A stretch of 64,000 nucleotides of DNA, from positions 25,686-89,685 of the forward strand of contig CAITIE010000019.1 of the NCBI GenBank assembly GCA_903892355.1. The letters run 5' to 3'. The notes below the pieces were generated by a model. It was not told the DNA's origin. It worked only from the letters and a program-made list of their open reading frames with translations, and made no database searches. Source of the stretch: an uncultured Pirellula sp. GTDB lineage: Bacteria; Planctomycetota; Planctomycetia; Pirellulales; Pirellulaceae. Positions 1 through 64,000 of the stretch are shown piece by piece (the first letter of the stretch is position 1; each line of letters opens with the position of its first letter). Both the position numbers and the translations under genes were made by a program.

Positions 1-1569
1 ATCACTAAGCCCGAGTGTTGCGTGTCGCGATTTAAGCGATGGATGGGAACTCAAGAGTCGGTGCAGTTGGGCAAGCAGTCATTCACTGCACCGGAGCTCT
101 CCAGCTTTGTGCTGCGTTCGCTCAAGTCAGATGCCGAGAAGTACTTGGGGCATCCTGTCTCGAAAGCGGTTATCACCGTACCCGCTTACTTCAATGATCT
201 CCAGCGTCGAGCAACGCGTTTTGCGGGAGAGTTAGCGGGTCTGGAGGTCGCACGAGTGATCAATGAACCCACCGCGGCAGCATTGACCTACGGTTTCTAT
301 GATCGCGATCTTCGCAAGAAACTTATGGTGATCGATTTGGGTGGGGGGACGTTTGACGTGACCATCATGGAGGTCTTCGAACGGATGCTTGAAATCATTT
401 CATCATCTGGTGAAAGCATGCTCGGTGGAGAGGATTTTACCGATCGCATGGCAGCCAATGTGCTAATGAAGTACGGCCTGCAGTCAGAGGTTGTGGAGCA
501 TAAACATCCACTGCAATTCGCGCGATTAAAACAGAAATGTGAATCCGCCAAGCTCCAGCTGCTCGCCTCTGAGACCGTATCGATCGGATTGCCCGACGAA
601 AACGGGAATATGGATCCAACAAAGCCTTCGGTTTCCGTACATCGAGAGGAATTTGCGAAGTGGATGGAGCCATTGCTTGGCCGTCTCATGCGTCCCATCG
701 AAAGGGCTCTTCGGGATGCGAATCTGGAGGTGAGCCAACTCGATGAGGTTCTGCTGGTAGGAGGTGCTACTCGAATGGATTGCCTCCGACACTTCCTCAC
801 GGATCAATTGCAGCGAACGCCTTTATGTGAATACAACCCCGACGAAGTGGTTGCTATGGGAGCGGCCATTCAAGCGGCGCTGATTGAGGAGAACGCCGCC
901 GTGGAAGATATGGTCATGACAGACGTTTGTCCGCACACGCTAGGGATTGAGATCAGCAAATACCTCGGCGGTCAGTTCCTCCCAGGTTACTTCGAACCCG
1001 TCATACATCGCAACACGACTATCCCTGTGTCCAAGGAGAAAACATTTGAAACGGTTGCAGCCAATCAAACCGAAGTTCTCGTTCGTGTCTTCCAAGGGGA
1101 GGGGCGGCGTTCAGCAGACAATCTGCTGCTCGGTGAGTTAAAGGTTGACGGTATTCCGCTCGGTCCTGCTGGGACCTCCTTTGATGTGCGGTTTTCTTAC
1201 GATCCCAGCGGTATCCTCGAAGTGGAGGTAGTCATTGGAAAAACAGGTAAATCGCGCCGAGCGGTCATCGCACATCCTGAAACGAAGATGGATACAGCTC
1301 AGATCGATTTGATTGTTCGGAAACTGCAGCAGATCAAGTTCTATCCGCGTGACTTGGTCGAGAATCAGTTTTTGTTGAGTTACTCCGAACAGCTTTTGGG
1401 AGATTTGCCTGGAGGATTAAGAGAGGAGCTCAATGGTTTGATGGATGTCTTCGAGGATTCTATGCGGAGAGGGGATCCGGATTACTTTGAGCAAGCGAAA
1501 CAGCAATTGCTGTTTTGGCTCAGCAGTCGTGGCTTTCCGTTCGATGGAGGACCCAGTGCTGGAACCTAG
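1..1569 (+). CDS. hscC: HscC-type Hsp70 chaperone, 5' end outside window
   Basis: This is an ATP-dependent Hsp70 chaperone acting in the cytoplasm. The reading frame is open from base 1, so the listed GTG at 22 is not the real start; the first nucleotide-binding strand is upstream of the window. Visible Hsp70 signatures are [35 protein letters not shown] and LVGGATRMD. The stretches [31 protein letters not shown] and KFYPRDL match what I remember of E. coli HscC (Hsc62) better than DnaK, and the C-terminal lid is short. In E. coli HscC works with the membrane J-proteins DjlB/DjlC; here a membrane J-like gene lies two genes downstream, which supports the assignment. The next gene starts inside this one (26-bp overlap), implying co-translation. 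Hsp70 membership is certain; the HscC subfamily is an inference from motifs. Confidence 0.88.
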
Positions 1570-2155
1570 GCAATTGACTGACTCGCAGAAGCAATTCGTT
1601 CGTAGCATGCTTACTTTAGACTCAGGATCCTGGGCCACGGTTGGAGTTTCGTGTCTCGAATCCTTTCGCAGTGGTTCTAACGTCGCGGTATCCAAGGACT
1701 CACCCAGGATTTCGATACAACCCGGGGCGTCTGATCGAGATTCCGATTCTGTACCCCAGTCTGAAGAGCTGGTGCGGCTGATCGAATCGTGCAAAACTCA
1801 TTTCTGGAGCGACGACGCTGAGCCATGGTTTCAGCGACTCTCGGAAGCCAATTTTAGAAATGCACCGGAACTGAAGGGAAGCGCGAAGCGATTGCAAACT
1901 TGGTTTTCGTCGCGCGCGAAGATTGTTGAGCTCGCGAATACCATGGGGCAACAATCGCTTGCATCGAAAATAAAGACAATGGCAACCATGTCGGCGTCGG
2001 AGCTAGCAGCGGTAAAAACGGAAATCGCGAAGCAGCGCCCCCGATGGTTCCTGGGAGGCTACCGAAAGCAAGCTATTCGCATAAAGTCGCTGCAACCTGA
2101 GGTGTACGCCTTGGACCCAGCTTGGTTTGATGATCTGATCGCCAATCGTCCCTGA
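1544..2155 (+). CDS. uncharacterised protein inside the hscC/J-like operon
   Basis: A 203-residue protein of unknown function. The ORF track starts at 1445, but ATG 1544 ([15 protein letters not shown]) is the more plausible start because the preceding 33 codons lie inside the end of the Hsp70 gene and read like a shadow. There is no signal peptide or membrane segment. The C-terminal half is basic and helix-prone ([20 protein letters not shown]), ending in a Trp/Arg-rich stretch ([11 protein letters not shown]). It overlaps the Hsp70 stop by 26 bp and ends 25 bp before the J-like gene, so it is probably translated with both. The position suggests an accessory factor or client of the Hsp70/J pair; no motif proves it. 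Confidence 0.65.
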
Positions 2156-2180
2156 GATCCAATGCCGCGAAGTCTATGTA

Positions 2181-3881
2181 ATGACTGAATCTTCAGAATC
2201 CCCCCATCAGGAACCGCCGTGGCATTTTCTTCCTCGCTTTCCCCGAAAATTCTTCGGCTTGGAACCTGAAGCCACTCGAGAGCACTTGAAACACGCGTAT
2301 AGCGTTTTGATTCGCAAGTACAAACCGGAGAGGTTTCCTGAGGAGTTCAAGCGGATTCGTGCGGCGTTCGAGCAAGTCGATCGTGAAATGCGGGAGGGGA
2401 AGTTCGTAGATTCTGAAGCTGGTACCGAACCGTTCAACGATGATGATCTATGGTTCACCTACCCTGTCTACTCAGAGAATGTAAACGGAGATTCCGTAGG
2501 GAGGCCAGGTAGCTTCGAAAATCAGCAAGCGTCGGCCTTGCAGCGAATCGAAGTGAATGATCCGGAGGCGTGGTATGCGGAAGTCTCGAGGAAAGCGATT
2601 AAACTGCCTTATGACTACTACACGTTAGCGGTATTGTCCCAGGTCGTTGCGTCACCCGCCAAGGGCTTTGTCGATTGGATCGCGGAGGGGGCATTGTGCT
2701 ACCCCCAAAACCAACCGATTGGTGAATTGCTGGAGGCGTTTTTCGAGCGTGTCGAGGTGAGCGCCGACGAAGCTGCTGGAATGCTGCTTCGCTTGGCCGT
2801 AACGATTCCTTCGAGTTCGTATTACCTTTTGACGGAACCACTTTGGCAACGCTATGCATTGTTGGAATCTTGGGATAAGTTTCAATCGGTTCTCGCATCG
2901 GTCGAACGCTGTCTAGATGGGAAAGAGAAGCGGCATCGGACGGCGTTCATGATTTGTCTCATGCGGCGAGTCATGTGGCGTGCGCCGTTGGAGTGGTTGC
3001 AAGAGCAAAGGGAATGGATCGAAGAAGGGCGAGATCCGATACCGAGTCATTTAGAGATCGATCATGAGATCAATTGCAAGATCATCGCGTTGCGCGATCG
3101 ATTCGTTGAACGGTTGCAGAATGGTCCTTATGGACGGCATATTCTCGAATGTATCCGGGGTTTTTGTGAGGAAAGCGAATGGGAGGCGGCTACCAAGATT
3201 TGTGATTGCCAGTTTGAAATCGCTACTCATCCACAAGAATTCCTTCGAGAGTTTGAGTTCCGTCTCGAGGAGGATACTCAATGGAGTCATGGCTGGCAGT
3301 TGATTTGTTGGTTGGTGCAGGGCAAGCTCTCTGCTCAGGGTAGGGTAGCTAATAGTCGATTTGAACTGGAGTCTGTCGCGGAGATGATGCAGAGTATAAA
3401 TAAGAGGTTTCCAAGAGTTGTCGAATTGAACATTGCTCTGCGAAATATCGCCGCTCTTTCATTGTTTCTGATGGGTTCTGTATTTATTCTGATCGTTGGC
3501 ATCGCCATATCGACGATGTTGTCGACCCAAATCTTCGGCCTTGCGAGCGCAGCGTTTTATTTGATTCCGGTCGGTGTGATGGTTTCAGGTGTGGTTGTTA
3601 TCCTGTGGTCGCTGTGGCCCTTGGGTGCCCGATGGAGTGCATGGGCGTTGGTGCCTTACATGAAGAGACGAACCAGTCAAGAATACCGGGCGAGTTGGCG
3701 GTTTCACGTCGCTAGATCTATGCAGGTTTTGGTACGCCCGTATTTTCAATATGTAGAAACAGTCCAACAGGTGACTCGCGATAAACGATTCGAGAGATCG
3801 CCGTCGTCTTGGTTGCCGATATTCATGGCGAATGATTTGGGGTTGATGCTGTACTGTGCTGCAGTACCCTTTGCGCGTTAA
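2181..3881 (+). CDS. membrane-anchored J-domain-like protein (DjlB/DjlC-like)
   Basis: 566 residues. The N-terminus (about residues 14-65) has the helical pattern of a J domain: FFGLEPEATREHLKHAYSVL, then RKYKPERFPEEFKRIRAAFE. The loop that normally carries His-Pro-Asp reads Lys-Pro-Glu (KPE), so the essential HPD tripeptide is altered. A long helical middle section of no known family follows. The C-terminal third has two hydrophobic segments (about residues 425-480: IAALSLFLMGSVFILIVGIA and AFYLIPVGVMVSGVVVILWS), then a basic cytoplasmic-looking tail. J domain at the N-terminus and membrane anchor near the C-terminus resembles DjlB/DjlC, the partners of HscC. It lies 25 bp after the preceding orphan gene. 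The J-like fold is likely; true co-chaperone activity is uncertain. Confidence 0.72.
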   Translation: MTESSESPHQEPPWHFLPRFPRKFFGLEPEATREHLKHAYSVLIRKYKPERFPEEFKRIRAAFEQVDREMREGKFVDSEAGTEPFNDDDLWFTYPVYSENVNGDSVGRPGSFENQQASALQRIEVNDPEAWYAEVSRKAIKLPYDYYTLAVLSQVVASPAKGFVDWIAEGALCYPQNQPIGELLEAFFERVEVSADEAAGMLLRLAVTIPSSSYYLLTEPLWQRYALLESWDKFQSVLASVERCLDGKEKRHRTAFMICLMRRVMWRAPLEWLQEQREWIEEGRDPIPSHLEIDHEINCKIIALRDRFVERLQNGPYGRHILECIRGFCEESEWEAATKICDCQFEIATHPQEFLREFEFRLEEDTQWSHGWQLICWLVQGKLSAQGRVANSRFELESVAEMMQSINKRFPRVVELNIALRNIAALSLFLMGSVFILIVGIAISTMLSTQIFGLASAAFYLIPVGVMVSGVVVILWSLWPLGARWSAWALVPYMKRRTSQEYRASWRFHVARSMQVLVRPYFQYVETVQQVTRDKRFERSPSSWLPIFMANDLGLMLYCAAVPFAR

Positions 3882-3935
3882 TTGCGATGTGGAATCCCGG
3901 GCGGGCGTTGGGTTTTTGATGGGGGAGTATCAAGG

Positions 3936-4757
3936 TTGGATCGAAATACAGGATGGATAGACACGCATGCTCATTTAGCCGATGAGGCGTTCTCGGAAAG
4001 ACTCGAAGAGGTTCTTTCGCGAGCGATGGTGGCGAGAGTCACGCGGATACTATGTGTTGGGGTGGATGCGGGCGCATCCGCGTCTGCGGTCTCGTTGGCC
4101 AGTCGTATCGGTGGCGAGAAAATGCCAGCGGTTTGGGCATCGGTGGGTATCCATCCCAATTACGCACATCAAGAGCGACCGGGAGATTGGGAATCGATTG
4201 TTGCATTGACCACTAATTCCCATGTCGGCGGTTCCCGTGTGTGCGCACTGGGCGAGACGGGGCTTGATCGGTATTGGGACGATTGCCCATTTGAGGTTCA
4301 GAAAAAGAATTTCACTCGGCATTGGGAGTTAAGTCGTAGTACGGGCTTGCCGGTCATCATTCATTCTCGCGATTGCGATGCGGAAATGCTCGATGCGCTA
4401 CGCAATGAATACAAGCATGGTGAGCTTCGAGGAGTGATGCACTCGTTTTCGAGCACTCTCGAGGTCGCTCTCGAGTGTGTGGCGATGGGTTTGTACATCA
4501 GTTTTTCGGGGATGCTGACCTATAAGAAGAACGATGTACTTCGAGATGTAGCGGCAAAGATTCCAGAGGATAGGTTGTTGGTCGAGACCGATTGCCCGTA
4601 TCTGAGTCCGGAGCCCAAGCGGGCTACGCGGCCCAATGAACCGTCGCTGATGGTGCACACCGGAGAGGTGCTCGGAAAAGTTCGGGGTTGGACTATCGCC
4701 GAGACGGCCGAGAGAACAACGGCAAACGCGTTGCGTCTCTTCTCAAAGATGCGATAG
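3936..4757 (+). CDS. tatD: TatD family metal-dependent hydrolase (3'-5' DNase type)
   Basis: A TIM-barrel metallo-hydrolase of the TatD/YcfH family, which in other bacteria acts as an exonuclease or quality-control nuclease. Family marks: DTHAHL near the N-terminus (HxH metal site), GETGLDRYWDDCP, HSRDCDAE, and the closing ETDCPYLSPEPKR. The track begins at TTG 3882, directly after the previous stop. I prefer TTG 3936 because GGGGGAG sits about 11 bp upstream and the protein then starts MDRNTGWIDTHAHL, giving 273 residues, the usual family length. It probably belongs to the same + strand transcription unit as the three genes before it. It converges on the next gene, with about 95 bp between them and no clear terminator. 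Confidence 0.9.
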   Translation: MDRNTGWIDTHAHLADEAFSERLEEVLSRAMVARVTRILCVGVDAGASASAVSLASRIGGEKMPAVWASVGIHPNYAHQERPGDWESIVALTTNSHVGGSRVCALGETGLDRYWDDCPFEVQKKNFTRHWELSRSTGLPVIIHSRDCDAEMLDALRNEYKHGELRGVMHSFSSTLEVALECVAMGLYISFSGMLTYKKNDVLRDVAAKIPEDRLLVETDCPYLSPEPKRATRPNEPSLMVHTGEVLGKVRGWTIAETAERTTANALRLFSKMR

Positions 4758-4852
4758 CCAAGAGTGCGGGGCGTTTCTCAATCGATCCGGTCGATTGCAT
4801 CGCTCGTGCCAATATCGCTCCCGCGTGTCTAAACCGCTTAACGATCGTATGA

Positions 4853-7366
4853 TTAACGCATTTTGGCTTTGTCGATCATCTCGGTTTCGAAGCCGTTGGG
4901 GGCGATCTCCCATGGCACCCAAGCCAGCGAGACGCCTTTGATTTTCGTGTCCGATTTACGGAGTGGGATTTCGACGGCTTCGAGTTCGAGGCTTTCGGCG
5001 GCGAACATGCGTGAAACGCGCTCTACATCTTCTTGGCACTCCCGTTCCATGTCGTCTTTCTGGCGGAGCAGATCTTCGAGCGATTCCTGCGCGCGATCGA
5101 TGTCCCCTTGTTTGTTCGACGCGCGCGAGAGATCACGCATGCCTGCGGTGGTGCTGCCGCGCCGTCCACCGCCGAGGAGGGAACCTAGGATCGATGTGCC
5201 GATATTGACCCATCCATCCATTTGCTTGGCTTTGGCCTCTTGGACGTACTTGTCCAGTTTTTGCTCCGCCGCGAGAACCTTGGCCTTGAGCGTTCGGAAC
5301 TTGTCGTCGTACTTGCTCCGAACCTTATCCATTTCCTTATCGCGAGCGTCGCGAGCGGCTTGGGAAAGCTCGATACGTGCTTCAAACTCTTGCAGACCAG
5401 GAGCGGTCGTTTGCTTAATCGCTTTGCAGGAGTAGACCATGCATTTTTCGTGGCGGAAAAGGTACTCCGCGAGTTCTTTTTCCCACGCCTTGTAATTCTT
5501 CGGAGAGAGGAGTTCCGCGGGCGGTTCTTCGAATTGGAAGAGTTGCGGAGGGGATTGGTCCGTTTGAAATTCGTCGGGATTGAGTTCGTCGGAAAAATCC
5601 CAAACTTGGTCGGGGACAGAGCCATCGATATGGCGAAGGAGAGTGATGTCCTTCCAATGATCGACGTTGCTTGCGGCGCGGACGAAGTGGACGCTAGCGG
5701 AAGCGAGGAGAGCCGGTTTGAGGAGACCGCGAGATTGCGGGCGTAGGGACGTGAGGGGAAGAAGGATCTTTTCTTCGATCCCCGCTGGGATGATTGGACG
5801 CGAGGATTTAGGGGTAGATGCCGGTTGGCTCGCCTTTGGTGTTGGCGCAGAGATCGAGTCGGTAGTGGGTGAGGGGTGTGTCGGCTCCGGCGTGTTCGAT
5901 TTGTTCTCTTTACCGCTTATTGCTTCGCGGTAGGGGGCCATCAAGGTGGAGATATCTTTGCGGGAGAGTGGTCCGCGGAGGTAGGAGAATGCCCAACGGG
6001 TGTGGAACAGGGTAGGTGCGTTTTCGTTGGCATTGTTTAGCACAAAGACCCGGGGCTGGATCGCGCTGAGGAGTTTGTCCATCGCCTTGCGATCGAGCGA
6101 TGCACCTTGTTGGGCAGCGGCACCTTCGAGTCCATCGAGGACGCGATCTTTGTCCCGTTGAGTTTGGAGTCGACCGAGGAACCAGGTCCCCATGTTGGAG
6201 AGGCCTTTGTAATCGAGATCGACCGGATTTTGGGTGGCCAGAACAATGCCGAGTCCGAAGGCTCGAGCTTGTTTCAGCAGCGTCATCATCGGTTTCTTGC
6301 TCGGTGGATTCGAAGTCGGAGGGAAATATCCGAAGACTTCGTCCATGTAGAACAAGGCTCGAAGGGCACCGGTACCCGACTGGGTCCTCATCCAGGAGAG
6401 AAGTTCATTGAGGAGGATGGTGACAAAGAACATCCGTTCGCTGTCGTTGAGGTGAGCGATCGAGATGATCGAGATCTTTGCTCGTCCTTTTTCGTCATAT
6501 AGCAATTGATTGATCTCGAGCGATTGGCCTTGCATCCATCCTGCGAAGGCGGGGGAAGCCATCAGGTTGTTCAGGGACATGGCGAGTTTGGCCCGTTCGC
6601 TGGCGGGGTAAAAAGATTCTATATCGATCACACCGATCTTCTTGATGGGAGGTGTTTGGATCGAGCGGATCATTTCCTCCATCGAGAGGTCGTTTCCTTT
6701 TTCCCACGCGTCCTTGAGTATGTTGGAGACGAGGATGTGTTCTCGGCTGGTAAGTGGGTCAGCGTTGATGCCTAGGAGGGAGAGCAGGCCTGACGAAGCG
6801 CTTGAGATTTGGTCGCGGAGCAGTTCGTCGTCTTCGCGGACCTCGTCGCTAGGAGCGTCGAAGCTTCTCAGGACGGTGAGTGGTACACCAACGTTGCTGC
6901 CTGGAGTGTAGATCACCTTTGGGATAGCTGCGAAATCCTTGAGTGACTCCGGGGCGACTTGCCAGTCGTTCAGTCCCTTGGTCCAGCTGGCAGCGCTCTT
7001 TTCCGCGATCTTTTTGCGCAGTTCGCTATCGGTCAGGGATGCGTCCTCTCCGGCGAGTTTCGCGCGACCTTCGGCGAGGTCGACCCATGGTTCAAAATCC
7101 GCGGGTTTAAGTTCCGGGAAGGCAAGGAGGAGATTGCCGAGATCTCCTTTGGGATCGATGCATAGGATCGGGATGTTGTCGATGGCGGCTTCTTCGAGCA
7201 AGCTGATGCAGAGGCCTGTCTTTCCGCTGCCGGTCATCCCAACACAGATCGCGTGGGTGGTCAAATGTTTTGACTGGTAGTGGACTTGGGTGGGCTGTAC
7301 TTTCGTTTCGACCTCGTATTCTTTGCCGAGGTAAAAGCTGCCGGGAATATTGTGGACAGGTTCCAT
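4853..7366 (-). CDS. HerA/FtsK-like ATPase (DUF853-like)
   Basis: 837 residues. The N-terminal ATPase has Walker A GMTGSGKTG at residues 43-51, ILCIDPKGDLGNLL shortly after, Walker B LFYMDEVFG near 338-346, and a sensor-like LATQNPVDLDYKGLSNMGTW with an arginine-rich strand (FLGRLQTQRDKDR). This is the layout of HerA/VirB4-type hexameric translocases. The last third is different: a Pro/Ser linker near 490-525, then a charged coiled coil (about 650-800) interrupted by a Gly-rich loop, LLGGGRRGSTTAG. No NurA nuclease lies nearby. It starts 102 bp downstream of a small P-loop ATPase gene on the same strand, so the two may share a transcript. Substrate (DNA or protein) and process are unknown. 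Confidence 0.8.
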   Translation of the reverse strand: MEPVHNIPGSFYLGKEYEVETKVQPTQVHYQSKHLTTHAICVGMTGSGKTGLCISLLEEAAIDNIPILCIDPKGDLGNLLLAFPELKPADFEPWVDLAEGRAKLAGEDASLTDSELRKKIAEKSAASWTKGLNDWQVAPESLKDFAAIPKVIYTPGSNVGVPLTVLRSFDAPSDEVREDDELLRDQISSASSGLLSLLGINADPLTSREHILVSNILKDAWEKGNDLSMEEMIRSIQTPPIKKIGVIDIESFYPASERAKLAMSLNNLMASPAFAGWMQGQSLEINQLLYDEKGRAKISIISIAHLNDSERMFFVTILLNELLSWMRTQSGTGALRALFYMDEVFGYFPPTSNPPSKKPMMTLLKQARAFGLGIVLATQNPVDLDYKGLSNMGTWFLGRLQTQRDKDRVLDGLEGAAAQQGASLDRKAMDKLLSAIQPRVFVLNNANENAPTLFHTRWAFSYLRGPLSRKDISTLMAPYREAISGKENKSNTPEPTHPSPTTDSISAPTPKASQPASTPKSSRPIIPAGIEEKILLPLTSLRPQSRGLLKPALLASASVHFVRAASNVDHWKDITLLRHIDGSVPDQVWDFSDELNPDEFQTDQSPPQLFQFEEPPAELLSPKNYKAWEKELAEYLFRHEKCMVYSCKAIKQTTAPGLQEFEARIELSQAARDARDKEMDKVRSKYDDKFRTLKAKVLAAEQKLDKYVQEAKAKQMDGWVNIGTSILGSLLGGGRRGSTTAGMRDLSRASNKQGDIDRAQESLEDLLRQKDDMERECQEDVERVSRMFAAESLELEAVEIPLRKSDTKIKGVSLAWVPWEIAPNGFETEMIDKAKMR

Positions 7367-7468
7367 GGTTGGTATCAGAGAAGTGTTAGGTGCAGGCCGA
7401 GTTCCAGGGCATCCAAAAGGAACATCGGAGGTGAGGGCTGAACCGTGTCCGGATGCCTGAGCACAAGT

Positions 7469-8107
7469 TTAGCGTCCGTTATTTTGAGCGTCGACCGTAT
7501 CGCGCCACCAATCGTACATATCGAACAGAGACTCCCTTAAATTGCTGCCATGGCGATCACGGGAAGTTTTCCACGCGTCGGATTGGAGCAGTTCATTGAA
7601 CTTAGCGGTGTTTTCTGCCTGCAGGAGCATCGACAGCACATGCTGTTCGATTTGAGTGTCGATGGATGTTTCCCAGAGTGTGTTGAAGGACGCGTGCTTC
7701 TGGTGGGTAGTGATCAGCAGTCTGCACGTTTGGGCGGATGCGAAGCGGGTTAGGGTACGCTGCATCCAAAAACGGAATTGTTCGAATCCATCGATGGCGA
7801 GCAGTCGGTTTTTGGGGAGTTGCCGAATCGCGAACCACCATCGAGGCAATTTTGAGGTGCTGGAATCGAGACGCAGGAGTGAGTTCGCGGGGAATGCGTT
7901 ACGGAGGTTTGGGTTGGATAGCAGATGCGCGATCAGCGTCGATTTCCCGGAGCCGTGTGGGCCGACGATGGCCCAGCGAAATGATTTCTGGGACATCAGT
8001 TGGTTGGACAGAGAATCCAACGAGTGCGGGGCGGGGAAGAAGAAAGGGATTTGCCCAGGCGCAAAATGGCGGGTGGCGAATGGGTTGGACGAGGGGGAGC
8101 GGGTCAT
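7469..8107 (-). CDS. small P-loop ATPase of unknown role
   Basis: 212 residues. Walker A is GPHGSGKST (about residues 49-57) and a Walker B-like strand is RLLAIDGFEQF, followed by a sensor-like strand RLLITTHQKH. There is no ABC signature, no membrane segment and no signal peptide. The start codon overlaps the stop of the upstream gene as ATGA, so it is translationally coupled to the two membrane/beta genes before it. The spacing of motifs resembles single-domain STAND/ABC-like ATPases that act as switches, but I cannot place it in a named family. It is followed after 102 bp by the HerA-like ATPase. Confidence 0.7.
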   Translation of the reverse strand: MTRSPSSNPFATRHFAPGQIPFFFPAPHSLDSLSNQLMSQKSFRWAIVGPHGSGKSTLIAHLLSNPNLRNAFPANSLLRLDSSTSKLPRWWFAIRQLPKNRLLAIDGFEQFRFWMQRTLTRFASAQTCRLLITTHQKHASFNTLWETSIDTQIEQHVLSMLLQAENTAKFNELLQSDAWKTSRDRHGSNLRESLFDMYDWWRDTVDAQNNGR

Positions 8108-8475
8108 ACCTCGCGGGTGATGGTGCCCAGATAGAAGGGTTGCTGGGCCATCAGTTCCGTACCGTCACTGAAGTAGAACCGCACGCGCACGCACCAAGAA
8201 ATCTTGAGCAGTTTGCCTTCGTAGGATAGGGGCGACATGGGGAGTGGGCAGGAGAGTTTTTGAGCGATGGACCAATCGATCGATGCGAGTGAGTTTCCGG
8301 TGAGGCGCTGGAAGAAATGGACGCCGAGATCTTCGGATCCTTTGCCTTCGGTGATCCAAACAACCGAGGACTCAACTGCGACGATGGATGCGTGATCTAC
8401 GTTGACCACTCGATATTCAAACTCGAGGGAGTCACCCGGCATGTAGGTTGGTTGCAAACCGAGCAAACGGATCAT
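8104..8475 (-). CDS. small beta-rich protein coupled to membrane protein
   Basis: 123 residues from ATG 8475. The ORF track gives a 313-aa version from 9045, but its first ~165 residues are an Arg/Ser/His-rich shadow of the upstream membrane gene. ATG 8475 forms an ATGA overlap with that gene's stop, and this gene's own stop forms ATGA with the ATPase start at 8107, so both junctions argue for the short form. ATG 8550 (MAIVLPKF) is an alternative. The sequence alternates in beta-strand fashion (YMPGDSLEFEYRV, SSVVWITEGKG, LLKISWCVRVRFYF) and resembles the soluble C-terminal part of its upstream neighbour, an immunoglobulin- or arrestin-like fold. Function unknown. Confidence 0.65.
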   Translation of the reverse strand: MIRLLGLQPTYMPGDSLEFEYRVVNVDHASIVAVESSVVWITEGKGSEDLGVHFFQRLTGNSLASIDWSIAQKLSCPLPMSPLSYEGKLLKISWCVRVRFYFSDGTELMAQQPFYLGTITREV

Positions 8476-9530
8476 GACACAGCTGTCGTTCGGCTGATTC
8501 GGCTTTGTGGATAAACCACTACGGGGAAACTTCGGGAGTACGATGGCCATCGGTTTGCCTCTCCATCGACAATGATTTTCCAATGGATAGCGTTGTGCAA
8601 GCTTTGGAATGAATGCATCGCATCCCGAGGGATTGAGAACTCGCATTCGATTCGAAGGGGGTATCCCCAATCGATGCGGTCGCGACCATGGGTGGCGATG
8701 ACCTGGGTGAAGACGGTTTGCCTTTCCGTCCTCACATCGGTGCCGAAATGATAAGTACTTTCTTCCTCGCAAACTAGTCGAACTGAGATTTTCTTGATGA
8801 CTAATCGTCCGTACTGGATGACTTCGAGTTTGCACGAGTCGCCGGGAACGAGGGGAAGTTCTTCGACTTCGACGATGGTTGAGCCGATTCCGAGGGTCCG
8901 AATAAAGGATCGGAAGAAGAGTTGTGCCGATCGGACAGCTACGTAAATACCGGGAATCAACAATAGCAGCAATTGGTAAGGGATTTTGCCGCGCAGCATG
9001 CTTTCGATAGCGAAGACCACAAAAACGGCGATCATGGCGTTCCATGCCATGGCGAACACCCCCATCGCGAGAAGGGCACCATTTTCAGGGATCTGGCTTG
9101 GGAGTCGGTAGGCTAGTTTTGCGCCTGGGCTGTCGGTGAAGAGGTGGAGGTCGGGTACCGTGGGTGGAAGGATGCTCTTGGCTTTCCGGATCATCGGTTC
9201 GGGGACGATGCTCCGTTGGGCGAGTACTTCACGGTGTTCGTCGCTGGTAACGACCTTGAGAACGCGGTACCAGAAGCCGACGGTGCCCATGACGACGAAC
9301 GAAAGGGAAACACCGAGAAAGAGCCAAAACCCGTAACCGATCCGGATCACTTGGGTGCTTGGGGACATGAGTTGCCAAGCGATCAAGGTGGTGGAGGAGA
9401 GAACTCCGAAGAGAAAAAAGGCCGCGAAGAATAGGGCTTCACCGAGCGAGCCGATGAACCACCAGCCGGTCATCCGCCCGCCCCGCTTCTTTCCCCACAG
9501 CCTTAGATTAGCTCGCCACTTCGTTTTCAT
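8472..9530 (-). CDS. four-helix membrane protein with beta-sandwich-like C-terminus
   Basis: 352 residues. Four likely membrane segments: about 28-54 (EALFFAAFFLFGVLSSTTLI), 64-90 (FWLFLGVSLSFVVMGTVGFW), 149-175 (LLAMGVFAMAWNAMIAVFVV) and 181-205 (YQLLLLLIPGIYVAVRS). Residues 210-352 are soluble and strand-rich (VEVEELPLVPGDSCKLEVIQ, IKKISVRLVCEEE, YPLRIECEFSIP), resembling DUF3592-linked or arrestin-like domains. It starts 21 bp after the TlpA-like gene and ends in an ATGA overlap with the next gene, so it sits in one operon with them. Function is unknown; the context suggests a membrane platform for the small ATPase. Confidence 0.75.
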   Translation of the reverse strand: MKTKWRANLRLWGKKRGGRMTGWWFIGSLGEALFFAAFFLFGVLSSTTLIAWQLMSPSTQVIRIGYGFWLFLGVSLSFVVMGTVGFWYRVLKVVTSDEHREVLAQRSIVPEPMIRKAKSILPPTVPDLHLFTDSPGAKLAYRLPSQIPENGALLAMGVFAMAWNAMIAVFVVFAIESMLRGKIPYQLLLLLIPGIYVAVRSAQLFFRSFIRTLGIGSTIVEVEELPLVPGDSCKLEVIQYGRLVIKKISVRLVCEEESTYHFGTDVRTERQTVFTQVIATHGRDRIDWGYPLRIECEFSIPRDAMHSFQSLHNAIHWKIIVDGEANRWPSYSRSFPVVVYPQSRISRTTAVS

Positions 9531-9551
9531 TGGCAGCAGTGTAACCGCGGC

Positions 9552-10988
9552 TTATTTTTCCTCTAGTAGCTTTTGGACCATGGCTTCGATCTCTTCGGCG
9601 TTCTTGCTCCCCGAACCGATCTTGACCAACCGCACGTTTCCTTGTTTGTCGAGCAAGGCAACATGGGGAATCCCGGTGACTTGGTATTCGGCATTCATTT
9701 TGCTGTCTTGAGGAGTGACCATGGTACGGTGGGTCAGTTCATATTTGGCGATAAACTTCTCGAGCATCGCCATTTCGTCTTCAAGGGAGACGGGGTCCTT
9801 CGCGCGCGACGCGGTGGACGTGGCGTCGTCCCAGCTAAAATTGTATTGGCGAGTGACGCCGATGATGGTGAGACCTTTTGGACCGTATTCGGCGTCCAGG
9901 TGCTTGAGATGGGGGAAGGTCGCGATGCATGGCCCGCACCAGACAGCCCAGAAGTCGAGTAGGACGACTTTGCCTTTAAGGCTTTCGAGCGTTTCAGGTT
10001 CGCCATTCACCCATTCTTTGGGATCGATTGCTGGCGCTGGCTTACCGATCATAGCTAGAAGAGCGCGGGCGCTTTCAATCGTCTTGTTGAGTCGTTCGGC
10101 GTTCTTGGCAAAGGTCTCTCGAATCCGGTTCACATTGCTGTCGTCCGACTCGATAGCTTCGATGAAGGTCATTGCGGAGTTGAGCGTATCCCCAGCGACA
10201 TCAGGGGCATTGCGAGCGTTGCGGGAGACATAGTTGCTGACGCTGGTCGTATAAGTCTGGAGGATCGGTGTCGATGCTGATTGTTTCAGTTGCGATTGGG
10301 CCAGAGACTGGATCTTGTCGAAGAGCTTCGAAGAATTTTCGTCGTCAACGACCGGAAGGATATCGTTCCATAGGTCGAGCATGGTTTTTGCGTTGACGGA
10401 TGGGTCTGATTGTGCGGCGTAAAGTTTCTCGCATCCGGCAACAAACTCCATCATCTTGTTCTTGGCTTGTTCGGCGGCTTCTCTGTCGGGAGTGTTTAGC
10501 TTCAATCGCATCATTTGCGCGAGGATGCCATGATTGTCGCTGAGCTTTTCAGAATCGAGTTTTCCTCGAAGGGTAGTCAACCCTTTCTCGATCCACTGGT
10601 CGGCTTGATCAGGGTTGGTTTGCCGGAGCATCATGACGGCGAGGGGCAGGGTGGTCGCGAATGCTCGCGGATTGGATCCATCTTCGAGTTTCGAGTAGGT
10701 GGCCTCGAGGGCTTTTGTGAACTGCGCCGAAGCGTCATTCCCTCGCTTTTCTCTTAGTAGTTGCGAGCCGAGTTGGATGCGGAATGACGCCAGCGCTTCA
10801 GGCTTGATGTCGTTGGGTTCGTCCACCAATTTCAGGGCGCCATCGAGATCTTTTTCGGCCACCAGTTTCTGGAAGCTTTCCGAAAAGGTTTTGAGCGAGG
10901 AGTCTTGTGCCATGGCTGGTGTCGCGATGCAGCCCGAAAGGAGCAATGCCGAGAGAAACCATTGGCGAATGAGTTGAGTCGATTTCAT
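9552..10988 (-). CDS. secreted TlpA-like thioredoxin-fold protein
   Basis: 478 residues. The N-terminal export signal is MKSTQLIRQWFLSALLLSGC followed by IATPAMAQD; it could be cut after AMA, or LSGC could act as a lipobox, so periplasmic or lipid-anchored forms are both possible. Residues 30-310 are helical and TPR-like in texture. The C-terminal domain is a redoxin: GKPAPAIDPKEW, VVLLDFWAVWCGPC (active-site CxxC), then GLTIIGVTRQYNF and a cis-Pro strand, VTGIPHVALLDKQG. TlpA/ResA proteins reduce or rearrange disulfides outside the cytoplasm. AAGGAC sits about 9 bp upstream of the ATG. Planctomycetes commonly carry such large-headed TlpA proteins. The downstream gene starts 21 bp on. Confidence 0.88.
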   Translation of the reverse strand: MKSTQLIRQWFLSALLLSGCIATPAMAQDSSLKTFSESFQKLVAEKDLDGALKLVDEPNDIKPEALASFRIQLGSQLLREKRGNDASAQFTKALEATYSKLEDGSNPRAFATTLPLAVMMLRQTNPDQADQWIEKGLTTLRGKLDSEKLSDNHGILAQMMRLKLNTPDREAAEQAKNKMMEFVAGCEKLYAAQSDPSVNAKTMLDLWNDILPVVDDENSSKLFDKIQSLAQSQLKQSASTPILQTYTTSVSNYVSRNARNAPDVAGDTLNSAMTFIEAIESDDSNVNRIRETFAKNAERLNKTIESARALLAMIGKPAPAIDPKEWVNGEPETLESLKGKVVLLDFWAVWCGPCIATFPHLKHLDAEYGPKGLTIIGVTRQYNFSWDDATSTASRAKDPVSLEDEMAMLEKFIAKYELTHRTMVTPQDSKMNAEYQVTGIPHVALLDKQGNVRLVKIGSGSKNAEEIEAMVQKLLEEK

Positions 10989-11203
10989 TTGCGTGTGTCC
11001 TTGAAAGTGATTCCGAGGTAGGTGTGTGTGGATAGGTGAGATGGAACTGAATCGAATCTACGCAATACCCGCCGGCTTGGTGCCTTGGTATTGGAGCAGT
11101 AGTAGGTGAGCCCTGGCGGCACGCCTTGTCGCGCGGAAACCAAGCGTTATTTGGCGGGTGAGCGAGCTCGTGCGGCGCTAAGAATCTAGCAGAGAGCGTG
11201 TGA

Positions 11204-12250
11204 TTATGCATCCGCCGAGGAACGTCTCGGTTTCAATTTGTAAGAATGGGATGAGTTTTCGGGGGGCTCGAGGGGTGCCGCCTGGCCGAGCAAAGTGGTT
11301 TGGGCGAGTTCACGTTGCCGGCGGGTTTCGAGGACTTGGACATACTCTGCACCAAAGAAAATGATGGAGATTCCGTAGTAGCACCAAAGCAGCAGTGCGA
11401 TGAACGATCCGATGGCGCCGTAGGCGCTCGTGTACCGCATCCCGATAAAGAACACCGCGAGAAGGGCACGTCCGATTTCCCAGATGGCCGCGGCGATCAT
11501 TCCCCCGCGAAACGCATCGACCCAGAGGACAGGGCGTTTTGGCAGCGTGCGGTAGACGAGGCTAAATAGGGTGGCGTTGGCGAGGACGGTGAAGCAAACC
11601 TCGAAGGCGCTGAAGAGCCGATGCATGCTCGGAAGTGTTGTCCCCGTGAACGATCGAACTTGGGAGACCATCATACTGGCCGCAAAGAGGATCACCACCA
11701 ATCCGCCTAATCCGACGAGCATTAAGAAGGCGGAGAACCGATGGCGGACCACCCGATAGATCGTTTTGGAAAAGCTCTTTTCCTTGCGTGCGGGGATCCG
11801 GAAGATCTTGTCGAAGCCCCGATCGATTTGAGCGAAGACACCGATCGCTGCGAGGATCGCCGCTAGGATCCCAAAGGGACCGCTGACCAACGAGTGGCTC
11901 GTCAGCTGCGAGAGGACTTGTTCGATGTGATGTTTCACCGCAGGCGATGCGTATGTTTCTACTGTGGCGAGGATTTGCTGTTGGGCGTCTTTGCCGGTGT
12001 GCGTGTATCGAAGAAAGATTCCGATGCCCGACGTCAGCAAGAGCATCATCGGAAACAGAGACAGCGCGAGATAATACGCGACGCTCGCCGCCATGCTGCT
12101 CGCGTCATCTTCCGACCAACGGATACAAGCGTCACGAAGGTTGGGAAAGAAATCCAACAGCCAACGCTTGCTATGGACGACAGCTTCGTTGTCCAGCAGC
12201 GTGGGTTGGTTGGTTTGGGTTAGCGCTTGAGGTTCCGCATCGTGGTGCAT
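11204..12250 (-). CDS. YihY/BrkB family inner-membrane protein
   Basis: 348 residues. YihY/virulence-factor-BrkB family hallmarks: the opening SMAASVAYYLALSLFPMMLL, then VSGPFGILAAILAAIGVFAQIDRGFDKIFRI, and six hydrophobic stretches ending in SFIALLLWCYYGISIIFFGAEYVQV. Members were once called RNase BN in error; they are integral membrane proteins of uncertain, possibly transport, function. The N-terminal 30 residues and the C-terminal 40 are hydrophilic. It stands between the TlpA-like gene (215 bp downstream) and glutathione peroxidase (240 bp upstream). No regulatory site was identified, though palindromes lie just upstream (see separate entry). Confidence 0.88.
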   Translation of the reverse strand: MHHDAEPQALTQTNQPTLLDNEAVVHSKRWLLDFFPNLRDACIRWSEDDASSMAASVAYYLALSLFPMMLLLTSGIGIFLRYTHTGKDAQQQILATVETYASPAVKHHIEQVLSQLTSHSLVSGPFGILAAILAAIGVFAQIDRGFDKIFRIPARKEKSFSKTIYRVVRHRFSAFLMLVGLGGLVVILFAASMMVSQVRSFTGTTLPSMHRLFSAFEVCFTVLANATLFSLVYRTLPKRPVLWVDAFRGGMIAAAIWEIGRALLAVFFIGMRYTSAYGAIGSFIALLLWCYYGISIIFFGAEYVQVLETRRQRELAQTTLLGQAAPLEPPENSSHSYKLKPRRSSADA

Positions 12251-12395
12251 GCTTGCAGTTTATGGATTCGAGGCGGCTGCCGCTATACAGCCTGCTGCTC
12301 GGACGAGATGCTGATGTACCGACTGGCTCTTCATGGAATCCGTGGTACGAGCCATGGCCCCGGTAGACCGATGCTGGGAGGCTTAATTCCGAAAC

Positions 12396-12444
12396 GCTGC
12401 ACTGTGCAGCAATGCTAGTTAGCAATGCCAGGGGGTAATGCTAG
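12396..12444. repeat. palindromes and short direct repeat upstream of yihY
   Basis: The 240-bp gap between gpx and the yihY-like gene contains a perfect 7-bp-arm palindrome, GCTGCACTGTGCAGC (12396-12410), then GCTAGTTAGC (12414-12423) and two copies of AATGCTAG. No U-run follows, so it is not a classical terminator. It could be an operator or a weak hairpin; nothing decides between them. Confidence 0.35.
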
Positions 12445-12490
12445 CGAAGCCTTCTTGCGCTGTTGGCACCTGCTGGAGCCGATCGCTGCT

Positions 12491-13012
12491 TTAGAGTAGT
12501 TTTTGGATCGTTTCGCGTAGGGCGGAGGGGGAGGTCGACGGTGCGAAACGTTCGACGACGTTTCCGTTGCGGTCGACGAGAAATTTAGTGAAGTTCCATT
12601 TGATCGCTTCGGTACCTAGTAGCCCTGGAGCGCGTTCCTTTAATAACGTGAACAGTGGGTGGGTGTTGGTGCCGTTGACTTCGACTTTCGAGAACATCGG
12701 AAACGTGACGCCGTAGTTCAGCGAGCAGAACTTCTGGATTTCCTGATCGGTTCCTGGTTCTTGAGCGCCGAACTGATTGCAAGGGAATCCGAGGATTACA
12801 AGCTGATGTTTTGGGGGGGCATCCGTGGTTGGGCTCGCGAACTCGTCGTAGAGTTCTTGGAGTTGTCGGTACTGGGAGGTGAACCCGCAGCGGCTGGCCA
12901 CGTTCACGATCAGCAGGACATGGTCTTTAAATTCGGAGAGATGGCACGGAGATCCATCGAGGCGTTGGGCTTGGAGGTCATAGATCGATTGAGGAGCAGA
13001 CGGAGTTGTCAT
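12491..13012 (-). CDS. glutathione peroxidase family protein (Cys type)
   Basis: 173 residues from ATG 13012. The track's longer start at 13114 adds an Arg/Gln-rich shadow; ATG 13012 overlaps the stop of the desaturase gene as ATGA. It reduces hydroperoxides, probably with thioredoxin as donor as in other Cys-type bacterial enzymes. Catalytic Cys42 sits in NVASRCGFTSQY. The Gln motif is GFPCNQFGAQEPG and the Trp-Asn motif is KWNFTKFLVDRNG, completing the Cys-Gln-Trp-Asn set. There is no signal peptide, so it acts in the cytoplasm. Coupling to a carotenoid-desaturase gene suggests a shared oxidative-stress or membrane-protection theme. Confidence 0.92.
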   Translation of the reverse strand: MTTPSAPQSIYDLQAQRLDGSPCHLSEFKDHVLLIVNVASRCGFTSQYRQLQELYDEFASPTTDAPPKHQLVILGFPCNQFGAQEPGTDQEIQKFCSLNYGVTFPMFSKVEVNGTNTHPLFTLLKERAPGLLGTEAIKWNFTKFLVDRNGNVVERFAPSTSPSALRETIQKLL

Positions 13013-14568
13013 CCTGTGGGTATTTCTTCGTGTTTGCGTTTGGGCTCGCTGAGCGGCTTGAGGTTGTCGATAAAGTCGTTCGGCAGTCCGAGGTCGGGGA
13101 GGAGTTGTCGGCAAGTAATACGGCTGGATTCGTAGATCACGGGGAGTCCGCTACCGGGGTGTGTTCCACCGCCGACGAGGTAGACACCATCAAGATCTTC
13201 GAACCGGTTGTGTGGCCTCAGGTGCAGCATTTGTCCCAAGTTGTGGGCAAGGTTGAAGGTAGCGCCGCGGTAGACCGAGTAATCATCACGCCATTGGGCG
13301 GGGGTAATGATTTTTTCATACTCGATGCGGCTTTCAAGGTCACTTAGTCCGATTTCTTCGAGCCGTTTCAGCGTCAGTTTCCGGAAGGTGGCCGTTTGTT
13401 CGGCGTCCCAAGGAGTGGATGGGCTGAGATGCGGAACGGGGACGAGAATGTAGAGGCCGCTTTTGCCCGGTGGGGCCAAGCTCGAATCGGTGACGACGGG
13501 GTTTTGAACGTAGAACGACGGCTCTCGTGGGAGGACTTTCTCCTCTTCGATTTCCCTGAGGTTGCCTTGGTAGTCCTTCGAGATATAGATCGTATGGTGA
13601 GGCAGATCGCGGTACTCACCACGGATCCCCAGGTACATCATGAAGGTAGAGCAGGAGTACCGTTTTTGTTCGAGTTTTTCATCGGTCCAACGTGGACGAA
13701 GATGATTTGGCACCAGTTGTTGCATGCTGTGCGCAAAATCCGCATTGATGACGATTGCATCGGTTTCGTAGGTCGCGTGATCGGTTTGTGCCGCGATGAC
13801 CCGTTTGCCTTGCCAATGCAGTTTCTTCACCGGTTCGGCCAGACGAATTTTGGCCCCGAGTTCCTCCGCGATTTCTGCCATGCGAACGCTGACTTGGCCA
13901 CAGCCGCCGTAGGGATGGAAGACCCCGTATTCGTACTCGAGGAACGAGAGGATTGAAAAGAGGCTAGGGCAGCGGAACGGCGACATTCCCAAGTATTTCG
14001 CTTGGAACGAAAATGCGATGACCAATCGAGGGTCCCGGAAGTAGCTTTCGAGTTCCGAGCCGAGCGATTTCCATGGCTTCACATACGGGCCTGCGGCGAG
14101 GAGGGATGGTCGCAGGTAGTCTGCCAGACCGTTGAAAGGACTTTCAAGGATCGGACGGAACTTGGCAAGTTTGGTCCGATTGTGATCCATGTACTTTCGA
14201 AGCTGCCCCACATCTTCCGGCGATAGCTTGGCGATTTGTCGATCCATTTCGTCAAGGTTCGGGGTGCAATCAAGGTGCCCGCCGGCGCCGAACGCGACAC
14301 GGTACTGCGGATCGAGCCTTTTCATTGGAATTTCCGTATCGATATCGCGTCCTACCGATTGGAATATTTCCTTGAGAATGCGTGGATAGAGATAAAAGGT
14401 TGGGCCCGTATCGAATTTGAACCCGTTTTCGGAGATCGTCGAGCAGCGTCCACCGACCGCGGTTTTCGCCTCGAGCACCGTCACGTCAGCCCCGGCGTGA
14501 GCCAGTTGAATCGCTGCCGCTAATCCTCCGGGGCCCGCTCCAACAACGACTACTTTTCTTTTCCGCAT
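13009..14568 (-). CDS. CrtI/CrtN-type phytoene or diapophytoene desaturase
   Basis: 519 residues. An FAD-dependent desaturase/oxidase of the CrtI family. The Rossmann motif VVVGAGPGGLAAAIQL is at residues 6-21, followed by VLEAKTAVGGRCSTI. DTGPTFYLYP and the C-terminal FAD signature GVYLVGGGTHPGSGLPVIYE are typical of carotenoid desaturases. The substrate cannot be read from sequence: C40 phytoene, C30 diapophytoene/squalene-derived chains, or a carotenoid end-group oxidase (CrtP-like) are all possible; planctomycetes are known to use a squalene-based C30 route. No other carotenoid gene lies in the window. Its stop overlaps the glutathione peroxidase start, so the two are co-transcribed. It is divergent from rpsR. 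Confidence 0.88.
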   Translation of the reverse strand: MRKRKVVVVGAGPGGLAAAIQLAHAGADVTVLEAKTAVGGRCSTISENGFKFDTGPTFYLYPRILKEIFQSVGRDIDTEIPMKRLDPQYRVAFGAGGHLDCTPNLDEMDRQIAKLSPEDVGQLRKYMDHNRTKLAKFRPILESPFNGLADYLRPSLLAAGPYVKPWKSLGSELESYFRDPRLVIAFSFQAKYLGMSPFRCPSLFSILSFLEYEYGVFHPYGGCGQVSVRMAEIAEELGAKIRLAEPVKKLHWQGKRVIAAQTDHATYETDAIVINADFAHSMQQLVPNHLRPRWTDEKLEQKRYSCSTFMMYLGIRGEYRDLPHHTIYISKDYQGNLREIEEEKVLPREPSFYVQNPVVTDSSLAPPGKSGLYILVPVPHLSPSTPWDAEQTATFRKLTLKRLEEIGLSDLESRIEYEKIITPAQWRDDYSVYRGATFNLAHNLGQMLHLRPHNRFEDLDGVYLVGGGTHPGSGLPVIYESSRITCRQLLPDLGLPNDFIDNLKPLSEPKRKHEEIPTG

Positions 14569-14774
14569 AGCTCTTCAATTCTACCGATAGCAATCCTAAG
14601 CCTTGACTCGATGTGGTTTTATAGCATGGCGGCAAGGACTTTGGGGGGGCTCGAGCGGTTTCGGGGAATTCGAGGAGGAGAGCGGGAAAATCGGCCCTTG
14701 CCCGATTTCGTGAATCGAGTTAAACTCCGGATTCAAACCGGTAAATATTGTCAGGATTTCATTGCTCAAACTGT

Positions 14775-15071
14775 ATGGACTCTAACCTGTACCCTTCAAA
14801 ACGACCGCCAAACGGAAAGAAATTCGCGCGTAAGCGGACGCGCGTCAAGGCTAAGGTAAAGAAGCGCGATCCGTTGCTTGTTGATGGAAAGCGACCTCGG
14901 CCGATGTACGTCGATTACAAGGACGTGGAACTGTTGTCCAAGTTGGTCAACCGACATGGCCGAATTGTAAGTCGACGCAAGTCCGGGTGTTCGGCGACAA
15001 GCCAGCACGCGGTTGCTGAGGCGATCAAGCGGGCACGCTTTATGGCTCTCATGCCATATGTCGGTGAGTAA
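14775..15071 (+). CDS. rpsR: 30S ribosomal protein S18 (bS18)
   Basis: 98 residues from ATG 14775; the track's TTG 14748 is unlikely. The conserved core is [20 protein letters not shown], then [29 protein letters not shown], as in bS18, which binds the 30S platform with bS6. The N-terminus is extended by about 25 basic residues ([18 protein letters not shown]). No rpsF, ssb or rplI lies alongside, so the usual operon is broken. The downstream thioesterase gene begins 14 bp before this gene's stop, coupling the two translationally. Confidence 0.95.
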
Positions 15072-15690
15072 TCCGAAAGGGTTTCATTGGCGTCGGCGGG
15101 TCGAGTTTGCTGAAACCGACATGGCTGGCATTGCCCACTTCTCGTCGTTCATCATCTATATGGAACAGGCGGAGCACGCTTTGCTTCGCTCTCTCGGGAC
15201 CAGTGTGTTTGAAGCTGCGGTGTTTGAAGCTGCGGTGTTTGAAGCTGCGGTGTTTGAAGCTGCGGTGTTTGAAGTTCCTGCAGTGGTTGAAATTCCTGTC
15301 GTGTCCGACACGGGTCACACAGACTCTCATTCCGAACCCGCTCCTGGTGGATCCGCCGCGCAGACCGGACGGGCGAATGCCTCGCACGCTAAACCGTCTT
15401 CCCACCGAACCGCTTCCGTCCTAACGTGGCCAAGGGTTCACTGCGAGTGTGATTATCTTGCACCCGCTCGGTTTGAAGAAGAGATTGATATCTTCGTGTC
15501 GGTAGCAAGGTTGGGGGAGAAAAGTGTGACATACCTCCATCGGATGTTTTTGGGGGAGCGTGAAATTGCAACGGGCAAGATCGTCGCTGTTTGTTCAATG
15601 GTGGATCCTGAATCGGGCGTGTTGACAGGGATTCGAATACCTGAACACTTGCGTAAGTTGCTGTCTGGCTACTGGACCGAAGCGAAATAG
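15058..15690 (+). CDS. hotdog-fold acyl-CoA thioesterase with repeat-bearing insertion
   Basis: 210 residues from ATG 15058, overlapping the end of rpsR. The ends match the YbgC/FadM 4-hydroxybenzoyl-CoA thioesterase family: [20 protein letters not shown] with the catalytic Asp21, then [21 protein letters not shown] and [13 protein letters not shown]. The family is normally about 130-145 residues. The excess is one insertion at about residues 48-121: it opens with four exact FEAAV repeats, continues [12 protein letters not shown], then becomes Ser/Pro/His-rich and disordered. The insertion sits after the first long helix and leaves the catalytic Asp in place, so the enzyme is probably functional. 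Likely substrate: a fatty acyl-CoA. An OleA-like gene follows. Confidence 0.85.
15205..15273 (+). repeat. 15-bp tandem repeat inside thioesterase gene
   Basis: Four exact copies of GTGTTTGAAGCTGCG (15205-15264) plus a 9-bp partial copy. The unit length keeps the frame, giving (FEAAV)n. Exact identity between copies suggests recent slippage or expansion. Confidence 0.95.
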
Positions 15691-15856
15691 GTTACGCGGT
15701 TGTAGTACTTGCGCCTTCAACTGCATTGTTTTTTGCGATTGCGGTTCATCGCTGTTGGTTGCTTGCTGTTCGAGAATGCTACACAGAAATGGTCGCTCCG
15801 ATGGTGTTGGTGCCAACCCGCGGAACGCCAGTCAGGTTCGTGAATGAGAGTCGATC

Positions 15857-16939
15857 ATGAAGTTTGAGAAAGTCTGCCTCGCTTCCATTGGTTATGTGGT
15901 TCCGCCGATCGAGGTTTCATCAGCTTGGATCGAGCAGCAGTTAGCAGATGTTTATTCCAAGCTGAAATTACCCGAGGGGCGATTGGAGGGGATGAGCGGC
16001 ATCCGGACACGACGCATGTGGGAGGTGGGGAGTCGTCTCAGCGATAGGAGCGCGGAGAGTTGTCGCAATGCATTGCAGGGCGCAGGGGTTGAGAGTTCGG
16101 AAGTCGGTTGCTTGATTCATGCCAGCGTATGTCGCGAGTACTTAGAACCTGCGACGGCGTGTCGAGTGCATCACTTGGTCGGTATGCCCAGATCCGCATG
16201 GATCTATGACGTCAGCAATGCGTGTTTAGGGGTGATGAATGGTGCGGTTCAGATTGCGCAACTGATCGAAGCGGGGGTGATCAACGCCGGGTTGGTCGTA
16301 GGGACAGAGGATTCGCGCGGATTGATGGAGACGACTCTGAACCAACTGAAAAACGATGAAGCATTAACTCGGCAGAGCATCAAGCCAGCATTCGCATCGC
16401 TTACGATCGGTTCAGGGAGTTGTGCTTGGCTTTTGGCGAGCAGAGATTGGCTCGAAGAAAAGTATCAGCAAACTGGCATGAGGTTTTTGGGTGCGGTTGC
16501 GGTTGCACGAACCGAGTTTCACGGTTTGTGTCAGAGTGATTCCGATCAAGCTGGAGGGGGGATGTCCCCGTTGATGAATACCGACTCGGAGCAACTGTTA
16601 GAAGCTGGGCTCGCCACGGGCAAAGAGACCTTCGAACGCTTGATCGATGAGTTGCATTGGACGCGGGAGCATATCGACGCTACGGTTTGCCACCAGGTGG
16701 GAGCAGCTCATCGCAAGCGAATGCTGGAGACGTTAGGGTTGCCTATGGAGAAGGATTTTGCAACATATCAAGAGTACGGAAATACCGGCTCGGTGGCGCT
16801 CCCGACCGCCTTGGCGCGATCCCTCCAATCAGGGGGGTTTTCCGGAAAGGGTCGCGGTGCCTTTCTCGGAATCGGTTCTGGCGTTAACTCACTGATGGTT
16901 GGCGTTGAGTTTGGCAAGGTACCGGTGGTTGGCACCTAG
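15857..16939 (+). CDS. oleA: OleA-like thiolase (head-to-head acyl condensation), FabH superfamily
   Basis: 360 residues. The thiolase-fold Cys-His-Asn triad is visible: Cys123 in SNACLGVMNG, His279 in VCHQVGAAH and Asn309 in EYGNTGSVALP. The protein closes with GAFLGIGSGVNSLMVGVEF. It resembles OleA more than FabH: the N-terminal SGIRTRRMWEVG and the strand SVCREYLEPATA match OleA, where the Glu of the YLEP stretch is the second catalytic base (Glu97 here). OleA joins two acyl-CoAs head to head as the first step to long-chain olefins. oleB, oleC and oleD are not in the window, so the product may differ or the pathway genes may be elsewhere. FabH-superfamily membership is certain; OleA is well supported by motif memory. 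Confidence 0.83.
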   Translation: MKFEKVCLASIGYVVPPIEVSSAWIEQQLADVYSKLKLPEGRLEGMSGIRTRRMWEVGSRLSDRSAESCRNALQGAGVESSEVGCLIHASVCREYLEPATACRVHHLVGMPRSAWIYDVSNACLGVMNGAVQIAQLIEAGVINAGLVVGTEDSRGLMETTLNQLKNDEALTRQSIKPAFASLTIGSGSCAWLLASRDWLEEKYQQTGMRFLGAVAVARTEFHGLCQSDSDQAGGGMSPLMNTDSEQLLEAGLATGKETFERLIDELHWTREHIDATVCHQVGAAHRKRMLETLGLPMEKDFATYQEYGNTGSVALPTALARSLQSGGFSGKGRGAFLGIGSGVNSLMVGVEFGKVPVVGT

Positions 16940-17627
16940 AGAGATTGGTCCACAGAGAACCGCGGAGACGCTGCGCAGAGCCGTGCAGTAGCGTGTTATA
17001 TAGAGCAGAGTGGTTATGAGTTCGGCACCAGAATTGAACTTCCTCGTCGAACGATTTGATAGTTGAATTGTGGATTGGCGATTCGAAGCATCGCTCGTAA
17101 CAACCCAGGTTTCGCAGTGTTTTTGTAGTGATTATTCCATGGCTCTTTCCGGTGCGTTGGTTTTTTTGTGGGATTGCAGTTGACCGCGGATGCTTTGTTG
17201 GGTCCCTTCAGCTTGTTTAGTTAATAGCGTTGCGCATTTGGGTCGGAGCGATGGATTCCACCATGTGCAAATTGTGGATAGATTGTCAAAAACTAAATCT
17301 AGGATTTCGTCAAGGTTTTCGCGCGGCTCCTTGGGGTCGTGAGTACGTTTACTTAGACGCCCGGCAGGCAGGATTTTTCGATTGCGAAAAATGGGAAGAT
17401 TTTGAGGCTAGTCGCTTCCAAAGACGCTTATAGAAGCTAAACTCCGTCCTAACTAAAGTTCTGGGCGGACCTCCCTGCGCGCGGCTTCTTCTATGTTGTC
17501 GCTTGCGATTCCCGTCGGAGCCAAAGTACCTGCATCGTGAGTTTTCATATCGCCGCACAAGTTGTACGGCAAGTAATTAATGTTTCGGCCTTGTGGCCAT
17601 GATTTCGTTTTCTTTGAGGAGACTGCA
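16940..17627. other. 688-bp intergenic region before the YTV gene
   Basis: No convincing gene. The only + strand ORF (17230-17433, 67 codons) has no family features. Just after the oleA stop lies CACAGAG...CGCGGAG...GCGCAGAG, a decayed-looking heptad pattern. Near the YTV start there is a small inverted repeat, GGCCTTGTGGCC (17587-17598), in the presumed leader. The region is long enough for the YTV promoter, but I could not pick one. Confidence 0.5.
17616..17621 (+). promoter_or_regulatory. ribosome binding site of YTV gene
   Basis: GAGGAG lies 6 bp before ATG 17628. It decides the start over the track's ATG 17580, because the protein then opens with a clean signal peptide. Confidence 0.8.
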
Positions 17628-19517
17628 ATGAAGTTTCGCCCAGGTTTTGTCCTCGGGCTGGCCACGGTATTAGGGGCCGGTAGCGCGTTTGCTGGTGACT
17701 GCGGATGCGGTAACGGTGCTCACACCGTTGCGGCAGCTGGCTGTGGGTCAGTAGTTAGTGGCGGAGTTGTTGGTGGCGGAGAAGCTGGTGCTGCAGGTTG
17801 CGGCCCACAGATCACCTACGTTGAGCGCACTGTAAACGTTGCTCAGCAAGTGACTGAAAAGCGAACCGTCAACAAGACGATGACTCGCTCTGAAGAGCGT
17901 GAGCGTCGCTACAACGTAACCAAGGTTGTTCCACGTACAGAGTCCAAGACTGAGACCATCACGGTTCAAGTTCCAAAGACTGAGACCAAGAAGGTTGATT
18001 ACACCGTTTCGGTTCCTGTCACCAAGCAAGTTGAAGAGCAATACCAAGTTCAAGTTGCTCGCACTGTCACCGAAGACGTTCCTTACACCGTTAAGAAGAC
18101 CGTCTACGAAGATCAGACCAAGTCGGTCACCGTTCAAGTTCCAAAGACGGTAACGGAAGACGTCAGCTACCAAGTTCAAGTTCCATCGACCGTTGACGAA
18201 GTCGTGAACTACACCGTCCAAGTTCCAAGCTACGTGGACGAAGTTCAAAACTACACTGTCAAGGTTCCTGTAACGACTCAAGAACAAGTTCCTTACACGG
18301 TACAAGTTCCTGTTTACAGCGACGAACAAGTTCCTTACACGGTACAAGTTCCTGTTTACAGCGACGAAGTTGTTAGCTACACCGTCAAGGTTCCTTACAC
18401 CGAACAACGTACCGGCACCCGCAACGTTTGCCGACGAGTTCCTGTAACGACCACCCGTACGGTTACCAAGGACCTCGGATCGTACCAAACCGTTATGGAA
18501 GAAGTTCCAGTGAGCGGCGGATGTGGTTCGGCTGTTAGCTCCGGAAGCGGATGCGGCGGCAAGAAGGCTGGTTGCGGCGGATGCGGTGGCTGTGGCGGAT
18601 GCAACAGCGGTTGCGGATCTGCAGCAGTTGCTTCGGACGGATGTGGCGGATGCGGTGGCGAAGTCGCTGCAGCTCCTGCAACCCGTACGGTTTGCCGCAA
18701 GGTTTGGGTTCCAAACGTTGTTACCGAAGAAGTTCCTGTGACTTCCTACCAAAACCAATCGTCGACCGAAGAGTACACCTACAACGTGACTCTTTATCGC
18801 GACGATGTTCAACAGAAGACCGTCAAGAAGGTTAGCTACACCACCGAAACCCGTTATCGTACGGTTAAGAAGTGCAGCATGACCACCGAAACCCGTACCC
18901 GTACGGTTAACAAGGTCACCTACAACGACGAGCAACGTTCTCGCACGGTTAAGAAGTGTGTCATGAACACCGAAAACCGTTCGAAGACCGTCAAGAAGAC
19001 CGTTTACAACACCGAAACCCGCACTCGTCCAGTTTCCAAGACGGTTATGACGACCGAAGAGCGACAAGTAACCGTCAAGGTTCCTAAGGTTGTTGAAGAG
19101 CAAGCGACTCGCAAGGTTTCCAAGGTTGTTTACGACACCGAAACCAAGACTCGCACCAAGAGCGTAACCGACTACGTGAACGAAACCCGTCAAAAGGACG
19201 TCACCACCACGGTTATGGTTGCTGAGCAACAAACTCGTACCTACAACGTGACGATCAACGATACCGTCACCGAAGAAAAGGTTGAGAAGTACACCGTCAA
19301 CGTTCCATACACCGTTCAAGAAGAAGTCGATGTTACCGTCTGCAAGATGGTTCCAACGACCGTAACGGTTCCTGTATGGTCGAACGGCGTTGCCGTTGGT
19401 GCTGGCAGTGCAGTTGGCGCCGGTTGCGGCGGTGCTGCAGCGTCCAACGGAGCCGGTTCGGGCTGCGGCGGATGCGGAACCCCAGCTCCAGCAGCTTCCG
19501 GTTGCGGTTGCAATTAA
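17628..19517 (+). CDS. YTV-repeat secreted cell-envelope protein
   Basis: 629 residues. Signal peptide MKFRPGFVLGLATVLGAGSAFA, cut before GDCGCGNG. The body is built of dozens of short beta-type repeats of the form YTVxVPV, KTVKK and TETRTRTV, rich in Thr, Val, Lys and Glu. Three Gly/Cys-rich patches interrupt it: at the N-terminus, in the middle (CGGCGGCGGCNSGCGS) and at the C-terminus (SGCGGCGTP). YTV proteins are known in planctomycetes and have been reported as major proteins of the Rhodopirellula proteinaceous cell wall; the Cys patches would allow disulfide cross-linking. Codon choice is unusually uniform (GTT, ACC, AAG, CAA), as in highly expressed genes. A strong SD and a strong terminator frame a single-gene unit. 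Confidence 0.93.
   Translation: MKFRPGFVLGLATVLGAGSAFAGDCGCGNGAHTVAAAGCGSVVSGGVVGGGEAGAAGCGPQITYVERTVNVAQQVTEKRTVNKTMTRSEERERRYNVTKVVPRTESKTETITVQVPKTETKKVDYTVSVPVTKQVEEQYQVQVARTVTEDVPYTVKKTVYEDQTKSVTVQVPKTVTEDVSYQVQVPSTVDEVVNYTVQVPSYVDEVQNYTVKVPVTTQEQVPYTVQVPVYSDEQVPYTVQVPVYSDEVVSYTVKVPYTEQRTGTRNVCRRVPVTTTRTVTKDLGSYQTVMEEVPVSGGCGSAVSSGSGCGGKKAGCGGCGGCGGCNSGCGSAAVASDGCGGCGGEVAAAPATRTVCRKVWVPNVVTEEVPVTSYQNQSSTEEYTYNVTLYRDDVQQKTVKKVSYTTETRYRTVKKCSMTTETRTRTVNKVTYNDEQRSRTVKKCVMNTENRSKTVKKTVYNTETRTRPVSKTVMTTEERQVTVKVPKVVEEQATRKVSKVVYDTETKTRTKSVTDYVNETRQKDVTTTVMVAEQQTRTYNVTINDTVTEEKVEKYTVNVPYTVQEEVDVTVCKMVPTTVTVPVWSNGVAVGAGSAVGAGCGGAAASNGAGSGCGGCGTPAPAASGCGCN
18280..18368 (+). repeat. 42-bp duplicated segment within YTV gene
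   Basis: GAACAAGTTCCTTACACGGT plus the following TACAAGTTCCTGTTTACAGCGAC occurs twice in succession, giving EQVPYTVQVPVYSD twice. The identical copies show recent expansion of the YTV array by whole 14-residue units. Confidence 0.85.
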
Positions 19518-19570
19518 TTGAAATAGCCAGTGATTCCGTCTGTATCAGACGGGTCTGGTGAAAACAAAAG

Positions 19571-19607
19571 GAAACGGCCTGTGAACTTCACAGGCCGTTT
19601 TTCTTTT
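19571..19607 (+). terminator. rho-independent terminator after YTV gene
   Basis: AACGGCCTGTGAA and TTCACAGGCCGTT form a 12-13 bp GC-rich stem with a minimal loop, followed by TTTTCTTTT. It is the clearest intrinsic terminator in the window and separates the YTV unit from aconitase. Confidence 0.95.
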
Positions 19608-19725
19608 GCTCAATCTCGGTACAATACGCGTCCGGAAATTCCTTCCCCCCAACGCAATGACGTGAGGCAGCGGACCGTCGCGGTGCGGATGGGGCTCAAC
19701 GCTAACTCTGCAAACAATCAGAAAA

Positions 19726-22443
19726 ATGGCATCTCCATCGAAAGTTGTCGATCCGTTTGGTGCTCGCGATTCGTTCCAAGCTCCTCAAGGTAGTTTAGGC
19801 CTTTACCGCTTGGATCGGCTAGAGAAAGCCGGAATCGCATCGGTTTCCAAGCTTCCTTTCTCCATACGGATCCTGCTCGAAGCAGTGCTGCGCAACTGCG
19901 ATGGTTTTCAAGTGACCCAAGACGACGTGGTGAACTTGGCAAAGTGGAACGCTGCGAAGCCTGAGGAACTCGAGGTTCCATTCAAGCCTGCACGGGTGGT
20001 GCTTCAGGACTTCACGGGTGTGCCAGCGATCGTGGATTTGGCCGCCATGCGAGATGGGATGAAAAGCCTCGGTGGTGATCCGCAAAAGATCAACCCATTG
20101 ATCCCTGTGGATTTGGTGATCGATCACTCGGTTCAAGTCGACTACTTTGGAACGGCAGATGCCTTGAGCAAAAACGTCCACGTCGAATTTGAACGGAACC
20201 GAGAACGGTATGAGTTCCTTCGTTGGGGGCAACAGGCCTTTGCGAACTTCCGCGTTGTCCCTCCCAACACCGGCATTGTGCACCAAGTGAATTTGGAGTA
20301 TTTGGCCAAGGTCGTGTTCCAAGGGGAGGATCACCTCGGGCGCGTCGCGTTCCCTGACACATTGGTTGGTACCGATTCTCACACCACGATGATCAATGGC
20401 CTGGGCGTATTGGGCTGGGGGGTTGGTGGCATCGAAGCGGAAGCGAACATGCTCGGGCAACCGCTGTACATGCTGATGCCTGAAGTTGTCGGAATGAAGT
20501 TGACAGGAAGATTGTCAGCAGGTGCAACGGCTACCGACTTAGTCCTGCGTGTTACCGAGATCCTTCGCAAGGAGGGTGTGGTCAATAAGTTCGTCGAGTT
20601 TTTCGGGGACGGTGTTTCCTGCATGTCGCTCGCCGATCGTGCAACCATCGCCAATATGGCCCCTGAATACGGGGCGACCATGGGATTCTTCCCTGTGGAT
20701 GGCGAAACACTCGCCTACTTGAAGCGAACTGGTCGTACCAAGGGCGAAATCGATTTGGTCGAGCGGTATTGCAAGGAGCAGGGGTTGTTCCGATTGGACA
20801 ATGGGCCCGATTTGCAATACACCAAGGTGTTGACGTTGGATTTGTCGACGGTTGACCCTGCAGTGGCTGGGCCCAAGCGGCCTCAGGATCGAGTGCCATT
20901 GAAGACCGTAAAGGCATCGTTCGCGAAAGGTCTTTCCGGGCCGATTGCGGAGCGTGGATTCGGACTTACGAGCGAGCAGTTGTCATCAACGGGTCTAGTC
21001 AAGGACACCAAGGGTGATGAATCGATCACCCACGGGGCGGTGGTGATCGCGGCGATCACTTCCTGCACGAACACCAGCAATCCGTCGGTCATGATCGGCG
21101 CTGGGCTGCTCGCGAAGAAGGCTGCGGATCGTGGATTGAGGGTTAAGAGTTTTGTGAAAACAAGTTTGGCACCCGGATCTCGCGTAGTGACCGATTATTT
21201 GACCAAGGCCGGAGTACTCGGTTCTCTTGAGAAACTGGGGTTCAATGTTGTTGGGTATGGGTGCACGACATGCATCGGCAACAGCGGTCCGTTGCCGGAT
21301 GCAGTGGCGAACGCCATCACCGAAGGGAATCTCGTTGCTGCTGCGGTGCTCAGCGGTAACAGAAACTTCGAAGGTCGCGTCAATCCGCATACGCGCGCCA
21401 ATTACTTGGCAAGTCCTCCCTTGGTCGTTGCGTACGCTTTGGCCGGGACGGTAGATATCGATTTTGAGAAGGAGCCCATTGGGCATGACGAATCTGGCAA
21501 GCCGGTATTCTTCCATGAGATTTGGCCGACTCGCGATGAGATTGAAAAGGCTGTGGATGCGTCCGTGCTTCCTGAAATGTTCTTGAAGCAATACTCGGAT
21601 GCGTTCACATCGAATGAGGCTTGGAACGCGATTCCTATCACGCCAGGTGGGCAGTATGCATGGGATGCAAAGAGCACATACATTCAGCGTCCACCGTTCC
21701 TTGAAGGAATCACCACTAAGGTGGGAACAATCCAACCGATTGTGGGTGCTCGGGCGTTGGCGGTGTTAGGAGACTCGGTAACGACAGACCATATTTCGCC
21801 AGCAGGATCGATCGCAAAGAGTGGTCCTGCCGGAAAGTTCCTTGTTGAGAATGGCGTCACCCCCGCCGACTTCAACAGTTATGGGGCGCGACGTGGTAAC
21901 GACCGCGTCATGGTCCGAGGTACCTTTGCGAATATCCGTATTCGCAATGCGATGGTCCCAGGGGTCGAAGGTGGTGTGACCCGCTATCTGCCGACTGGTG
22001 AAACCATGAGCATCTACGATGCCTCGATGAAGTATCAATCGACCAAGACACCTTTGGTGGTGTTGGCAGGTGCTGAATACGGAACTGGATCGTCGCGTGA
22101 CTGGGCGGCAAAAGGGACATTGCTGTTGGGCGTGAAAGCTGTCATCGCGGTTTCTTACGAGCGGATCCACCGAAGCAACCTGGTCGGAATGGGCGTGTTG
22201 CCCCTGCAGTTCCTGCCTGGTCAGAGCGCGCAGTCGCTCGGGTTAACCGGTGAAGAGACGTTCGATATTGCCGGTCTGAGCGAATCGTTGCAACCCAGGA
22301 CTAAGATCCGGGTGATTGCGAAGAATGGTGATGGAAGCCAAATTGTCTTTGATGCGCTGGTGCGTATCGATACACCGGTTGAAATCGAGTACTACAGAAA
22401 TGGCGGGATTCTTCCCACCGTCTTGAGAAAACTAGCTGAGTAA
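19726..22443 (+). CDS. acnA: aconitate hydratase A
   Basis: 905 residues, full length for AcnA/IRP1-type aconitase. It interconverts citrate and isocitrate in the TCA cycle, in the cytoplasm. The three [4Fe-4S] cysteines are in [12 protein letters not shown] and [11 protein letters not shown]. Other family blocks: [35 protein letters not shown] and the swivel-domain [16 protein letters not shown]. The start ATG 19726 follows about 115 bp of upstream DNA after the YTV terminator, so it has its own promoter. ridA follows with its start 16 bp after this stop. Confidence 0.97.
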
Positions 22444-22458
22444 GGAGAGATTGCCCAC

Positions 22459-22809
22459 ATGACGATTCAGCGGCATGGGGTAACTCGCCGATGGTCCGAT
22501 TTAGTTGTGCACCGAGGCGTCGGGTACTTTGTTGAAGTACCCGACTCACCCGAGTTGCCGCCGCGCGAGCAGTTCCGCCAAGTTCTAAGGCAAGTTGATC
22601 AGAGATTGGCGATGGTGGGGAGTTCCCGCGAAAACCTCTTGCAAGTGACCATCTACATGCCAAACCCGGAAGATCTCGCAGTCTTCAACGAGGAATGGGA
22701 CGCATGGGTGCCAAACGGCCACGCGCCTTCGAGAGCTTGTGTGCATACCCAACTGGCTGCTCCTAGGTATCGCGTGGAGCTGGTTTTAACTGCAGCAGTG
22801 GATGGTTAA
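22459..22809 (+). CDS. RidA/YjgF family protein
   Basis: 116 residues. RidA-like proteins hydrolyse reactive enamine/imine intermediates from amino-acid metabolism. Visible marks: REQFRQVLRQVDQRLAMVGS, the strand LLQVTIYMPNPEDLAVFNEEW and the Arg-containing APSRACVHTQLAAPRYRVEL, in which the Arg corresponds to the residue that binds the carboxylate in active members. The C-terminus deviates from RidA proper, so it is a RidA-subfamily protein (YoaB/Rid4-7-like). AAGGAGAG lies about 7 bp before the ATG. It is presumably co-transcribed with acnA (15 bp apart). Confidence 0.85.
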   Translation: MTIQRHGVTRRWSDLVVHRGVGYFVEVPDSPELPPREQFRQVLRQVDQRLAMVGSSRENLLQVTIYMPNPEDLAVFNEEWDAWVPNGHAPSRACVHTQLAAPRYRVELVLTAAVDG

Positions 22810-22929
22810 TTCTGTTGATCCTCGGATTCGACCGCTTGTGCCCGTAATTTTGCTCATCTTTCAACGGTACGCCAAAACGGGTAAACTGGGAGGACATTGA
22901 AGGTTCTTTTTCCCAGGAGGTGGATGACG

Positions 22930-24099
22930 ATGGCTGAAGGTGCTGCCGGTTCGATTGGACGAAGGACGTCCCGATCTGCGATTTTTTTGATTCGCACAGT
23001 AGGACTTGGATTGTTAGCGTCGGTTGCTTTGCCCATATCCGTTTGCCGAGCGCAGACGACGCCAGCGGTCCCTGTAAGCAATCCAACCGCGGTTCCGGGC
23101 GGGGAGCGAGGTACCTTATCCTCTAGCGAGGCGACGACTCCTGTCCAACCGCCTCCTGTCCAGACGACAAACTCCCATGCGGAACATCTGGCTCTGTTGC
23201 ACCTGATCGATTCCATCGAACCGTACCATCCGGCGAAGGAACTCAAGGGGACGGCGGTCCTCGCAGGTTCAACGACCATGCAGATGCTCGGTAAGGCTTG
23301 GTCAGAGCGTTTTCGAAAGTTCCATCCTGAGGTAACGTTTGAGAGAGGCAAGGACGGCACGGATGCCGGTTTGCAGGAGATTTCGCAGCGGCCCAACGTG
23401 ATTGCCGGTTCGAGTCGTCCTCTCACGGCTTTGGAACTTGACGCACTCAAGGGGACGGCGTGCAAGGAGCCGTTCCCTGTCATCGTCGCATTGGATCCAT
23501 TGGCGTTGTTCGTGCACAAAGAGAATCCAATCCAGAGCATCAGCCCGAGCCAATTGGAGTCGATTTTCAGGGCCCCTGGTGGATCCAAGCCCCACGTTGC
23601 AAAGTGGGGAGAGTTGGGTGTTACCGGCGAGTGGGCAGAAAAACCGATACGAATCCACACACGTGGCGATCATAGCGGCACGACCGGCTTCATCAAGAAT
23701 TGGGTCATTCAAGGAGGGGATTTGGCGAGGTCTGCTGAGGTCCATGAGACCAATGACAAGGTATGCAATGCAGTAGCTGCTGATAAGTTCGGTGTCGGTT
23801 TGAGTGGGTTTGGTGAGTCACGAGATACTCTCAAGGCTGTGCCGCTGTTGTTGCCGGGAGGCGTGGTACCCGCCGATGAGCAAAGCTTTTTGGCCGGACG
23901 ATATCCATTTGTTCGACCGCTGGTGTTGGTGATCGATAAATCGGCGATGGCAACCGACGGCGGTCTTCGAGAGAGTCTGCTTCGTTACGTACTGAGTCGC
24001 GACGGGCAATTAGAGGCGGTACGAGCCGGGTTCTATCCTTTGGATCCTGCATTCATCAGGAAAGAACTGGACCAGATCGCTGGACCACAAGTCCGCTGA
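22930..24099 (+). CDS. PstS-like phosphate-binding protein
   Basis: 389 residues from ATG 22930, chosen because AGGAGG (22915-22920) lies 9 bp upstream; ATG 22924 is only 3 bp from it. The N-terminus carries a long export signal (SAIFLIRTVGLGLLASVALP then SVCRAQ). The mature part is a PBP_like/PstS domain: GTAVLAGSTTMQMLGKAWSE, a region binding the ligand (AGSSRPLTALE), LDPLALFVHKENPI, and THGDHSGTTGFIKNW-type GTxxF motif (RGDHSGTTGFIKNWV). It ends LRYVLSRDGQLEAVRAGFYPL as in PstS. No pstCAB lies nearby, so it may be a stand-alone binder or serve a distant transporter. Ligand specificity is inferred from family only. Confidence 0.85.
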   Translation: MAEGAAGSIGRRTSRSAIFLIRTVGLGLLASVALPISVCRAQTTPAVPVSNPTAVPGGERGTLSSSEATTPVQPPPVQTTNSHAEHLALLHLIDSIEPYHPAKELKGTAVLAGSTTMQMLGKAWSERFRKFHPEVTFERGKDGTDAGLQEISQRPNVIAGSSRPLTALELDALKGTACKEPFPVIVALDPLALFVHKENPIQSISPSQLESIFRAPGGSKPHVAKWGELGVTGEWAEKPIRIHTRGDHSGTTGFIKNWVIQGGDLARSAEVHETNDKVCNAVAADKFGVGLSGFGESRDTLKAVPLLLPGGVVPADEQSFLAGRYPFVRPLVLVIDKSAMATDGGLRESLLRYVLSRDGQLEAVRAGFYPLDPAFIRKELDQIAGPQVR

Positions 24100-24181
24100 T
24101 CGGTAGATACGATTTTTTAAGGAGGCGGTCCGCATTCATCTTATTTCCTGCTCCTTACGCAGGTTTCTACGAATTGAGATC

Positions 24182-25486
24182 ATGAGCATGTTTAGGTTCC
24201 CATCTTTTTTTCTTGTTTCCTGCGTCGTTGTTTCTATTGCCTTCGGTAGCGTCGCCTCGGGGCAGTCCTGGACTGATTTTAATGCTGCGGTACCCAAGGT
24301 CGTACCAGGGGCGGGCTTCCCGAGCACGTCCCCGGTGCCACCGGGAACATATGCCATTCCTGGTACCGCGACGTATCCGCCGACAGCACCCGCGGTTGCA
24401 GGTGCTGGTCCAGCCTACACTTATGGTCAAACCTTAGTCCCCCCAGTGAAGAATTGGAAACTTGGGGTTTTCGTGAAGAACGCGGATGTGGGGGCGGTAG
24501 TACAAAGCATCGATCCTGGTAGTGCTGCGCAAGTAGCCGGCATCAACGTCGGTGATGTGATTGTCGCGGTATCGAGCACCCGCATTGGGGAGTACGATGG
24601 ACGGATCGTTGATATTGCCGACGAATTGAAGCGTTCGGTGGATCCCTACGGGCGAGTTTCGCTCTTGATACAAGACGTCCGTTCGAGAGCCCTGCGGTCT
24701 GCGGTGGTTACCATGACATCAACCTCGACAGCCCTGAGTGGAACGGTCGCGCTGGGGGATCGCGGGCAACTGCCCATCGGATCCGTGTTGACGGTGCAGC
24801 TGCAAAATATTTCCAAGCCTTACTATGAGATCGCGGGCGGAAAAGCGGTGATGCGAGCCGAAGGTTCGGGTCCATTCCGTTTCGAATTGAATTACGACCC
24901 TCGCTACATCGACCCTCGAGATCAGTACCAGTTGAATGCGTTCGTCAGCCTTAATAATCAGGTTTTTTATTCGCTTCGGCAGGTTGTTCCCATCGCGGCG
25001 AGCAGTTTGAACCAAAACTTCAATTTGACGTTAGACCGAGGCAATTTTCAGCCAGGCGCTGCAACCCCTCCAGCTACTTGGTTAACGAGTTCGGTGCCTG
25101 CCACGGCAACATCTTCCACCGTTTCGGCGGGGTATCCTTCCAGTACGAATTTGCCCAGTACGAATTTGCCGGGAGCGGTGAATACAGATGCGTTGAACCA
25201 AGTGTTTGTGTCGCTGCTGGGGCGAGCTCCAACGAGCCGTGAGATCATCGCGTGGCAATCGTATATGCAACAGGGGCATACGCTGAATGAAGTAGCGGGC
25301 AAGATCATGGCAAGTCCACAGTTCCGCGAGCGGTATGCCAACGATCCAGCGTACGTGCAGCAAGTGATCCAGACATTGACGGGAAGGCTTCCTAATGCGA
25401 CTGAGGTGAACTACTGGGTCGCTCGCATGCAGGCTCTCGGTTCGCCGGAACTCATGATCCAAGAGATCATGGCCCAAAAGAGATAG
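24182..25486 (+). CDS. secreted PDZ protein with YscW/YbaY-like and DUF4214-like domains
   Basis: 434 residues. Signal peptide (MFRFPSFFLVSCVVVSIAFG then SVASGQ). A Pro/Ala/Gly-rich stretch (40-88) leads to a PDZ domain at about 93-165 (GAVVQSIDPGSAAQVAGINV then GDVIVAV). Residues about 184-280 (LSGTVALGDRGQLPIGSVL; YYEIAGGKAVMRAEGSGPFR) read as a YbaY/YscW-type beta domain. After a linker with a duplicated SSTNLPSTNLP, residues about 340-434 look like DUF4214 (VFVSLLGRAPTSREIIAWQS; LTGRLPNATEVNYWVARM). The combination suggests a periplasmic scaffold or quality-control protein. It has no protease triad. It lies 82 bp after the PstS-like gene. Confidence 0.75.
   Translation: MSMFRFPSFFLVSCVVVSIAFGSVASGQSWTDFNAAVPKVVPGAGFPSTSPVPPGTYAIPGTATYPPTAPAVAGAGPAYTYGQTLVPPVKNWKLGVFVKNADVGAVVQSIDPGSAAQVAGINVGDVIVAVSSTRIGEYDGRIVDIADELKRSVDPYGRVSLLIQDVRSRALRSAVVTMTSTSTALSGTVALGDRGQLPIGSVLTVQLQNISKPYYEIAGGKAVMRAEGSGPFRFELNYDPRYIDPRDQYQLNAFVSLNNQVFYSLRQVVPIAASSLNQNFNLTLDRGNFQPGAATPPATWLTSSVPATATSSTVSAGYPSSTNLPSTNLPGAVNTDALNQVFVSLLGRAPTSREIIAWQSYMQQGHTLNEVAGKIMASPQFRERYANDPAYVQQVIQTLTGRLPNATEVNYWVARMQALGSPELMIQEIMAQKR
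25141..25170 (+). repeat. 15-bp direct repeat in PDZ gene linker
   Basis: CAGTACGAATTTGCC occurs twice in tandem, giving STNLP twice in the linker before the DUF4214-like domain. Confidence 0.9.
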
Positions 25487-25919
25487 CGGAGAACGCTCAA
25501 CAAGTTGGAGTTTGTTCGAGGAAATAGCTTTGGTGAGCGCGTCTTCATCGCTGGAAGATGTGTACGTGTCCGAAGAGGGAGTAGGGTTTGGAAAACCGGT
25601 ACGGGTTGGTTAACCGGTACGGGCTGGAAAAGCGGTGCGGGTTGGAAAAGCGATACGGGCTGGTTAATCGGTACTGGATAGGGAAGAAAAGCCGATCGCG
25701 AGGACTCTGTGCTCGATTCTTTAGGTGAGGCTGGTCGAAGAAAGGTTTGTCGCCGCATGCATTCAGGTAAAAGAGCACGGAATTAGCTCCTGAATGTTGC
25801 GTCCCACCAACAACGACCAAACCGCAATGCACCAAGGCCAAGGAAGGCTGACTCAGCCGATCGAGGTGCTGAGTCAGTGATCGCCATGGTGACAGAGCAT
25901 CCAACCGAGGTTACGAGCG
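25487..25919. other. 433-bp intergenic region with a tandem repeat
   Basis: Apart from the 18-bp array (separate entry) I see no gene. The minus-strand ORFs across it (25411-25758, 25545-25904) are open mainly because the repeat has no stops; they have no credible start context. Confidence 0.5.
25590..25679. repeat. 18-bp tandem repeat, five copies
   Basis: Unit GGAAAACCGGTACGGGTT with variants (GGTTAA, AGCGGTGC, ATCGGTACTGGAT). Copies start at 25590, 25608, 25626, 25644 and 25662. The central CCGGTAC and an alternating AAAA/TTAA are conserved. On the minus strand it would encode a degenerate hexapeptide repeat, but no gene is evident. Confidence 0.92.
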
Positions 25920-27725
25920 ATGCGCAGTCCTTCGTTCAAACGCGCCCTTCGGGCAACAATCCGTGCTTGTGTTGTTGCCATTTCCGCTTCCAATGCAGCT
26001 TATGCCGATTGGAATGCGTCATTGGTCTCCATTCCAGCGTCATGCGTGGTGCATGACTCTGGAATGGAGTTTTTACCTCTGCGATTCAGAGCGATCGCAG
26101 AGTTGGACGCGTTTGCTGAGCCGTTACAACCCAGCATCCCAGCGTTCGAAACGATCGGGCCCGTGGATATGGTGCGTGAGACTACCACCGACCACTGTGT
26201 TCTCGCCGCGGTTCGGCATGCGAATTACGAGAAGCTGTCATCGCGCATCGAATGGGCGCGTAATCAGGCAGGTTGGTTCTATCGTGCAGCTAACGAGTGG
26301 ATCGATCACTATCCAGTGCTACCGATATCATGGGATCGTGCTATCCGATCGAACTCGCCGTTTGTTGCCCGACAGTTGGTAAGCGCTTTTGACAACTCCA
26401 GCGGTCCACGCGACTGCCCGATCGACGAAGTTCTCGATGCTCAGAAGGCATTGGTAGGGACGGAGTCTGCATATAGCGGGGAATTGCTCTGGGATTGCGA
26501 TCAGCATCATTGTGGCACAAAGTACCAACTGCAACGGGATCTGGCGGACAGTGAGTCGTCGAATGATGCGGCGAGCGGAGTAGGGGTTTTGCCATCCGGG
26601 CACCCGGCGAATATCTTCGTGTTTACGTTGGAAGCTTCCAACCAAATGGAGGAGCCATTTCAAGGGGAAGATCGAGCGGAAATCGCCGGTTCAGCAGAAA
26701 CGTTTGATGAACTGGCCGATCGAAGTTTAAGTGCCGCGATCGCGAGCCGGATTGGTCGGTCGCATGATGACCGATCCATCGATTCTTACGAGGAGGAATT
26801 CTGTGGCGAGGTTCTCAGCGGTACCGAAGTCGATGCCCCGATCTTCGAGAATAGGTTTCCCATCGAGGAGGGATGCATCCCGATCAACGAGTACCTTCCA
26901 GGTGTACTCAGCGACAATCCCGCTGGTGATGAACTGGACGGCGCACCTGCAATCGCGACAACTCCTGAATATCTTTCAAGAACATTGAAGGATGGAGTTG
27001 CGCCAGTCAGCTTGGTACCGGAGCAGACTGAAGCAATAGTTCCCGACGGCGATTTGGTCAGCACCGAGTCAGAGTTGTGCTTGTCGCTCGCATCGGACAG
27101 TGGAGATGGATGTGGTACGATCGCCGCAAATGATTTTTTTGCGAATGCCAACGAAGGTAATCGTGTTACTGCGGATAGGATCCCCATCGATCCAGCGTTG
27201 AACATGGAGTCGGATGAACCGAACGAGTCGTGGAGGTCTTTGTTCCGACCACATGGTTGCATCTTTGCACCGGAGTATCTCATCGATCAACCGAGTGTTG
27301 GAATTCGCTCCAACACAGAGATCGAACCAGATCTCATGTCGGAGGAGCTACCCCAGGCTTCACCATTGAATCGTGATCTAGCAGCGGTCGATGCGGCGCT
27401 CCGTGATCCCATCGGAATTGGTCTAGACGTTCCTGCAGTCGGTGCACGTTGGACTGGAAACGGTATGGCGGAGCCTGAGATGCAGGCGGCGATAATCAGC
27501 GAATCGGTACGGTGGAGTGACTCAGCCTGGGTAGGGTATGCGAACGACGTTGCGTTCCATGATCGTATTCACGGTTCGGGCGAGTTCACTGGAATACCGA
27601 TGACCAAGGTTTTCGCACAAGGATTGCGTTGGTTTGGCGACTGGATGGTGCAGTGGTCCGACGTTTTGGAATCGCAGATTCGGTTGGCTGAAGGTTCGGA
27701 GCCGGCTGCGACCCACGATCGCTAG
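25920..27725 (+). CDS. uncharacterised secreted acidic protein
   Basis: 601 residues, family not recognised. The N-terminus is export-like (ALRATIRACVVAISASNAAYA). The first ~150 residues have mixed structure with one Trp-rich stretch (RIEWARNQAGWFYRAANEWI). Most of the rest is acidic, low in hydrophobics and probably disordered (rich in Asp, Glu, Ser, Ile-Pro). The final 70 residues regain a folded look (FAQGLRWFGDWMVQWSDVLE). Cysteines are scattered (CPIDE, CDQHHCGTKY). Possibly an envelope-associated protein. It stands alone between the repeat array and a convergent gene. Confidence 0.6.
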   Translation: MRSPSFKRALRATIRACVVAISASNAAYADWNASLVSIPASCVVHDSGMEFLPLRFRAIAELDAFAEPLQPSIPAFETIGPVDMVRETTTDHCVLAAVRHANYEKLSSRIEWARNQAGWFYRAANEWIDHYPVLPISWDRAIRSNSPFVARQLVSAFDNSSGPRDCPIDEVLDAQKALVGTESAYSGELLWDCDQHHCGTKYQLQRDLADSESSNDAASGVGVLPSGHPANIFVFTLEASNQMEEPFQGEDRAEIAGSAETFDELADRSLSAAIASRIGRSHDDRSIDSYEEEFCGEVLSGTEVDAPIFENRFPIEEGCIPINEYLPGVLSDNPAGDELDGAPAIATTPEYLSRTLKDGVAPVSLVPEQTEAIVPDGDLVSTESELCLSLASDSGDGCGTIAANDFFANANEGNRVTADRIPIDPALNMESDEPNESWRSLFRPHGCIFAPEYLIDQPSVGIRSNTEIEPDLMSEELPQASPLNRDLAAVDAALRDPIGIGLDVPAVGARWTGNGMAEPEMQAAIISESVRWSDSAWVGYANDVAFHDRIHGSGEFTGIPMTKVFAQGLRWFGDWMVQWSDVLESQIRLAEGSEPAATHDR

Positions 27726-27734
27726 GGACCCCAG

Positions 27735-27771
27735 GGGTGGGCCGTGATCGTCAGGGTGGGCCGTGATCGTC
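27735..27771. repeat. 18-bp direct repeat in convergent gap
   Basis: GGGTGGGCCGTGATCGTC occurs at 27735-27752 and 27754-27771, one base apart, between two convergent genes. It is not a hairpin and so not a recognisable terminator. Confidence 0.85.
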
Positions 27772-27774
27772 GAA

Positions 27775-29100
27775 TCATTCAAGGAAGCAGACTGGCCAGC
27801 GAGAGAGCGGTGCCAGTTGCATCGCGGTGGGCAGGTTGGGTGTAAAGACGAATGCCTCCGAGAAACGGATCGAGTGGAGACGTAGATCGCCGGCAACCCG
27901 CCACTCCCGCTCTTCCGTCCAGTCTCGATCACCCAAACGGCTCGTTTCAGGTTGTGCAAATGGCAGTTCGTCGGGGGATAGTCTTCGGATAACGTTCTCT
28001 CGAAGGTAGGTTACGGGTCTTGCTCCAAGGTCCATCATTCGTTGAGTACGAATTGCGATCCCAAAGGGCTCCCAGTCCCATCTGCTCAAATGCGGTTGGA
28101 AGGCCCGACGGCTGAGGAGCTCACCTAAGGGGCACGCAGACCAGCAGCTCGTGGCGAGTTCGCCGCGTTTGAGATGGTTCGTGGCGGTGATGCGTTGCTG
28201 GGTTAGGATACGAGCGAGTGTGTTCTCCGGGGGCGACTGTTCAATCAGTTCCAACCTCAAGGCTTCGTCGAGAAATCCAGCGAACGATTGATCCGGCCAA
28301 GGGCCTTGTCTGGAACGCGTGCAGTGAATGAGATAGGCATCGGATTCCATAAAATGCGACGGCGCTTTCAGAACAGGAGCGAGCGTCGCGGGTTGCGCTC
28401 TGCGATGGCAACCCCATGGCGAGGTGAAACACTCGCAAACATCCTCTGTCCCTTCGTCATGAAACATCCATAGTATCGCACCTGCCTCGGAGAGCTTTTG
28501 TTCTGTTGTTCGTTGTGAATTAGCTGGAGCTGGGTGCATCGCGACCCACGTGGACCCTGGTGCGATATTCGATTCAGAAATCCTCGCTTCCACGATCCTC
28601 AAGAGCTTTCCCTTGGGACGGATATAGATGGCGATCGAAACATCTGAGAGAAACGCGACTGCTCGATCGCTGACTGGTGTTTTCTTCAGAGACATGTCGC
28701 TGGTGTCTCGATGCGACTGGAAACGAATCATCCGCCCAAGGCTGTTGCTGATTACGGATTGTTTCTCGTGCGATTCCTTAGCACGGATTTCAACATAGCG
28801 TACGGATAACCGGGTACAAGCATGCCTGATTGCCTCGGCAGACGGAGAGTCGGCAGCGAAGAGGATTCGGGCATTTCGGGCCTTGGCAATTCTCAACGCA
28901 GCTTGAAGGCGACGTTGCCACCATGCGTTGGCAAATTGATTACGACTCGAGTGCGAAGAAAGGATTCCAACCATTGGCTCTTTGGCGAGTTCTCCTAGAT
29001 CGGAATTGAAGTCAATAGAGCCAAACCACCGCTCGACGCTCGAGGGAGAGCGGCACTGCAGCAATGAAGCAAGATCGTAAAAAGGTTCAGCGATTGGCAT
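27775..29100 (-). CDS. uncharacterised protein
   Basis: 441 residues, family not recognised. No signal peptide or membrane segment. Residues about 40-105 look like an alpha/beta nucleotide- or ligand-binding region (MVGILSSHSSR; ARILFAADSPSAEAIRHACT; VRYVEIRA). A second alpha/beta piece follows (VAFLSDVSIAIYIRPKGKLL). Near the C-terminus, DWTEEREWRVAGDLRL contains a W-x-x-E-x-E-W-R pattern seen in some poorly characterised proteins such as DUF2971; I do not rely on it. It is convergent with the secreted acidic protein and divergent from moxR. Confidence 0.6.
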   Translation of the reverse strand: MPIAEPFYDLASLLQCRSPSSVERWFGSIDFNSDLGELAKEPMVGILSSHSSRNQFANAWWQRRLQAALRIAKARNARILFAADSPSAEAIRHACTRLSVRYVEIRAKESHEKQSVISNSLGRMIRFQSHRDTSDMSLKKTPVSDRAVAFLSDVSIAIYIRPKGKLLRIVEARISESNIAPGSTWVAMHPAPANSQRTTEQKLSEAGAILWMFHDEGTEDVCECFTSPWGCHRRAQPATLAPVLKAPSHFMESDAYLIHCTRSRQGPWPDQSFAGFLDEALRLELIEQSPPENTLARILTQQRITATNHLKRGELATSCWSACPLGELLSRRAFQPHLSRWDWEPFGIAIRTQRMMDLGARPVTYLRENVIRRLSPDELPFAQPETSRLGDRDWTEEREWRVAGDLRLHSIRFSEAFVFTPNLPTAMQLAPLSRWPVCFLE

Positions 29101-29423
29101 ATTGGTTCGAGGATCGCATCGTAATCGTCGAGTCGTGAAGATGGTCCAAGGTTCTGCTGGAACGGGTGCGCCACATGCGCGGGAATCTGCTGAGCAGATA
29201 CTGCGTTCGTCCCCTAATTTACCGCGTTGCCGACGTTAAAGTGCAACTGTCGCGAGTGGCCAGCAGGGGTGAATTAAGGGAATTTGGGTAGGCAATTGAA
29301 TGGGAAATTCAGTGGAATTGATCGCTCGTGGCAAGTTGGTGTTACCCACCAAGAGGGAGAAATGTTTTACAATCAGGGCTCTAGATCAATTAGTTCATCA
29401 ACTATCAGGATTGTTGGAAAGCG
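29101..29423. other. 323-bp divergent intergenic region upstream of moxR
   Basis: It separates the minus-strand 441-aa gene from moxR and must hold both promoters. A TACAAT hexamer (29368-29373) could be a -10 for moxR, but no matching -35 is at the right distance. No other feature seen. Confidence 0.4.
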
Positions 29424-30440
29424 ATGAGTGAAAGTACTGCGGATTCCGGTTCGCCTTCAGAGATCGTTGAACCCCGGGCATCGTACGAACGCAGTGCGAG
29501 GCAACTTTATGATGCCGCGGTTGCTGAGGTTAGCAAAGTTTTCGTTGGGCAAGACGAGTTGGTGACCACTGCTTTGGTTTCCCTCTTTTCGGGGGGGCAC
29601 ATTTTGATTGAAGGAGTTCCGGGGCTTGGGAAAACCTTGTTCGTCCGGACGCTTGGAAGGGTCTTGGGTTGCCAGTTTGGGCGTATACAGTTTACGGCAG
29701 ACTTGATGCCATCCGACGTGACCGGAGCTCCGATCTTCGATATGAAGACTCAAGATTTCAGGTTCCGTCCGGGGCCAGTTTTCACCCAATTGCTTCTTGC
29801 GGACGAGATCAACCGATCGCCCGCCAAGACGCACGCAGCGCTGCTGGAGATTATGCAGGAGTCACGAGTCACGATCGATGGTGTTAGTTATGTCGTTCCT
29901 AAGCCGTTTCTAGTCTTGGCGACCCAAAATCCTTTGGAAAGCGAAGGGACTTACTCCCTTCCCGAAGCGCAGCTTGACCGCTTCATGTTCAAGGCGGTCG
30001 TTTCTTATCCGGGAGAAGAAGAGGAAGCGAGGGTTTTGGATTTGCACTCCCGCCAAGTCGACATCGCTAAGGTTTTAGAACGTGAAGTCGCACAAGTTAC
30101 CAACGCGGAGGAGATCCTGCGTACGATTTCCTCGAACAGCGCTATACGTGTCGAACCGAAACTTCTCAACTACATCAATCGAATTGTTCGAGCCACCCGT
30201 GGTTGGCCAACGTTTTATATGGGGGCATCCCCGCGTGCCGGAATTGCTCTGGTTCAGGGAGCTAGAACTCTCGCCGCCTTTCGTGGTCGTGATTTCGCCG
30301 TCCCCGATGATGTGGTTTCAATCGCACTTCCGACGCTGCGGCATCGGGTCGTTTTGAATGCAGAGGCGGAAGTTGAAGGTACGAAAATCGACACTGAATT
30401 GACGACGTTACTGCGTAGCATTGAAGTTCCACGGTTGTAA
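29424..30440 (+). CDS. MoxR-type AAA+ ATPase
   Basis: 338 residues. AAA+ ATPase of the MoxR family: Walker A GVPGLGKTL, Walker B LLLADEINRSPAKTHAALLE, sensor 1 LATQNPLESEGTYSLPEAQL and the arginine-finger helix region LDRFMFK. MoxR proteins act as chaperones that mature metal- or envelope-linked complexes, usually with a von Willebrand A partner. The following DUF58 gene begins 5 bp after this stop, the classic moxR-DUF58 pair. The BatA/BatB and transglutaminase genes often found next are absent here. Confidence 0.95.
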   Translation: MSESTADSGSPSEIVEPRASYERSARQLYDAAVAEVSKVFVGQDELVTTALVSLFSGGHILIEGVPGLGKTLFVRTLGRVLGCQFGRIQFTADLMPSDVTGAPIFDMKTQDFRFRPGPVFTQLLLADEINRSPAKTHAALLEIMQESRVTIDGVSYVVPKPFLVLATQNPLESEGTYSLPEAQLDRFMFKAVVSYPGEEEEARVLDLHSRQVDIAKVLEREVAQVTNAEEILRTISSNSAIRVEPKLLNYINRIVRATRGWPTFYMGASPRAGIALVQGARTLAAFRGRDFAVPDDVVSIALPTLRHRVVLNAEAEVEGTKIDTELTTLLRSIEVPRL

Positions 30441-30445
30441 TCATC

Positions 30446-31927
30446 ATGCCCCGTTTCGATGCCGTCGGGTCGTATTTGTTTTGGGTCCCTTGGTTGGGAT
30501 TGATCCTAGTCATCTCGCCAATCGTTGTGATCGCGTTTGGCTGGAGGATCTTCCCGAACAAGCGCTGGTTATGGTTGATGTTGCCATTGACACTGTTGTC
30601 AGTAGTCATGATTGCTGCTCCCGCGCTCTTGGGTGCGATGTATCCCGATTCAGAATCGGGATGGATTAAGGGGCTCACCAAGTCGGTCCGTGGCTTTGTT
30701 GACGTGCTCGTCTTGATGGATCTATCCGCGGCTGCTCTGGTTTTTGCTGATTTTCTGACGATCGTCGGCCGGACCAATTTGCGGGTGGAGAGACGAATGT
30801 TACGGAGTGCGTCGTTGGGTGGATCTCATGAGATCACGCTGAGTGTCGAGAATCGAAGCGAACGCGAATATACCTTGGAGGTACGTGACGATTTCCCCGA
30901 AGGGATGATTGCAGAGCCCGACGTGCATACATTGGGCTTGGGTGGTCGTAAGCGAGCAGAGCTAACGTATCAATTGCGACCTCAGCGGCGGGGTGTATTT
31001 CGTTTTGAAAATGTCTATTTCCTCTTGCGTAGTCGATTGGGATTTTGGCATCGCTTCACGCAGCGCGAATGTCCGGGAGAACTACTGGTCTATCCAAATA
31101 TGCAGCAGTTGGCCGAGTATGCATTGTTAGCAAAGACGAACCGGCTGAGTCTTATTGGAGTTCGGAGAACTCGAAAGGCTGGGCAGGATAGCAACTTCGA
31201 GCGACTGCGCGATTACAGCACCGATGACAATTACAAGCATATCGACTGGCGTGCAACGGCTCGACGAAGTCGTTTGACGGTGAAGCAATTCCAGCAGGAT
31301 CAAAGTCAACGGATTGTCTTTTTGCTTGATAGCGGTCGATTGATGACCAACGAGTATCAGGGATTGAGTCTCCTCGATTATGCTATGAACTCAATATTGA
31401 TGTTAAGTTATGTAGCGCTGCATCAAGGGGACTCCGTTGGGTTGATGTGTTTTTCCGACCACGTGGAGAAATACGTGCCATTGAAAGGTGGCCCTAACCA
31501 AATGAATCGAATTCTTCATGGGTTATTCGACCGCTTTCCCAACATGAAGCAGTCGAACTATGACGAAGCGTTTTTGTATTTTTCGAGGCATTGCAGGCGT
31601 CGGACGATGGTGGTTCTGATCACGAACGTGATCGATGACGTGACTGCTTCCCAAGTGACCGGATATTTGTCAACTCTAAGTCGACGGCACTTGCCAGTCT
31701 TGGTGTTGCTTCGCGATCGACGTGTTTTTGAAGCCGCAGACAATCCTGCTTTGGATGAGTCGACCTTGTATCGGAGTGCCGCCGCAGCGCAGTTGCTTCT
31801 ATGGCGGAGTGAAGTGTTGCGAAAAGTTAGTGATTGTGGGGGACTCGTGATCGATGCTTTCCCTGATCAACTCACAGCGCCCTTGGTGAACCAGTATCTT
31901 GAGGTGAAGGCAAAGCATCTTCTTTAG
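30446..31927 (+). CDS. DUF58 (vWA-like) membrane protein
   Basis: 493 residues. Two or three N-terminal hydrophobic segments (YLFWVPWLGLILVISPIVVI; WLWLMLPLTLLSVVMIAAPA; LSAAALVFADFLTIVG) precede a soluble part. The DUF58 signature is RDYSTDDNYKHIDWRATARR, followed by a vWA-like strand RIVFLLDSGRLM and VALHQGDSVGLMCFSD. The MIDAS-like D-S-G-R is not a full DxSxS metal site. The N-terminal membrane part is longer than in most DUF58 proteins. It is translated directly after MoxR and is probably its substrate or partner at the cytoplasmic membrane. Confidence 0.92.
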   Translation: MPRFDAVGSYLFWVPWLGLILVISPIVVIAFGWRIFPNKRWLWLMLPLTLLSVVMIAAPALLGAMYPDSESGWIKGLTKSVRGFVDVLVLMDLSAAALVFADFLTIVGRTNLRVERRMLRSASLGGSHEITLSVENRSEREYTLEVRDDFPEGMIAEPDVHTLGLGGRKRAELTYQLRPQRRGVFRFENVYFLLRSRLGFWHRFTQRECPGELLVYPNMQQLAEYALLAKTNRLSLIGVRRTRKAGQDSNFERLRDYSTDDNYKHIDWRATARRSRLTVKQFQQDQSQRIVFLLDSGRLMTNEYQGLSLLDYAMNSILMLSYVALHQGDSVGLMCFSDHVEKYVPLKGGPNQMNRILHGLFDRFPNMKQSNYDEAFLYFSRHCRRRTMVVLITNVIDDVTASQVTGYLSTLSRRHLPVLVLLRDRRVFEAADNPALDESTLYRSAAAAQLLLWRSEVLRKVSDCGGLVIDAFPDQLTAPLVNQYLEVKAKHLL

Positions 31928-31949
31928 CTCGGAGAGGTAATAGGCGGTT

Positions 31950-32921
31950 ATGGGTAAGGTATTTGTGACGCGAAGCATCCCGCAAGACGGAATTTCCATG
32001 CTTCAATCGCGGTTTGAGGTGGAGGTTTGGGATGGGTGCGACCCGCCGCCGAGGGATGTTTTGTTGGCGAAGATCTCTGGTTGTTCGGGGGTGTTGACGA
32101 TGTTGAGCGATCGCGTGGACAACGCGTTTCTCGATGCCGCAGGGTCAGTGTTAAAGGGTGTTGCGAATTTTGCCGTGGGCTTCAACAACATCGATGTCGA
32201 TGCAGCAACAGAGCGGGGAGTAGCCATCGGTAATACGCCTGGGGTGCTGACCGATGCAACCGCCGACACTGCCGTCGGCCTGATGATTGCAGCGGGGCGA
32301 TGCTTCTTGCCAGCGGTTCGAAACGTGTCTGAGCTTCAATGGCGGAATTGGGAACCCATGATGTTTCTGGGCCAAGAGTTTCGCGGGAAGACTCTCGGTA
32401 TCGTTGGGATGGGACGGATCGGGAGTGCCGTTGCGGAGCGTCTCCATTTCGGTTGGGGGATGAAAGTTATTTACACTTCCCGCACCGACAAAGAGGAGGT
32501 GGGCCAGCGTCTCGCCGCCAAGCGTGTGGATCTCGAGACGCTGCTCCAAGAAAGCGATGTGATCAGTTTGCACACTAGTCTGCAAAAAGATACGCGAGGA
32601 TTAATCGGACGCGCTCAGTTTGGCTTGATGAAGCCCAACGCAATTTTGATCAATACGGCGAGGGGCGAGATCATCGATCAAGATGCATTGGTTGACGCGC
32701 TGAAGTCTCGACGCTTGTTCGCAGCAGGATTGGATGTTACCGATCCGGAGCCTTTGCCGAGCGATTCGCCCCTTCGAGAACTTGACTCGTGCATTATCCT
32801 CCCGCACATTGGTTCAGCGACATTCCAAGCCAGATCGAGAATGTCGATCATGGCTGCTGAGAATTTGATAGCAGCGATCGGTGGATCACCTATGCCGTAC
32901 GGGTTGAACCGTGTGAGCTAA
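31950..32921 (+). CDS. D-2-hydroxyacid dehydrogenase (glyoxylate/hydroxypyruvate reductase type)
   Basis: 323 residues. NAD(P)-binding motif GIVGMGRIGSAVAERL. The catalytic set of the family is present: Arg in NTARGEIIDQDAL, Glu in DVTDPEPLPSDSPL and His in LPHIGSAT. The overall sequence is close to GyaR/GhrB-type enzymes that reduce glyoxylate or hydroxypyruvate. It begins 22 bp after the DUF58 stop with GGAGAGG upstream, so it may be read through from moxR, though a functional link is not obvious. It ends convergently with mrp (24 bp). Confidence 0.93.
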   Translation: MGKVFVTRSIPQDGISMLQSRFEVEVWDGCDPPPRDVLLAKISGCSGVLTMLSDRVDNAFLDAAGSVLKGVANFAVGFNNIDVDAATERGVAIGNTPGVLTDATADTAVGLMIAAGRCFLPAVRNVSELQWRNWEPMMFLGQEFRGKTLGIVGMGRIGSAVAERLHFGWGMKVIYTSRTDKEEVGQRLAAKRVDLETLLQESDVISLHTSLQKDTRGLIGRAQFGLMKPNAILINTARGEIIDQDALVDALKSRRLFAAGLDVTDPEPLPSDSPLRELDSCIILPHIGSATFQARSRMSIMAAENLIAAIGGSPMPYGLNRVS

Positions 32922-32945
32922 GAGCCGTATTTTTGGGAGCGTTGA

Positions 32946-34025
32946 TTACAGGACCGGGAGGGCGGCAGAGGCAGGACCTTTGGCAGCAATTTGGTCGGTA
33001 ATGGATCGGACCAAGGCTCGACAAACATCCTCGAAGGGTTTTGAGATTGTCGGGTTCTTCAGTGCGTCCGCCAGCTTTCCTTCGTCTGCTTCGCTTCGAA
33101 GTGGTATTTGGATCGGGACTTCGCCGAGGAATGGAACACCGAGTTCAATTGCTTTTTGCCGTGCTCCACCCTTGCCAAAAATATTGAAGGTTTTTCCCGA
33201 TTCGGGATCGGTGAAGCCACTCATGTTTTCGACGATACCAAGAATGGGAACCTTTGTTTTTTCGAACATGGAAATGGCTTTGCTGGCATCCAGCAGGGCA
33301 ACTTCTTGGGGAGTGCAAACAATTACTGCTCCCGCCAAGGGGAGCAGTTGCGAGAGCGTCAACGCCACATCGCCAGTTCCTGGGGGCATGTCGATGATCA
33401 AGTAGTCTAATTCGCCCCAGTTTGTATCTTTGAGAAACTGAGAGATGGAACCATGGAGCATCGGTCCTCGCCAGACGACAGCTTGATCGCGTCCGATCAA
33501 AAAGCCCATCGACATCACCGGCATGGTTCCGCATGGAATCGGTTGAATTTTGTTGTCGAGAATCTCTGGGCGTCCTTCCAAGCCGAGCATGTGAGGGATG
33601 CTGGGTCCATAAACATCGGCGTCGAGCAGGCCGACTTTGGCGCCAAGGGATTGCAGTGTGAGGGCGATTGATGCGGCTAACGTACTTTTTCCCACCCCGC
33701 CTTTGCCAGCCGCAACCGCGATAACTGCTTTGGCCTTCAGACCGATTTGACCGATGGGAGTTGCCGGGCGGTAAAGGGTATCTGTGGTAACCGTTACTCC
33801 CTTCAATCCCGGCACGCTTGCGAGCAAATGGTCCCGTAACTTATCCGCGATCTCTTGCCCGATCGGTTGCACCATGCTCGTAAGGCTCAACCGGCATTTT
33901 GCTTCCCCACCCGTCAAAACCCAATCTGTGACTTGTCCGGTTTTCGACAAGGCCTTTTGTGATTCAGGGTCTTTGAACGAATCGAGAGAGGACTGGAGTC
34001 GTTGGTGGATTTCGGTATCGGTCAT
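32946..34025 (-). CDS. mrp: Mrp/ApbC-type P-loop ATPase lacking the CxxC pair
   Basis: 359 residues. N-terminal DUF59-like (MIP18) domain (about 1-90), then a ParA-like ATPase: deviant Walker A AAGKGGVGKST (105-115), GLLDADVYGPSIPHMLGL, and IIDMPPGTGDVALTL. Mrp/ApbC/NBP35 proteins carry and deliver Fe-S clusters. The bridging CxxC usually follows VENMS; here the segment is VENMSGFTDPESGKTFNIFG, with no cysteine. Only two cysteines are visible earlier or later (GTMPV region CGT, VCTP). Cluster binding in the standard way is therefore doubtful. It ends convergently with the dehydrogenase gene and follows dapL with only 14 bp between. Confidence 0.93.
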   Translation of the reverse strand: MTDTEIHQRLQSSLDSFKDPESQKALSKTGQVTDWVLTGGEAKCRLSLTSMVQPIGQEIADKLRDHLLASVPGLKGVTVTTDTLYRPATPIGQIGLKAKAVIAVAAGKGGVGKSTLAASIALTLQSLGAKVGLLDADVYGPSIPHMLGLEGRPEILDNKIQPIPCGTMPVMSMGFLIGRDQAVVWRGPMLHGSISQFLKDTNWGELDYLIIDMPPGTGDVALTLSQLLPLAGAVIVCTPQEVALLDASKAISMFEKTKVPILGIVENMSGFTDPESGKTFNIFGKGGARQKAIELGVPFLGEVPIQIPLRSEADEGKLADALKNPTISKPFEDVCRALVRSITDQIAAKGPASAALPVL

Positions 34026-34039
34026 GGGATTTACGTTGG

Positions 34040-35308
34040 TTAAAAAACGAGGTTCAAGCCGCGGATTCGTTGGAGGGTTTCCGCCATAAGAGCGTCCTCT
34101 GCTGCTTCATCCTCTGCTTCGTAAGTCACAGAGAATCGCAGGCAGTTACCCGCATCATCCCACGGAACGATAACGATCGAGTGCTGCGTGATGAAGTATT
34201 GCGACGCTTCCTCAGCGTTGGCGAATTGCGGCCCACCGGCAACACCTTTGGGTGCCGATGTGTAGAGGAAGTAGCTACCTCCTGGAACATCGCACGTGAA
34301 TCCGCATTGGCGGAGTGTCGAAACCAATTTCTCAAGACGCCGCTTGTATTTTGCGTTGATACGTGCGGGGATTTCCGGGGAGTCCAGGGCGCTGATGGCC
34401 GCTCGCTGGATCGCGCCGAATTGGCCGCTATCGCAGTTGTCTTTGACATCCGAAAAGGCTTGAACGATTCGTTGGTTGCCACAAACCCAACCGATTCTCC
34501 AACCGATCATGTCAAAGCCTTTGCTCATCGAGTGAACTTCCACTCCGACATCCATCGCGCCGGGGATTTGAAGGAAGCTCAGCGGCTGACCCGTGAAGGT
34601 GAGCAAGATATGGGCGGCATCTTGAACCACGATGAATTTATGTTTCATTGCGAGTTCGATGATACTCTCGTAAAACTCTCGAGTGGCCACTTGACCCGTC
34701 GGGCTGTTGGGATAGTTGACGACCAGCATCTTGGTCTTTTCCCAAACATCGCTGGTGACTTTAGAAAAGTCTGGGAAGAAGTGATTTTCCGCGAGGAGAG
34801 GAAGACGGTAGACCGTTCCGCCGTAGTAGCGGGTGTGCGTTCCCGCGACGGGATAACCTGGAACGGTCATCATGGTCACGTCGCCGGGGTTGATAAAGCA
34901 GGCGGGGAGCATCGATAAGGCGGTTTTGCTCCCGATACAATGATTGACCTGAGTGGCGGGATCCAAGTTGACGCCAAACTGTCGCTTCATAAACCTTGCG
35001 GCGGCTTGTTTGAACTCCACCGGTCCATTGTCCATGTAACCGCGATTCTCGGGGCGGTTAGCTTGAACCTGCAGTTCGGCCCGTACCTTCACGTCCGCCA
35101 TGGAGTCGTTTTCACCGATGCCGAAGTCGAGCAGCAATCGGTCCGGGTAGTCCGCGAGCGCCTTTCGTTTCGCCCTTTTGATTTTCTCGAACTTGTAAAT
35201 CTCGTTGGCTTTGCCGTAATGCGCTCCCCCGATCCGATCGGCGAACAGTTCTTGGAAGTAAGGGTCTTCGGAGGCGGTGGTTGCTGGTTTTGGTGCGACG
35301 GCTGACAT
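34040..35308 (-). CDS. dapL: LL-diaminopimelate aminotransferase (DapL type)
   Basis: 422 residues from ATG 35308 (MSAVAPKPATTASED); the track's start at 35380 adds 24 non-conserved residues. It is a fold-type I PLP aminotransferase: Asn in VNYPNSPTGQVA, Tyr/Asp region VVQDAAHILLTF, PLP lysine in HSMSKGFDMIGWRIGW. FGIGENDSMADVKVR and HCIGSKTALSMLPACFINPGD match planctomycete DapL-like proteins as I remember them. DapL converts tetrahydrodipicolinate directly to LL-diaminopimelate, a precursor of lysine and peptidoglycan. asd, which feeds the same pathway, lies about 2.3 kb upstream on the same strand. Another class-I aminotransferase specificity cannot be excluded. Confidence 0.82.
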   Translation of the reverse strand: MSAVAPKPATTASEDPYFQELFADRIGGAHYGKANEIYKFEKIKRAKRKALADYPDRLLLDFGIGENDSMADVKVRAELQVQANRPENRGYMDNGPVEFKQAAARFMKRQFGVNLDPATQVNHCIGSKTALSMLPACFINPGDVTMMTVPGYPVAGTHTRYYGGTVYRLPLLAENHFFPDFSKVTSDVWEKTKMLVVNYPNSPTGQVATREFYESIIELAMKHKFIVVQDAAHILLTFTGQPLSFLQIPGAMDVGVEVHSMSKGFDMIGWRIGWVCGNQRIVQAFSDVKDNCDSGQFGAIQRAAISALDSPEIPARINAKYKRRLEKLVSTLRQCGFTCDVPGGSYFLYTSAPKGVAGGPQFANAEEASQYFITQHSIVIVPWDDAGNCLRFSVTYEAEDEAAEDALMAETLQRIRGLNLVF

Positions 35309-35475
35309 GATAGATAAAGCGTAAAAGGTGATCGAAACGTGAGAGGAACAATCATAGAGCACTAACCGCAATTGTTCCATCCGAACTGGTTCCGTTTGTG
35401 GCCCCGTCCCTTCTTAACGTCTGGAGTTTTTCTCCCCGATATGATGCTGGTGCTCGATTTCCTGCCGGTGTTGTA

Positions 35476-37356
35476 CTATTCGGCGTTTTTTGGGTCTTCG
35501 GGATTGCTGAGGCGCTCGATAAGCCGGGGGACGTATTCGGCATACCGCGTAGGTAGATCCTTGGCCCAGGCCTTTTTGCGTTTTTCAGGTATTTCTCTCA
35601 GCGATTTTTGGTGCATAGGATTCAAGGTGTCGGCATGGATTGCGTTGAGGGCGAGCATTCTCGCTCCCCACGTGGAATTATCGGCGATAGCGATTTGCAC
35701 GAGAGCATCGTTCGCTTTGGTGGATTGCTCGAACGTGCCGAATTTGGCGAGGATCTCCAAGGCTGCGATTGCGACGATGTTTTCTTGATCTGCGCTGCTC
35801 GAAGTCACGGACGCTGGAATCGATGGTCTTCGCTTTTGCGACAATTGGGTTTGCAACGCGATCAATCCCCAGTAACGCTCAATAGGGTTCGAGGATGCCA
35901 TCATCACGTCGGATCCTTCGATCGAATCAACGATGTCCCCGGACTTCCAACCCGCTTCAATGGCGGATGTCATGGAATTGGCGTTTTTTTGAAGGATCCA
36001 GTCTTCAGGAACACAGCCTGTGTCTTCATGCTCGAGCATCCACTGCTTCAGAGCGTTCGCTAATACTTTTTTGGGGGCTTGATGCGAAGGATCATTAGCA
36101 AGATTGTTGATTTGGTGCGGATCCACGGAGAGGTCATAAAACTCCTCCACATCTTTGGTTTCCCAAAACTTGGACTGGGCCTTATTGAGTCGTCCTTCGG
36201 TATAGGCTCGATACCAATCTTTGGTAGTCGGGGTCTGGAACATGTAGGCCAAGAAGGCGCCTTGTGGTCGGAATGGGAAAAAGTTTCGGATGTAGAGGTA
36301 GCGATGATCGCGCATCGCTCGCGAGCAATCGACTCGTTCATCCATCCTGTCGCGAAACCCAACGAGCGTCGAGTGAGCTTGTGAGTCATCCCCAAAAAAG
36401 GATTCGCCATGCAGGTAGGATGGTCGGGTTGCACCGGCCAAATGCAATACCGTCGGTGTAAGATCGAGAAAGGAAACCAGTCTTTTCGTTACTGAATCCG
36501 CTTGATAGCTCGCTCCCAAGGTGGACTGAAATTTGGTTGGGATATGAACGAGCATGGGGACACGCAGTCCACTCTCGTATAGCCAACGCTTGGACCGTGG
36601 CATTCCACTTCCATGGTCCCCGAAGAAAAAAACGACGGTGGATTCGGTAAGATCATCGTCCTCCAATTGGTCAAGGATCTTTTGGAATTGTGAATCCATT
36701 TCGGTGATGCGGTCGTAGTACTGCGCCCAGTCGATTCGAACTTCGGGTGTATCGGGATGGTAGGGTGGTATAGGTACTGAATCGGTGGGATGGGTCGGCG
36801 TGTAGGGGCGTTTTCGAATTTGGCTTTCGTGCGTTACCTGAAGGTTGAACACCGAGAAGAATGGTTTGCCTTTCGGACGATTGCGCCAATGCGATTTCTG
36901 GCTAGAATCATCCCACATCCCCGAACGCTTTCGAAAATTGTAGTCCTCTTTGGAGTTGTTGCTGCAGTAGTACCCAGCCTCATGGAGTTGTTCTGGGAGC
37001 GTCTTCGCGAAATCGGGAAGTGAAACCTCCGAACGCATGTGTTGAGCACCGAACGAGGGTGGGAAAAGACCCGTGATGATGGTCGTTCGGGCTGGGGCGC
37101 AAACAGGTGCATTCGACCAACAATTCAAAAACCGCTGGCTCTTCTTCGAAAACGCGTCCAAATATGGGGTGCGGGAGTATTCGTCTCCGTAGCAGCCAAG
37201 CTGTGGCCCGGTATCCTCGCACGAGATCCAAAGGATATTGGGTTTTTCGGTTGCTTGGAGGTGTGCGTTTGACGTGATGCTATGGAAGAGTAACAGGAAT
37301 GCGACCCACCGGATCCTCCGAGGAATGGCCGTACGGAGAGTTGCTGTCGATATCAT
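35476..37356 (-). CDS. secreted Cys-type sulfatase
   Basis: 626 residues. Export signal IRWVAFLLLFHSITSNAHLQ, then PNILWISCEDTGPQLGCYGD, the start of the alkaline-phosphatase-like fold with metal Asp. The formylglycine site is CAPAR in SNAPVCAPARTTIITG, a proper C-x-P-x-R. Also seen: VVFFFGDHGSGMPRSKRWLYE and the tyrosine/Arg-rich middle. The last ~120 residues (NIVAIAALEILAKFGTFEQS onward) are helical and HEAT-like, beyond the usual sulfatase domain. Planctomycetes carry many sulfatases for algal polysaccharides; the substrate is not readable. A formylglycine-generating enzyme is needed and is not in the window. Confidence 0.95.
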   Translation of the reverse strand: MISTATLRTAIPRRIRWVAFLLLFHSITSNAHLQATEKPNILWISCEDTGPQLGCYGDEYSRTPYLDAFSKKSQRFLNCWSNAPVCAPARTTIITGLFPPSFGAQHMRSEVSLPDFAKTLPEQLHEAGYYCSNNSKEDYNFRKRSGMWDDSSQKSHWRNRPKGKPFFSVFNLQVTHESQIRKRPYTPTHPTDSVPIPPYHPDTPEVRIDWAQYYDRITEMDSQFQKILDQLEDDDLTESTVVFFFGDHGSGMPRSKRWLYESGLRVPMLVHIPTKFQSTLGASYQADSVTKRLVSFLDLTPTVLHLAGATRPSYLHGESFFGDDSQAHSTLVGFRDRMDERVDCSRAMRDHRYLYIRNFFPFRPQGAFLAYMFQTPTTKDWYRAYTEGRLNKAQSKFWETKDVEEFYDLSVDPHQINNLANDPSHQAPKKVLANALKQWMLEHEDTGCVPEDWILQKNANSMTSAIEAGWKSGDIVDSIEGSDVMMASSNPIERYWGLIALQTQLSQKRRPSIPASVTSSSADQENIVAIAALEILAKFGTFEQSTKANDALVQIAIADNSTWGARMLALNAIHADTLNPMHQKSLREIPEKRKKAWAKDLPTRYAEYVPRLIERLSNPEDPKNAE

Positions 37357-37605
37357 TTGAAATCCTCAAGTCATGCGTCCATAGCAAAGCGAAGAACTTG
37401 TGGTTCTACGGTATGTGGAAAAACGGGGCTGATCAAGAGTGTAGCGTGGGGTACCCGTCGCGGTCACAACGCCGTGGCACCGGCCAAGGTGTTCGTTGTT
37501 GTAGCGAAGACGCTGAAATATTATCGAAAATATTATCTAAGCACTCAGGAAGCTCTTGTCCTCAACCGCGACCACCCAGGATGCACGTTTGGTATCGGGC
37601 ACCGA

Positions 37606-38733
37606 CTAGTCTTCGAGGAGTATTCGGAGCATTCGACGCAATGGCTCAGCTGCACCCCAAAGGAGCTGGTCGCCTACCGTGAACGCGGATAGGTATTTGC
37701 CTTGGTTCGCCGCATCGAGGTCCAGCTTCCGTAGTCTACCCACGGGGCAGTGGAGTGTCCCTGTCACCGCGGTTGGACTCAAATTCTTCATGGATACAGA
37801 CCGTTCGTTCGGAACCACCTTGGCCCATGGATTGGCTTGCTGGATCAATTCCACGATTTCATCGAGTGGAACATCCTTAGTCATGCAGATGGTTAGAGCT
37901 TGACTGTGACATCTCATGGCTCCGATGCGAACGCAGATTCCATCGACGGGGATTTGCGACTCGGACCGACCGAGGATCTTGTTGGTCTCTGCTTTACCTT
38001 TCCATTCCTCGCGGCTTTGACCATTGCCCAAGTCTTTATCGATCCAAGGAATCAGGCTGCCTGCGAGCGGTACACCAAAGTTGTCGACCGGGAAGTCGGG
38101 GGATCGCATTGTGTCAGTGACTGTCTTGTCGATCTCCAGGATGGCTGATGCCGGATTGGAAAGATCCTCGGAGACGGAATGGGATAGGCTTCCCATTTGT
38201 TGGAGAAGCTCTCGCATGTTCTGTGCCCCCGCACCTGATGCAGCTTGGTACGTCATACTGGTCATCCAAGCGACGAGTCCTTCCCGGAACAATCCATGCA
38301 ATGCCATCAACATCAAGGAGACGGTGCAGTTGCCACCGGCAAAAGACTTGATTCCATTGCGCAAACCGGACCGAATCACTTGGTCATTCACAGGATCCAA
38401 GATGATGATCGTGTCGTCGCGCATGCGCAAGGTGGATGCGGCATCGATCCAGTAACCATTCCACCCGGCACCTCGCAATTTATCGTACGTTGCCGTCGTG
38501 TAGTCGCCCCCTTGGCAGGAAAGTATCACGTCCATTTTTTTAAGGGAAGCAACATCGTCCGCAGCTTGGAGGATTCCTGTTCCTTTGCCTTGGAGATTGG
38601 GTCCCGTTCCCCCGGCATTGGAGGTTGAGAAAAAGACGGGTTCGAAATGGTCGAAGTCTTTTTCGGCGACCATGCGATCCATAAGGACCGAGCCGACCAT
38701 CCCGCGCCAGCCAACCAAACCTACTTTTTTCAC
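37606..38733 (-). CDS. asd: aspartate-semialdehyde dehydrogenase
   Basis: 375 residues, full length. It makes aspartate semialdehyde from aspartyl phosphate, the branch point to DAP, lysine, threonine and methionine. NADP motif [18 protein letters not shown]. Catalytic Cys in [18 protein letters not shown], and the helix [15 protein letters not shown], as in the E. coli-type (rather than archaeal) enzyme. His/Gln region [14 protein letters not shown] near the C-terminus. Only 10 bp separate it from the upstream uronate-isomerase-like gene. dapL is further downstream on the same strand. Confidence 0.96.
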
Positions 38734-38743
38734 GTTGCTATCT

Positions 38744-40048
38744 CTAATTGGGAAAGAAAATGGAATCGACGTTGCCGCGAAGGATTTGTTTCCCTAGTTC
38801 GATCGCGAACGATTCGCTCAGACCACGTCCTACACATATAGTTTCTGCGAGGCACTCTGCCAAAATGCGTTTGTACATTCGGTACTTGGGAAGGATGAAC
38901 TCAAGTTTATAGGCGTCGCTATAGTAGCCGATGAGCTTACCGCGTGGAACCGCGTCCAAACGAGCTTGGAGATCGTGGCGGATGTAACTGGGGGTGTTGC
39001 TATACCACCAATGCCCGTGCGCGATCACATTTGGGAATATCCAAGCGTAATCGACCAACTCTTGATTGCTCACAGACGCCAAAACCGAAATCGGAAATTT
39101 GACGTTCGGAAACGTGTTTAGCAAGTCGGCATATTGGATCATCGACCAGCGAGAGTCATAGAGATCTTGGCCTTGATAGACACCGCCTGGGTACACCTTG
39201 CGGTTGACCCCGATCATTAAATCGAACGGGAGTCGATACTCGGCACAGAACTCCGCTAGTCTCCAAAAAACCCAATAGGCGACTTGCATTTTGTCCGTTT
39301 CATCGGGGCCGTTTGCATTGGGTTCGTGTTTGCAGGTTAAAACACGTTGGAACGCGTCCGCGGTCGACGCATCGCTGAGCGGAACATGCCGAGGGGTGAA
39401 CCAAGGAGGAAGGGAGATCGCGCACGCTTTGGCTCGGTTTCTCACGAAACGGTCGAATAACAGGCCCAAGCTACGATGCAAGTCCTCGAGGGACTGAATG
39501 GATGAGGATGTCGAAGCGGCTAGTCGAGTCCGCGTCTTTTCGAGATGAAGGTTGAAAACCAGATCGTCGGTGCGCAAGCAGGGGACGTAGCGATTTGTGT
39601 CGAAGTCGTCCAAGGGATCGTCGAAGTCGTTCGTGAGAAAGATTCTTTCAATCTTGCTCTTGGTTAACACCTCGGCTTCCCAGTCGGGCCGCTGCATAGC
39701 TACTAATGCTTGATCGTAAAGAGATTTCCAGTTGTTTCGATCGATGGAAACGTCGTTGAAGCCGAACAGATGGCGCGAGAGATCGACGAACCATGACCAC
39801 TGAACCGTGTGATTGATCTCGTGCAGCGATTCGAAAAGTCGACCTACTTTTTCTTCTGGCGATAAATCTGCCTGTTCAATGGATTCGCGAGGCATGCCAG
39901 CGGAGTGGACGAGTTCCGTGTAATAGTGGTAGCCGAGCAAATCCGCAATTGTCGTTGATGCTGGCGACCGTGGGTTGATGTGCGAATGCGAGTCGACGAG
40001 AACGAGGGAATCCAGTTCGTCGAAAATTACCTGTTGCAGGGACGCCAT
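38744..40048 (-). CDS. amidohydrolase-family protein related to uronate isomerase
   Basis: 434 residues. The metal-binding start [12 protein letters not shown] gives an HxH site as in the amidohydrolase superfamily. The general layout ([59 protein letters not shown]) matches glucuronate isomerase (UxaC)-like proteins from planctomycetes, annotated as such but not tested. The length is shorter than E. coli UxaC (470). It would isomerise hexuronates released by polysaccharide breakdown, compatible with the nearby sulfatase. Substrate not determinable. It ends 10 bp before asd. Confidence 0.75.
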
Positions 40049-40155
40049 GTTCGATTGCTTGGGAATGGAGTGGGGCGCTCGAATGCGATACCGGTTGCCG
40101 ATTTGCCTCGGGAGTGCTCACGTGAATCCCGTGAGGCATCCTCGTGTTTCTCGAG

Positions 40156-40449
40156 TTACCCGCCGCTTACAGGCGGAATCAACGCGATATCCACCCCGGG
40201 CGCGAGAGCTAATTCTAGGCTCGCATCGTCATCTACAAAAGTGTGGTTGACGGCCAACCGACTGGCTTGGATCAAGTTGGCCAAGTCTGGGTGCGTGCTA
40301 ACTAGGGACGACTTGATGACGCGGGTGGTCAGGTCTTCCGGACGGGAGGTGAGCGGTAGCGAGAAGATTACGAGGTCCCTCGCCAGTCCTTCGCGAAGCC
40401 CAGCAAAGACCTTGATTTGGATGGTTCGTTGCGATTCAGAAGGCTGCAT
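40156..40449 (-). CDS. MoaD/ThiS-family sulfur-carrier-like protein
   Basis: 97 residues from ATG 40449 (MQPSESQRTIQIKVFAG). It has the ubiquitin-like pattern ending in LAPGVDIALIPPVSGG, with the C-terminal Gly-Gly that MoaE/MoaB-type partners use. The strand QASRLAVNHTFVDDDASLEL precedes it as in MoaD (small subunit of molybdopterin synthase). No moaE or other molybdopterin gene lies in the window, so the partner is elsewhere. It is a little longer than E. coli MoaD (81). Confidence 0.85.
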   Translation of the reverse strand: MQPSESQRTIQIKVFAGLREGLARDLVIFSLPLTSRPEDLTTRVIKSSLVSTHPDLANLIQASRLAVNHTFVDDDASLELALAPGVDIALIPPVSGG

Positions 40450-40537
40450 ACCATTAAGTGTAGCACGGCCCACTCCCGAAGGGATAGGGATCCTAGATGC
40501 GTGCTACAGCAGAAAAAGTTTTCCTAGAGATAGGAGT

Positions 40538-41005
40538 CTATTGTTTGGCTATCTTTTCTTGGGAGTACGGATTCACAACGATCCGCGGCTTTCCAATCGT
40601 TCGTTGCTCCGCGAGCACTTGTACGGAAACCTTGCCTGCACTACCCTCCCCTGCACCAGTTCCGTTCTCGGAACAGCATCCATTGGAATACGGATTTTCT
40701 ACCGCACGCGGTGGGATGGCATAGCTCTCTTTGGGCACAGGAGTATACCCGGGGACTTGTCCCAAAAGCGGGTACGATGCGTATGGACTATCTCCGTATG
40801 GGCGTTGGTAGCGAGCTCCGTAGTAAACGGGGGGATAGATCGAAAAATAAGGTGGAGTCGGCAGGCTGTTTCGGAATGCATACTGAGCACCCAATCCCCA
40901 AGCGTAGGGGAGCCCCACCAAGGGATCTATTGCAGATGCTGTTGAGGTGGAAAGTGCACCGATCGAACCAAAAGCCAAAAGGATTTTACAAACAAGTCGT
41001 TTCAT
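40538..41005 (-). CDS. small secreted Tyr/Pro-rich protein
   Basis: 155 residues from ATG 41005 (MKRLVCKILLAFGSIGALST, then STASA, a signal peptide); GGAG lies 6 bp before. The track's start at 41083 would bury the signal. The mature part is rich in Tyr, Pro and Gly (PPYFSIYPPVYYGARYQRPY), with one adjacent Cys pair (NGCCSENG). Such short Tyr/Pro-rich secreted proteins are common and uncharacterised in planctomycetes. No motif indicates a function. Confidence 0.6.
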   Translation of the reverse strand: MKRLVCKILLAFGSIGALSTSTASAIDPLVGLPYAWGLGAQYAFRNSLPTPPYFSIYPPVYYGARYQRPYGDSPYASYPLLGQVPGYTPVPKESYAIPPRAVENPYSNGCCSENGTGAGEGSAGKVSVQVLAEQRTIGKPRIVVNPYSQEKIAKQ

Positions 41006-41131
41006 GCTGGTCTCCATAGAATACCCCCAGCATCTAACTTTAATTGGCGAGCGGAGATTCTCAATGACAATCGCGCATTCCATCGCGAATTGGTTCGAGC
41101 ATCTCTGAGTGATGACTTTTATCCGCGGATA

Positions 41132-41539
41132 CTAACGGGAGGCGTGCGGCGACTGCGCCGAATCGCCGAATGGATTAGGCCCCGGACGATAACCTACCTT
41201 CTCTTGTTTCCGCGCGCACTCGATGCATGTCGTGGCGTACGGAACCGCCTGCAATCGGGCCAATGGAATGGGTTTCTCACAGGTTTCGCAATTCCCATAA
41301 ACGCCATCACGGAACTTGCCTAATGCATCTTCGATTTGGGAAAGTTCGCGGCTCTCAACTTCGACTAGTTGGCTGCTAATCTCATCTTGAGCGGTATCCA
41401 TCGCTGCATCCATGACATCCCCGCCCTCTTGCGATAGCGTCTGCAGGAGGCTCATATCACCATCCAGAGCTCGTTTTAACGCCTCGCGGCGGAGCAATAG
41501 CACATCCTTAAGCTTCGTTAGCGCCTCTTTCCTCGACAT
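41132..41539 (-). CDS. DksA/TraR-type zinc-finger protein
   Basis: 135 residues from ATG 41539 (MSRKEALTKLKDVLLLRR). A helical hairpin precedes the zinc finger CETC...CIEC (NCETCEKPIPLARLQAVPYA then TTCIECARKQE), the DksA/TraR C4 signature. DksA binds RNA polymerase in the secondary channel with ppGpp; whether this protein does so depends on the acidic tip, which I see only loosely (GGDVMDAAMDTAQDE). AGAGAAAAATG lies at the start. The divergent 992-aa gene lies 361 bp away. Confidence 0.88.
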   Translation of the reverse strand: MSRKEALTKLKDVLLLRREALKRALDGDMSLLQTLSQEGGDVMDAAMDTAQDEISSQLVEVESRELSQIEDALGKFRDGVYGNCETCEKPIPLARLQAVPYATTCIECARKQEKVGYRPGPNPFGDSAQSPHASR

Positions 41540-41900
41540 TTTTCTCTCCAATCGGCAGATACCGGCCCTCCCGGAAGGTGGGAAGGAAATGATCAACCAC
41601 AACTATAGTACGCAAAACGGCGGAAAATGTTCAGAAGGACATGGTTCAGGTTAGAAAACTGTTATTCAGAGGTGTTTCTGCCGGATTTTTAGGCTCTAAC
41701 ATTTTATTTGGCAAGGGGTTGCGCGTTTTATGACGGGGGCGGGGTGCTAGCAAATTCGCATTCGTTAAAGGTGGAATTTCCGGAGTTTTCTTAGTCACTC
41801 GGTAATTATGGCTTCAGGAGCTGCATTTTCATGGAAGTTGGCCAATCCGCGGTGTCGATAGCTCGATAACGCCCGGTTATAGCTCGACGACCAAATTGGC
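41540..41900. other. 361-bp divergent intergenic region
   Basis: It lies between the dksA-like gene and the FHA-like gene and should hold both promoters. It is AT-richer than its surroundings (for example AACATTTTATTTGG). I see no operator, repeat or RNA element. Confidence 0.4.
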
Positions 41901-44879
41901 TTGTTTTACTCATCTATGCCAGCTCCATATCTCAACTCCAATAGATCGATCGTTGACTCCCCGAAACCTGGGATCGAGATCGGTTTCGTTGACCTTCTCG
42001 ATCGAAACGGGGCGGTGGTGGCTTCATGGGGAGTCCACTCCCCGCGCTGTACCATCGGATCTGCTTTGGAAGCATCGGTTCGTGTTCAAGAGGGAAATCT
42101 AGCACCCAACCACGTCCTGTTAATCTTTGGGAAGAAATTTACGTTGTTGAAAGCTCTCGCCCAGCCAACGCGAGTTTCCGGTCGGCCGGTCAAAGAGTGG
42201 TTGATTGATACCAGTACGACGGTTGAGCTTGGGGAGTTGACCTTTGTGGTGCACCCATTCCACAGTCGGCCTTTGTCAAATGTTGTCCGAGGTGAGCGGA
42301 TTTCAGAGATCGCATCCAGAATGGGGGCGTCTGCTTCCCAGTCTGTGCAGGTATCGGTGCAAGAGTCCCTTTCCAATTCAACCATTCCGTTCGTCGAACC
42401 AGGTGTAGAACTGCCCGAGAACGCGTTCCAAACATCCACACCTTTGACACCGGTGAATAACGGCAAGAGCGCAGCGGATCCTGCTCCTGAGGTGTTGGGG
42501 CAAATCAGAGAGAATATGGAGTCGCTCACGGTTGCTGTGGCTGCGTTGCAGGCTAATTCCGTCCAGAGCCAACTGGATCTTCAAGCGAATACTCAATCCG
42601 TGGTCCTCGCTTCAACTCAGAAGATGATGGAAGGATTCGCAGACCGCTGGTTCTCGGACATTCGACGCGAACTCGGCACCTTTGGAAGTCAACAGCAAGA
42701 GTCCGTGTCTCAATTGACTCAATCGTTGGATAGTCGTCTGAACAGCATGGAGCAGCGCATTGAAACGATCGGCGTTACTTCGAGCGAAGAGGTTCGTGTT
42801 TTAGCCAACCAAATTTCTTCGTTGGTGTCTGACCAGTCCGAATTGCGCAGTTCCCTTTCGGAGGTGCGGTCCTCTCAGAGGGAAACGCAATCGCTTACGC
42901 GGAGCCAAGCCTCGGCAACGCCAGCATCTTCTGAGGCAGCAATTCGAGATCGGGAGATTCTTCCACACGTTGTGGCACCGTCGTTCTCACGGTCATTCGA
43001 GTCCCGTCCAGATCCCGATGCGATCAGCCCAGCCATTGAGAATCGACCTGAAGTAAATCGGCATGCTCGGATGGATGGTTCCGAGTGGGCGGGGGGAACC
43101 TCGGGTGATGTCTCTGGGCAATCGTTACCGTACTACGCAGCGAATATGTCCGATCCACAATTTTCATCGGGGCCGGAATACAGTCCGGCCAATCCATCCG
43201 ACGGCGAGCCAGATACGCCTTATCAGAAAGCACCTCATGCGATGCAATGGGATGCTCCGGTAGATGAATCGAGCGACCAGTCGTACGTCGAACTATTGCG
43301 TCGATTAGAGAGAAACCAAACAGAGGTAGAAAAACGTTCCGAGTCATTACTAGCTCCGGAACTACCCCCTGTGGAGTCCCTCGACGAGTCTGCGAGCGCC
43401 CATAGCCGGGAGATCCCTTGGGACCCGCGAAGCAACAATGACTTTTTAGACGTCGCGCCCGAAGCAGGATTTTTGGAATCCCCCATTTCCAAGCCGGAGA
43501 TTGAAGATCCGCGACCGTTCAGCCCCGAAGCGTCAGGGGCGCCGATGTTGGGAGAGTCCGCGGAGGATCTGGAATACCTTCGATCGTGGACTGCAAATCA
43601 CAGCTTGGAACCGGAGTCCGTCGATCTGAGAGAACTTCAAGCAGGCCTTGACTCGGATGTTATAGGTAGTCGGCTTGAGCGGCTTCTCTCGGAAGCCTCG
43701 GATCGCCGGAAAACGCCGCAGGCAACGGAAAATCCATTTGACCGATTGCAACTCCAAGCTCCAGAGGTCTCTGAGGATGCGATGCGTCCGATAGAGTCTA
43801 AGCTCGAGAATCGAGTTGGCAGATCGCCGATGGTGGAGCAGTTGCTGAGGCCTTCCACGGAAGTTCCTGCAGAGGCCCGTTCGAGTGATGAAGCTATAGA
43901 TTCAGGGGAGCGGGAGCTCCAGGCGCTCTACGCGTCGCTTGGCTTGGTCCGAAATCCTGTTAAGGGAGTCGAAGCTGATGGGCACATTGAGTCAGCAATT
44001 CCGGATCTCGTGGCCGAGGAGAGCAATGACCAGATCGAGGCACATCGGGTTCAGGTGAGTGGTAGCACCAATGAGGATTTGGTCGACTCGCCTCATGGTG
44101 AGAAGGGAAACGGCGATCCACTCCCACAAGCAGCGGATGCGAATCGTCTCGGGATTGGTGATGCACTTGTAGAACGATCTCCACTCCAGAAACCGAATAA
44201 TTACGAAGATCTTGGTGAGTTGCAGGTGCAGAATGGTGTTTCGGCCCTAAGCGCTTCTGAAAACGCGGGTGGGGGGCAATCCGAAGCAGGCGGCGATCAA
44301 AGCGCGGAAGATGAGTCGATTGAAGAGTACATGCAGAGACTTCTGCAACGAGTCCGCTCCGGCCCCAATAGCTCACCCGTTTCGGTACCTGTTAACAATC
44401 GAAAATCCTCGTTGCCTTCGATCCCAAAGCGAGTTACCGAGCTGCCCGAACTATCGGCTGCGGATTCGCCTTCCAGCAACAGCCATTCCAGTCAGGAGTT
44501 GTCTCCCGCATCCACACCCCTGAGCCGGCCGTTTACTAGTTTGCCACCGAGGGCCGCCAATCGAGCCCCCGAGGCCAAGGCGGATTTGGACGCACTGCGC
44601 GAACTCGCGAATTCGAATGCTCGCCGAGCCATCAAGCGAAGCGATAAACGTCGCAATAACACCGATTTGTTAGTGAACGTGGCGGTATGTGCCTTTTCAC
44701 TAGCGTGCGGATTGGCCCTGCTCGTTATGAATGGATTCCGTATCAACGTAACGTTTCTCGGGATGACCTCTGCATTCCTGGTATCGATTTTGTGGGGTGT
44801 CGACTCCGTACGAACGTACCTAACGATGTGTCGAGAGCAGAAGGATGGGATTGCCGACGGAGATGGAGCGAGCGAGTAA
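41901..44879 (+). CDS. FHA-like, coiled-coil, two-helix membrane protein
   Basis: 992 residues; ATG 41916 (MPAPYLNS) is an equally good start. Residues about 25-130 have a forkhead-associated (FHA)-like pattern (VASWGVHSPRCTIGSALEAS; LAPNHVLLIFGKKFTL; RVSGRPVKEWLIDTSTTVEL), but the canonical Gly-Arg, Ser and Asn residues are not all present. Residues about 205-335 are a coiled coil (LTVAVAALQANSVQSQLDLQ to LSEVRSSQRETQ). A long acidic, Ser/Pro/Glu-rich disordered region follows to about 900. Two membrane helices close the protein (LLVNVAVCAFSLACGLALLV; VTFLGMTSAFLVSILWGV). So it is a membrane-tethered scaffold with a cytoplasmic phosphopeptide-binding-type head; partner unknown. Confidence 0.68.
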   Translation: MFYSSMPAPYLNSNRSIVDSPKPGIEIGFVDLLDRNGAVVASWGVHSPRCTIGSALEASVRVQEGNLAPNHVLLIFGKKFTLLKALAQPTRVSGRPVKEWLIDTSTTVELGELTFVVHPFHSRPLSNVVRGERISEIASRMGASASQSVQVSVQESLSNSTIPFVEPGVELPENAFQTSTPLTPVNNGKSAADPAPEVLGQIRENMESLTVAVAALQANSVQSQLDLQANTQSVVLASTQKMMEGFADRWFSDIRRELGTFGSQQQESVSQLTQSLDSRLNSMEQRIETIGVTSSEEVRVLANQISSLVSDQSELRSSLSEVRSSQRETQSLTRSQASATPASSEAAIRDREILPHVVAPSFSRSFESRPDPDAISPAIENRPEVNRHARMDGSEWAGGTSGDVSGQSLPYYAANMSDPQFSSGPEYSPANPSDGEPDTPYQKAPHAMQWDAPVDESSDQSYVELLRRLERNQTEVEKRSESLLAPELPPVESLDESASAHSREIPWDPRSNNDFLDVAPEAGFLESPISKPEIEDPRPFSPEASGAPMLGESAEDLEYLRSWTANHSLEPESVDLRELQAGLDSDVIGSRLERLLSEASDRRKTPQATENPFDRLQLQAPEVSEDAMRPIESKLENRVGRSPMVEQLLRPSTEVPAEARSSDEAIDSGERELQALYASLGLVRNPVKGVEADGHIESAIPDLVAEESNDQIEAHRVQVSGSTNEDLVDSPHGEKGNGDPLPQAADANRLGIGDALVERSPLQKPNNYEDLGELQVQNGVSALSASENAGGGQSEAGGDQSAEDESIEEYMQRLLQRVRSGPNSSPVSVPVNNRKSSLPSIPKRVTELPELSAADSPSSNSHSSQELSPASTPLSRPFTSLPPRAANRAPEAKADLDALRELANSNARRAIKRSDKRRNNTDLLVNVAVCAFSLACGLALLVMNGFRINVTFLGMTSAFLVSILWGVDSVRTYLTMCREQKDGIADGDGASE

Positions 44880-44936
44880 GCTCTCTCGCATTGGGCGATA
44901 CAAGTTGGCCCGCAGTGGGTTGCTGTCCGTCGGGTA

Positions 44937-46292
44937 TCAAGGACCGCGGAACCGCTCGAGTACGCTTTCACGGTGGGCGGTGAGGCCCTCGCGGTTTGCC
45001 AAGGCCGTGATATGAGGTTCTATTCCCTCGAGGGCCGCCCGACTGAACTCAACTTCGCTGTAGGAGCGCAGGAAGTGATTCGAGGAAAGCCCGGATGCCC
45101 ATCTTGCGGTAGCTCCTGTAGGCAGAACGTGGGATGGTCCTGCAGCGTAATCGCCCAAGGCGACCGGCGAATAGTGCCCCTTGAAAATCGCTCCGGCATT
45201 GTGAATCCTTCGAGCAAAACGCTCCGGAGATTCTACGGAAATCTGAAGATGCTCGGGTGCCAACTGATTCGATAGCTCCACCAGTTGATCTTCATTAGAG
45301 CATAGGATGCTGGCCCCAAATTCCGTCAACGACGCTTTCGCCAAATCAGCTCTTTCGAGTTGCTGCAGTTGTTTCTCCGTCTCCAAATCAATTTGGTTGA
45401 GGATCCTCTCGGATGTTGAAATGACGATACTCGACCCTGGGGAATGCTCAGCTTGAGCGAGTAGATCCGATGCCGCAAAGGGGGCTTTTGTGGATTCGTC
45501 GGCGATGACCAGAACCTCGCTCGGACCCGCGATGGAATCAATGTCAACGGTTCCGTAAACGTGTCGCTTGGCTAATGCCACAAACAGATTTCCTGGGCCG
45601 ACAATCTTGTCGACGGAAGGTATCTCTGGAATCCCATACGCGAGTGACGCGATGCCTTGCGCTCCTCCCACGGCGTACACCTCCCGAATTCCAAGTTCAA
45701 AGCAGGTCGCTAAAACATCTGCGTTGAAGGCGCCAAACTTGGTTGGCGGCGCGATGATCGCAATCTCTGGAACCCCTGCGCACTGCGCGGGAATCGCGGT
45801 CATTAGTACGGTCGATGGATATGCTGCTGCTCCACCAGGAACGCAAATGCCTATCCGCCTCAGGGGCGTGTATCGATGCTTCAGTACGATGCCTCGATCG
45901 TCGTTGACGACAACATCCGAGTGCAGAATGGCGGACTGAAAATGTTCAATATTCTTACGGATCGCACGAATCGACGAAAGGAAATCCCCAGAGGCTTGTG
46001 AATGGGCTCGTTCGAGGGCTTCGATGGGTACTCGCAACGTACCCGCAGAAGTATTCGGGTCGTCGAGGACACGCGCGTATTTCAGCACGGCGTCGGTTCC
46101 ATGCTGCCGTACATCCTGACAAATCCGCTCTACAACTTGCTGAGGTGTTAAATTCTGCCCAAAAAGTTGCTGCGTTAGTTGGCGTCCTCGTTCCGATACC
46201 ACCGACCCGTCCGGACTCAACTTTCTACGCAGTTCAGACAACTGCAATTGAAAGTCGGCGGAATTTGCCGCGATGCGGTTTAGCATGTTCAA
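44937..46292 (-). CDS. hisD: histidinol dehydrogenase
   Basis: 451 residues; the last two steps of histidine biosynthesis (histidinol to histidine, NAD+, Zn2+). Family blocks: RRIGICVPGGAAAYPSTVLM, VYAVGGAQGIASLAYG, VDKIVGPGNLFVALAKR, IDSIAGPSEVLVIADE, then DLLAQAEHSPGS with the Zn-binding Gln/His, and LAPEHLQI. No other his gene is nearby. It is the last gene of the minus-strand nusA-to-hisD run, 15 bp after yebC. It ends convergently with the FHA-like gene. Confidence 0.97.
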   Translation of the reverse strand: MNMLNRIAANSADFQLQLSELRRKLSPDGSVVSERGRQLTQQLFGQNLTPQQVVERICQDVRQHGTDAVLKYARVLDDPNTSAGTLRVPIEALERAHSQASGDFLSSIRAIRKNIEHFQSAILHSDVVVNDDRGIVLKHRYTPLRRIGICVPGGAAAYPSTVLMTAIPAQCAGVPEIAIIAPPTKFGAFNADVLATCFELGIREVYAVGGAQGIASLAYGIPEIPSVDKIVGPGNLFVALAKRHVYGTVDIDSIAGPSEVLVIADESTKAPFAASDLLAQAEHSPGSSIVISTSERILNQIDLETEKQLQQLERADLAKASLTEFGASILCSNEDQLVELSNQLAPEHLQISVESPERFARRIHNAGAIFKGHYSPVALGDYAAGPSHVLPTGATARWASGLSSNHFLRSYSEVEFSRAALEGIEPHITALANREGLTAHRESVLERFRGP

Positions 46293-46307
46293 TCCTAGGT
46301 GACTGGT

Positions 46308-47054
46308 CTAACCGAGGTTTGCGAGTTGCTCAGCGGTGAAGTTAACGTTGGTTGCCACGGACTGAACGTCATCGTGATCCTCTAACTTCTCTAGCAGTTT
46401 CATGACTGACACTGCGGTTTCCGAATCCACTTCAACCGTGAGGTTGGGAACCCTTGTTACCTGTTTAGATTCGATAGCGATCCCCTGTGCTTCGATGACC
46501 TCAACCAGGCCGGTGTAAGCGTCTGTGGGGCAGGAGATTTCAAATGTCTCTTCTCCTTCCGTGACGTCCTCGGCACCATTCTCCAGGGCGATCTCCATGA
46601 GTTTCTCGAGATCCACCGCCGATTGCTTGATGGACAAGAGCCCTTTTCGTTCGAACAAGTAAGCAACACAGTTGGTCGAACCGAGATTGCCACCGTGGCT
46701 ATCGAAGAGCTTTCGGACCTCCGGAGCGGTTCGGTTACGGTTATCGGTCATGATGTCACAAAGGATCGCGACACCACCTGGGCCGTATCCTTCGTAGAGA
46801 ATTTCTTCCACATCACCACCGTCCAGTTCGCCTGTCCCCTTCTTGATCGCCCGATCAATGTTGTCCTTCGGCAATGAAACTGCTTTAGCGTCGATAATCG
46901 CGGTTCGGAGGCGAATGTTGGCGCTCGGATCGCCTCCTCCTAACTTCGCCGCGACAATGATCGCCTTGGACAATTTGCTCCAGAGCTTACTCCGCTTGCT
47001 ATCGACAAGCGCTTTACGGTGTTTGATGTTGGCCCACTGGGAATGTCCAGCCAT
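46308..47054 (-). CDS. YebC/PmpR family transcription/translation regulator
   Basis: 248 residues. MAGHSQWANIKHRKALVDSK is the family opening, followed by SKLSKAIIVAAKLGGGDPSA, NIDRAIKKGTGEL and the GYGPGGVAILCDIMTDNRNR block. YebC-type proteins act as DNA-binding regulators, and some relieve ribosome stalling at poly-Pro. It sits in a run of translation genes (infB, rbfA) and is immediately before hisD (15 bp). Expression is probably with the operon. Confidence 0.96.
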   Translation of the reverse strand: MAGHSQWANIKHRKALVDSKRSKLWSKLSKAIIVAAKLGGGDPSANIRLRTAIIDAKAVSLPKDNIDRAIKKGTGELDGGDVEEILYEGYGPGGVAILCDIMTDNRNRTAPEVRKLFDSHGGNLGSTNCVAYLFERKGLLSIKQSAVDLEKLMEIALENGAEDVTEGEETFEISCPTDAYTGLVEVIEAQGIAIESKQVTRVPNLTVEVDSETAVSVMKLLEKLEDHDDVQSVATNVNFTAEQLANLG

Positions 47055-47107
47055 GGATTGCTTCTCCGGACTCGAAAATTCAACGATCGGAATGTACGAG
47101 ACGATTG

Positions 47108-48331
47108 TTACTTGGGTTTCTTTTTGGTGATACTAGCGCCGATGGAAGGCTTCGAGTCCCCTTTTGCAGGTGCATGGCTCTTCTTTGTCGAAGCCTTCGA
47201 ATCATTCTTTGGTTTACTTGAAGTCTTGTCGCTGCTGGGCTTGGACGGGCTCTTCGATTTGGAATCGGTTTTCGAAGAAATCTTGGTAGGTTTGGAGCTG
47301 GCTTCCTTTTTGCCGGTCTCTTTCTTCACGACATCTTTCTTGCCACTATCTTTTTTCGCTACTGCTTTATCGGAAGATGGTTTCGCGGGTGCGTCCTTCT
47401 TGATCGATTTGGTCTCAACGGGCTTGGCAGCAGCGGATGGTTTACTCGGCGCGGGTGCAGTGGCCTTCTTGCCTGCAGCAGTTTTTGCTGCATCGGTCAC
47501 CCCCGGTTTCACATCGGGCTTCTTAGAGTCGTGTCCCTTTGCGTCACCCTTCTTACCCTCACCCGCTGGTGCCGCTGCGGCTTCGACCTTCTGAGGAACC
47601 GCGGGCTTGGCTGGGGCTGGAGCTTGAGGTTTCTTCGTCACAGCAGGCGCCGGTGCTTTCTTTTCCTTTTGTTTATAGGTTACTCCGAGGTCTTTCAGCA
47701 CACCGGTGCTTAATGTCCCCTTGGGATGCTGATGCATCTCGATCGCTAACTGGTGCAATAGCGACGCGAACTCAGTTCCTTTGTTTTTAGGGATCGCTCG
47801 TTCGACGCCTGGTAGTGTGCGTTTCTCCGCTTCTGCGGGGGTAATAATTTCGCATTGGACCAAGGCATCCAAGGTCAAATTGCCGGCAGGAATCGAATGG
47901 CCTCCCAATGCGTGTTGTGACACGTAGGACAACACGAATGGGGTCATGCCCTTCCATGCCTCAAGATCGGCAACGGATTTGCCCAAATTGGCCTTTTTCA
48001 TGTCGTCGATATCGTATTGGTATCGAGACTCAAAGAGCGACTGCAAACACTGCTTGATCCGCGTTGCGGCTTGGGCCGGAAACAGGAGGCCTTGCAACGC
48101 CTCGCCCAGTTCCGCCACGGTGGTTACGCGAACTTCATTCCAGTCGAAGTAAGCCTGTTGCAGTTTTGCGAACGCTTCGTCTGCTTGTTCATGCTTGGCA
48201 TCCTCCAAGCAGCACGCGTAGATCAAATGCTCCAAAACAGAACGTTCTGGTGTTTCAGCGACTGGCTTAAAGTGCTTCTTTAGCGACTTGTAAAGATGCT
48301 CGTATTTGGTTGCTCGATTGCCAGCAGTCAT
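47108..48331 (-). CDS. HhH-GPD-like domain fused to histone-H1-like basic tail
   Basis: 407 residues from ATG 48331 (MTAGNRATKYEHLYKSLKKH). Residues 30-215 follow the endonuclease III/HhH-GPD fold: SVLEHLIYACCLEDAKHEQA, ALQGLLFPAQAATRIKQCLQ, then the helix-hairpin-helix position at 125-137 and the helix carrying the catalytic Asp. Both catalytic sites are lost: the LPGVGxKTA motif reads WKGMTPFVL (no Lys) and VDTH reads PAGNL (no Asp). There is no C-terminal Fe-S cysteine cluster. Residues 222-407 are Lys/Ala/Pro/Ser-rich (KKDSGKKDVVKKETGKKEA), like H1 or Hc1/Hc2 tails, and should bind nucleic acid. It lies between rbfA and yebC, so a ribosome- or nucleoid-linked role is possible. Confidence 0.72.
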   Translation of the reverse strand: MTAGNRATKYEHLYKSLKKHFKPVAETPERSVLEHLIYACCLEDAKHEQADEAFAKLQQAYFDWNEVRVTTVAELGEALQGLLFPAQAATRIKQCLQSLFESRYQYDIDDMKKANLGKSVADLEAWKGMTPFVLSYVSQHALGGHSIPAGNLTLDALVQCEIITPAEAEKRTLPGVERAIPKNKGTEFASLLHQLAIEMHQHPKGTLSTGVLKDLGVTYKQKEKKAPAPAVTKKPQAPAPAKPAVPQKVEAAAAPAGEGKKGDAKGHDSKKPDVKPGVTDAAKTAAGKKATAPAPSKPSAAAKPVETKSIKKDAPAKPSSDKAVAKKDSGKKDVVKKETGKKEASSKPTKISSKTDSKSKSPSKPSSDKTSSKPKNDSKASTKKSHAPAKGDSKPSIGASITKKKPK

Positions 48332-48441
48332 GGATTCACACTCGAAGAGTTGGTTTGGCGGGATTTGTTCGTTGCTTGATCGTTCATCAACCGGTTGCAA
48401 GGATGGAAGTGGAACAGGGATCGAAGGGGAAGCGGTGCCGC

Positions 48442-48999
48442 CTACCGATCGCTACTCGGATTGGCTCTCAAGTCGCTCTCATCATTGGCATCACCCAATT
48501 CGGCGCCTTGGGTTGCATTGCCTTGGGTTGCATTGCCGTGGGTTGCATTGCCGTGGGTTGCATTGCCGTGGGTTGCATTGAACTCCCCGTCGTGATCCTC
48601 TTGCTCGTCTGGGAGATCGCTCGATGGGGATGTTGGAGGCGGCGTTGATGCCTCGCGTTCGCGAGCTATTTGTTCGAGAATCTGCTGAACCGCGACCGAC
48701 TTTTTAACCCCTTCATCGGTGACGAACGTCAGCCGTGGCGTGTACCGAGTATCGATGCGTTCCGCGATACGGGTTTGAAGGAAACCGCACGCGTTTTGCA
48801 ATCCTTTCAAGGTGGTCTTCTGCTGGCTGTCGTTCCCCATGATGCTGACGAGCACTTTTGCTTCCCGCATGTCCGGGGCCACCTCCACGCCGAGAACGGT
48901 GACGTTCTTTACACGTGGGTCTCGAAGTTCCGTTAGGATCGCCATGGAAACAACCTCTCGGATTGCTTCGGCTGCTTTTAGTAGTCGTCGGGCGCTCAT
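48442..48999 (-). CDS. rbfA: ribosome-binding factor A with pentapeptide-repeat tail
   Basis: 185 residues. RbfA is a KH-like 30S maturation factor. Conserved core (1-115): [59 protein letters not shown]. The C-terminal ~65 residues are non-conserved: acidic linker ([13 protein letters not shown]), then (NATHG)3(NATQG)2 encoded by 15-bp repeats, then another acidic stretch. Usual RbfA is 110-135 residues. The start overlaps the infB stop as ATGA, giving coupled translation in the nusA-infB-rbfA order. Confidence 0.95.
48505..48579 (-). repeat. 15-bp tandem repeat in rbfA tail
   Basis: Five copies of GCC(T/G)TGGGTTGCATT on the + strand (48505, 48520, 48535, 48550, 48565). Read on the minus strand they encode NATHG or NATQG. 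Only one base varies between the two subtypes. Confidence 0.95.
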
Positions 49000-51947
49000 G
49001 ATCTCGAAGAATCCAACGTTCTAGCGACTTCTTCGATCTTGTACGCTTCCAATACATCGTCGACCTTGACATCGTTGAAGCCAGCGAGCTTAATGCCGCA
49101 CTCCATGCCGCGGTTGACTTCCTTGACGTCGTCCTTGATTCGTTTCAAGGTATCCAGCATGTAGTCGCCGATCCGACGACCTTCGCGGTTGACGCGAACA
49201 CGGCAACCTCTTTCGATGGTCCCTTGAGCGACATAACAACCAGCGATAGTCCCCACCTTGGATACAGTGAAGACCTGCTTGACCAACGCTCTTCCCAATT
49301 CGACGACTTTCTCCTCCGGCTTCAGACGACCCTCGATCATCGCCCGGATATCGTTCGCCAAATTGTAAATAATATCGTATCGACGGACTTCTACGTTCCG
49401 AACATCGGCGAGTGCACGAGCTGCTTCGTCAGGAATCACATTAAACCCGACGATGACCGCTTGAGATGCACTGGCGAGCGTCACATCCGCGACCGTGATG
49501 CCACCGACCGATCTTTGGAGGATTCGGATTTCGACCTCCGGGTGATCGAGCTTGGTGAGCTCTTTTTCGATGGCTTCGAGAGAACCGCGAGCGTCGGCGC
49601 GAATGATGAGGTTGAGTACAACCTTGTCTTCCTTGACCCCGAGTTTCCCGGACTGAACGAGCTCCTGGAAGGTCTCAAAGGAAACCTTGGGAGAGGTCCC
49701 TGAGAGCGATTGGGTGCGCGTAAGCGTTTCCCGTGCTGCTGCCACTTGGCGAGCTTGAGCGATGTCATCGATTACATAGAACTTTTCACCAGCCTCGGGT
49801 GGTCGTTCTAGGCCAGTAATATTCACAGGCATGGAAGGCCCAGCTTCGGTCAGCTGCTTGGCACGCTTCAACGTGTCATAAAGAGCCTTAATCCTCCCGA
49901 ACGTGTTTCCGCAGACGACGATATCGCCGACACGCAATGTTCCCGATTGGACCATCACCTTGGCAATCACACCTCGATCTGCCGACTGCTCGCTCTCCAA
50001 GCAAACTCCGGTAGCAGCACGCTTCGGATTGGCTCGATAATCGTGGAGCTCGGCAACGGTCAAAACGGTGTCTAGAAGCTCATCCATCCCTTTGCCAGTG
50101 ATCGCACTGGTGGAGACGACTTCGACATCGCCACCCCAAGCGCTTGGAGTCAATCCGTGCTCGGTCATCTGGGTCATGATTCGCGTAACATCGGCACCGG
50201 GCAAGTCGCACTTATTGGCCGCTACCACGATTGGAACGCCCGCCGCTTTCGCATGGGAAATCGCTTCCTCAGTTTGCGGCATGATCCCGTCATCTGCAGC
50301 GACGACCAAAATTGCGATGTCGGTGACGTTGGCGCCTCGAGCACGCATCTCCGTGAACGCCTCGTGACCTGGAGTATCGACGAACGAGACCGCACGACCA
50401 TCCTTCTTGACTTGGTAGGCCCGGATGTGTTGGGTGATTCCGCCCGCTTCGCCTGCGACGATCTTCGTGCCAATTAAATAATCGAGCAACGAGGTCTTGC
50501 CGTGATCGACGTGACCAAGGAACGTCACAATCGGCGGACGTGGGACAAGGTCTTCGGCTTTGTCCTCGAACGAGTCGATCTTTGCGATAATGCTCGTTTC
50601 AAGCGTTTCTGCTTGTTTCAACTCCAGGTCAATCCCTAGATCGACCGCGATCATTTCGGCTTGTTCTTGCGTCAGCGATGCGTTGATGTTCACCATCGTT
50701 CCCATCATCATCAGCGAGCGCAACACACGTGCTGCGGGTACTCCAGCTGCCTCCGAAAAGCTTCGGACGGTACATGGGAATGTCAGCACAACTCGCTCTT
50801 TTTTCCCAGCCGCCAACTGCTGCTTTTTCTTGGGTCGAAGCCCTGCTAACCGTCGCTCTTCCTCTTCCTCGACCGTCGCCAAATCCCGAGTCGTGTGAAT
50901 ACGGCTCGCATTGCGAAGGGTGCTACGCTCGTTTCGCGAGGACTCGAGACTGGCAAGTCCTTTCTTGCGAACGGGCTCATCAACCTCATCAGTTGGCTTC
51001 TTGTGCTTCTGATTGAGCTTATTTTCTGCGGCTTGTTTGAACTCGGTAAGCCCCGCGTGCTGGGTTTGGCTCGGTGCCGTCGCGCGTCCACTTCCCGTTC
51101 CGGTTTTCGCACCAGGTGCCGAAGGCTTTTCGCTGGACTTGTTCATCCCCTGCTGAACACCCTTGAGCACGTCCGGCGTCAGCTTCACAATGGGCTTCAT
51201 CGCGGTGGGCTCTTGCACCTTAGGTGCCGGAGACGGACCAGCGGACTTGGGGATTTTCGCCAAGTTGATATTGATTACAGGATCTCTCGACTTGCGAGCC
51301 TTCGCGGCTTCGCCTGATGGCTTCGTTAGATCCGCAGGCTTGCCTCTCCCAATCACCCGCATCTTTCCTGATACGTCCGCCGGGGAGTAGAACCCCTCTC
51401 GCCCCGAAGGTTCACTGACGCGACCCGCAGGTGCCGCAACTTCGTCGGATACCTTGTCCGTCTCATCTGACGACTCGGTGGAGGCTGGAGGGGCCGCAAC
51501 CAACGTTGAGGCTACAGCTAGCTCGGACTCGTCATCCGCCGGAGCATCAGAAGTCGGCTCCGAAACCACCATCTGAGCAGCTGGGGCCACCGAGGCGATG
51601 CTCTCACTGGCGGCCGTCTCCTCAATGGGCGCTGTCGAAGACGCGGTACCGCCTACCCGCGAGCGTATCGCAGAGATATCTCGCTTCGGTGCAACAGCTT
51701 TCACACCCAGATCCCGAATCGGCGCGTCCTTGGAAACCTCCCGCGTTGGCTTGGGAGCTTCCTTTGCAGGTGCAGCCGCAGGAGCAGCTTTTTCCTCTAG
51801 ATGCTTCTTGATGCGCGCTATCTCATCCTCTTCAAGGCTCGCGAGTGCGCTCCCCTTTCCTTGGATTCCGATGCGCGCACATAGATCGACCAGCTCCTTG
51901 CTGTCCAATCCCAAATCTTTTGCAAGCGAATAAATTCGAATTGCCAC
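48996..51947 (-). CDS. infB: translation initiation factor IF-2
   Basis: 983 residues. IF-2 brings fMet-tRNA to the 30S subunit. The N-terminal IF2_N helix bundle is [21 protein letters not shown] long low-complexity region (about 70-430) is rich in Ala, Pro, Ser and Lys. The G domain has G1 [13 protein letters not shown]3 [15 protein letters not shown] and G4 [10 protein letters not shown]. Domains II, III and C2 follow, with C-terminal [20 protein letters not shown]. Order nusA-infB-rbfA is the standard arrangement. It begins about 320 bp after nusA's stop. Confidence 0.98.
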
Positions 51948-52265
51948 TGAGCAATTATCCCCGGGCCTCGGCCCTCGATTACCTGAGGCGAGATACCGAT
52001 ACCAACTCGGTCATCTTCGCTCGCCTTTTTTCGTTCTGTTGTCTTATTTCATGGAACGCCTCTTCGCGAATCCAGCAAAGCACTCGATACGCTCCCGAGT
52101 TATCCTCGGTGGCACATCGGTTGTTTGGTACCAGAGTCAGCTGATGAACACGCCGAGCACTGCCAAAGTGCCTCCGCGTTTTCCGAATGACTACTATCTT
52201 AGCGTATCGGGGCAATCTCGTCAGGTGTTCCAAGCCCCGGAACGGGATACTTTTCTAGCACAACC
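51948..52265. other. 318-bp spacer between nusA and infB
   Basis: Many bacteria have ylxR here; no RxCxxC-type YlxR sequence is present. A minus-strand ORF (51979-52233, 84 codons, MEHLTRLPRYAKIVVIRKTR) fits the gap with about 32 bp either side, but I see no known family and codon texture is poor. The stretch may instead hold an internal infB promoter or leader. Confidence 0.4.
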
Positions 52266-53516
52266 TCAATTTTGCTGAGGTTCGCCCCCATCCCCTTTGT
52301 TCTCTAGATCCTCGGTCGCTCGACGCTCTTTTTCCAATTTCTCTCGGGCTTTCCTGGCGTCTTCTTCGGCTTCTTGTTCAGCCGCCTTTTCCTCCGCCTG
52401 CTCGACGATCGAATTGACTTGATCCTCGGTGTATCCGCCCATCTCGATAAGAGCTTCAGGCTCGATCACGGACAAATCGTCAAACGACAAGTAGCCTTGC
52501 TCCACCAACTGCTGAGCAACCTCTTCGGTCATCCCGTCGATCTGCATAAAAGCTTCCATCGCTCGCTCGATCTGCCGCTCGAGTTCCGGCGCCGTCATGA
52601 TTTCAATGTCCCAACTGCACAATTTGCTCGCCAAACGGACATTTTGTCCATAGCGACCGATCGCTTGCGACAAATGCTCTTCGTTGACGAGTGCAATCGC
52701 CCGACCGATCATGTCGCACAAGAGAACTTGCTCGACCTCGGCTGGCTGCAACGCATTTGGGATCAGCACCATCGGATCGTCACTCCAGCGGACGATATCG
52801 ATTCTCTCCCCAGCCAACTCGCTCGTGACGTTCTTGATCCGATTCCCCCGCATGCCCACACACGCCCCAACGCAGTCAACGCGTTGGTCGGAACTGCTGA
52901 CAGCCACCTTACTGCGATACCCTGGTTCTCGGCTAATCGCATTGATCCGGATCACCCCTTCCGCAATCTCCGGGATCTCTTGTTCAAATAATCGTTGAAC
53001 CAGCGTTGTCTTGGTACGGGATAAAATAATTTTTACGCGGTTACCGGCCGCTTTGACTTCGTAGATAACGGCTCGGACCCGGGACCCATTGTGATAGCTC
53101 TCACCCGGAATCTGCTCGCTTTTTGGAAGGATCGCTTCGACATTCCCCAGCTGAACAATGGTCAATCCCTTTTCCGTTCGCTGAACAATGCCCGTTACCA
53201 ACTGCCCCACTTGACCATGGAACTCGTCGAGCCGTGCGTCTCGCTCGGCTTCTTTGAGCTTTTGAATGATGACCTGCTTGGCCGTTTGAGCCCCGATTCG
53301 ACCGATCTCGTCCTGGCTTAGATTCCGCCCGTCTACCGTCGCGTTGATCGTGCCTACTCCGCGGACAATATGGATGTCCACTTCAGCCTCTTCCCCAAAC
53401 TGCCTTTTCGCAGCTGTCACCAGTGCAGACTCAATCGCCTGAATCACGAGTTCAGGGTCAATCTGCTTTTCGCGATGCATAGAATCAACGATTCTAAGCA
53501 ATTCTTGAGGATTCAT
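52266..53516 (-). CDS. nusA: transcription termination/antitermination protein NusA
   Basis: 416 residues. The N-terminal RNAP-binding domain is MNPQELLRIVDSMHREKQID. The S1 domain is around 130-200 (GQLVTGIVQRTEKGLTIVQL), followed by KH1/KH2 (VDCVGACVGMRGNRIKNVTS; GRAIALVNEEHLSQAIGRYG; QNVRLASKLCSWDIEI). The C-terminal helical segment (FMQIDGMTEEVAQQLVEQGY) is a single HhH-like unit, then an acidic coiled tail. No rimP lies upstream; the expected partner is absent from its usual place. It heads the infB-rbfA run. Confidence 0.97.
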   Translation of the reverse strand: MNPQELLRIVDSMHREKQIDPELVIQAIESALVTAAKRQFGEEAEVDIHIVRGVGTINATVDGRNLSQDEIGRIGAQTAKQVIIQKLKEAERDARLDEFHGQVGQLVTGIVQRTEKGLTIVQLGNVEAILPKSEQIPGESYHNGSRVRAVIYEVKAAGNRVKIILSRTKTTLVQRLFEQEIPEIAEGVIRINAISREPGYRSKVAVSSSDQRVDCVGACVGMRGNRIKNVTSELAGERIDIVRWSDDPMVLIPNALQPAEVEQVLLCDMIGRAIALVNEEHLSQAIGRYGQNVRLASKLCSWDIEIMTAPELERQIERAMEAFMQIDGMTEEVAQQLVEQGYLSFDDLSVIEPEALIEMGGYTEDQVNSIVEQAEEKAAEQEAEEDARKAREKLEKERRATEDLENKGDGGEPQQN

Positions 53517-53929
53517 GCGGTTTTAGTTAATTTGATTGAATAGGGAATGGTCGCTCGGAACAGGGGCAGATCGGCTCGACACCCATTCGTCGGAGAATCG
53601 GCCAAAGCTATCGAGCCGCATCGAAAATGTCAACCGGCGATCGGCCTTGCAAGCCGCCGAACCAGGCAATCTCCCCGATTTTTATCCAGGATGGAAGGTC
53701 CGATTGGAACCACCTCAAAGAATAAGGTTTCTGCGGTGGGGATTTTGACGACCATTCCGATCGTGACAGTCCGTCAGCCGATCGTGACAGTCCTTCAGCC
53801 GATCGCGACAGTCCGTCAGCCGATCGCGGGATATTGCGCAACCACCAGGCGAAACGCCGCCAGAATGTCTCACCATCGAATCCGTAAACCTTAATCCATT
53901 TACCCACGAGCTATCCACGAGTCGTTCTC
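53517..53929. other. 413-bp divergent region upstream of nusA
   Basis: It holds the promoters of nusA (-) and the M43 protease gene (+), and a 21-bp repeat (separate entry). A minus-strand ORF of 99 codons (53608-53907) translates the repeat as GLSRSAD units; no family is seen and I do not call it. Confidence 0.45.
53757..53828. repeat. 21-bp tandem repeat, about 3.4 copies
   Basis: Unit CCGATCGTGACAGTCCGTCAG at 53757, 53778 and 53799 with single-base variants, and a partial copy CCGATCGCG at 53820. It lies in the intergenic region between divergent genes. Confidence 0.93.
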
Positions 53930-54889
53930 ATGTTGCATCCAAAGGTCGGTCAACCATTCCGGGATCAGGCGAATCCACCGCGTAGGCAATGCGGAACCAT
54001 GGCGGCCTTTGAACGACTGTCGGAAATGGAACCTCGCTTCCGAGAAAACATCGCGTCCCTCGAGCGCCAAACTCGCGACTTCGTGAATACTCACTGCATG
54101 GCCCGCGAAGCGCGATTGCTTTTCAGAATCCCCGTCGTTGTTCATTGCGTTTACCGCCAATCCTCGGAACGGATCTCGGTCTCGCAAGTCAAAAGCCAGA
54201 TCAAAATCCTCAACCAGGATTTCCGGCTCAGGAACCCCAATCGCTCAGAGATCCCGAAAGTATGGAAATCGTTGGCCGCCGACGCCGGAATCGAGTTTTA
54301 TCTCGCTCCCGTGGATCCCTCGGGCAATGCATCCTCCGGTGTGACTTATACGAAAACCAATCGCCCCGCCTTTGGCACGGGCGACTCGGTAAAACGATCG
54401 GACACAGGAGGCATTGAACCTTGGGATACCCGCCGATTCCTTAATCTTTGGGTCGCCCCCTTGGCCGGCGGTTTGCTCGGGTACGCCCAATTCCCGGGTG
54501 GTCCCGAAGACACCGATGGAGTGGTTATCGCTACGACCGCCTTCGGAACCCGTGGGACCGCAGAGCAGCCATTCGACCGCGGGCGAACCTCGACGCATGA
54601 AATCGGCCACTACCTTAATCTGTACCATATCTGGGGGGATACGAACGATTGCTCGGGCACTGACTACTGCTGCGACACTCCCACCCAGCAACTGCCCAAC
54701 TACGGTCGACCTACGTACCCAAAAGTCTCATGCAACAACGGCCCGAACGGCGACATGTTCATGAATTTTATGGATTACTGCGACGACGAGGTCATGTGCA
54801 TGTTCACGGAATCGCAAGCGGCTCGTATGATCGCGACGCTCACCGGACCCCGATCCGGCTTGGATCCAAACCCCAAGCTGATGCCGTAA
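53930..54889 (+). CDS. M43 (pappalysin/ulilysin-type) zinc metalloprotease
   Basis: 319 residues. The extended metzincin zinc motif is HEIGHYLNLYH at residues 223-233 (His223, His227, His233; Glu224 catalytic). The Met-turn is MNFMDYCDD. Paired cysteines follow in DCSGTDYCCDTPT and PKVSCNNGPNGD, as in ulilysin. ATG 53930 is preferred to ATG 53999 because it keeps RRQCGT near residue 21, which resembles the pro-peptide cysteine switch of ulilysin-type zymogens. No signal peptide is visible at this start, although the enzyme should be secreted; a different, missed start or another export route is possible. It stands alone, divergent from nusA. Confidence 0.9.
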   Translation: MLHPKVGQPFRDQANPPRRQCGTMAAFERLSEMEPRFRENIASLERQTRDFVNTHCMAREARLLFRIPVVVHCVYRQSSERISVSQVKSQIKILNQDFRLRNPNRSEIPKVWKSLAADAGIEFYLAPVDPSGNASSGVTYTKTNRPAFGTGDSVKRSDTGGIEPWDTRRFLNLWVAPLAGGLLGYAQFPGGPEDTDGVVIATTAFGTRGTAEQPFDRGRTSTHEIGHYLNLYHIWGDTNDCSGTDYCCDTPTQQLPNYGRPTYPKVSCNNGPNGDMFMNFMDYCDDEVMCMFTESQAARMIATLTGPRSGLDPNPKLMP

Positions 54890-54930
54890 TGACGAACCGT
54901 GTTTTAATGATCGTTTGTTCACTCCTCAAG

Positions 54931-54990
54931 CCTGCCGATCGCGAGCCTGCCGATCGCGAGCCTGCCGATCGCGAGCCTGCCCATCGCCAG
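54931..54990. repeat. 15-bp tandem repeat, four copies
   Basis: CCTGCCGATCGCGAG three times (54931, 54946, 54961) and a decayed fourth copy CCTGCCCATCGCCAG (54976). It begins about 40 bp after the protease stop and ends about 30 bp before the next start. Confidence 0.95.
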
Positions 54991-55018
54991 ATAGCTTACC
55001 GCAGCGGATAGCCAATCG

Positions 55019-55408
55019 ATGCAGCCTGATCCTCATCCTTCGAATGACTCTGTCAAAGATCCCTCGGTACTCGCGGCTGGCAATCTGTCGATTGAGCATG
55101 GCAAGTGGTCTCACTCGCACGAAGAAGACCACGCCGGTCTGATGGTATTTCGGCCAGAATCTTTCCAATTCCCCCGCTCTCGAGGACGCTTGGCTTTTGT
55201 TCTTGAGAGGGCTGGAAGAGGGACCTATATCCCTATTGGAGCTGATGACATAAGTGGGTCCGTGCCGGCCCAGTGGAACATCGAACCAGGTGCTTCGCCG
55301 GTTTCTTCTCTTCTCAGAATCCAAGCCGGAAATCGAGAGGTGTTCTGTGCTCAAGTCCTCAAAGCGAACCCAGCGGAACTGTTGCTTCGAATGTTGCCGC
55401 CGTCCTAA
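55019..55408 (+). CDS. small conserved-looking protein
   Basis: 129 residues. Texture is of a real protein: strand-rich with the segment HSHEEDHAGLMVFRPESFQF then PRSRGRLAFVLERAG, and a closing RIQAGNREVFCAQVLKANPA. The pattern RPxxFxFPxSRGRxxFxL looks familiar from planctomycete hypothetical proteins with a lipocalin-like layout, though I cannot name the family. No signal peptide, no Cys pairs. It follows the 15-bp repeat array by 28 bp. A convergent gene follows 115 bp later. Confidence 0.6.
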   Translation: MQPDPHPSNDSVKDPSVLAAGNLSIEHGKWSHSHEEDHAGLMVFRPESFQFPRSRGRLAFVLERAGRGTYIPIGADDISGSVPAQWNIEPGASPVSSLLRIQAGNREVFCAQVLKANPAELLLRMLPPS

Positions 55409-55523
55409 ACCATCGGTCCGCCCATTTTATCGGCCCGCCGGCGTATCCTGGTAAACTTCGTCTGCTCTGGCTTGGCAATTCTCGCGCTTGCGGCTCTGCT
55501 ATCGAACCGATAATCCGACGCCG

Positions 55524-56708
55524 TTAGTGTTGGCTGGTTCCAAGAATCCGTGTGTAGAGGGCACGTATTTCCCTGGTCATGTTCTGATGACGAAATCTCT
55601 CCGTGAATCGGTTCTGCCCTTCGCCCCCAAGCCGTCTCCGCAATGAGTTATCCCGGGCCAGTCGCACAATCGCATTGGCTAGTGGGCCTACGCTTTTCGG
55701 TGGTAGTAGAAAGCCGGTCTCATCATTGATGACAACCTCGCGCGCGCCATCGATGTCGTAACTAACGACCGGTCGACCAGCGATCAAGGCTTGAGGGATC
55801 GCCCGCGCCAAACCCTCGCGGAGGGATGTGTGGACCAGAGCGTCCATCGAACCGACGAGTGCCGGGATTTGTGACGGAGGGACTAATCCTGTGAAGATAA
55901 AATGATCTCGAAGGCCCATCGATGCGATGGTGTGTTCAATCTCACCTCTCAAAATACCGTCCCCGATCAACAGAAATCGTGCGTTCGGTGCCTTCGAAAC
56001 GACTTCCTTGGCGGCCTCCAGGAGATACTCATGCCCTTTCAGGTGAAAAAGCCTCGCGATTTTGCCAAAGACAACATGCTCTGGCTTCAATCCCAGCATC
56101 TGCCGCGTTTGCTCCCTCAGCGAATTGGCCTGCAAAAAGGGTTCTACATCCATCCCACTGTAGATCGTGGTGAACTTGGCTCTCTCCGCAATGCGAGCCT
56201 CAACCATCAACTCGGTCATGGCGTCGGCGACGCTGATCATATGATGACATCGCTTGGCCGCCCATCGCTCGCAGGCTTCGAAGAACCGACGCGCTAAACC
56301 ACTTTGGTAGGGATGGAACGGGGCTCCGTGAACGGTATGCACCACGCAGGGGACTTTTTCTTTCCATGCTGCTGCGCGACCGAGCAATCCCGCTTTGGCA
56401 CTGTGCGTGTGGACAACATCCGGACGAAGGCTCCGGATTCGCGACCGCAACTGACGGTATGCCTTTTGGTCCTTCCATGGGTGGATCGCTCGGATCAAAG
56501 TAGATTCCTCGATAACCCTCAGCTTGGAGGCTAGGGATGGATCCTGGGTTTGTGTTTGATCCAATAAGCTTCCTTCGGCGCCCAGACTGGGTCCAGTGAT
56601 CAGCGAGACGTCATCGCCGTACTCGTTCACCAAATCGAGACAGTTGAACCGAGTGTTCTCCTGCGCACCCCCGACGATCATTCGCGTGATGATGTGGAGG
56701 ACTCGCAT
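55524..56708 (-). CDS. GT4-family glycosyltransferase
   Basis: 394 residues from ATG 56708 (MRVLHIITRMIVGGAQENTR); the track's start at 56777 adds a non-conserved leader. GT-B fold: N-terminal acceptor half with VGGAQENTR and DVVHTHSAKAGLLGR; C-terminal GT4 signature with GKIARLFHLKGHEYLLEAAK, FLLIGDGILRGEIEHTI, HFIFTGLVPPSQIPALVGSM, and the nucleotide-sugar ExxxxxxxE region HTSLREGLARAIPQALIAGR. It adds a sugar to a polysaccharide, glycan or lipid; donor and acceptor unknown. It is not next to other surface-polysaccharide genes. tyrS starts about 130 bp upstream on the same strand. Confidence 0.92.
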   Translation of the reverse strand: MRVLHIITRMIVGGAQENTRFNCLDLVNEYGDDVSLITGPSLGAEGSLLDQTQTQDPSLASKLRVIEESTLIRAIHPWKDQKAYRQLRSRIRSLRPDVVHTHSAKAGLLGRAAAWKEKVPCVVHTVHGAPFHPYQSGLARRFFEACERWAAKRCHHMISVADAMTELMVEARIAERAKFTTIYSGMDVEPFLQANSLREQTRQMLGLKPEHVVFGKIARLFHLKGHEYLLEAAKEVVSKAPNARFLLIGDGILRGEIEHTIASMGLRDHFIFTGLVPPSQIPALVGSMDALVHTSLREGLARAIPQALIAGRPVVSYDIDGAREVVINDETGFLLPPKSVGPLANAIVRLARDNSLRRRLGGEGQNRFTERFRHQNMTREIRALYTRILGTSQH

Positions 56709-56841
56709 GTTTTGGCTCGCGTGTGCGATGTACAGATGGAGGATTACAGGTGAATGTTGATCGCTAAGGATGCACAAACAGACAGTTGCAACGTGCCGAT
56801 GTCATCGGTGCGACTCAGAAGAGAACTTAACGCCTTGAATC

Positions 56842-58116
56842 CTACTTAAATCGGAGCAGTGCGTAGTGCTTCTTCCCTTTCCGCAGGACAACGACGGTTT
56901 CACTCGCCAAATCTTTCTCTGACAATACAGCATCGATTCCGGACACGCGGCGATTGTTGACGTACGCTGCTCCCTCCGTGATGCTGCGTCGCGCTTCGCT
57001 TTTGCTCGAGGACAATCCTGCAGCACAAAAGGCATCGATGATCCCGATCCCCTCGACCAAACGCGATCGCTCAATCTCGGTACTGGGAACATCGGCAAAA
57101 ATGGTGTTGAGCTCAACGTCGGTCAACGATTCGATTTCCGCTCCGAAGAGGGTCCTGCTCGCCCGTTCCGCGGACTGAAGCCCCGACTCGCCGTGAACCA
57201 GTTTCGTCAACGATTCAGCCAGTCGCTTTTGAGCAAGTCGTTCCTGGGGCTTGTCTCGGAGCGATACCGTCAGGGTATCAAACTCGTCCTTCTCGACATC
57301 CGATAAAAACCGCAGCGCCATCAGTACGTCGGTGTCTGGAATGTTGATCATGTACTGGTAGAACTCGTAAGGAGTGGTGCGATCCGCCGATAGCCATACC
57401 GCTCCCTTTTCCGTTTTGCCCATTTTCCTACCATCGCTCGTCGTGAGCAACGGGCAAGTCAATCCGTAGAGTTGCTGCGACAGCATTCTGCGTCCAAGAT
57501 CGATTCCGGCGGTGATGTTCCCCCATTGGTCACTACCACCGATCTGTAACCTGCAGTCGTGGTGCTTTGCCAAATAGACAAAATCGTACGCTTGCAGCAG
57601 CATGTAACTGAACTCGGTGTAGCTCAATCCGCTGTCGGTTCGCTCCAAGCGGCTTTTCACAGAGTCCTTGGTGAGCATGACGTTGATCGGAAAGTTTTTC
57701 CCGACATCGCGCAAGAAGTCCAAAAACGTAAACGACTGCATCCAGTCGTAGTTGTTGACAAGGATAGCGCTGTTCGGGCCCTCAAAGTCGAGGAAGTGAC
57801 GCATCTGTGATCGTAAACCTTCGACGTTTTTTTCCAAGAGTTCCTTGGAAAGCAATTGCCTCTCGTCGCTCTTGCCACTCGGGTCACCGATCATTCCGGT
57901 CGCACCACCAACCAATGCAATCGGCCTATGGCCAGCTTGTTGGAACCGACGCAGCATGATGAGCGGCAACAAGGATCCGACGTGCAACGAGTCGGCCGTA
58001 GGATCGAATCCTGCATAGACCGCCGAAGGCTTGTTCAACAATTCCCTGAGGTTGATTTCATCGGTCGTTTGGTGAATAAGCCCTCGCCATTGCAGTTCGT
58101 CGACAATTGATGACAT
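56842..58116 (-). CDS. tyrS: tyrosyl-tRNA synthetase
   Basis: 424 residues from ATG 58116 (MSSIVDELQWRGLIHQTTDE); the 498-aa track version adds 74 shadow residues, and GGAG lies 7 bp before this ATG. Class Ic catalytic core: VYAGFDPTADSLHVGSLLPL (HVGS as HIGH equivalent), QIGGSDQWGNITAGIDLGRR, and the KMSKS equivalent GRKMGKTEKGAVWL. The C-terminus carries an S4 RNA-binding domain (GLSSSKSEARRSITEGAAYV). It charges tRNA-Tyr. Divergent from the DUF3127 gene. Confidence 0.97.
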   Translation of the reverse strand: MSSIVDELQWRGLIHQTTDEINLRELLNKPSAVYAGFDPTADSLHVGSLLPLIMLRRFQQAGHRPIALVGGATGMIGDPSGKSDERQLLSKELLEKNVEGLRSQMRHFLDFEGPNSAILVNNYDWMQSFTFLDFLRDVGKNFPINVMLTKDSVKSRLERTDSGLSYTEFSYMLLQAYDFVYLAKHHDCRLQIGGSDQWGNITAGIDLGRRMLSQQLYGLTCPLLTTSDGRKMGKTEKGAVWLSADRTTPYEFYQYMINIPDTDVLMALRFLSDVEKDEFDTLTVSLRDKPQERLAQKRLAESLTKLVHGESGLQSAERASRTLFGAEIESLTDVELNTIFADVPSTEIERSRLVEGIGIIDAFCAAGLSSSKSEARRSITEGAAYVNNRRVSGIDAVLSEKDLASETVVVLRKGKKHYALLRFK

Positions 58117-58609
58117 CGTATCTCCGTAGCGTTGCGTCCTGTCTGGAGGTTTCCAGAGGTGGTTGTTTGCACGTGTTGTATGGGTTACCGCCCAGCAACC
58201 TCGTGCGGCCGTATTGTAACCATAGGTCCCCGCGCTAGGGGATAGCTCTTTCGACGCAACCGCAATCTCAGTCAAGCTACCTCGGCCGTCGCGCCGCGGG
58301 ACAGAGTCAGGGTGCCGGCAATGTTTCTGCAACGCCATATTGCAAGGGCTTGACGCGATCAGGCGTGTTTTGGGGGTTTTGCGGGTTGCCTCTACCGGTT
58401 GAGGGGCATGTGCCTATTCCGAAAACTAGTTTTTTTTCGTCGACTGTGGAGCATAAGCCTCGGCAGGGTGAGCGATCGCGGTAAAATGAGCCCCGCTGGA
58501 CTGCTTCGGCTTGCACACGTCATCTAGCCACTATTGCCTATCCGATGCATTGGCAGAGTGCCCAGCAATTTGTCTCCGCTCCTCGTTGCTATTGCCCGGA
58601 ACCGATCCT
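58117..58609. other. 493-bp divergent intergenic region
   Basis: It lies between tyrS and the DUF3127 gene. It contains a perfect AAAACTAGTTTT palindrome (58422-58433) running into T residues; with no loop it is not a convincing terminator. No T-box was recognisable upstream of tyrS. Nothing else seen. Confidence 0.4.
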
Positions 58610-58984
58610 ATGTCCAACCCCAGTGTTCGCGGTATTGTCCATGTTGTTGAAGACACCAAGACCTTCGGCCAAAAAGGTTTTCGGAAACGGCTCATCGTTC
58701 TCGAACAAAATCTAGGTCGATTTACCAATTATATCCCGATGGAGTTCACGAACGATGCGTGTGACTCCGCCGATGGGCTCAAGGTGGGCGATGACATCAC
58801 CGTCACGTACCGACTGACCGGTCGCAAGTGGCAACGCGATTCGGATAGCGAAGTCAAGTATTTCTTGACCGCGGAAGCGATGGGGTATCGTCGCTCGGGC
58901 GAATCCAACGGTGCCGGCGATGCGGACTCCATCAACGATGAGTTCTCGCAAGCCTCATCCGATTTCAGCGACGCCCCCTTCTAA
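58610..58984 (+). CDS. DUF3127 (SSB-like OB-fold) protein
   Basis: 124 residues from ATG 58610 (MSNPSVRGIVHVVEDTKTFG); the track's ATG 58511 adds 33 unlikely residues. The DUF3127 core is QKGFRKRLIVLEQNLGRFTN, YIPMEFTNDAC and GDDITVTYRLTGRKWQ. The domain is an OB-fold related to SSB. After residue 95 comes an acidic/Ser-rich flexible tail ending SQASSDFSDAPF, strikingly like the DDDIPF tip by which SSB recruits repair proteins. It is likely a single-strand DNA- or RNA-binding protein, but DUF3127 has no proven role that I know of. Confidence 0.85.
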   Translation: MSNPSVRGIVHVVEDTKTFGQKGFRKRLIVLEQNLGRFTNYIPMEFTNDACDSADGLKVGDDITVTYRLTGRKWQRDSDSEVKYFLTAEAMGYRRSGESNGAGDADSINDEFSQASSDFSDAPF

Positions 58985-59447
58985 CAGCCCTGCTCCGCGT
59001 CACAACATTGTGCACTTTTGCGTCCGAGAACTCGGCGCTAACAGTCGATTTTCTTGCCAGCGCGCTCACAGGGAGACGCTGGTCTCACACGTTGTGTGGA
59101 TGACTGATTTGTGCCGACTTCGATGCTCGATTTCTGCTCACACTCGCTGTGAAAACGGCCACTTTTCGACCAGTGCGCAGACGTTGAGACAGTTGTCCTT
59201 GCGAATCGAATCGGTTTATCGCTTGGTCTCCAATCTCCTATCCTGTCTCGATCGGCTTATTTTCAATCTGTACGATGCGCTCTGTGGGTGCACACTTGGA
59301 GAAGAACGGTGCTCCGCTGCGTTCTGACCTTGGCAAAGGGGTTCTCGTCGATGATCTTCCAATCGACCGCATCGTGCATGGATTGCCGTGCGAGTTGGAT
59401 CCGCTTGCGGATCTTTGTTGCCGAGAACCTCTCGGAAATAGAACTAC
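58985..59447. other. 463-bp region between DUF3127 and doc genes
   Basis: No intact gene. It contains the integrase remnant (separate entry) in its right half. The left part shows nothing. Confidence 0.5.
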
Positions 59448-59463
59448 CTAGGTCGATTTCCAA
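59263..59463 (-). pseudogene. fragment of tyrosine recombinase (phage-type integrase)
   Basis: A minus-strand reading frame of 66 codons. Residues about 14-50 read SATKIRKRIQLARQSMHDAV then DWKIIDENPFAKVR, the core-binding (SAM-like) domain of tyrosine recombinases. The catalytic domain (R..HxxR..Y) is absent, and after KVRTQ the sequence becomes unrelated. So it is a decayed internal piece of an integrase, not a gene. It abuts the 3' end of the doc-like toxin gene and marks a former mobile element here. Confidence 0.6.
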
Positions 59464-59846
59464 GATGATCGTTCCTGAAAGAATGCAGCAATCTCTTTCT
59501 TAGTACGATTTCCAGTGGCGACGGCAAGTGTCAAATCTGCAAGCTCTCCCTCTTGGCAATTGAAATCGATATTATTCCAGTCTAAAAACACGAGAGCTGC
59601 TACGGTTCCGGTTCTTTTGTTCCCGTCGACAAAGGGATGATTGTTGACAATATGAAACAGATACGCCGCAGCCATCTCGAAGGGAAAGGCGTGCAGGAAT
59701 TGCCCTGCAAACGTCGCCCTAGGTTGCTCAATCGCCGATTCGAGTATTCCTGCATCGCGCAATTCAATGGTACCGCCGTAGTGAAATATCTGATCGGCAT
59801 GAATCTCAAGGATATCCGAAAGCTCAAGAAACTCGATCGAAGTCAT
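59448..59846 (-). CDS. doc: Doc/Fic-family toxin
   Basis: 132 residues from ATG 59846 (GTG 59849 would add one residue). The Fic/Doc motif is HPFVDGNKRTG, the Doc variant with Lys, used by phage P1 Doc to phosphorylate EF-Tu. The preceding helix LRDAGILESAIEQPRATFAG is also Doc-like. It overlaps the antitoxin stop (TGATG), the tight coupling of a toxin-antitoxin pair. Antitoxin is of AbrB/MazE type, not Phd, so the pairing is non-classical, although mixed pairings are known. Confidence 0.92.
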   Translation of the reverse strand: MTSIEFLELSDILEIHADQIFHYGGTIELRDAGILESAIEQPRATFAGQFLHAFPFEMAAAYLFHIVNNHPFVDGNKRTGTVAALVFLDWNNIDFNCQEGELADLTLAVATGNRTKKEIAAFFQERSSWKST

Positions 59847-60073
59847 CACTCAGCCAACTTGCGAAGATCGTCTGCGAATTTCCCATTGATGGTTTTAAGA
59901 CTTTGTTTGAGTCTCTTTTTTCGGTCTGGATCCCGGCAAGGCTTCACCAACAAATGATCTCCATTGGTGCTGATCTCCAGCGGAGTGTCCTGTGAAATCT
60001 GCAGGAGTTCAAGAATCGGCTTATCGATTACAAGTGCCAGACTGTTACCGTGCTTGATTAGCATCTTTTGCAT
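59846..60073 (-). CDS. AbrB/MazE-type antitoxin
   Basis: 75 residues from ATG 60073 (MQKMLIKHGNSLALVIDKPI); the track's start at 60103 adds ten. SpoVT/AbrB swapped-hairpin pattern: KHGNSLALVIDKPILELLQI then DTPLEISTNGDHLLVKP. The rest is a basic then acidic helix (KKRLKQSLKTINGKFADDLR), probably the toxin-binding part. It should neutralise the adjacent Doc toxin and autorepress the operon. A run of T-rich DNA lies upstream; no operator was identified. Confidence 0.88.
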   Translation of the reverse strand: MQKMLIKHGNSLALVIDKPILELLQISQDTPLEISTNGDHLLVKPCRDPDRKKRLKQSLKTINGKFADDLRKLAE

Positions 60074-60419
60074 TGATGTATCTCCCAAATGATGTGATAC
60101 CAAAGTGTATACGCATCTAGCCCTTAAGTCAAATGAGAATCTACACAGTAGGCGCGTTGGATTTCGCGTCGCGCGTGATGTCGAAGTGCGAGTTTCCCAG
60201 GGAATTTGTAGGTTGTTCGAGTCCTGTCCGAAGGACCGCTCTACTTTCTACTCTCCACTCTCCTGGTTTTCCCAGGGTTTTTCGCATTTCTGACCAATTC
60301 CTTTGGAGTTCTGTAGCGCCCATGCTGGCTCGGTGCATGGCGGAATGCGGCGCCAGCATTTCGCGTCGCGCACCCAAATTCGAGTCGTTTTTCGAGTCGT
60401 CAAAACACTAGGGTTTTGA
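60074..60419. other. 346-bp region upstream of the YD-repeat gene
   Basis: It separates the divergent antitoxin and YD-repeat genes. Two + strand frames stay open (for example 60133-60411) but show no family features. A TTCGAGTCG direct repeat lies near 60380-60400. There is no good SD directly before ATG 60420. Confidence 0.45.
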
Positions 60420-63400
60420 ATGTCCCAGTACTACGTCCACGATTACCAAATCAAACCGCTCCTGAAGTCGAGCCTCGAGACAGTAAAAAACGTGGTTCTC
60501 CAACCCTACGATCTGTCCGACTATCGCGGCAACATCGTCAGGATCATCGCGACCGGCGGCTACACCGTCCTCGATTATCAAAACGACAATGACAATCTCG
60601 ATGCCATCGGCGTCCTCCTCAAAGAGGCGGAAAACGCGATCATCGATAGCGATTTCCAATTGCCTTTTGGCAGCCCAGATCAACAGATCGTGACGACGCA
60701 AATATGGTCGGTCAACAGACAACTCAAAACGAAGACAATCGAGCGAAAAAAGGGGGATCCTGCATCGGAGGCTTGGAACTACAACGACACGGGACTCCTC
60801 GTGTCCTACACCGCTCCCAATCATTTGACTCGCACCACGACCAGCTTCAAGGAGGAACTCCCCAACGAAATCATTGTCGGTGCCGAGCGCTACGTGTACC
60901 AGTACGATGACCGCGGATATCCCAAGAAAATCGAACGCTTCTCGGTCGATAATGGTGTCTTGATTTCGACCCAGACACAATCCTTCGACCAACGCGGATT
61001 CCTTCGCGATGACAAACTGGTCGATACACGCGGTTCGATTCTGGCCTTATCGCAATTCGATTACACGCCAGTGGGCAATCAATCCACCGTCGCCGACGCG
61101 CTCGGTACCCGCACCGTGACGACATACAATCCCAACGGATTGGTGGATAAATCGACCACGAACACCAAGGGCGCCTTGGGGACGACCCCGACCTCGTTGG
61201 ACTACCCGAACTTCTTCCTCGGTAACGCCCCAACTACGATTCAGAAGATCCTGTCCTATACATACTATTCTGATGGTAGGACCAAACGGGTCACGGACGA
61301 AGTGAACAGCGAGATCGTGAACGCGTACTACTTCCAGCCCGGCGCGGCGTTGTTTACCGGAAGCGGTAGCGACTACTTCGGCACCAAATCTTGGACGGTG
61401 ACGCCCAATGTTGCGGGCGTGACCGATGGCACAGGAGTTCCGCTACTCAATCAGTTCGACGTTGCGCTCACCGAATCCGACGCGATCGGTCGCACTCACC
61501 GCACCGACAATCTGCTCCGCGGTGGCTTGACCAAATACGAGTATGCCGATCCACGGCTCGACCAACCGACAACCATCACCCAAAAACAATCCTCGCAAGG
61601 AACCGGGGCCCCGCTGGTGACCCAATTGCGCTACGACAATCGTGGAAACACGCTCTATGAAAAATCGGGCGAGCTCGCCGCCCGCGAAACGCAATACGAT
61701 GAATTGAGCTTCCCGAAAGCGACCTCCGTACGCACGGCATTAGGTGGTGTGGTCGACTTCAAAACAAATACCGTTGGACTCGTCCTGGAATCTAAGGAAA
61801 CCCGCAAGAATGAAGCGGGAACGACGACCGGCATCGTCTCCTCTGAGCAATACGATGAAGAGCGACGATTGATTGAAAACAAAGCACCGCTGGATCGGGT
61901 CGAGAAGGACACAAATCCCGAAAGTATCCAGTACACGGTGGAATCAGGTACGGGCTGGATGGTCGCTACCGACACCGATCGATTGGGGAATATCACCATT
62001 TCCAAGAGCGACGCGCTTGGCCGTGTCCGCGAAACGATCAACGCCATGGGGGGCGTTACCCAATACGAATATGACCTTCTAGGGAATAGAACGAAGGAAA
62101 CGATCGATGTCGATTCCGACGGCACTTTACCGATTGTGAACATCTCCCTCTACGATGCTTTCGGCCGACTGCGGTTCACCGACAACGCAGGCCGAACCTC
62201 CTATGTCGACTATTTCGATAAAAAGACCAGCACCACTGCCCAATGGACCATCGTAACCACCGATCCAACGCGACGGCAATCGGGCAAACGTTTGGACTCC
62301 GTCGGCAATGTCATCCTGGAGGTTGGACCAGCAGGTGTTGACCTGCGCGATGAACAAGGCAATATCGTTCCCAATAACTCCTCGCATGTGGAGGTCTTCT
62401 CGTACCAGTGGGACTACGGTGGCGATGCGTTGACCACCACGACCACCGATTCCGTTGGACGAAACGTCTCCCCGTCGGCTGCGCCAACCATCAATTCAAG
62501 CTATATCAACCTTCTCAGGTACCGGGAAAAAACTTCGGTGAGTGGCTCGCTCATTCAATCCGAACGTGCAGCAGGCCCCAAGGGCACCTTCATCCCCAGG
62601 CAAACGTTGGTCAGCGATTCCACTGGCCGTCCAAAACAAACTACTATTGATGGTGCTGTTACTGATTATTCCTACGATGACGCTAAAGACTCTGCGGGCA
62701 CCGGTAAGCCCAAGACGGTCGCGCGGGCCCTCACCGATATCTTTACTTACTTCTACGACTCCATCGGCGGAACCACCAAAGTCAAGAACTCGACTGAAGA
62801 CTTGATCCGACGGGATTTAGACCAAAGAGGGCGTCTTGACACGGAAAAACTTAGCGAGGCACGAAACGCTGGAGCGTACGATTTTGAGGATCCGACCTAC
62901 GAAGCCCGCGTGAGTCGTGTAGAAGAAGCGGATACGGGAGCGACCGTGACGACCGTCGACGAGTCCACCGGAACAACGATCGAAACGGGTACCATCAAAG
63001 ATGTCTCTTACGTCAAGACAACAAAAACGGACTTGCTAGGGCGGGTCAAGAGTCAATCCATCACCAATGGCGAGTCCTTGACCTACAATCACGACCCATT
63101 TGGAAACATTCTTTCGATCACCGACGCGGAAGGCTTGGTCACCTCCTGGACGTACGATGCCTACAATCACCCCCTCACCGAGACCGATCCGAACGGGGCC
63201 ACGACCGTCAAAACCTACGATTTAGCCGGGAATCTGGTAACGCTCACGGACCCCAACAACAACATCACTTACTACAAGTACGATCCCAACAACCGATTGA
63301 TCTGCGTCACCGATCCCGAAGGCCGCAAGACCACCACCACCTACGACCCGTTCGGAAATCGACGGACCCTCACCGATCCCAATAACAACACAACCACGTG

Positions 63401-64000
63401 GACCTACGACCAGTACGATCGTGTCACTTCTGAAACCAACGCACTCAATCAGAAGAAAACGTTTGAATACAACGCAATCGGACAAGTAATCAAACTCACC
63501 AAAGCCGACGACGGCATCGTTGGCAATGCCGATGATCGTGTGATCGATTACGTCTACGACCCCATCCAGCACACTACCACCGAAAACTGGATTTCGGGAG
63601 GCACCCAAACCAAATCCCTCTTCTACCAGTACGATGCCTATGGCCACTTGCTCGAAGCCAACGATGGCTCCGTCACCGTCCGTTTCGACTACGAAGATGG
63701 TAAACTCAAATCCGAATCCAACACCTTGGCTCCCGGCGTCGCCGTCGAATACGTCTACAACTACCTCGATGCCGATTTAGCCAGCGTTTCAACCCTTGTC
63801 GGTGCGACGTTCGAGTCCACAACCTTCGACTCACAGATCGAGTACTCCTACACCCCCAATGGCCAGATCGAAACAATCGAGCAATCGGGACCCAATGCGG
63901 CCACCAAGTTCGTAAAATATACTTACAATCAGTCTGGCCTGACCACCCAAATCGAACGGACGGAACAACCACCTCCCTCGGGCAATCCGCCTACGAACAC
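60420..64000 (+). CDS. giant YD/RHS-repeat protein, 3' end outside window
   Basis: Not in the ORF track because it has no stop before the window ends. Reading from ATG 60420 (MSQYYVHDYQIKPLLKSSLE) I found 1193 open codons. A TGA directly precedes the ATG, so this is the earliest start in frame. The protein is made of YD repeats: YQYDDRGYPKKIERF, TQYEYDLLGNRTKETI, TWTYDQYDRVTSETN, YKYDPNNRLICVTDPEGRKT, LTDPNNNTTTWTYD. RHS/YD proteins form a hollow beta-cage that carries a C-terminal toxin or adhesin; that end is beyond the window. No signal peptide is visible. Codons end in C far more often than in the earlier genes, hinting at transfer. The neighbours (TA pair, integrase scrap) support an accessory region. 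Confidence 0.9.
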   Translation, partial: MSQYYVHDYQIKPLLKSSLETVKNVVLQPYDLSDYRGNIVRIIATGGYTVLDYQNDNDNLDAIGVLLKEAENAIIDSDFQLPFGSPDQQIVTTQIWSVNRQLKTKTIERKKGDPASEAWNYNDTGLLVSYTAPNHLTRTTTSFKEELPNEIIVGAERYVYQYDDRGYPKKIERFSVDNGVLISTQTQSFDQRGFLRDDKLVDTRGSILALSQFDYTPVGNQSTVADALGTRTVTTYNPNGLVDKSTTNTKGALGTTPTSLDYPNFFLGNAPTTIQKILSYTYYSDGRTKRVTDEVNSEIVNAYYFQPGAALFTGSGSDYFGTKSWTVTPNVAGVTDGTGVPLLNQFDVALTESDAIGRTHRTDNLLRGGLTKYEYADPRLDQPTTITQKQSSQGTGAPLVTQLRYDNRGNTLYEKSGELAARETQYDELSFPKATSVRTALGGVVDFKTNTVGLVLESKETRKNEAGTTTGIVSSEQYDEERRLIENKAPLDRVEKDTNPESIQYTVESGTGWMVATDTDRLGNITISKSDALGRVRETINAMGGVTQYEYDLLGNRTKETIDVDSDGTLPIVNISLYDAFGRLRFTDNAGRTSYVDYFDKKTSTTAQWTIVTTDPTRRQSGKRLDSVGNVILEVGPAGVDLRDEQGNIVPNNSSHVEVFSYQWDYGGDALTTTTTDSVGRNVSPSAAPTINSSYINLLRYREKTSVSGSLIQSERAAGPKGTFIPRQTLVSDSTGRPKQTTIDGAVTDYSYDDAKDSAGTGKPKTVARALTDIFTYFYDSIGGTTKVKNSTEDLIRRDLDQRGRLDTEKLSEARNAGAYDFEDPTYEARVSRVEEADTGATVTTVDESTGTTIETGTIKDVSYVKTTKTDLLGRVKSQSITNGESLTYNHDPFGNILSITDAEGLVTSWTYDAYNHPLTETDPNGATTVKTYDLAGNLVTLTDPNNNITYYKYDPNNRLICVTDPEGRKTTTTYDPFGNRRTLTDPNNNTTTWTYDQYDRVTSETNALNQKKTFEYNAIGQVIKLTKADDGIVGNADDRVIDYVYDPIQHTTTENWISGGTQTKSLFYQYDAYGHLLEANDGSVTVRFDYEDGKLKSESNTLAPGVAVEYVYNYLDADLASVSTLVGATFESTTFDSQIEYSYTPNGQIETIEQSGPNAATKFVKYTYNQSGLTTQIERTEQPPPSGNPPTN

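Follow-up and report, generated by a model that had tools for sequence, protein, structure and literature searches.

An endonuclease III-like protein with a lysine-rich tail, encoded beside rbfA in Planctomycetota, is a candidate non-enzymatic adaptor

The stretch of DNA analysed here (the window) comprises 64,000 nucleotides from an uncultured Pirellula sp. of the Pirellulaceae (assembly GCA_903892355.1, contig CAITIE010000019.1, positions 25,686 to 89,685 of the forward strand). On its minus strand the genes run in the order nusA, infB and rbfA, followed by the gene studied here and then by yebC and hisD. The features discussed below are as follows, in positions of the window.

47108..48331, minus strand: the whole gene (407 residues plus stop), a putative HhH-GPD-derived pseudoenzyme with a Lys-rich tail
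47687..48331, minus strand: core domain, residues 1-215, predicted HhH-GPD fold (AlphaFold pLDDT 94.2)
48125..48145, minus strand: family signature DWNEVRV at residues 63-69, identical in all 68 sequences of alignment A4, which was gathered by a pattern including DWNEV
47936..47938, minus strand: codon of F132, at the catalytic Lys position (Lys in 0 of 159 homologues)
47882..47884, minus strand: codon of G150, which takes the place of the catalytic Asp immediately ahead of a predicted helix (151-159); other members lacking Asp have S, N, G, C or T here
47111..47674, minus strand: Lys/Ala/Pro/Ser tail of about 188 residues, pI about 10.2
47111..47125, minus strand: C-terminal KKKPK-COOH; [KR][KR]KP[KR]-stop is conserved in Pirellulales, with synonymous codons free to change
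48442..48999, minus strand: rbfA, directly upstream of the gene in the operon (TIGR00082, 1.2e-23)
46308..47054, minus strand: yebC, directly downstream of the gene (PRK00110, 1.4e-97)

The ATG at 48331 is the start codon supported by homologues. The placement of the gene between rbfA and yebC in a translation operon, as given in the original prediction from this DNA, was confirmed by the TIGR00082 and PRK00110 matches of the two neighbours and by the presence of infB, nusA and hisD on the same strand. No promoter- or terminator-like sites were found on the minus strand among the nusA-infB-rbfA-gene-yebC set, and co-transcription of the gene with its operon neighbours is therefore likely. Orthologues were observed in 57 of 60 relatives, which together with a core dN/dS of 0.02-0.07 indicates that the open reading frame is not a chance one; core dN/dS and synteny likewise ruled out that this is not a real gene. 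The rbfA of Rhodopirellula baltica (RB5503) is induced during cold adaptation (PMC2754498), an observation that bears on the neighbour gene only. The C-terminal extension of RbfA in the window contains a 15-bp tandem repeat at 48505-48580 (5.1 copies, 98% match), encoding a peptide repeat (10 protein letters, not shown).

The AlphaFold model of the core had a pLDDT of 94.2 and a pTM of 0.91, and a Foldseek search with this model gave Deinococcus radiodurans EndoIII-1 as the best PDB match (4.4e-7). All 50 matches listed were HhH-GPD proteins (EndoIII, ROS1, NTHL1, MutY, OGG and related), with 16 of these at 1e-3 or below. The TM-scores among the matches listed were moderate, from 0.4 to 0.65, and we therefore regard the core as a diverged branch of HhH-GPD. 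A profile of 68 family sequences matched D. radiodurans EndoIII-1 over its whole length (5e-18), while its next-best match was Arabidopsis ROS1 (3.4e-10, profile positions 56-164). As a single sequence, the window protein matched solely the NCBIfam DR2438 model (NF053634, MonDNAglycDR2438) at 9.4e-8, with 30-32 bits against a curated cut-off of 400 bits; all 68 family members matched this model, the best E-value being only 4.5e-18. The Pfam search of the window protein returned no match, the gathering score of PF00730 not being reached, and no Pfam family covers the protein. Gemmatales-like members (a label that, like the other group labels, reflects record titles and tree position and not full taxonomy) scored only 16 bits against PF00730, where the gathering score is 26.2 bits. 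In the diverse alignment A2 no stretch was conserved enough for the collection scan, and the DWNEVRV-type alignment was used instead. Profile and model evidence together show a core of HhH-GPD ancestry and predicted fold, so that the N-terminal HhH-GPD layout proposed originally held, as did the suggested fold comparison with EndoIII, in which the predicted fold was again HhH-GPD.

The scan of approximately 85,000 species retained 80 loci, all Planctomycetota by name, including Rhodopirellula baltica, Stieleria, Botrimarina, Aquisphaera and Gemmataceae. A Pirellulales-only profile found matches in 267 of 392 sampled Planctomycetota genomes, the weakest of which may be other HhH-GPD proteins, and a broader profile found matches in 19 of 20 genomes first scored negative, the weakest of which may be ordinary Nth. 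Our literature search on planctomycete EndoIII, H1-like proteins and rbfA-linked genes found no paper on this family. The rbfA gene was directly upstream in 146 of the 157 checkable loci; the remaining loci belong to deep forms that bear Fe-S and to a single fusion with a methylase. Downstream lies yebC, with a TPR gene between in many Planctomycetia and hisG in another lineage. Examples include L083, L111, L080 and L063, where a TPR protein (Planctomycetia) or hisG comes after the gene and before yebC where yebC is visible; hisG follows the gene in L063 and, by sequence, also in L065 and L067. This synteny bears on whether the gene is a passenger of the operon that does unrelated work, such as regulation together with YebC. 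Many lineages have the gene adjacent or close to yebC, and so does locus L071, where rbfA was not found upstream, but rbfA is a far more constant neighbour than yebC, from which the gene is separated by a TPR gene or hisG in many lineages, and we consider a passenger role very unlikely. Membership of an operon with rbfA, infB and nusA does not prove shared function.

The original prediction also held that the catalytic Lys and Asp are both missing. This applies to the window protein (F132 and G150) but not to the family as a whole. The Lys position was occupied by Phe in 136 of 159 homologues and by Lys in none, whereas the Asp was kept in 107 of the 159, including all Planctomycetales examined as well as the Isosphaerales-like and Gemmatales-like sequences examined, the residue in the remaining sequences being mostly S, N, G, C or T. 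Orthologues with both residues intact were thus never observed, yet most keep the Asp. In Pirellulales the Asp was repeatedly replaced by S, N, G or C. The four-Cys motif of a 4Fe-4S cluster was absent from the window protein, as had been predicted, and from all Pirellulales examined; it was present in 27 of 159 homologues, all of them Isosphaerales-, Gemmatales- or deep-branching forms. The intercalating Gln and the second hairpin Gly (GxG) were each found in 0 of 158 homologues. An intact EndoIII was ruled out by these residue counts. On the family tree the Asp state changed at least 13 times and the Fe-S state once, counts that serve as a guide since the tree was built quickly and contains several long branches. 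Judged from the aligned residues, catalysis was lost stepwise in the family. The core, given its dN/dS of 0.02-0.07, is strongly constrained by purifying selection, and what is selected is not the EndoIII reaction. Among the residues that replace the Asp (S, N, G, C, T), most are helix N-cap residues. Together with the location of the site just ahead of the predicted helix at 151-159, this suggests that in Pirellulales the site has a structural and not a catalytic role.

The same residues bear on whether the protein is still an enzyme, at least outside Pirellulales, either as a monofunctional glycosylase or as an Asp-using lesion sensor with the tail serving in DNA sliding. The Lys is dispensable for monofunctional glycosylases such as MutY and the T/G-mismatch enzyme, the nearest named family (NF053634) is a monofunctional glycosylase, and the breadth of Asp retention and the Fe-S motif of Isosphaerales-like and Gemmatales-like sequences would fit such an activity. 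We nevertheless judge this improbable, given the family-wide absence of the intercalating Gln and second hairpin Gly, the repeated loss of the Asp in Pirellulales while purifying selection continued, and the presence of separate Nth and MutY proteins in the same genome. The Asp retained in all Planctomycetales examined leaves room for glycosylase activity in that order.

Several other HhH-GPD genes were noted. The Nth of the same genome (L031, 1357-2019, minus strand) keeps Lys and Asp as well as the intercalating Gln and the second hairpin Gly, while the spacing of its C-terminal cysteines, C-x5-C-x4-C-x2-C, departs from that of the usual Fe-S motif. The MutY homologue of this genome (L032, 883-2043, minus strand) reads VEANTQR at a site where E. 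coli MutY presumably has LDGNVKR, and Glu thus replaces the catalytic Asp. Genome G196 encodes a fusion of a C-5 cytosine DNA methylase (PF00145, 1.9e-65) with an HhH-GPD domain in which Tyr occupies the Lys position and the Asp is intact (L082, 1776-3626, minus strand); the protein may be a methyltransferase that brings along its own repair of T:G mismatches.

The tail of the window protein contained 50 K, 32 A, 25 S and 23 P in about 188 residues, with a net charge of about +32, in agreement with the H1-like composition noted originally. Across homologues the tail ranged from 18 (a reading cut short) to 354 residues and kept its basic character, with a median pI of 9.5-11.3 in every group, the Gemmatales-like tails being short and weakly charged (28-30 residues, median charge +4). 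The [KR]KP[KR]-stop end was observed almost without exception in Pirellulales, earliest branches included, and in 94 of 159 sequences overall. All synonymous codons are used at this end, so the constraint acts on the protein; a DNA-level constraint at the 3' end of the gene was ruled out by the same free variation. A pattern search of the same genome with the corresponding DNA pattern gave six occurrences, one of which was this gene. The core had a median pI of 6.3 in Pirellulales and of 5.6-5.9 in other rbfA-linked groups, unlike the basic Nth (pI 9.4, Lys and Asp intact) and MutY (pI 9.2) of the same genome, although whole-core net charge says little about the core surface. The acidic-to-neutral core and the lost second hairpin Gly argue against the core binding DNA as EndoIII does, and the tail is the likelier nucleic-acid contact.

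A nucleoid-associated architectural protein, in which the HhH-GPD core and H1-like tail would bind and compact chromosomal DNA, follows the suggestion of the original prediction, which named a possible DNA- or rRNA-binding architectural role, perhaps tied to the compact nucleoid. The fold is ancestrally DNA-binding, the tail composition resembles that of linker histones, and in ROS1 it is a basic Lys-rich domain that makes the protein bind DNA non-specifically and slide along it (PMC3526269). Nucleoids of Gemmata are highly condensed, and the only candidates named in the tomography paper are HU homologues (PMC3440768). The short tails of the Gemmatales-like group, which includes the condensed-nucleoid Gemmata (PMC3440768), are the opposite of what compaction predicts and weaken this reading, while the core pI of about 6, the lost hairpin Gly and the translational operon also stand against it. 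Planctomycetales and Pirellulales have the gene as widely as Gemmatales do, so its distribution does not follow the unusual nucleoid of Gemmata. We regard an architectural role in the nucleoid as unlikely, less so than the enzyme or passenger explanations.

Our preferred reading, to which we give a probability of about 0.6, is that the protein descends from a DR2438-type endonuclease III, has no enzymatic activity and now acts as an adaptor, its core docking a partner and its tail holding nucleic acid. A DR2438-type ancestor would have been fixed early in Planctomycetota within the nusA-infB-rbfA operon, the conserved acidic or neutral core would be a docking platform for a protein partner, the disordered Lys-rich tail would hold RNA or DNA by charge, and the conserved KP[KR] end may form a separate short contact. 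Precursor rRNA or the coupled transcription-translation machinery is the workplace we tentatively place first, because the protein is probably co-expressed with IF-2, RbfA and NusA; the nucleoid comes next and is a doubtful second. Somewhat more speculative than that first workplace is a Planctomycetota-wide ribosome-assembly or transcription-translation factor, in which a repair enzyme became a docking module without catalysis, its histone-like tail binding RNA and, in Pirellulales, a conserved peptide at its C-terminus serving for recognition. The gene is near-universal in a phylum with odd cell biology, yet it has neither a Pfam family nor a paper that we could find. If it does encode an adaptor, it would clearly exemplify how a base-excision-repair fold can be put to work other than repair, and Gemmatales- and Isosphaerales-like lineages would still carry intermediates that keep Fe-S and Asp but have lost Lys. 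The family offers a concrete target for planctomycete genetics, including the compact-nucleoid and ribosome-assembly questions.

Among known systems, linker-histone-like bacterial tails such as those of Hc1 and mycobacterial HupB share the Lys/Ala/Pro-rich low-complexity composition of the window tail. No homology to such tails was detected with Pfam, and the window tail differs in being joined to an HhH-GPD domain and in ending in the conserved KP[KR]. The plant demethylase ROS1 also pairs an HhH-GPD fold with a basic Lys-rich region, but ROS1 is a glycosylase active on 5-methylcytosine and has its basic domain at the N-terminus, whereas the window protein carries its tail at the C-terminus and lacks the catalytic Lys. 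We know of no rbfA link or Lys-rich tail for D. radiodurans EndoIII-3. This HhH-GPD protein has undetectable EndoIII activity, its likeness to the window family as predicted, and is described as Deinococcaceae-specific (PMC10523315). EndoIII-1 of the same species (DR2438; NF053634), mostly a monofunctional glycosylase that can also process single-stranded DNA (PMC10523315), is the closest system by profile (5e-18) and by fold (Foldseek 4.4e-7 among the matches listed). EndoIII-1 has the Lys, the Asp and an Fe-S cluster, whereas the window protein is without the Lys, carries a basic tail and scores about 30 bits against the 400 of the curated model.
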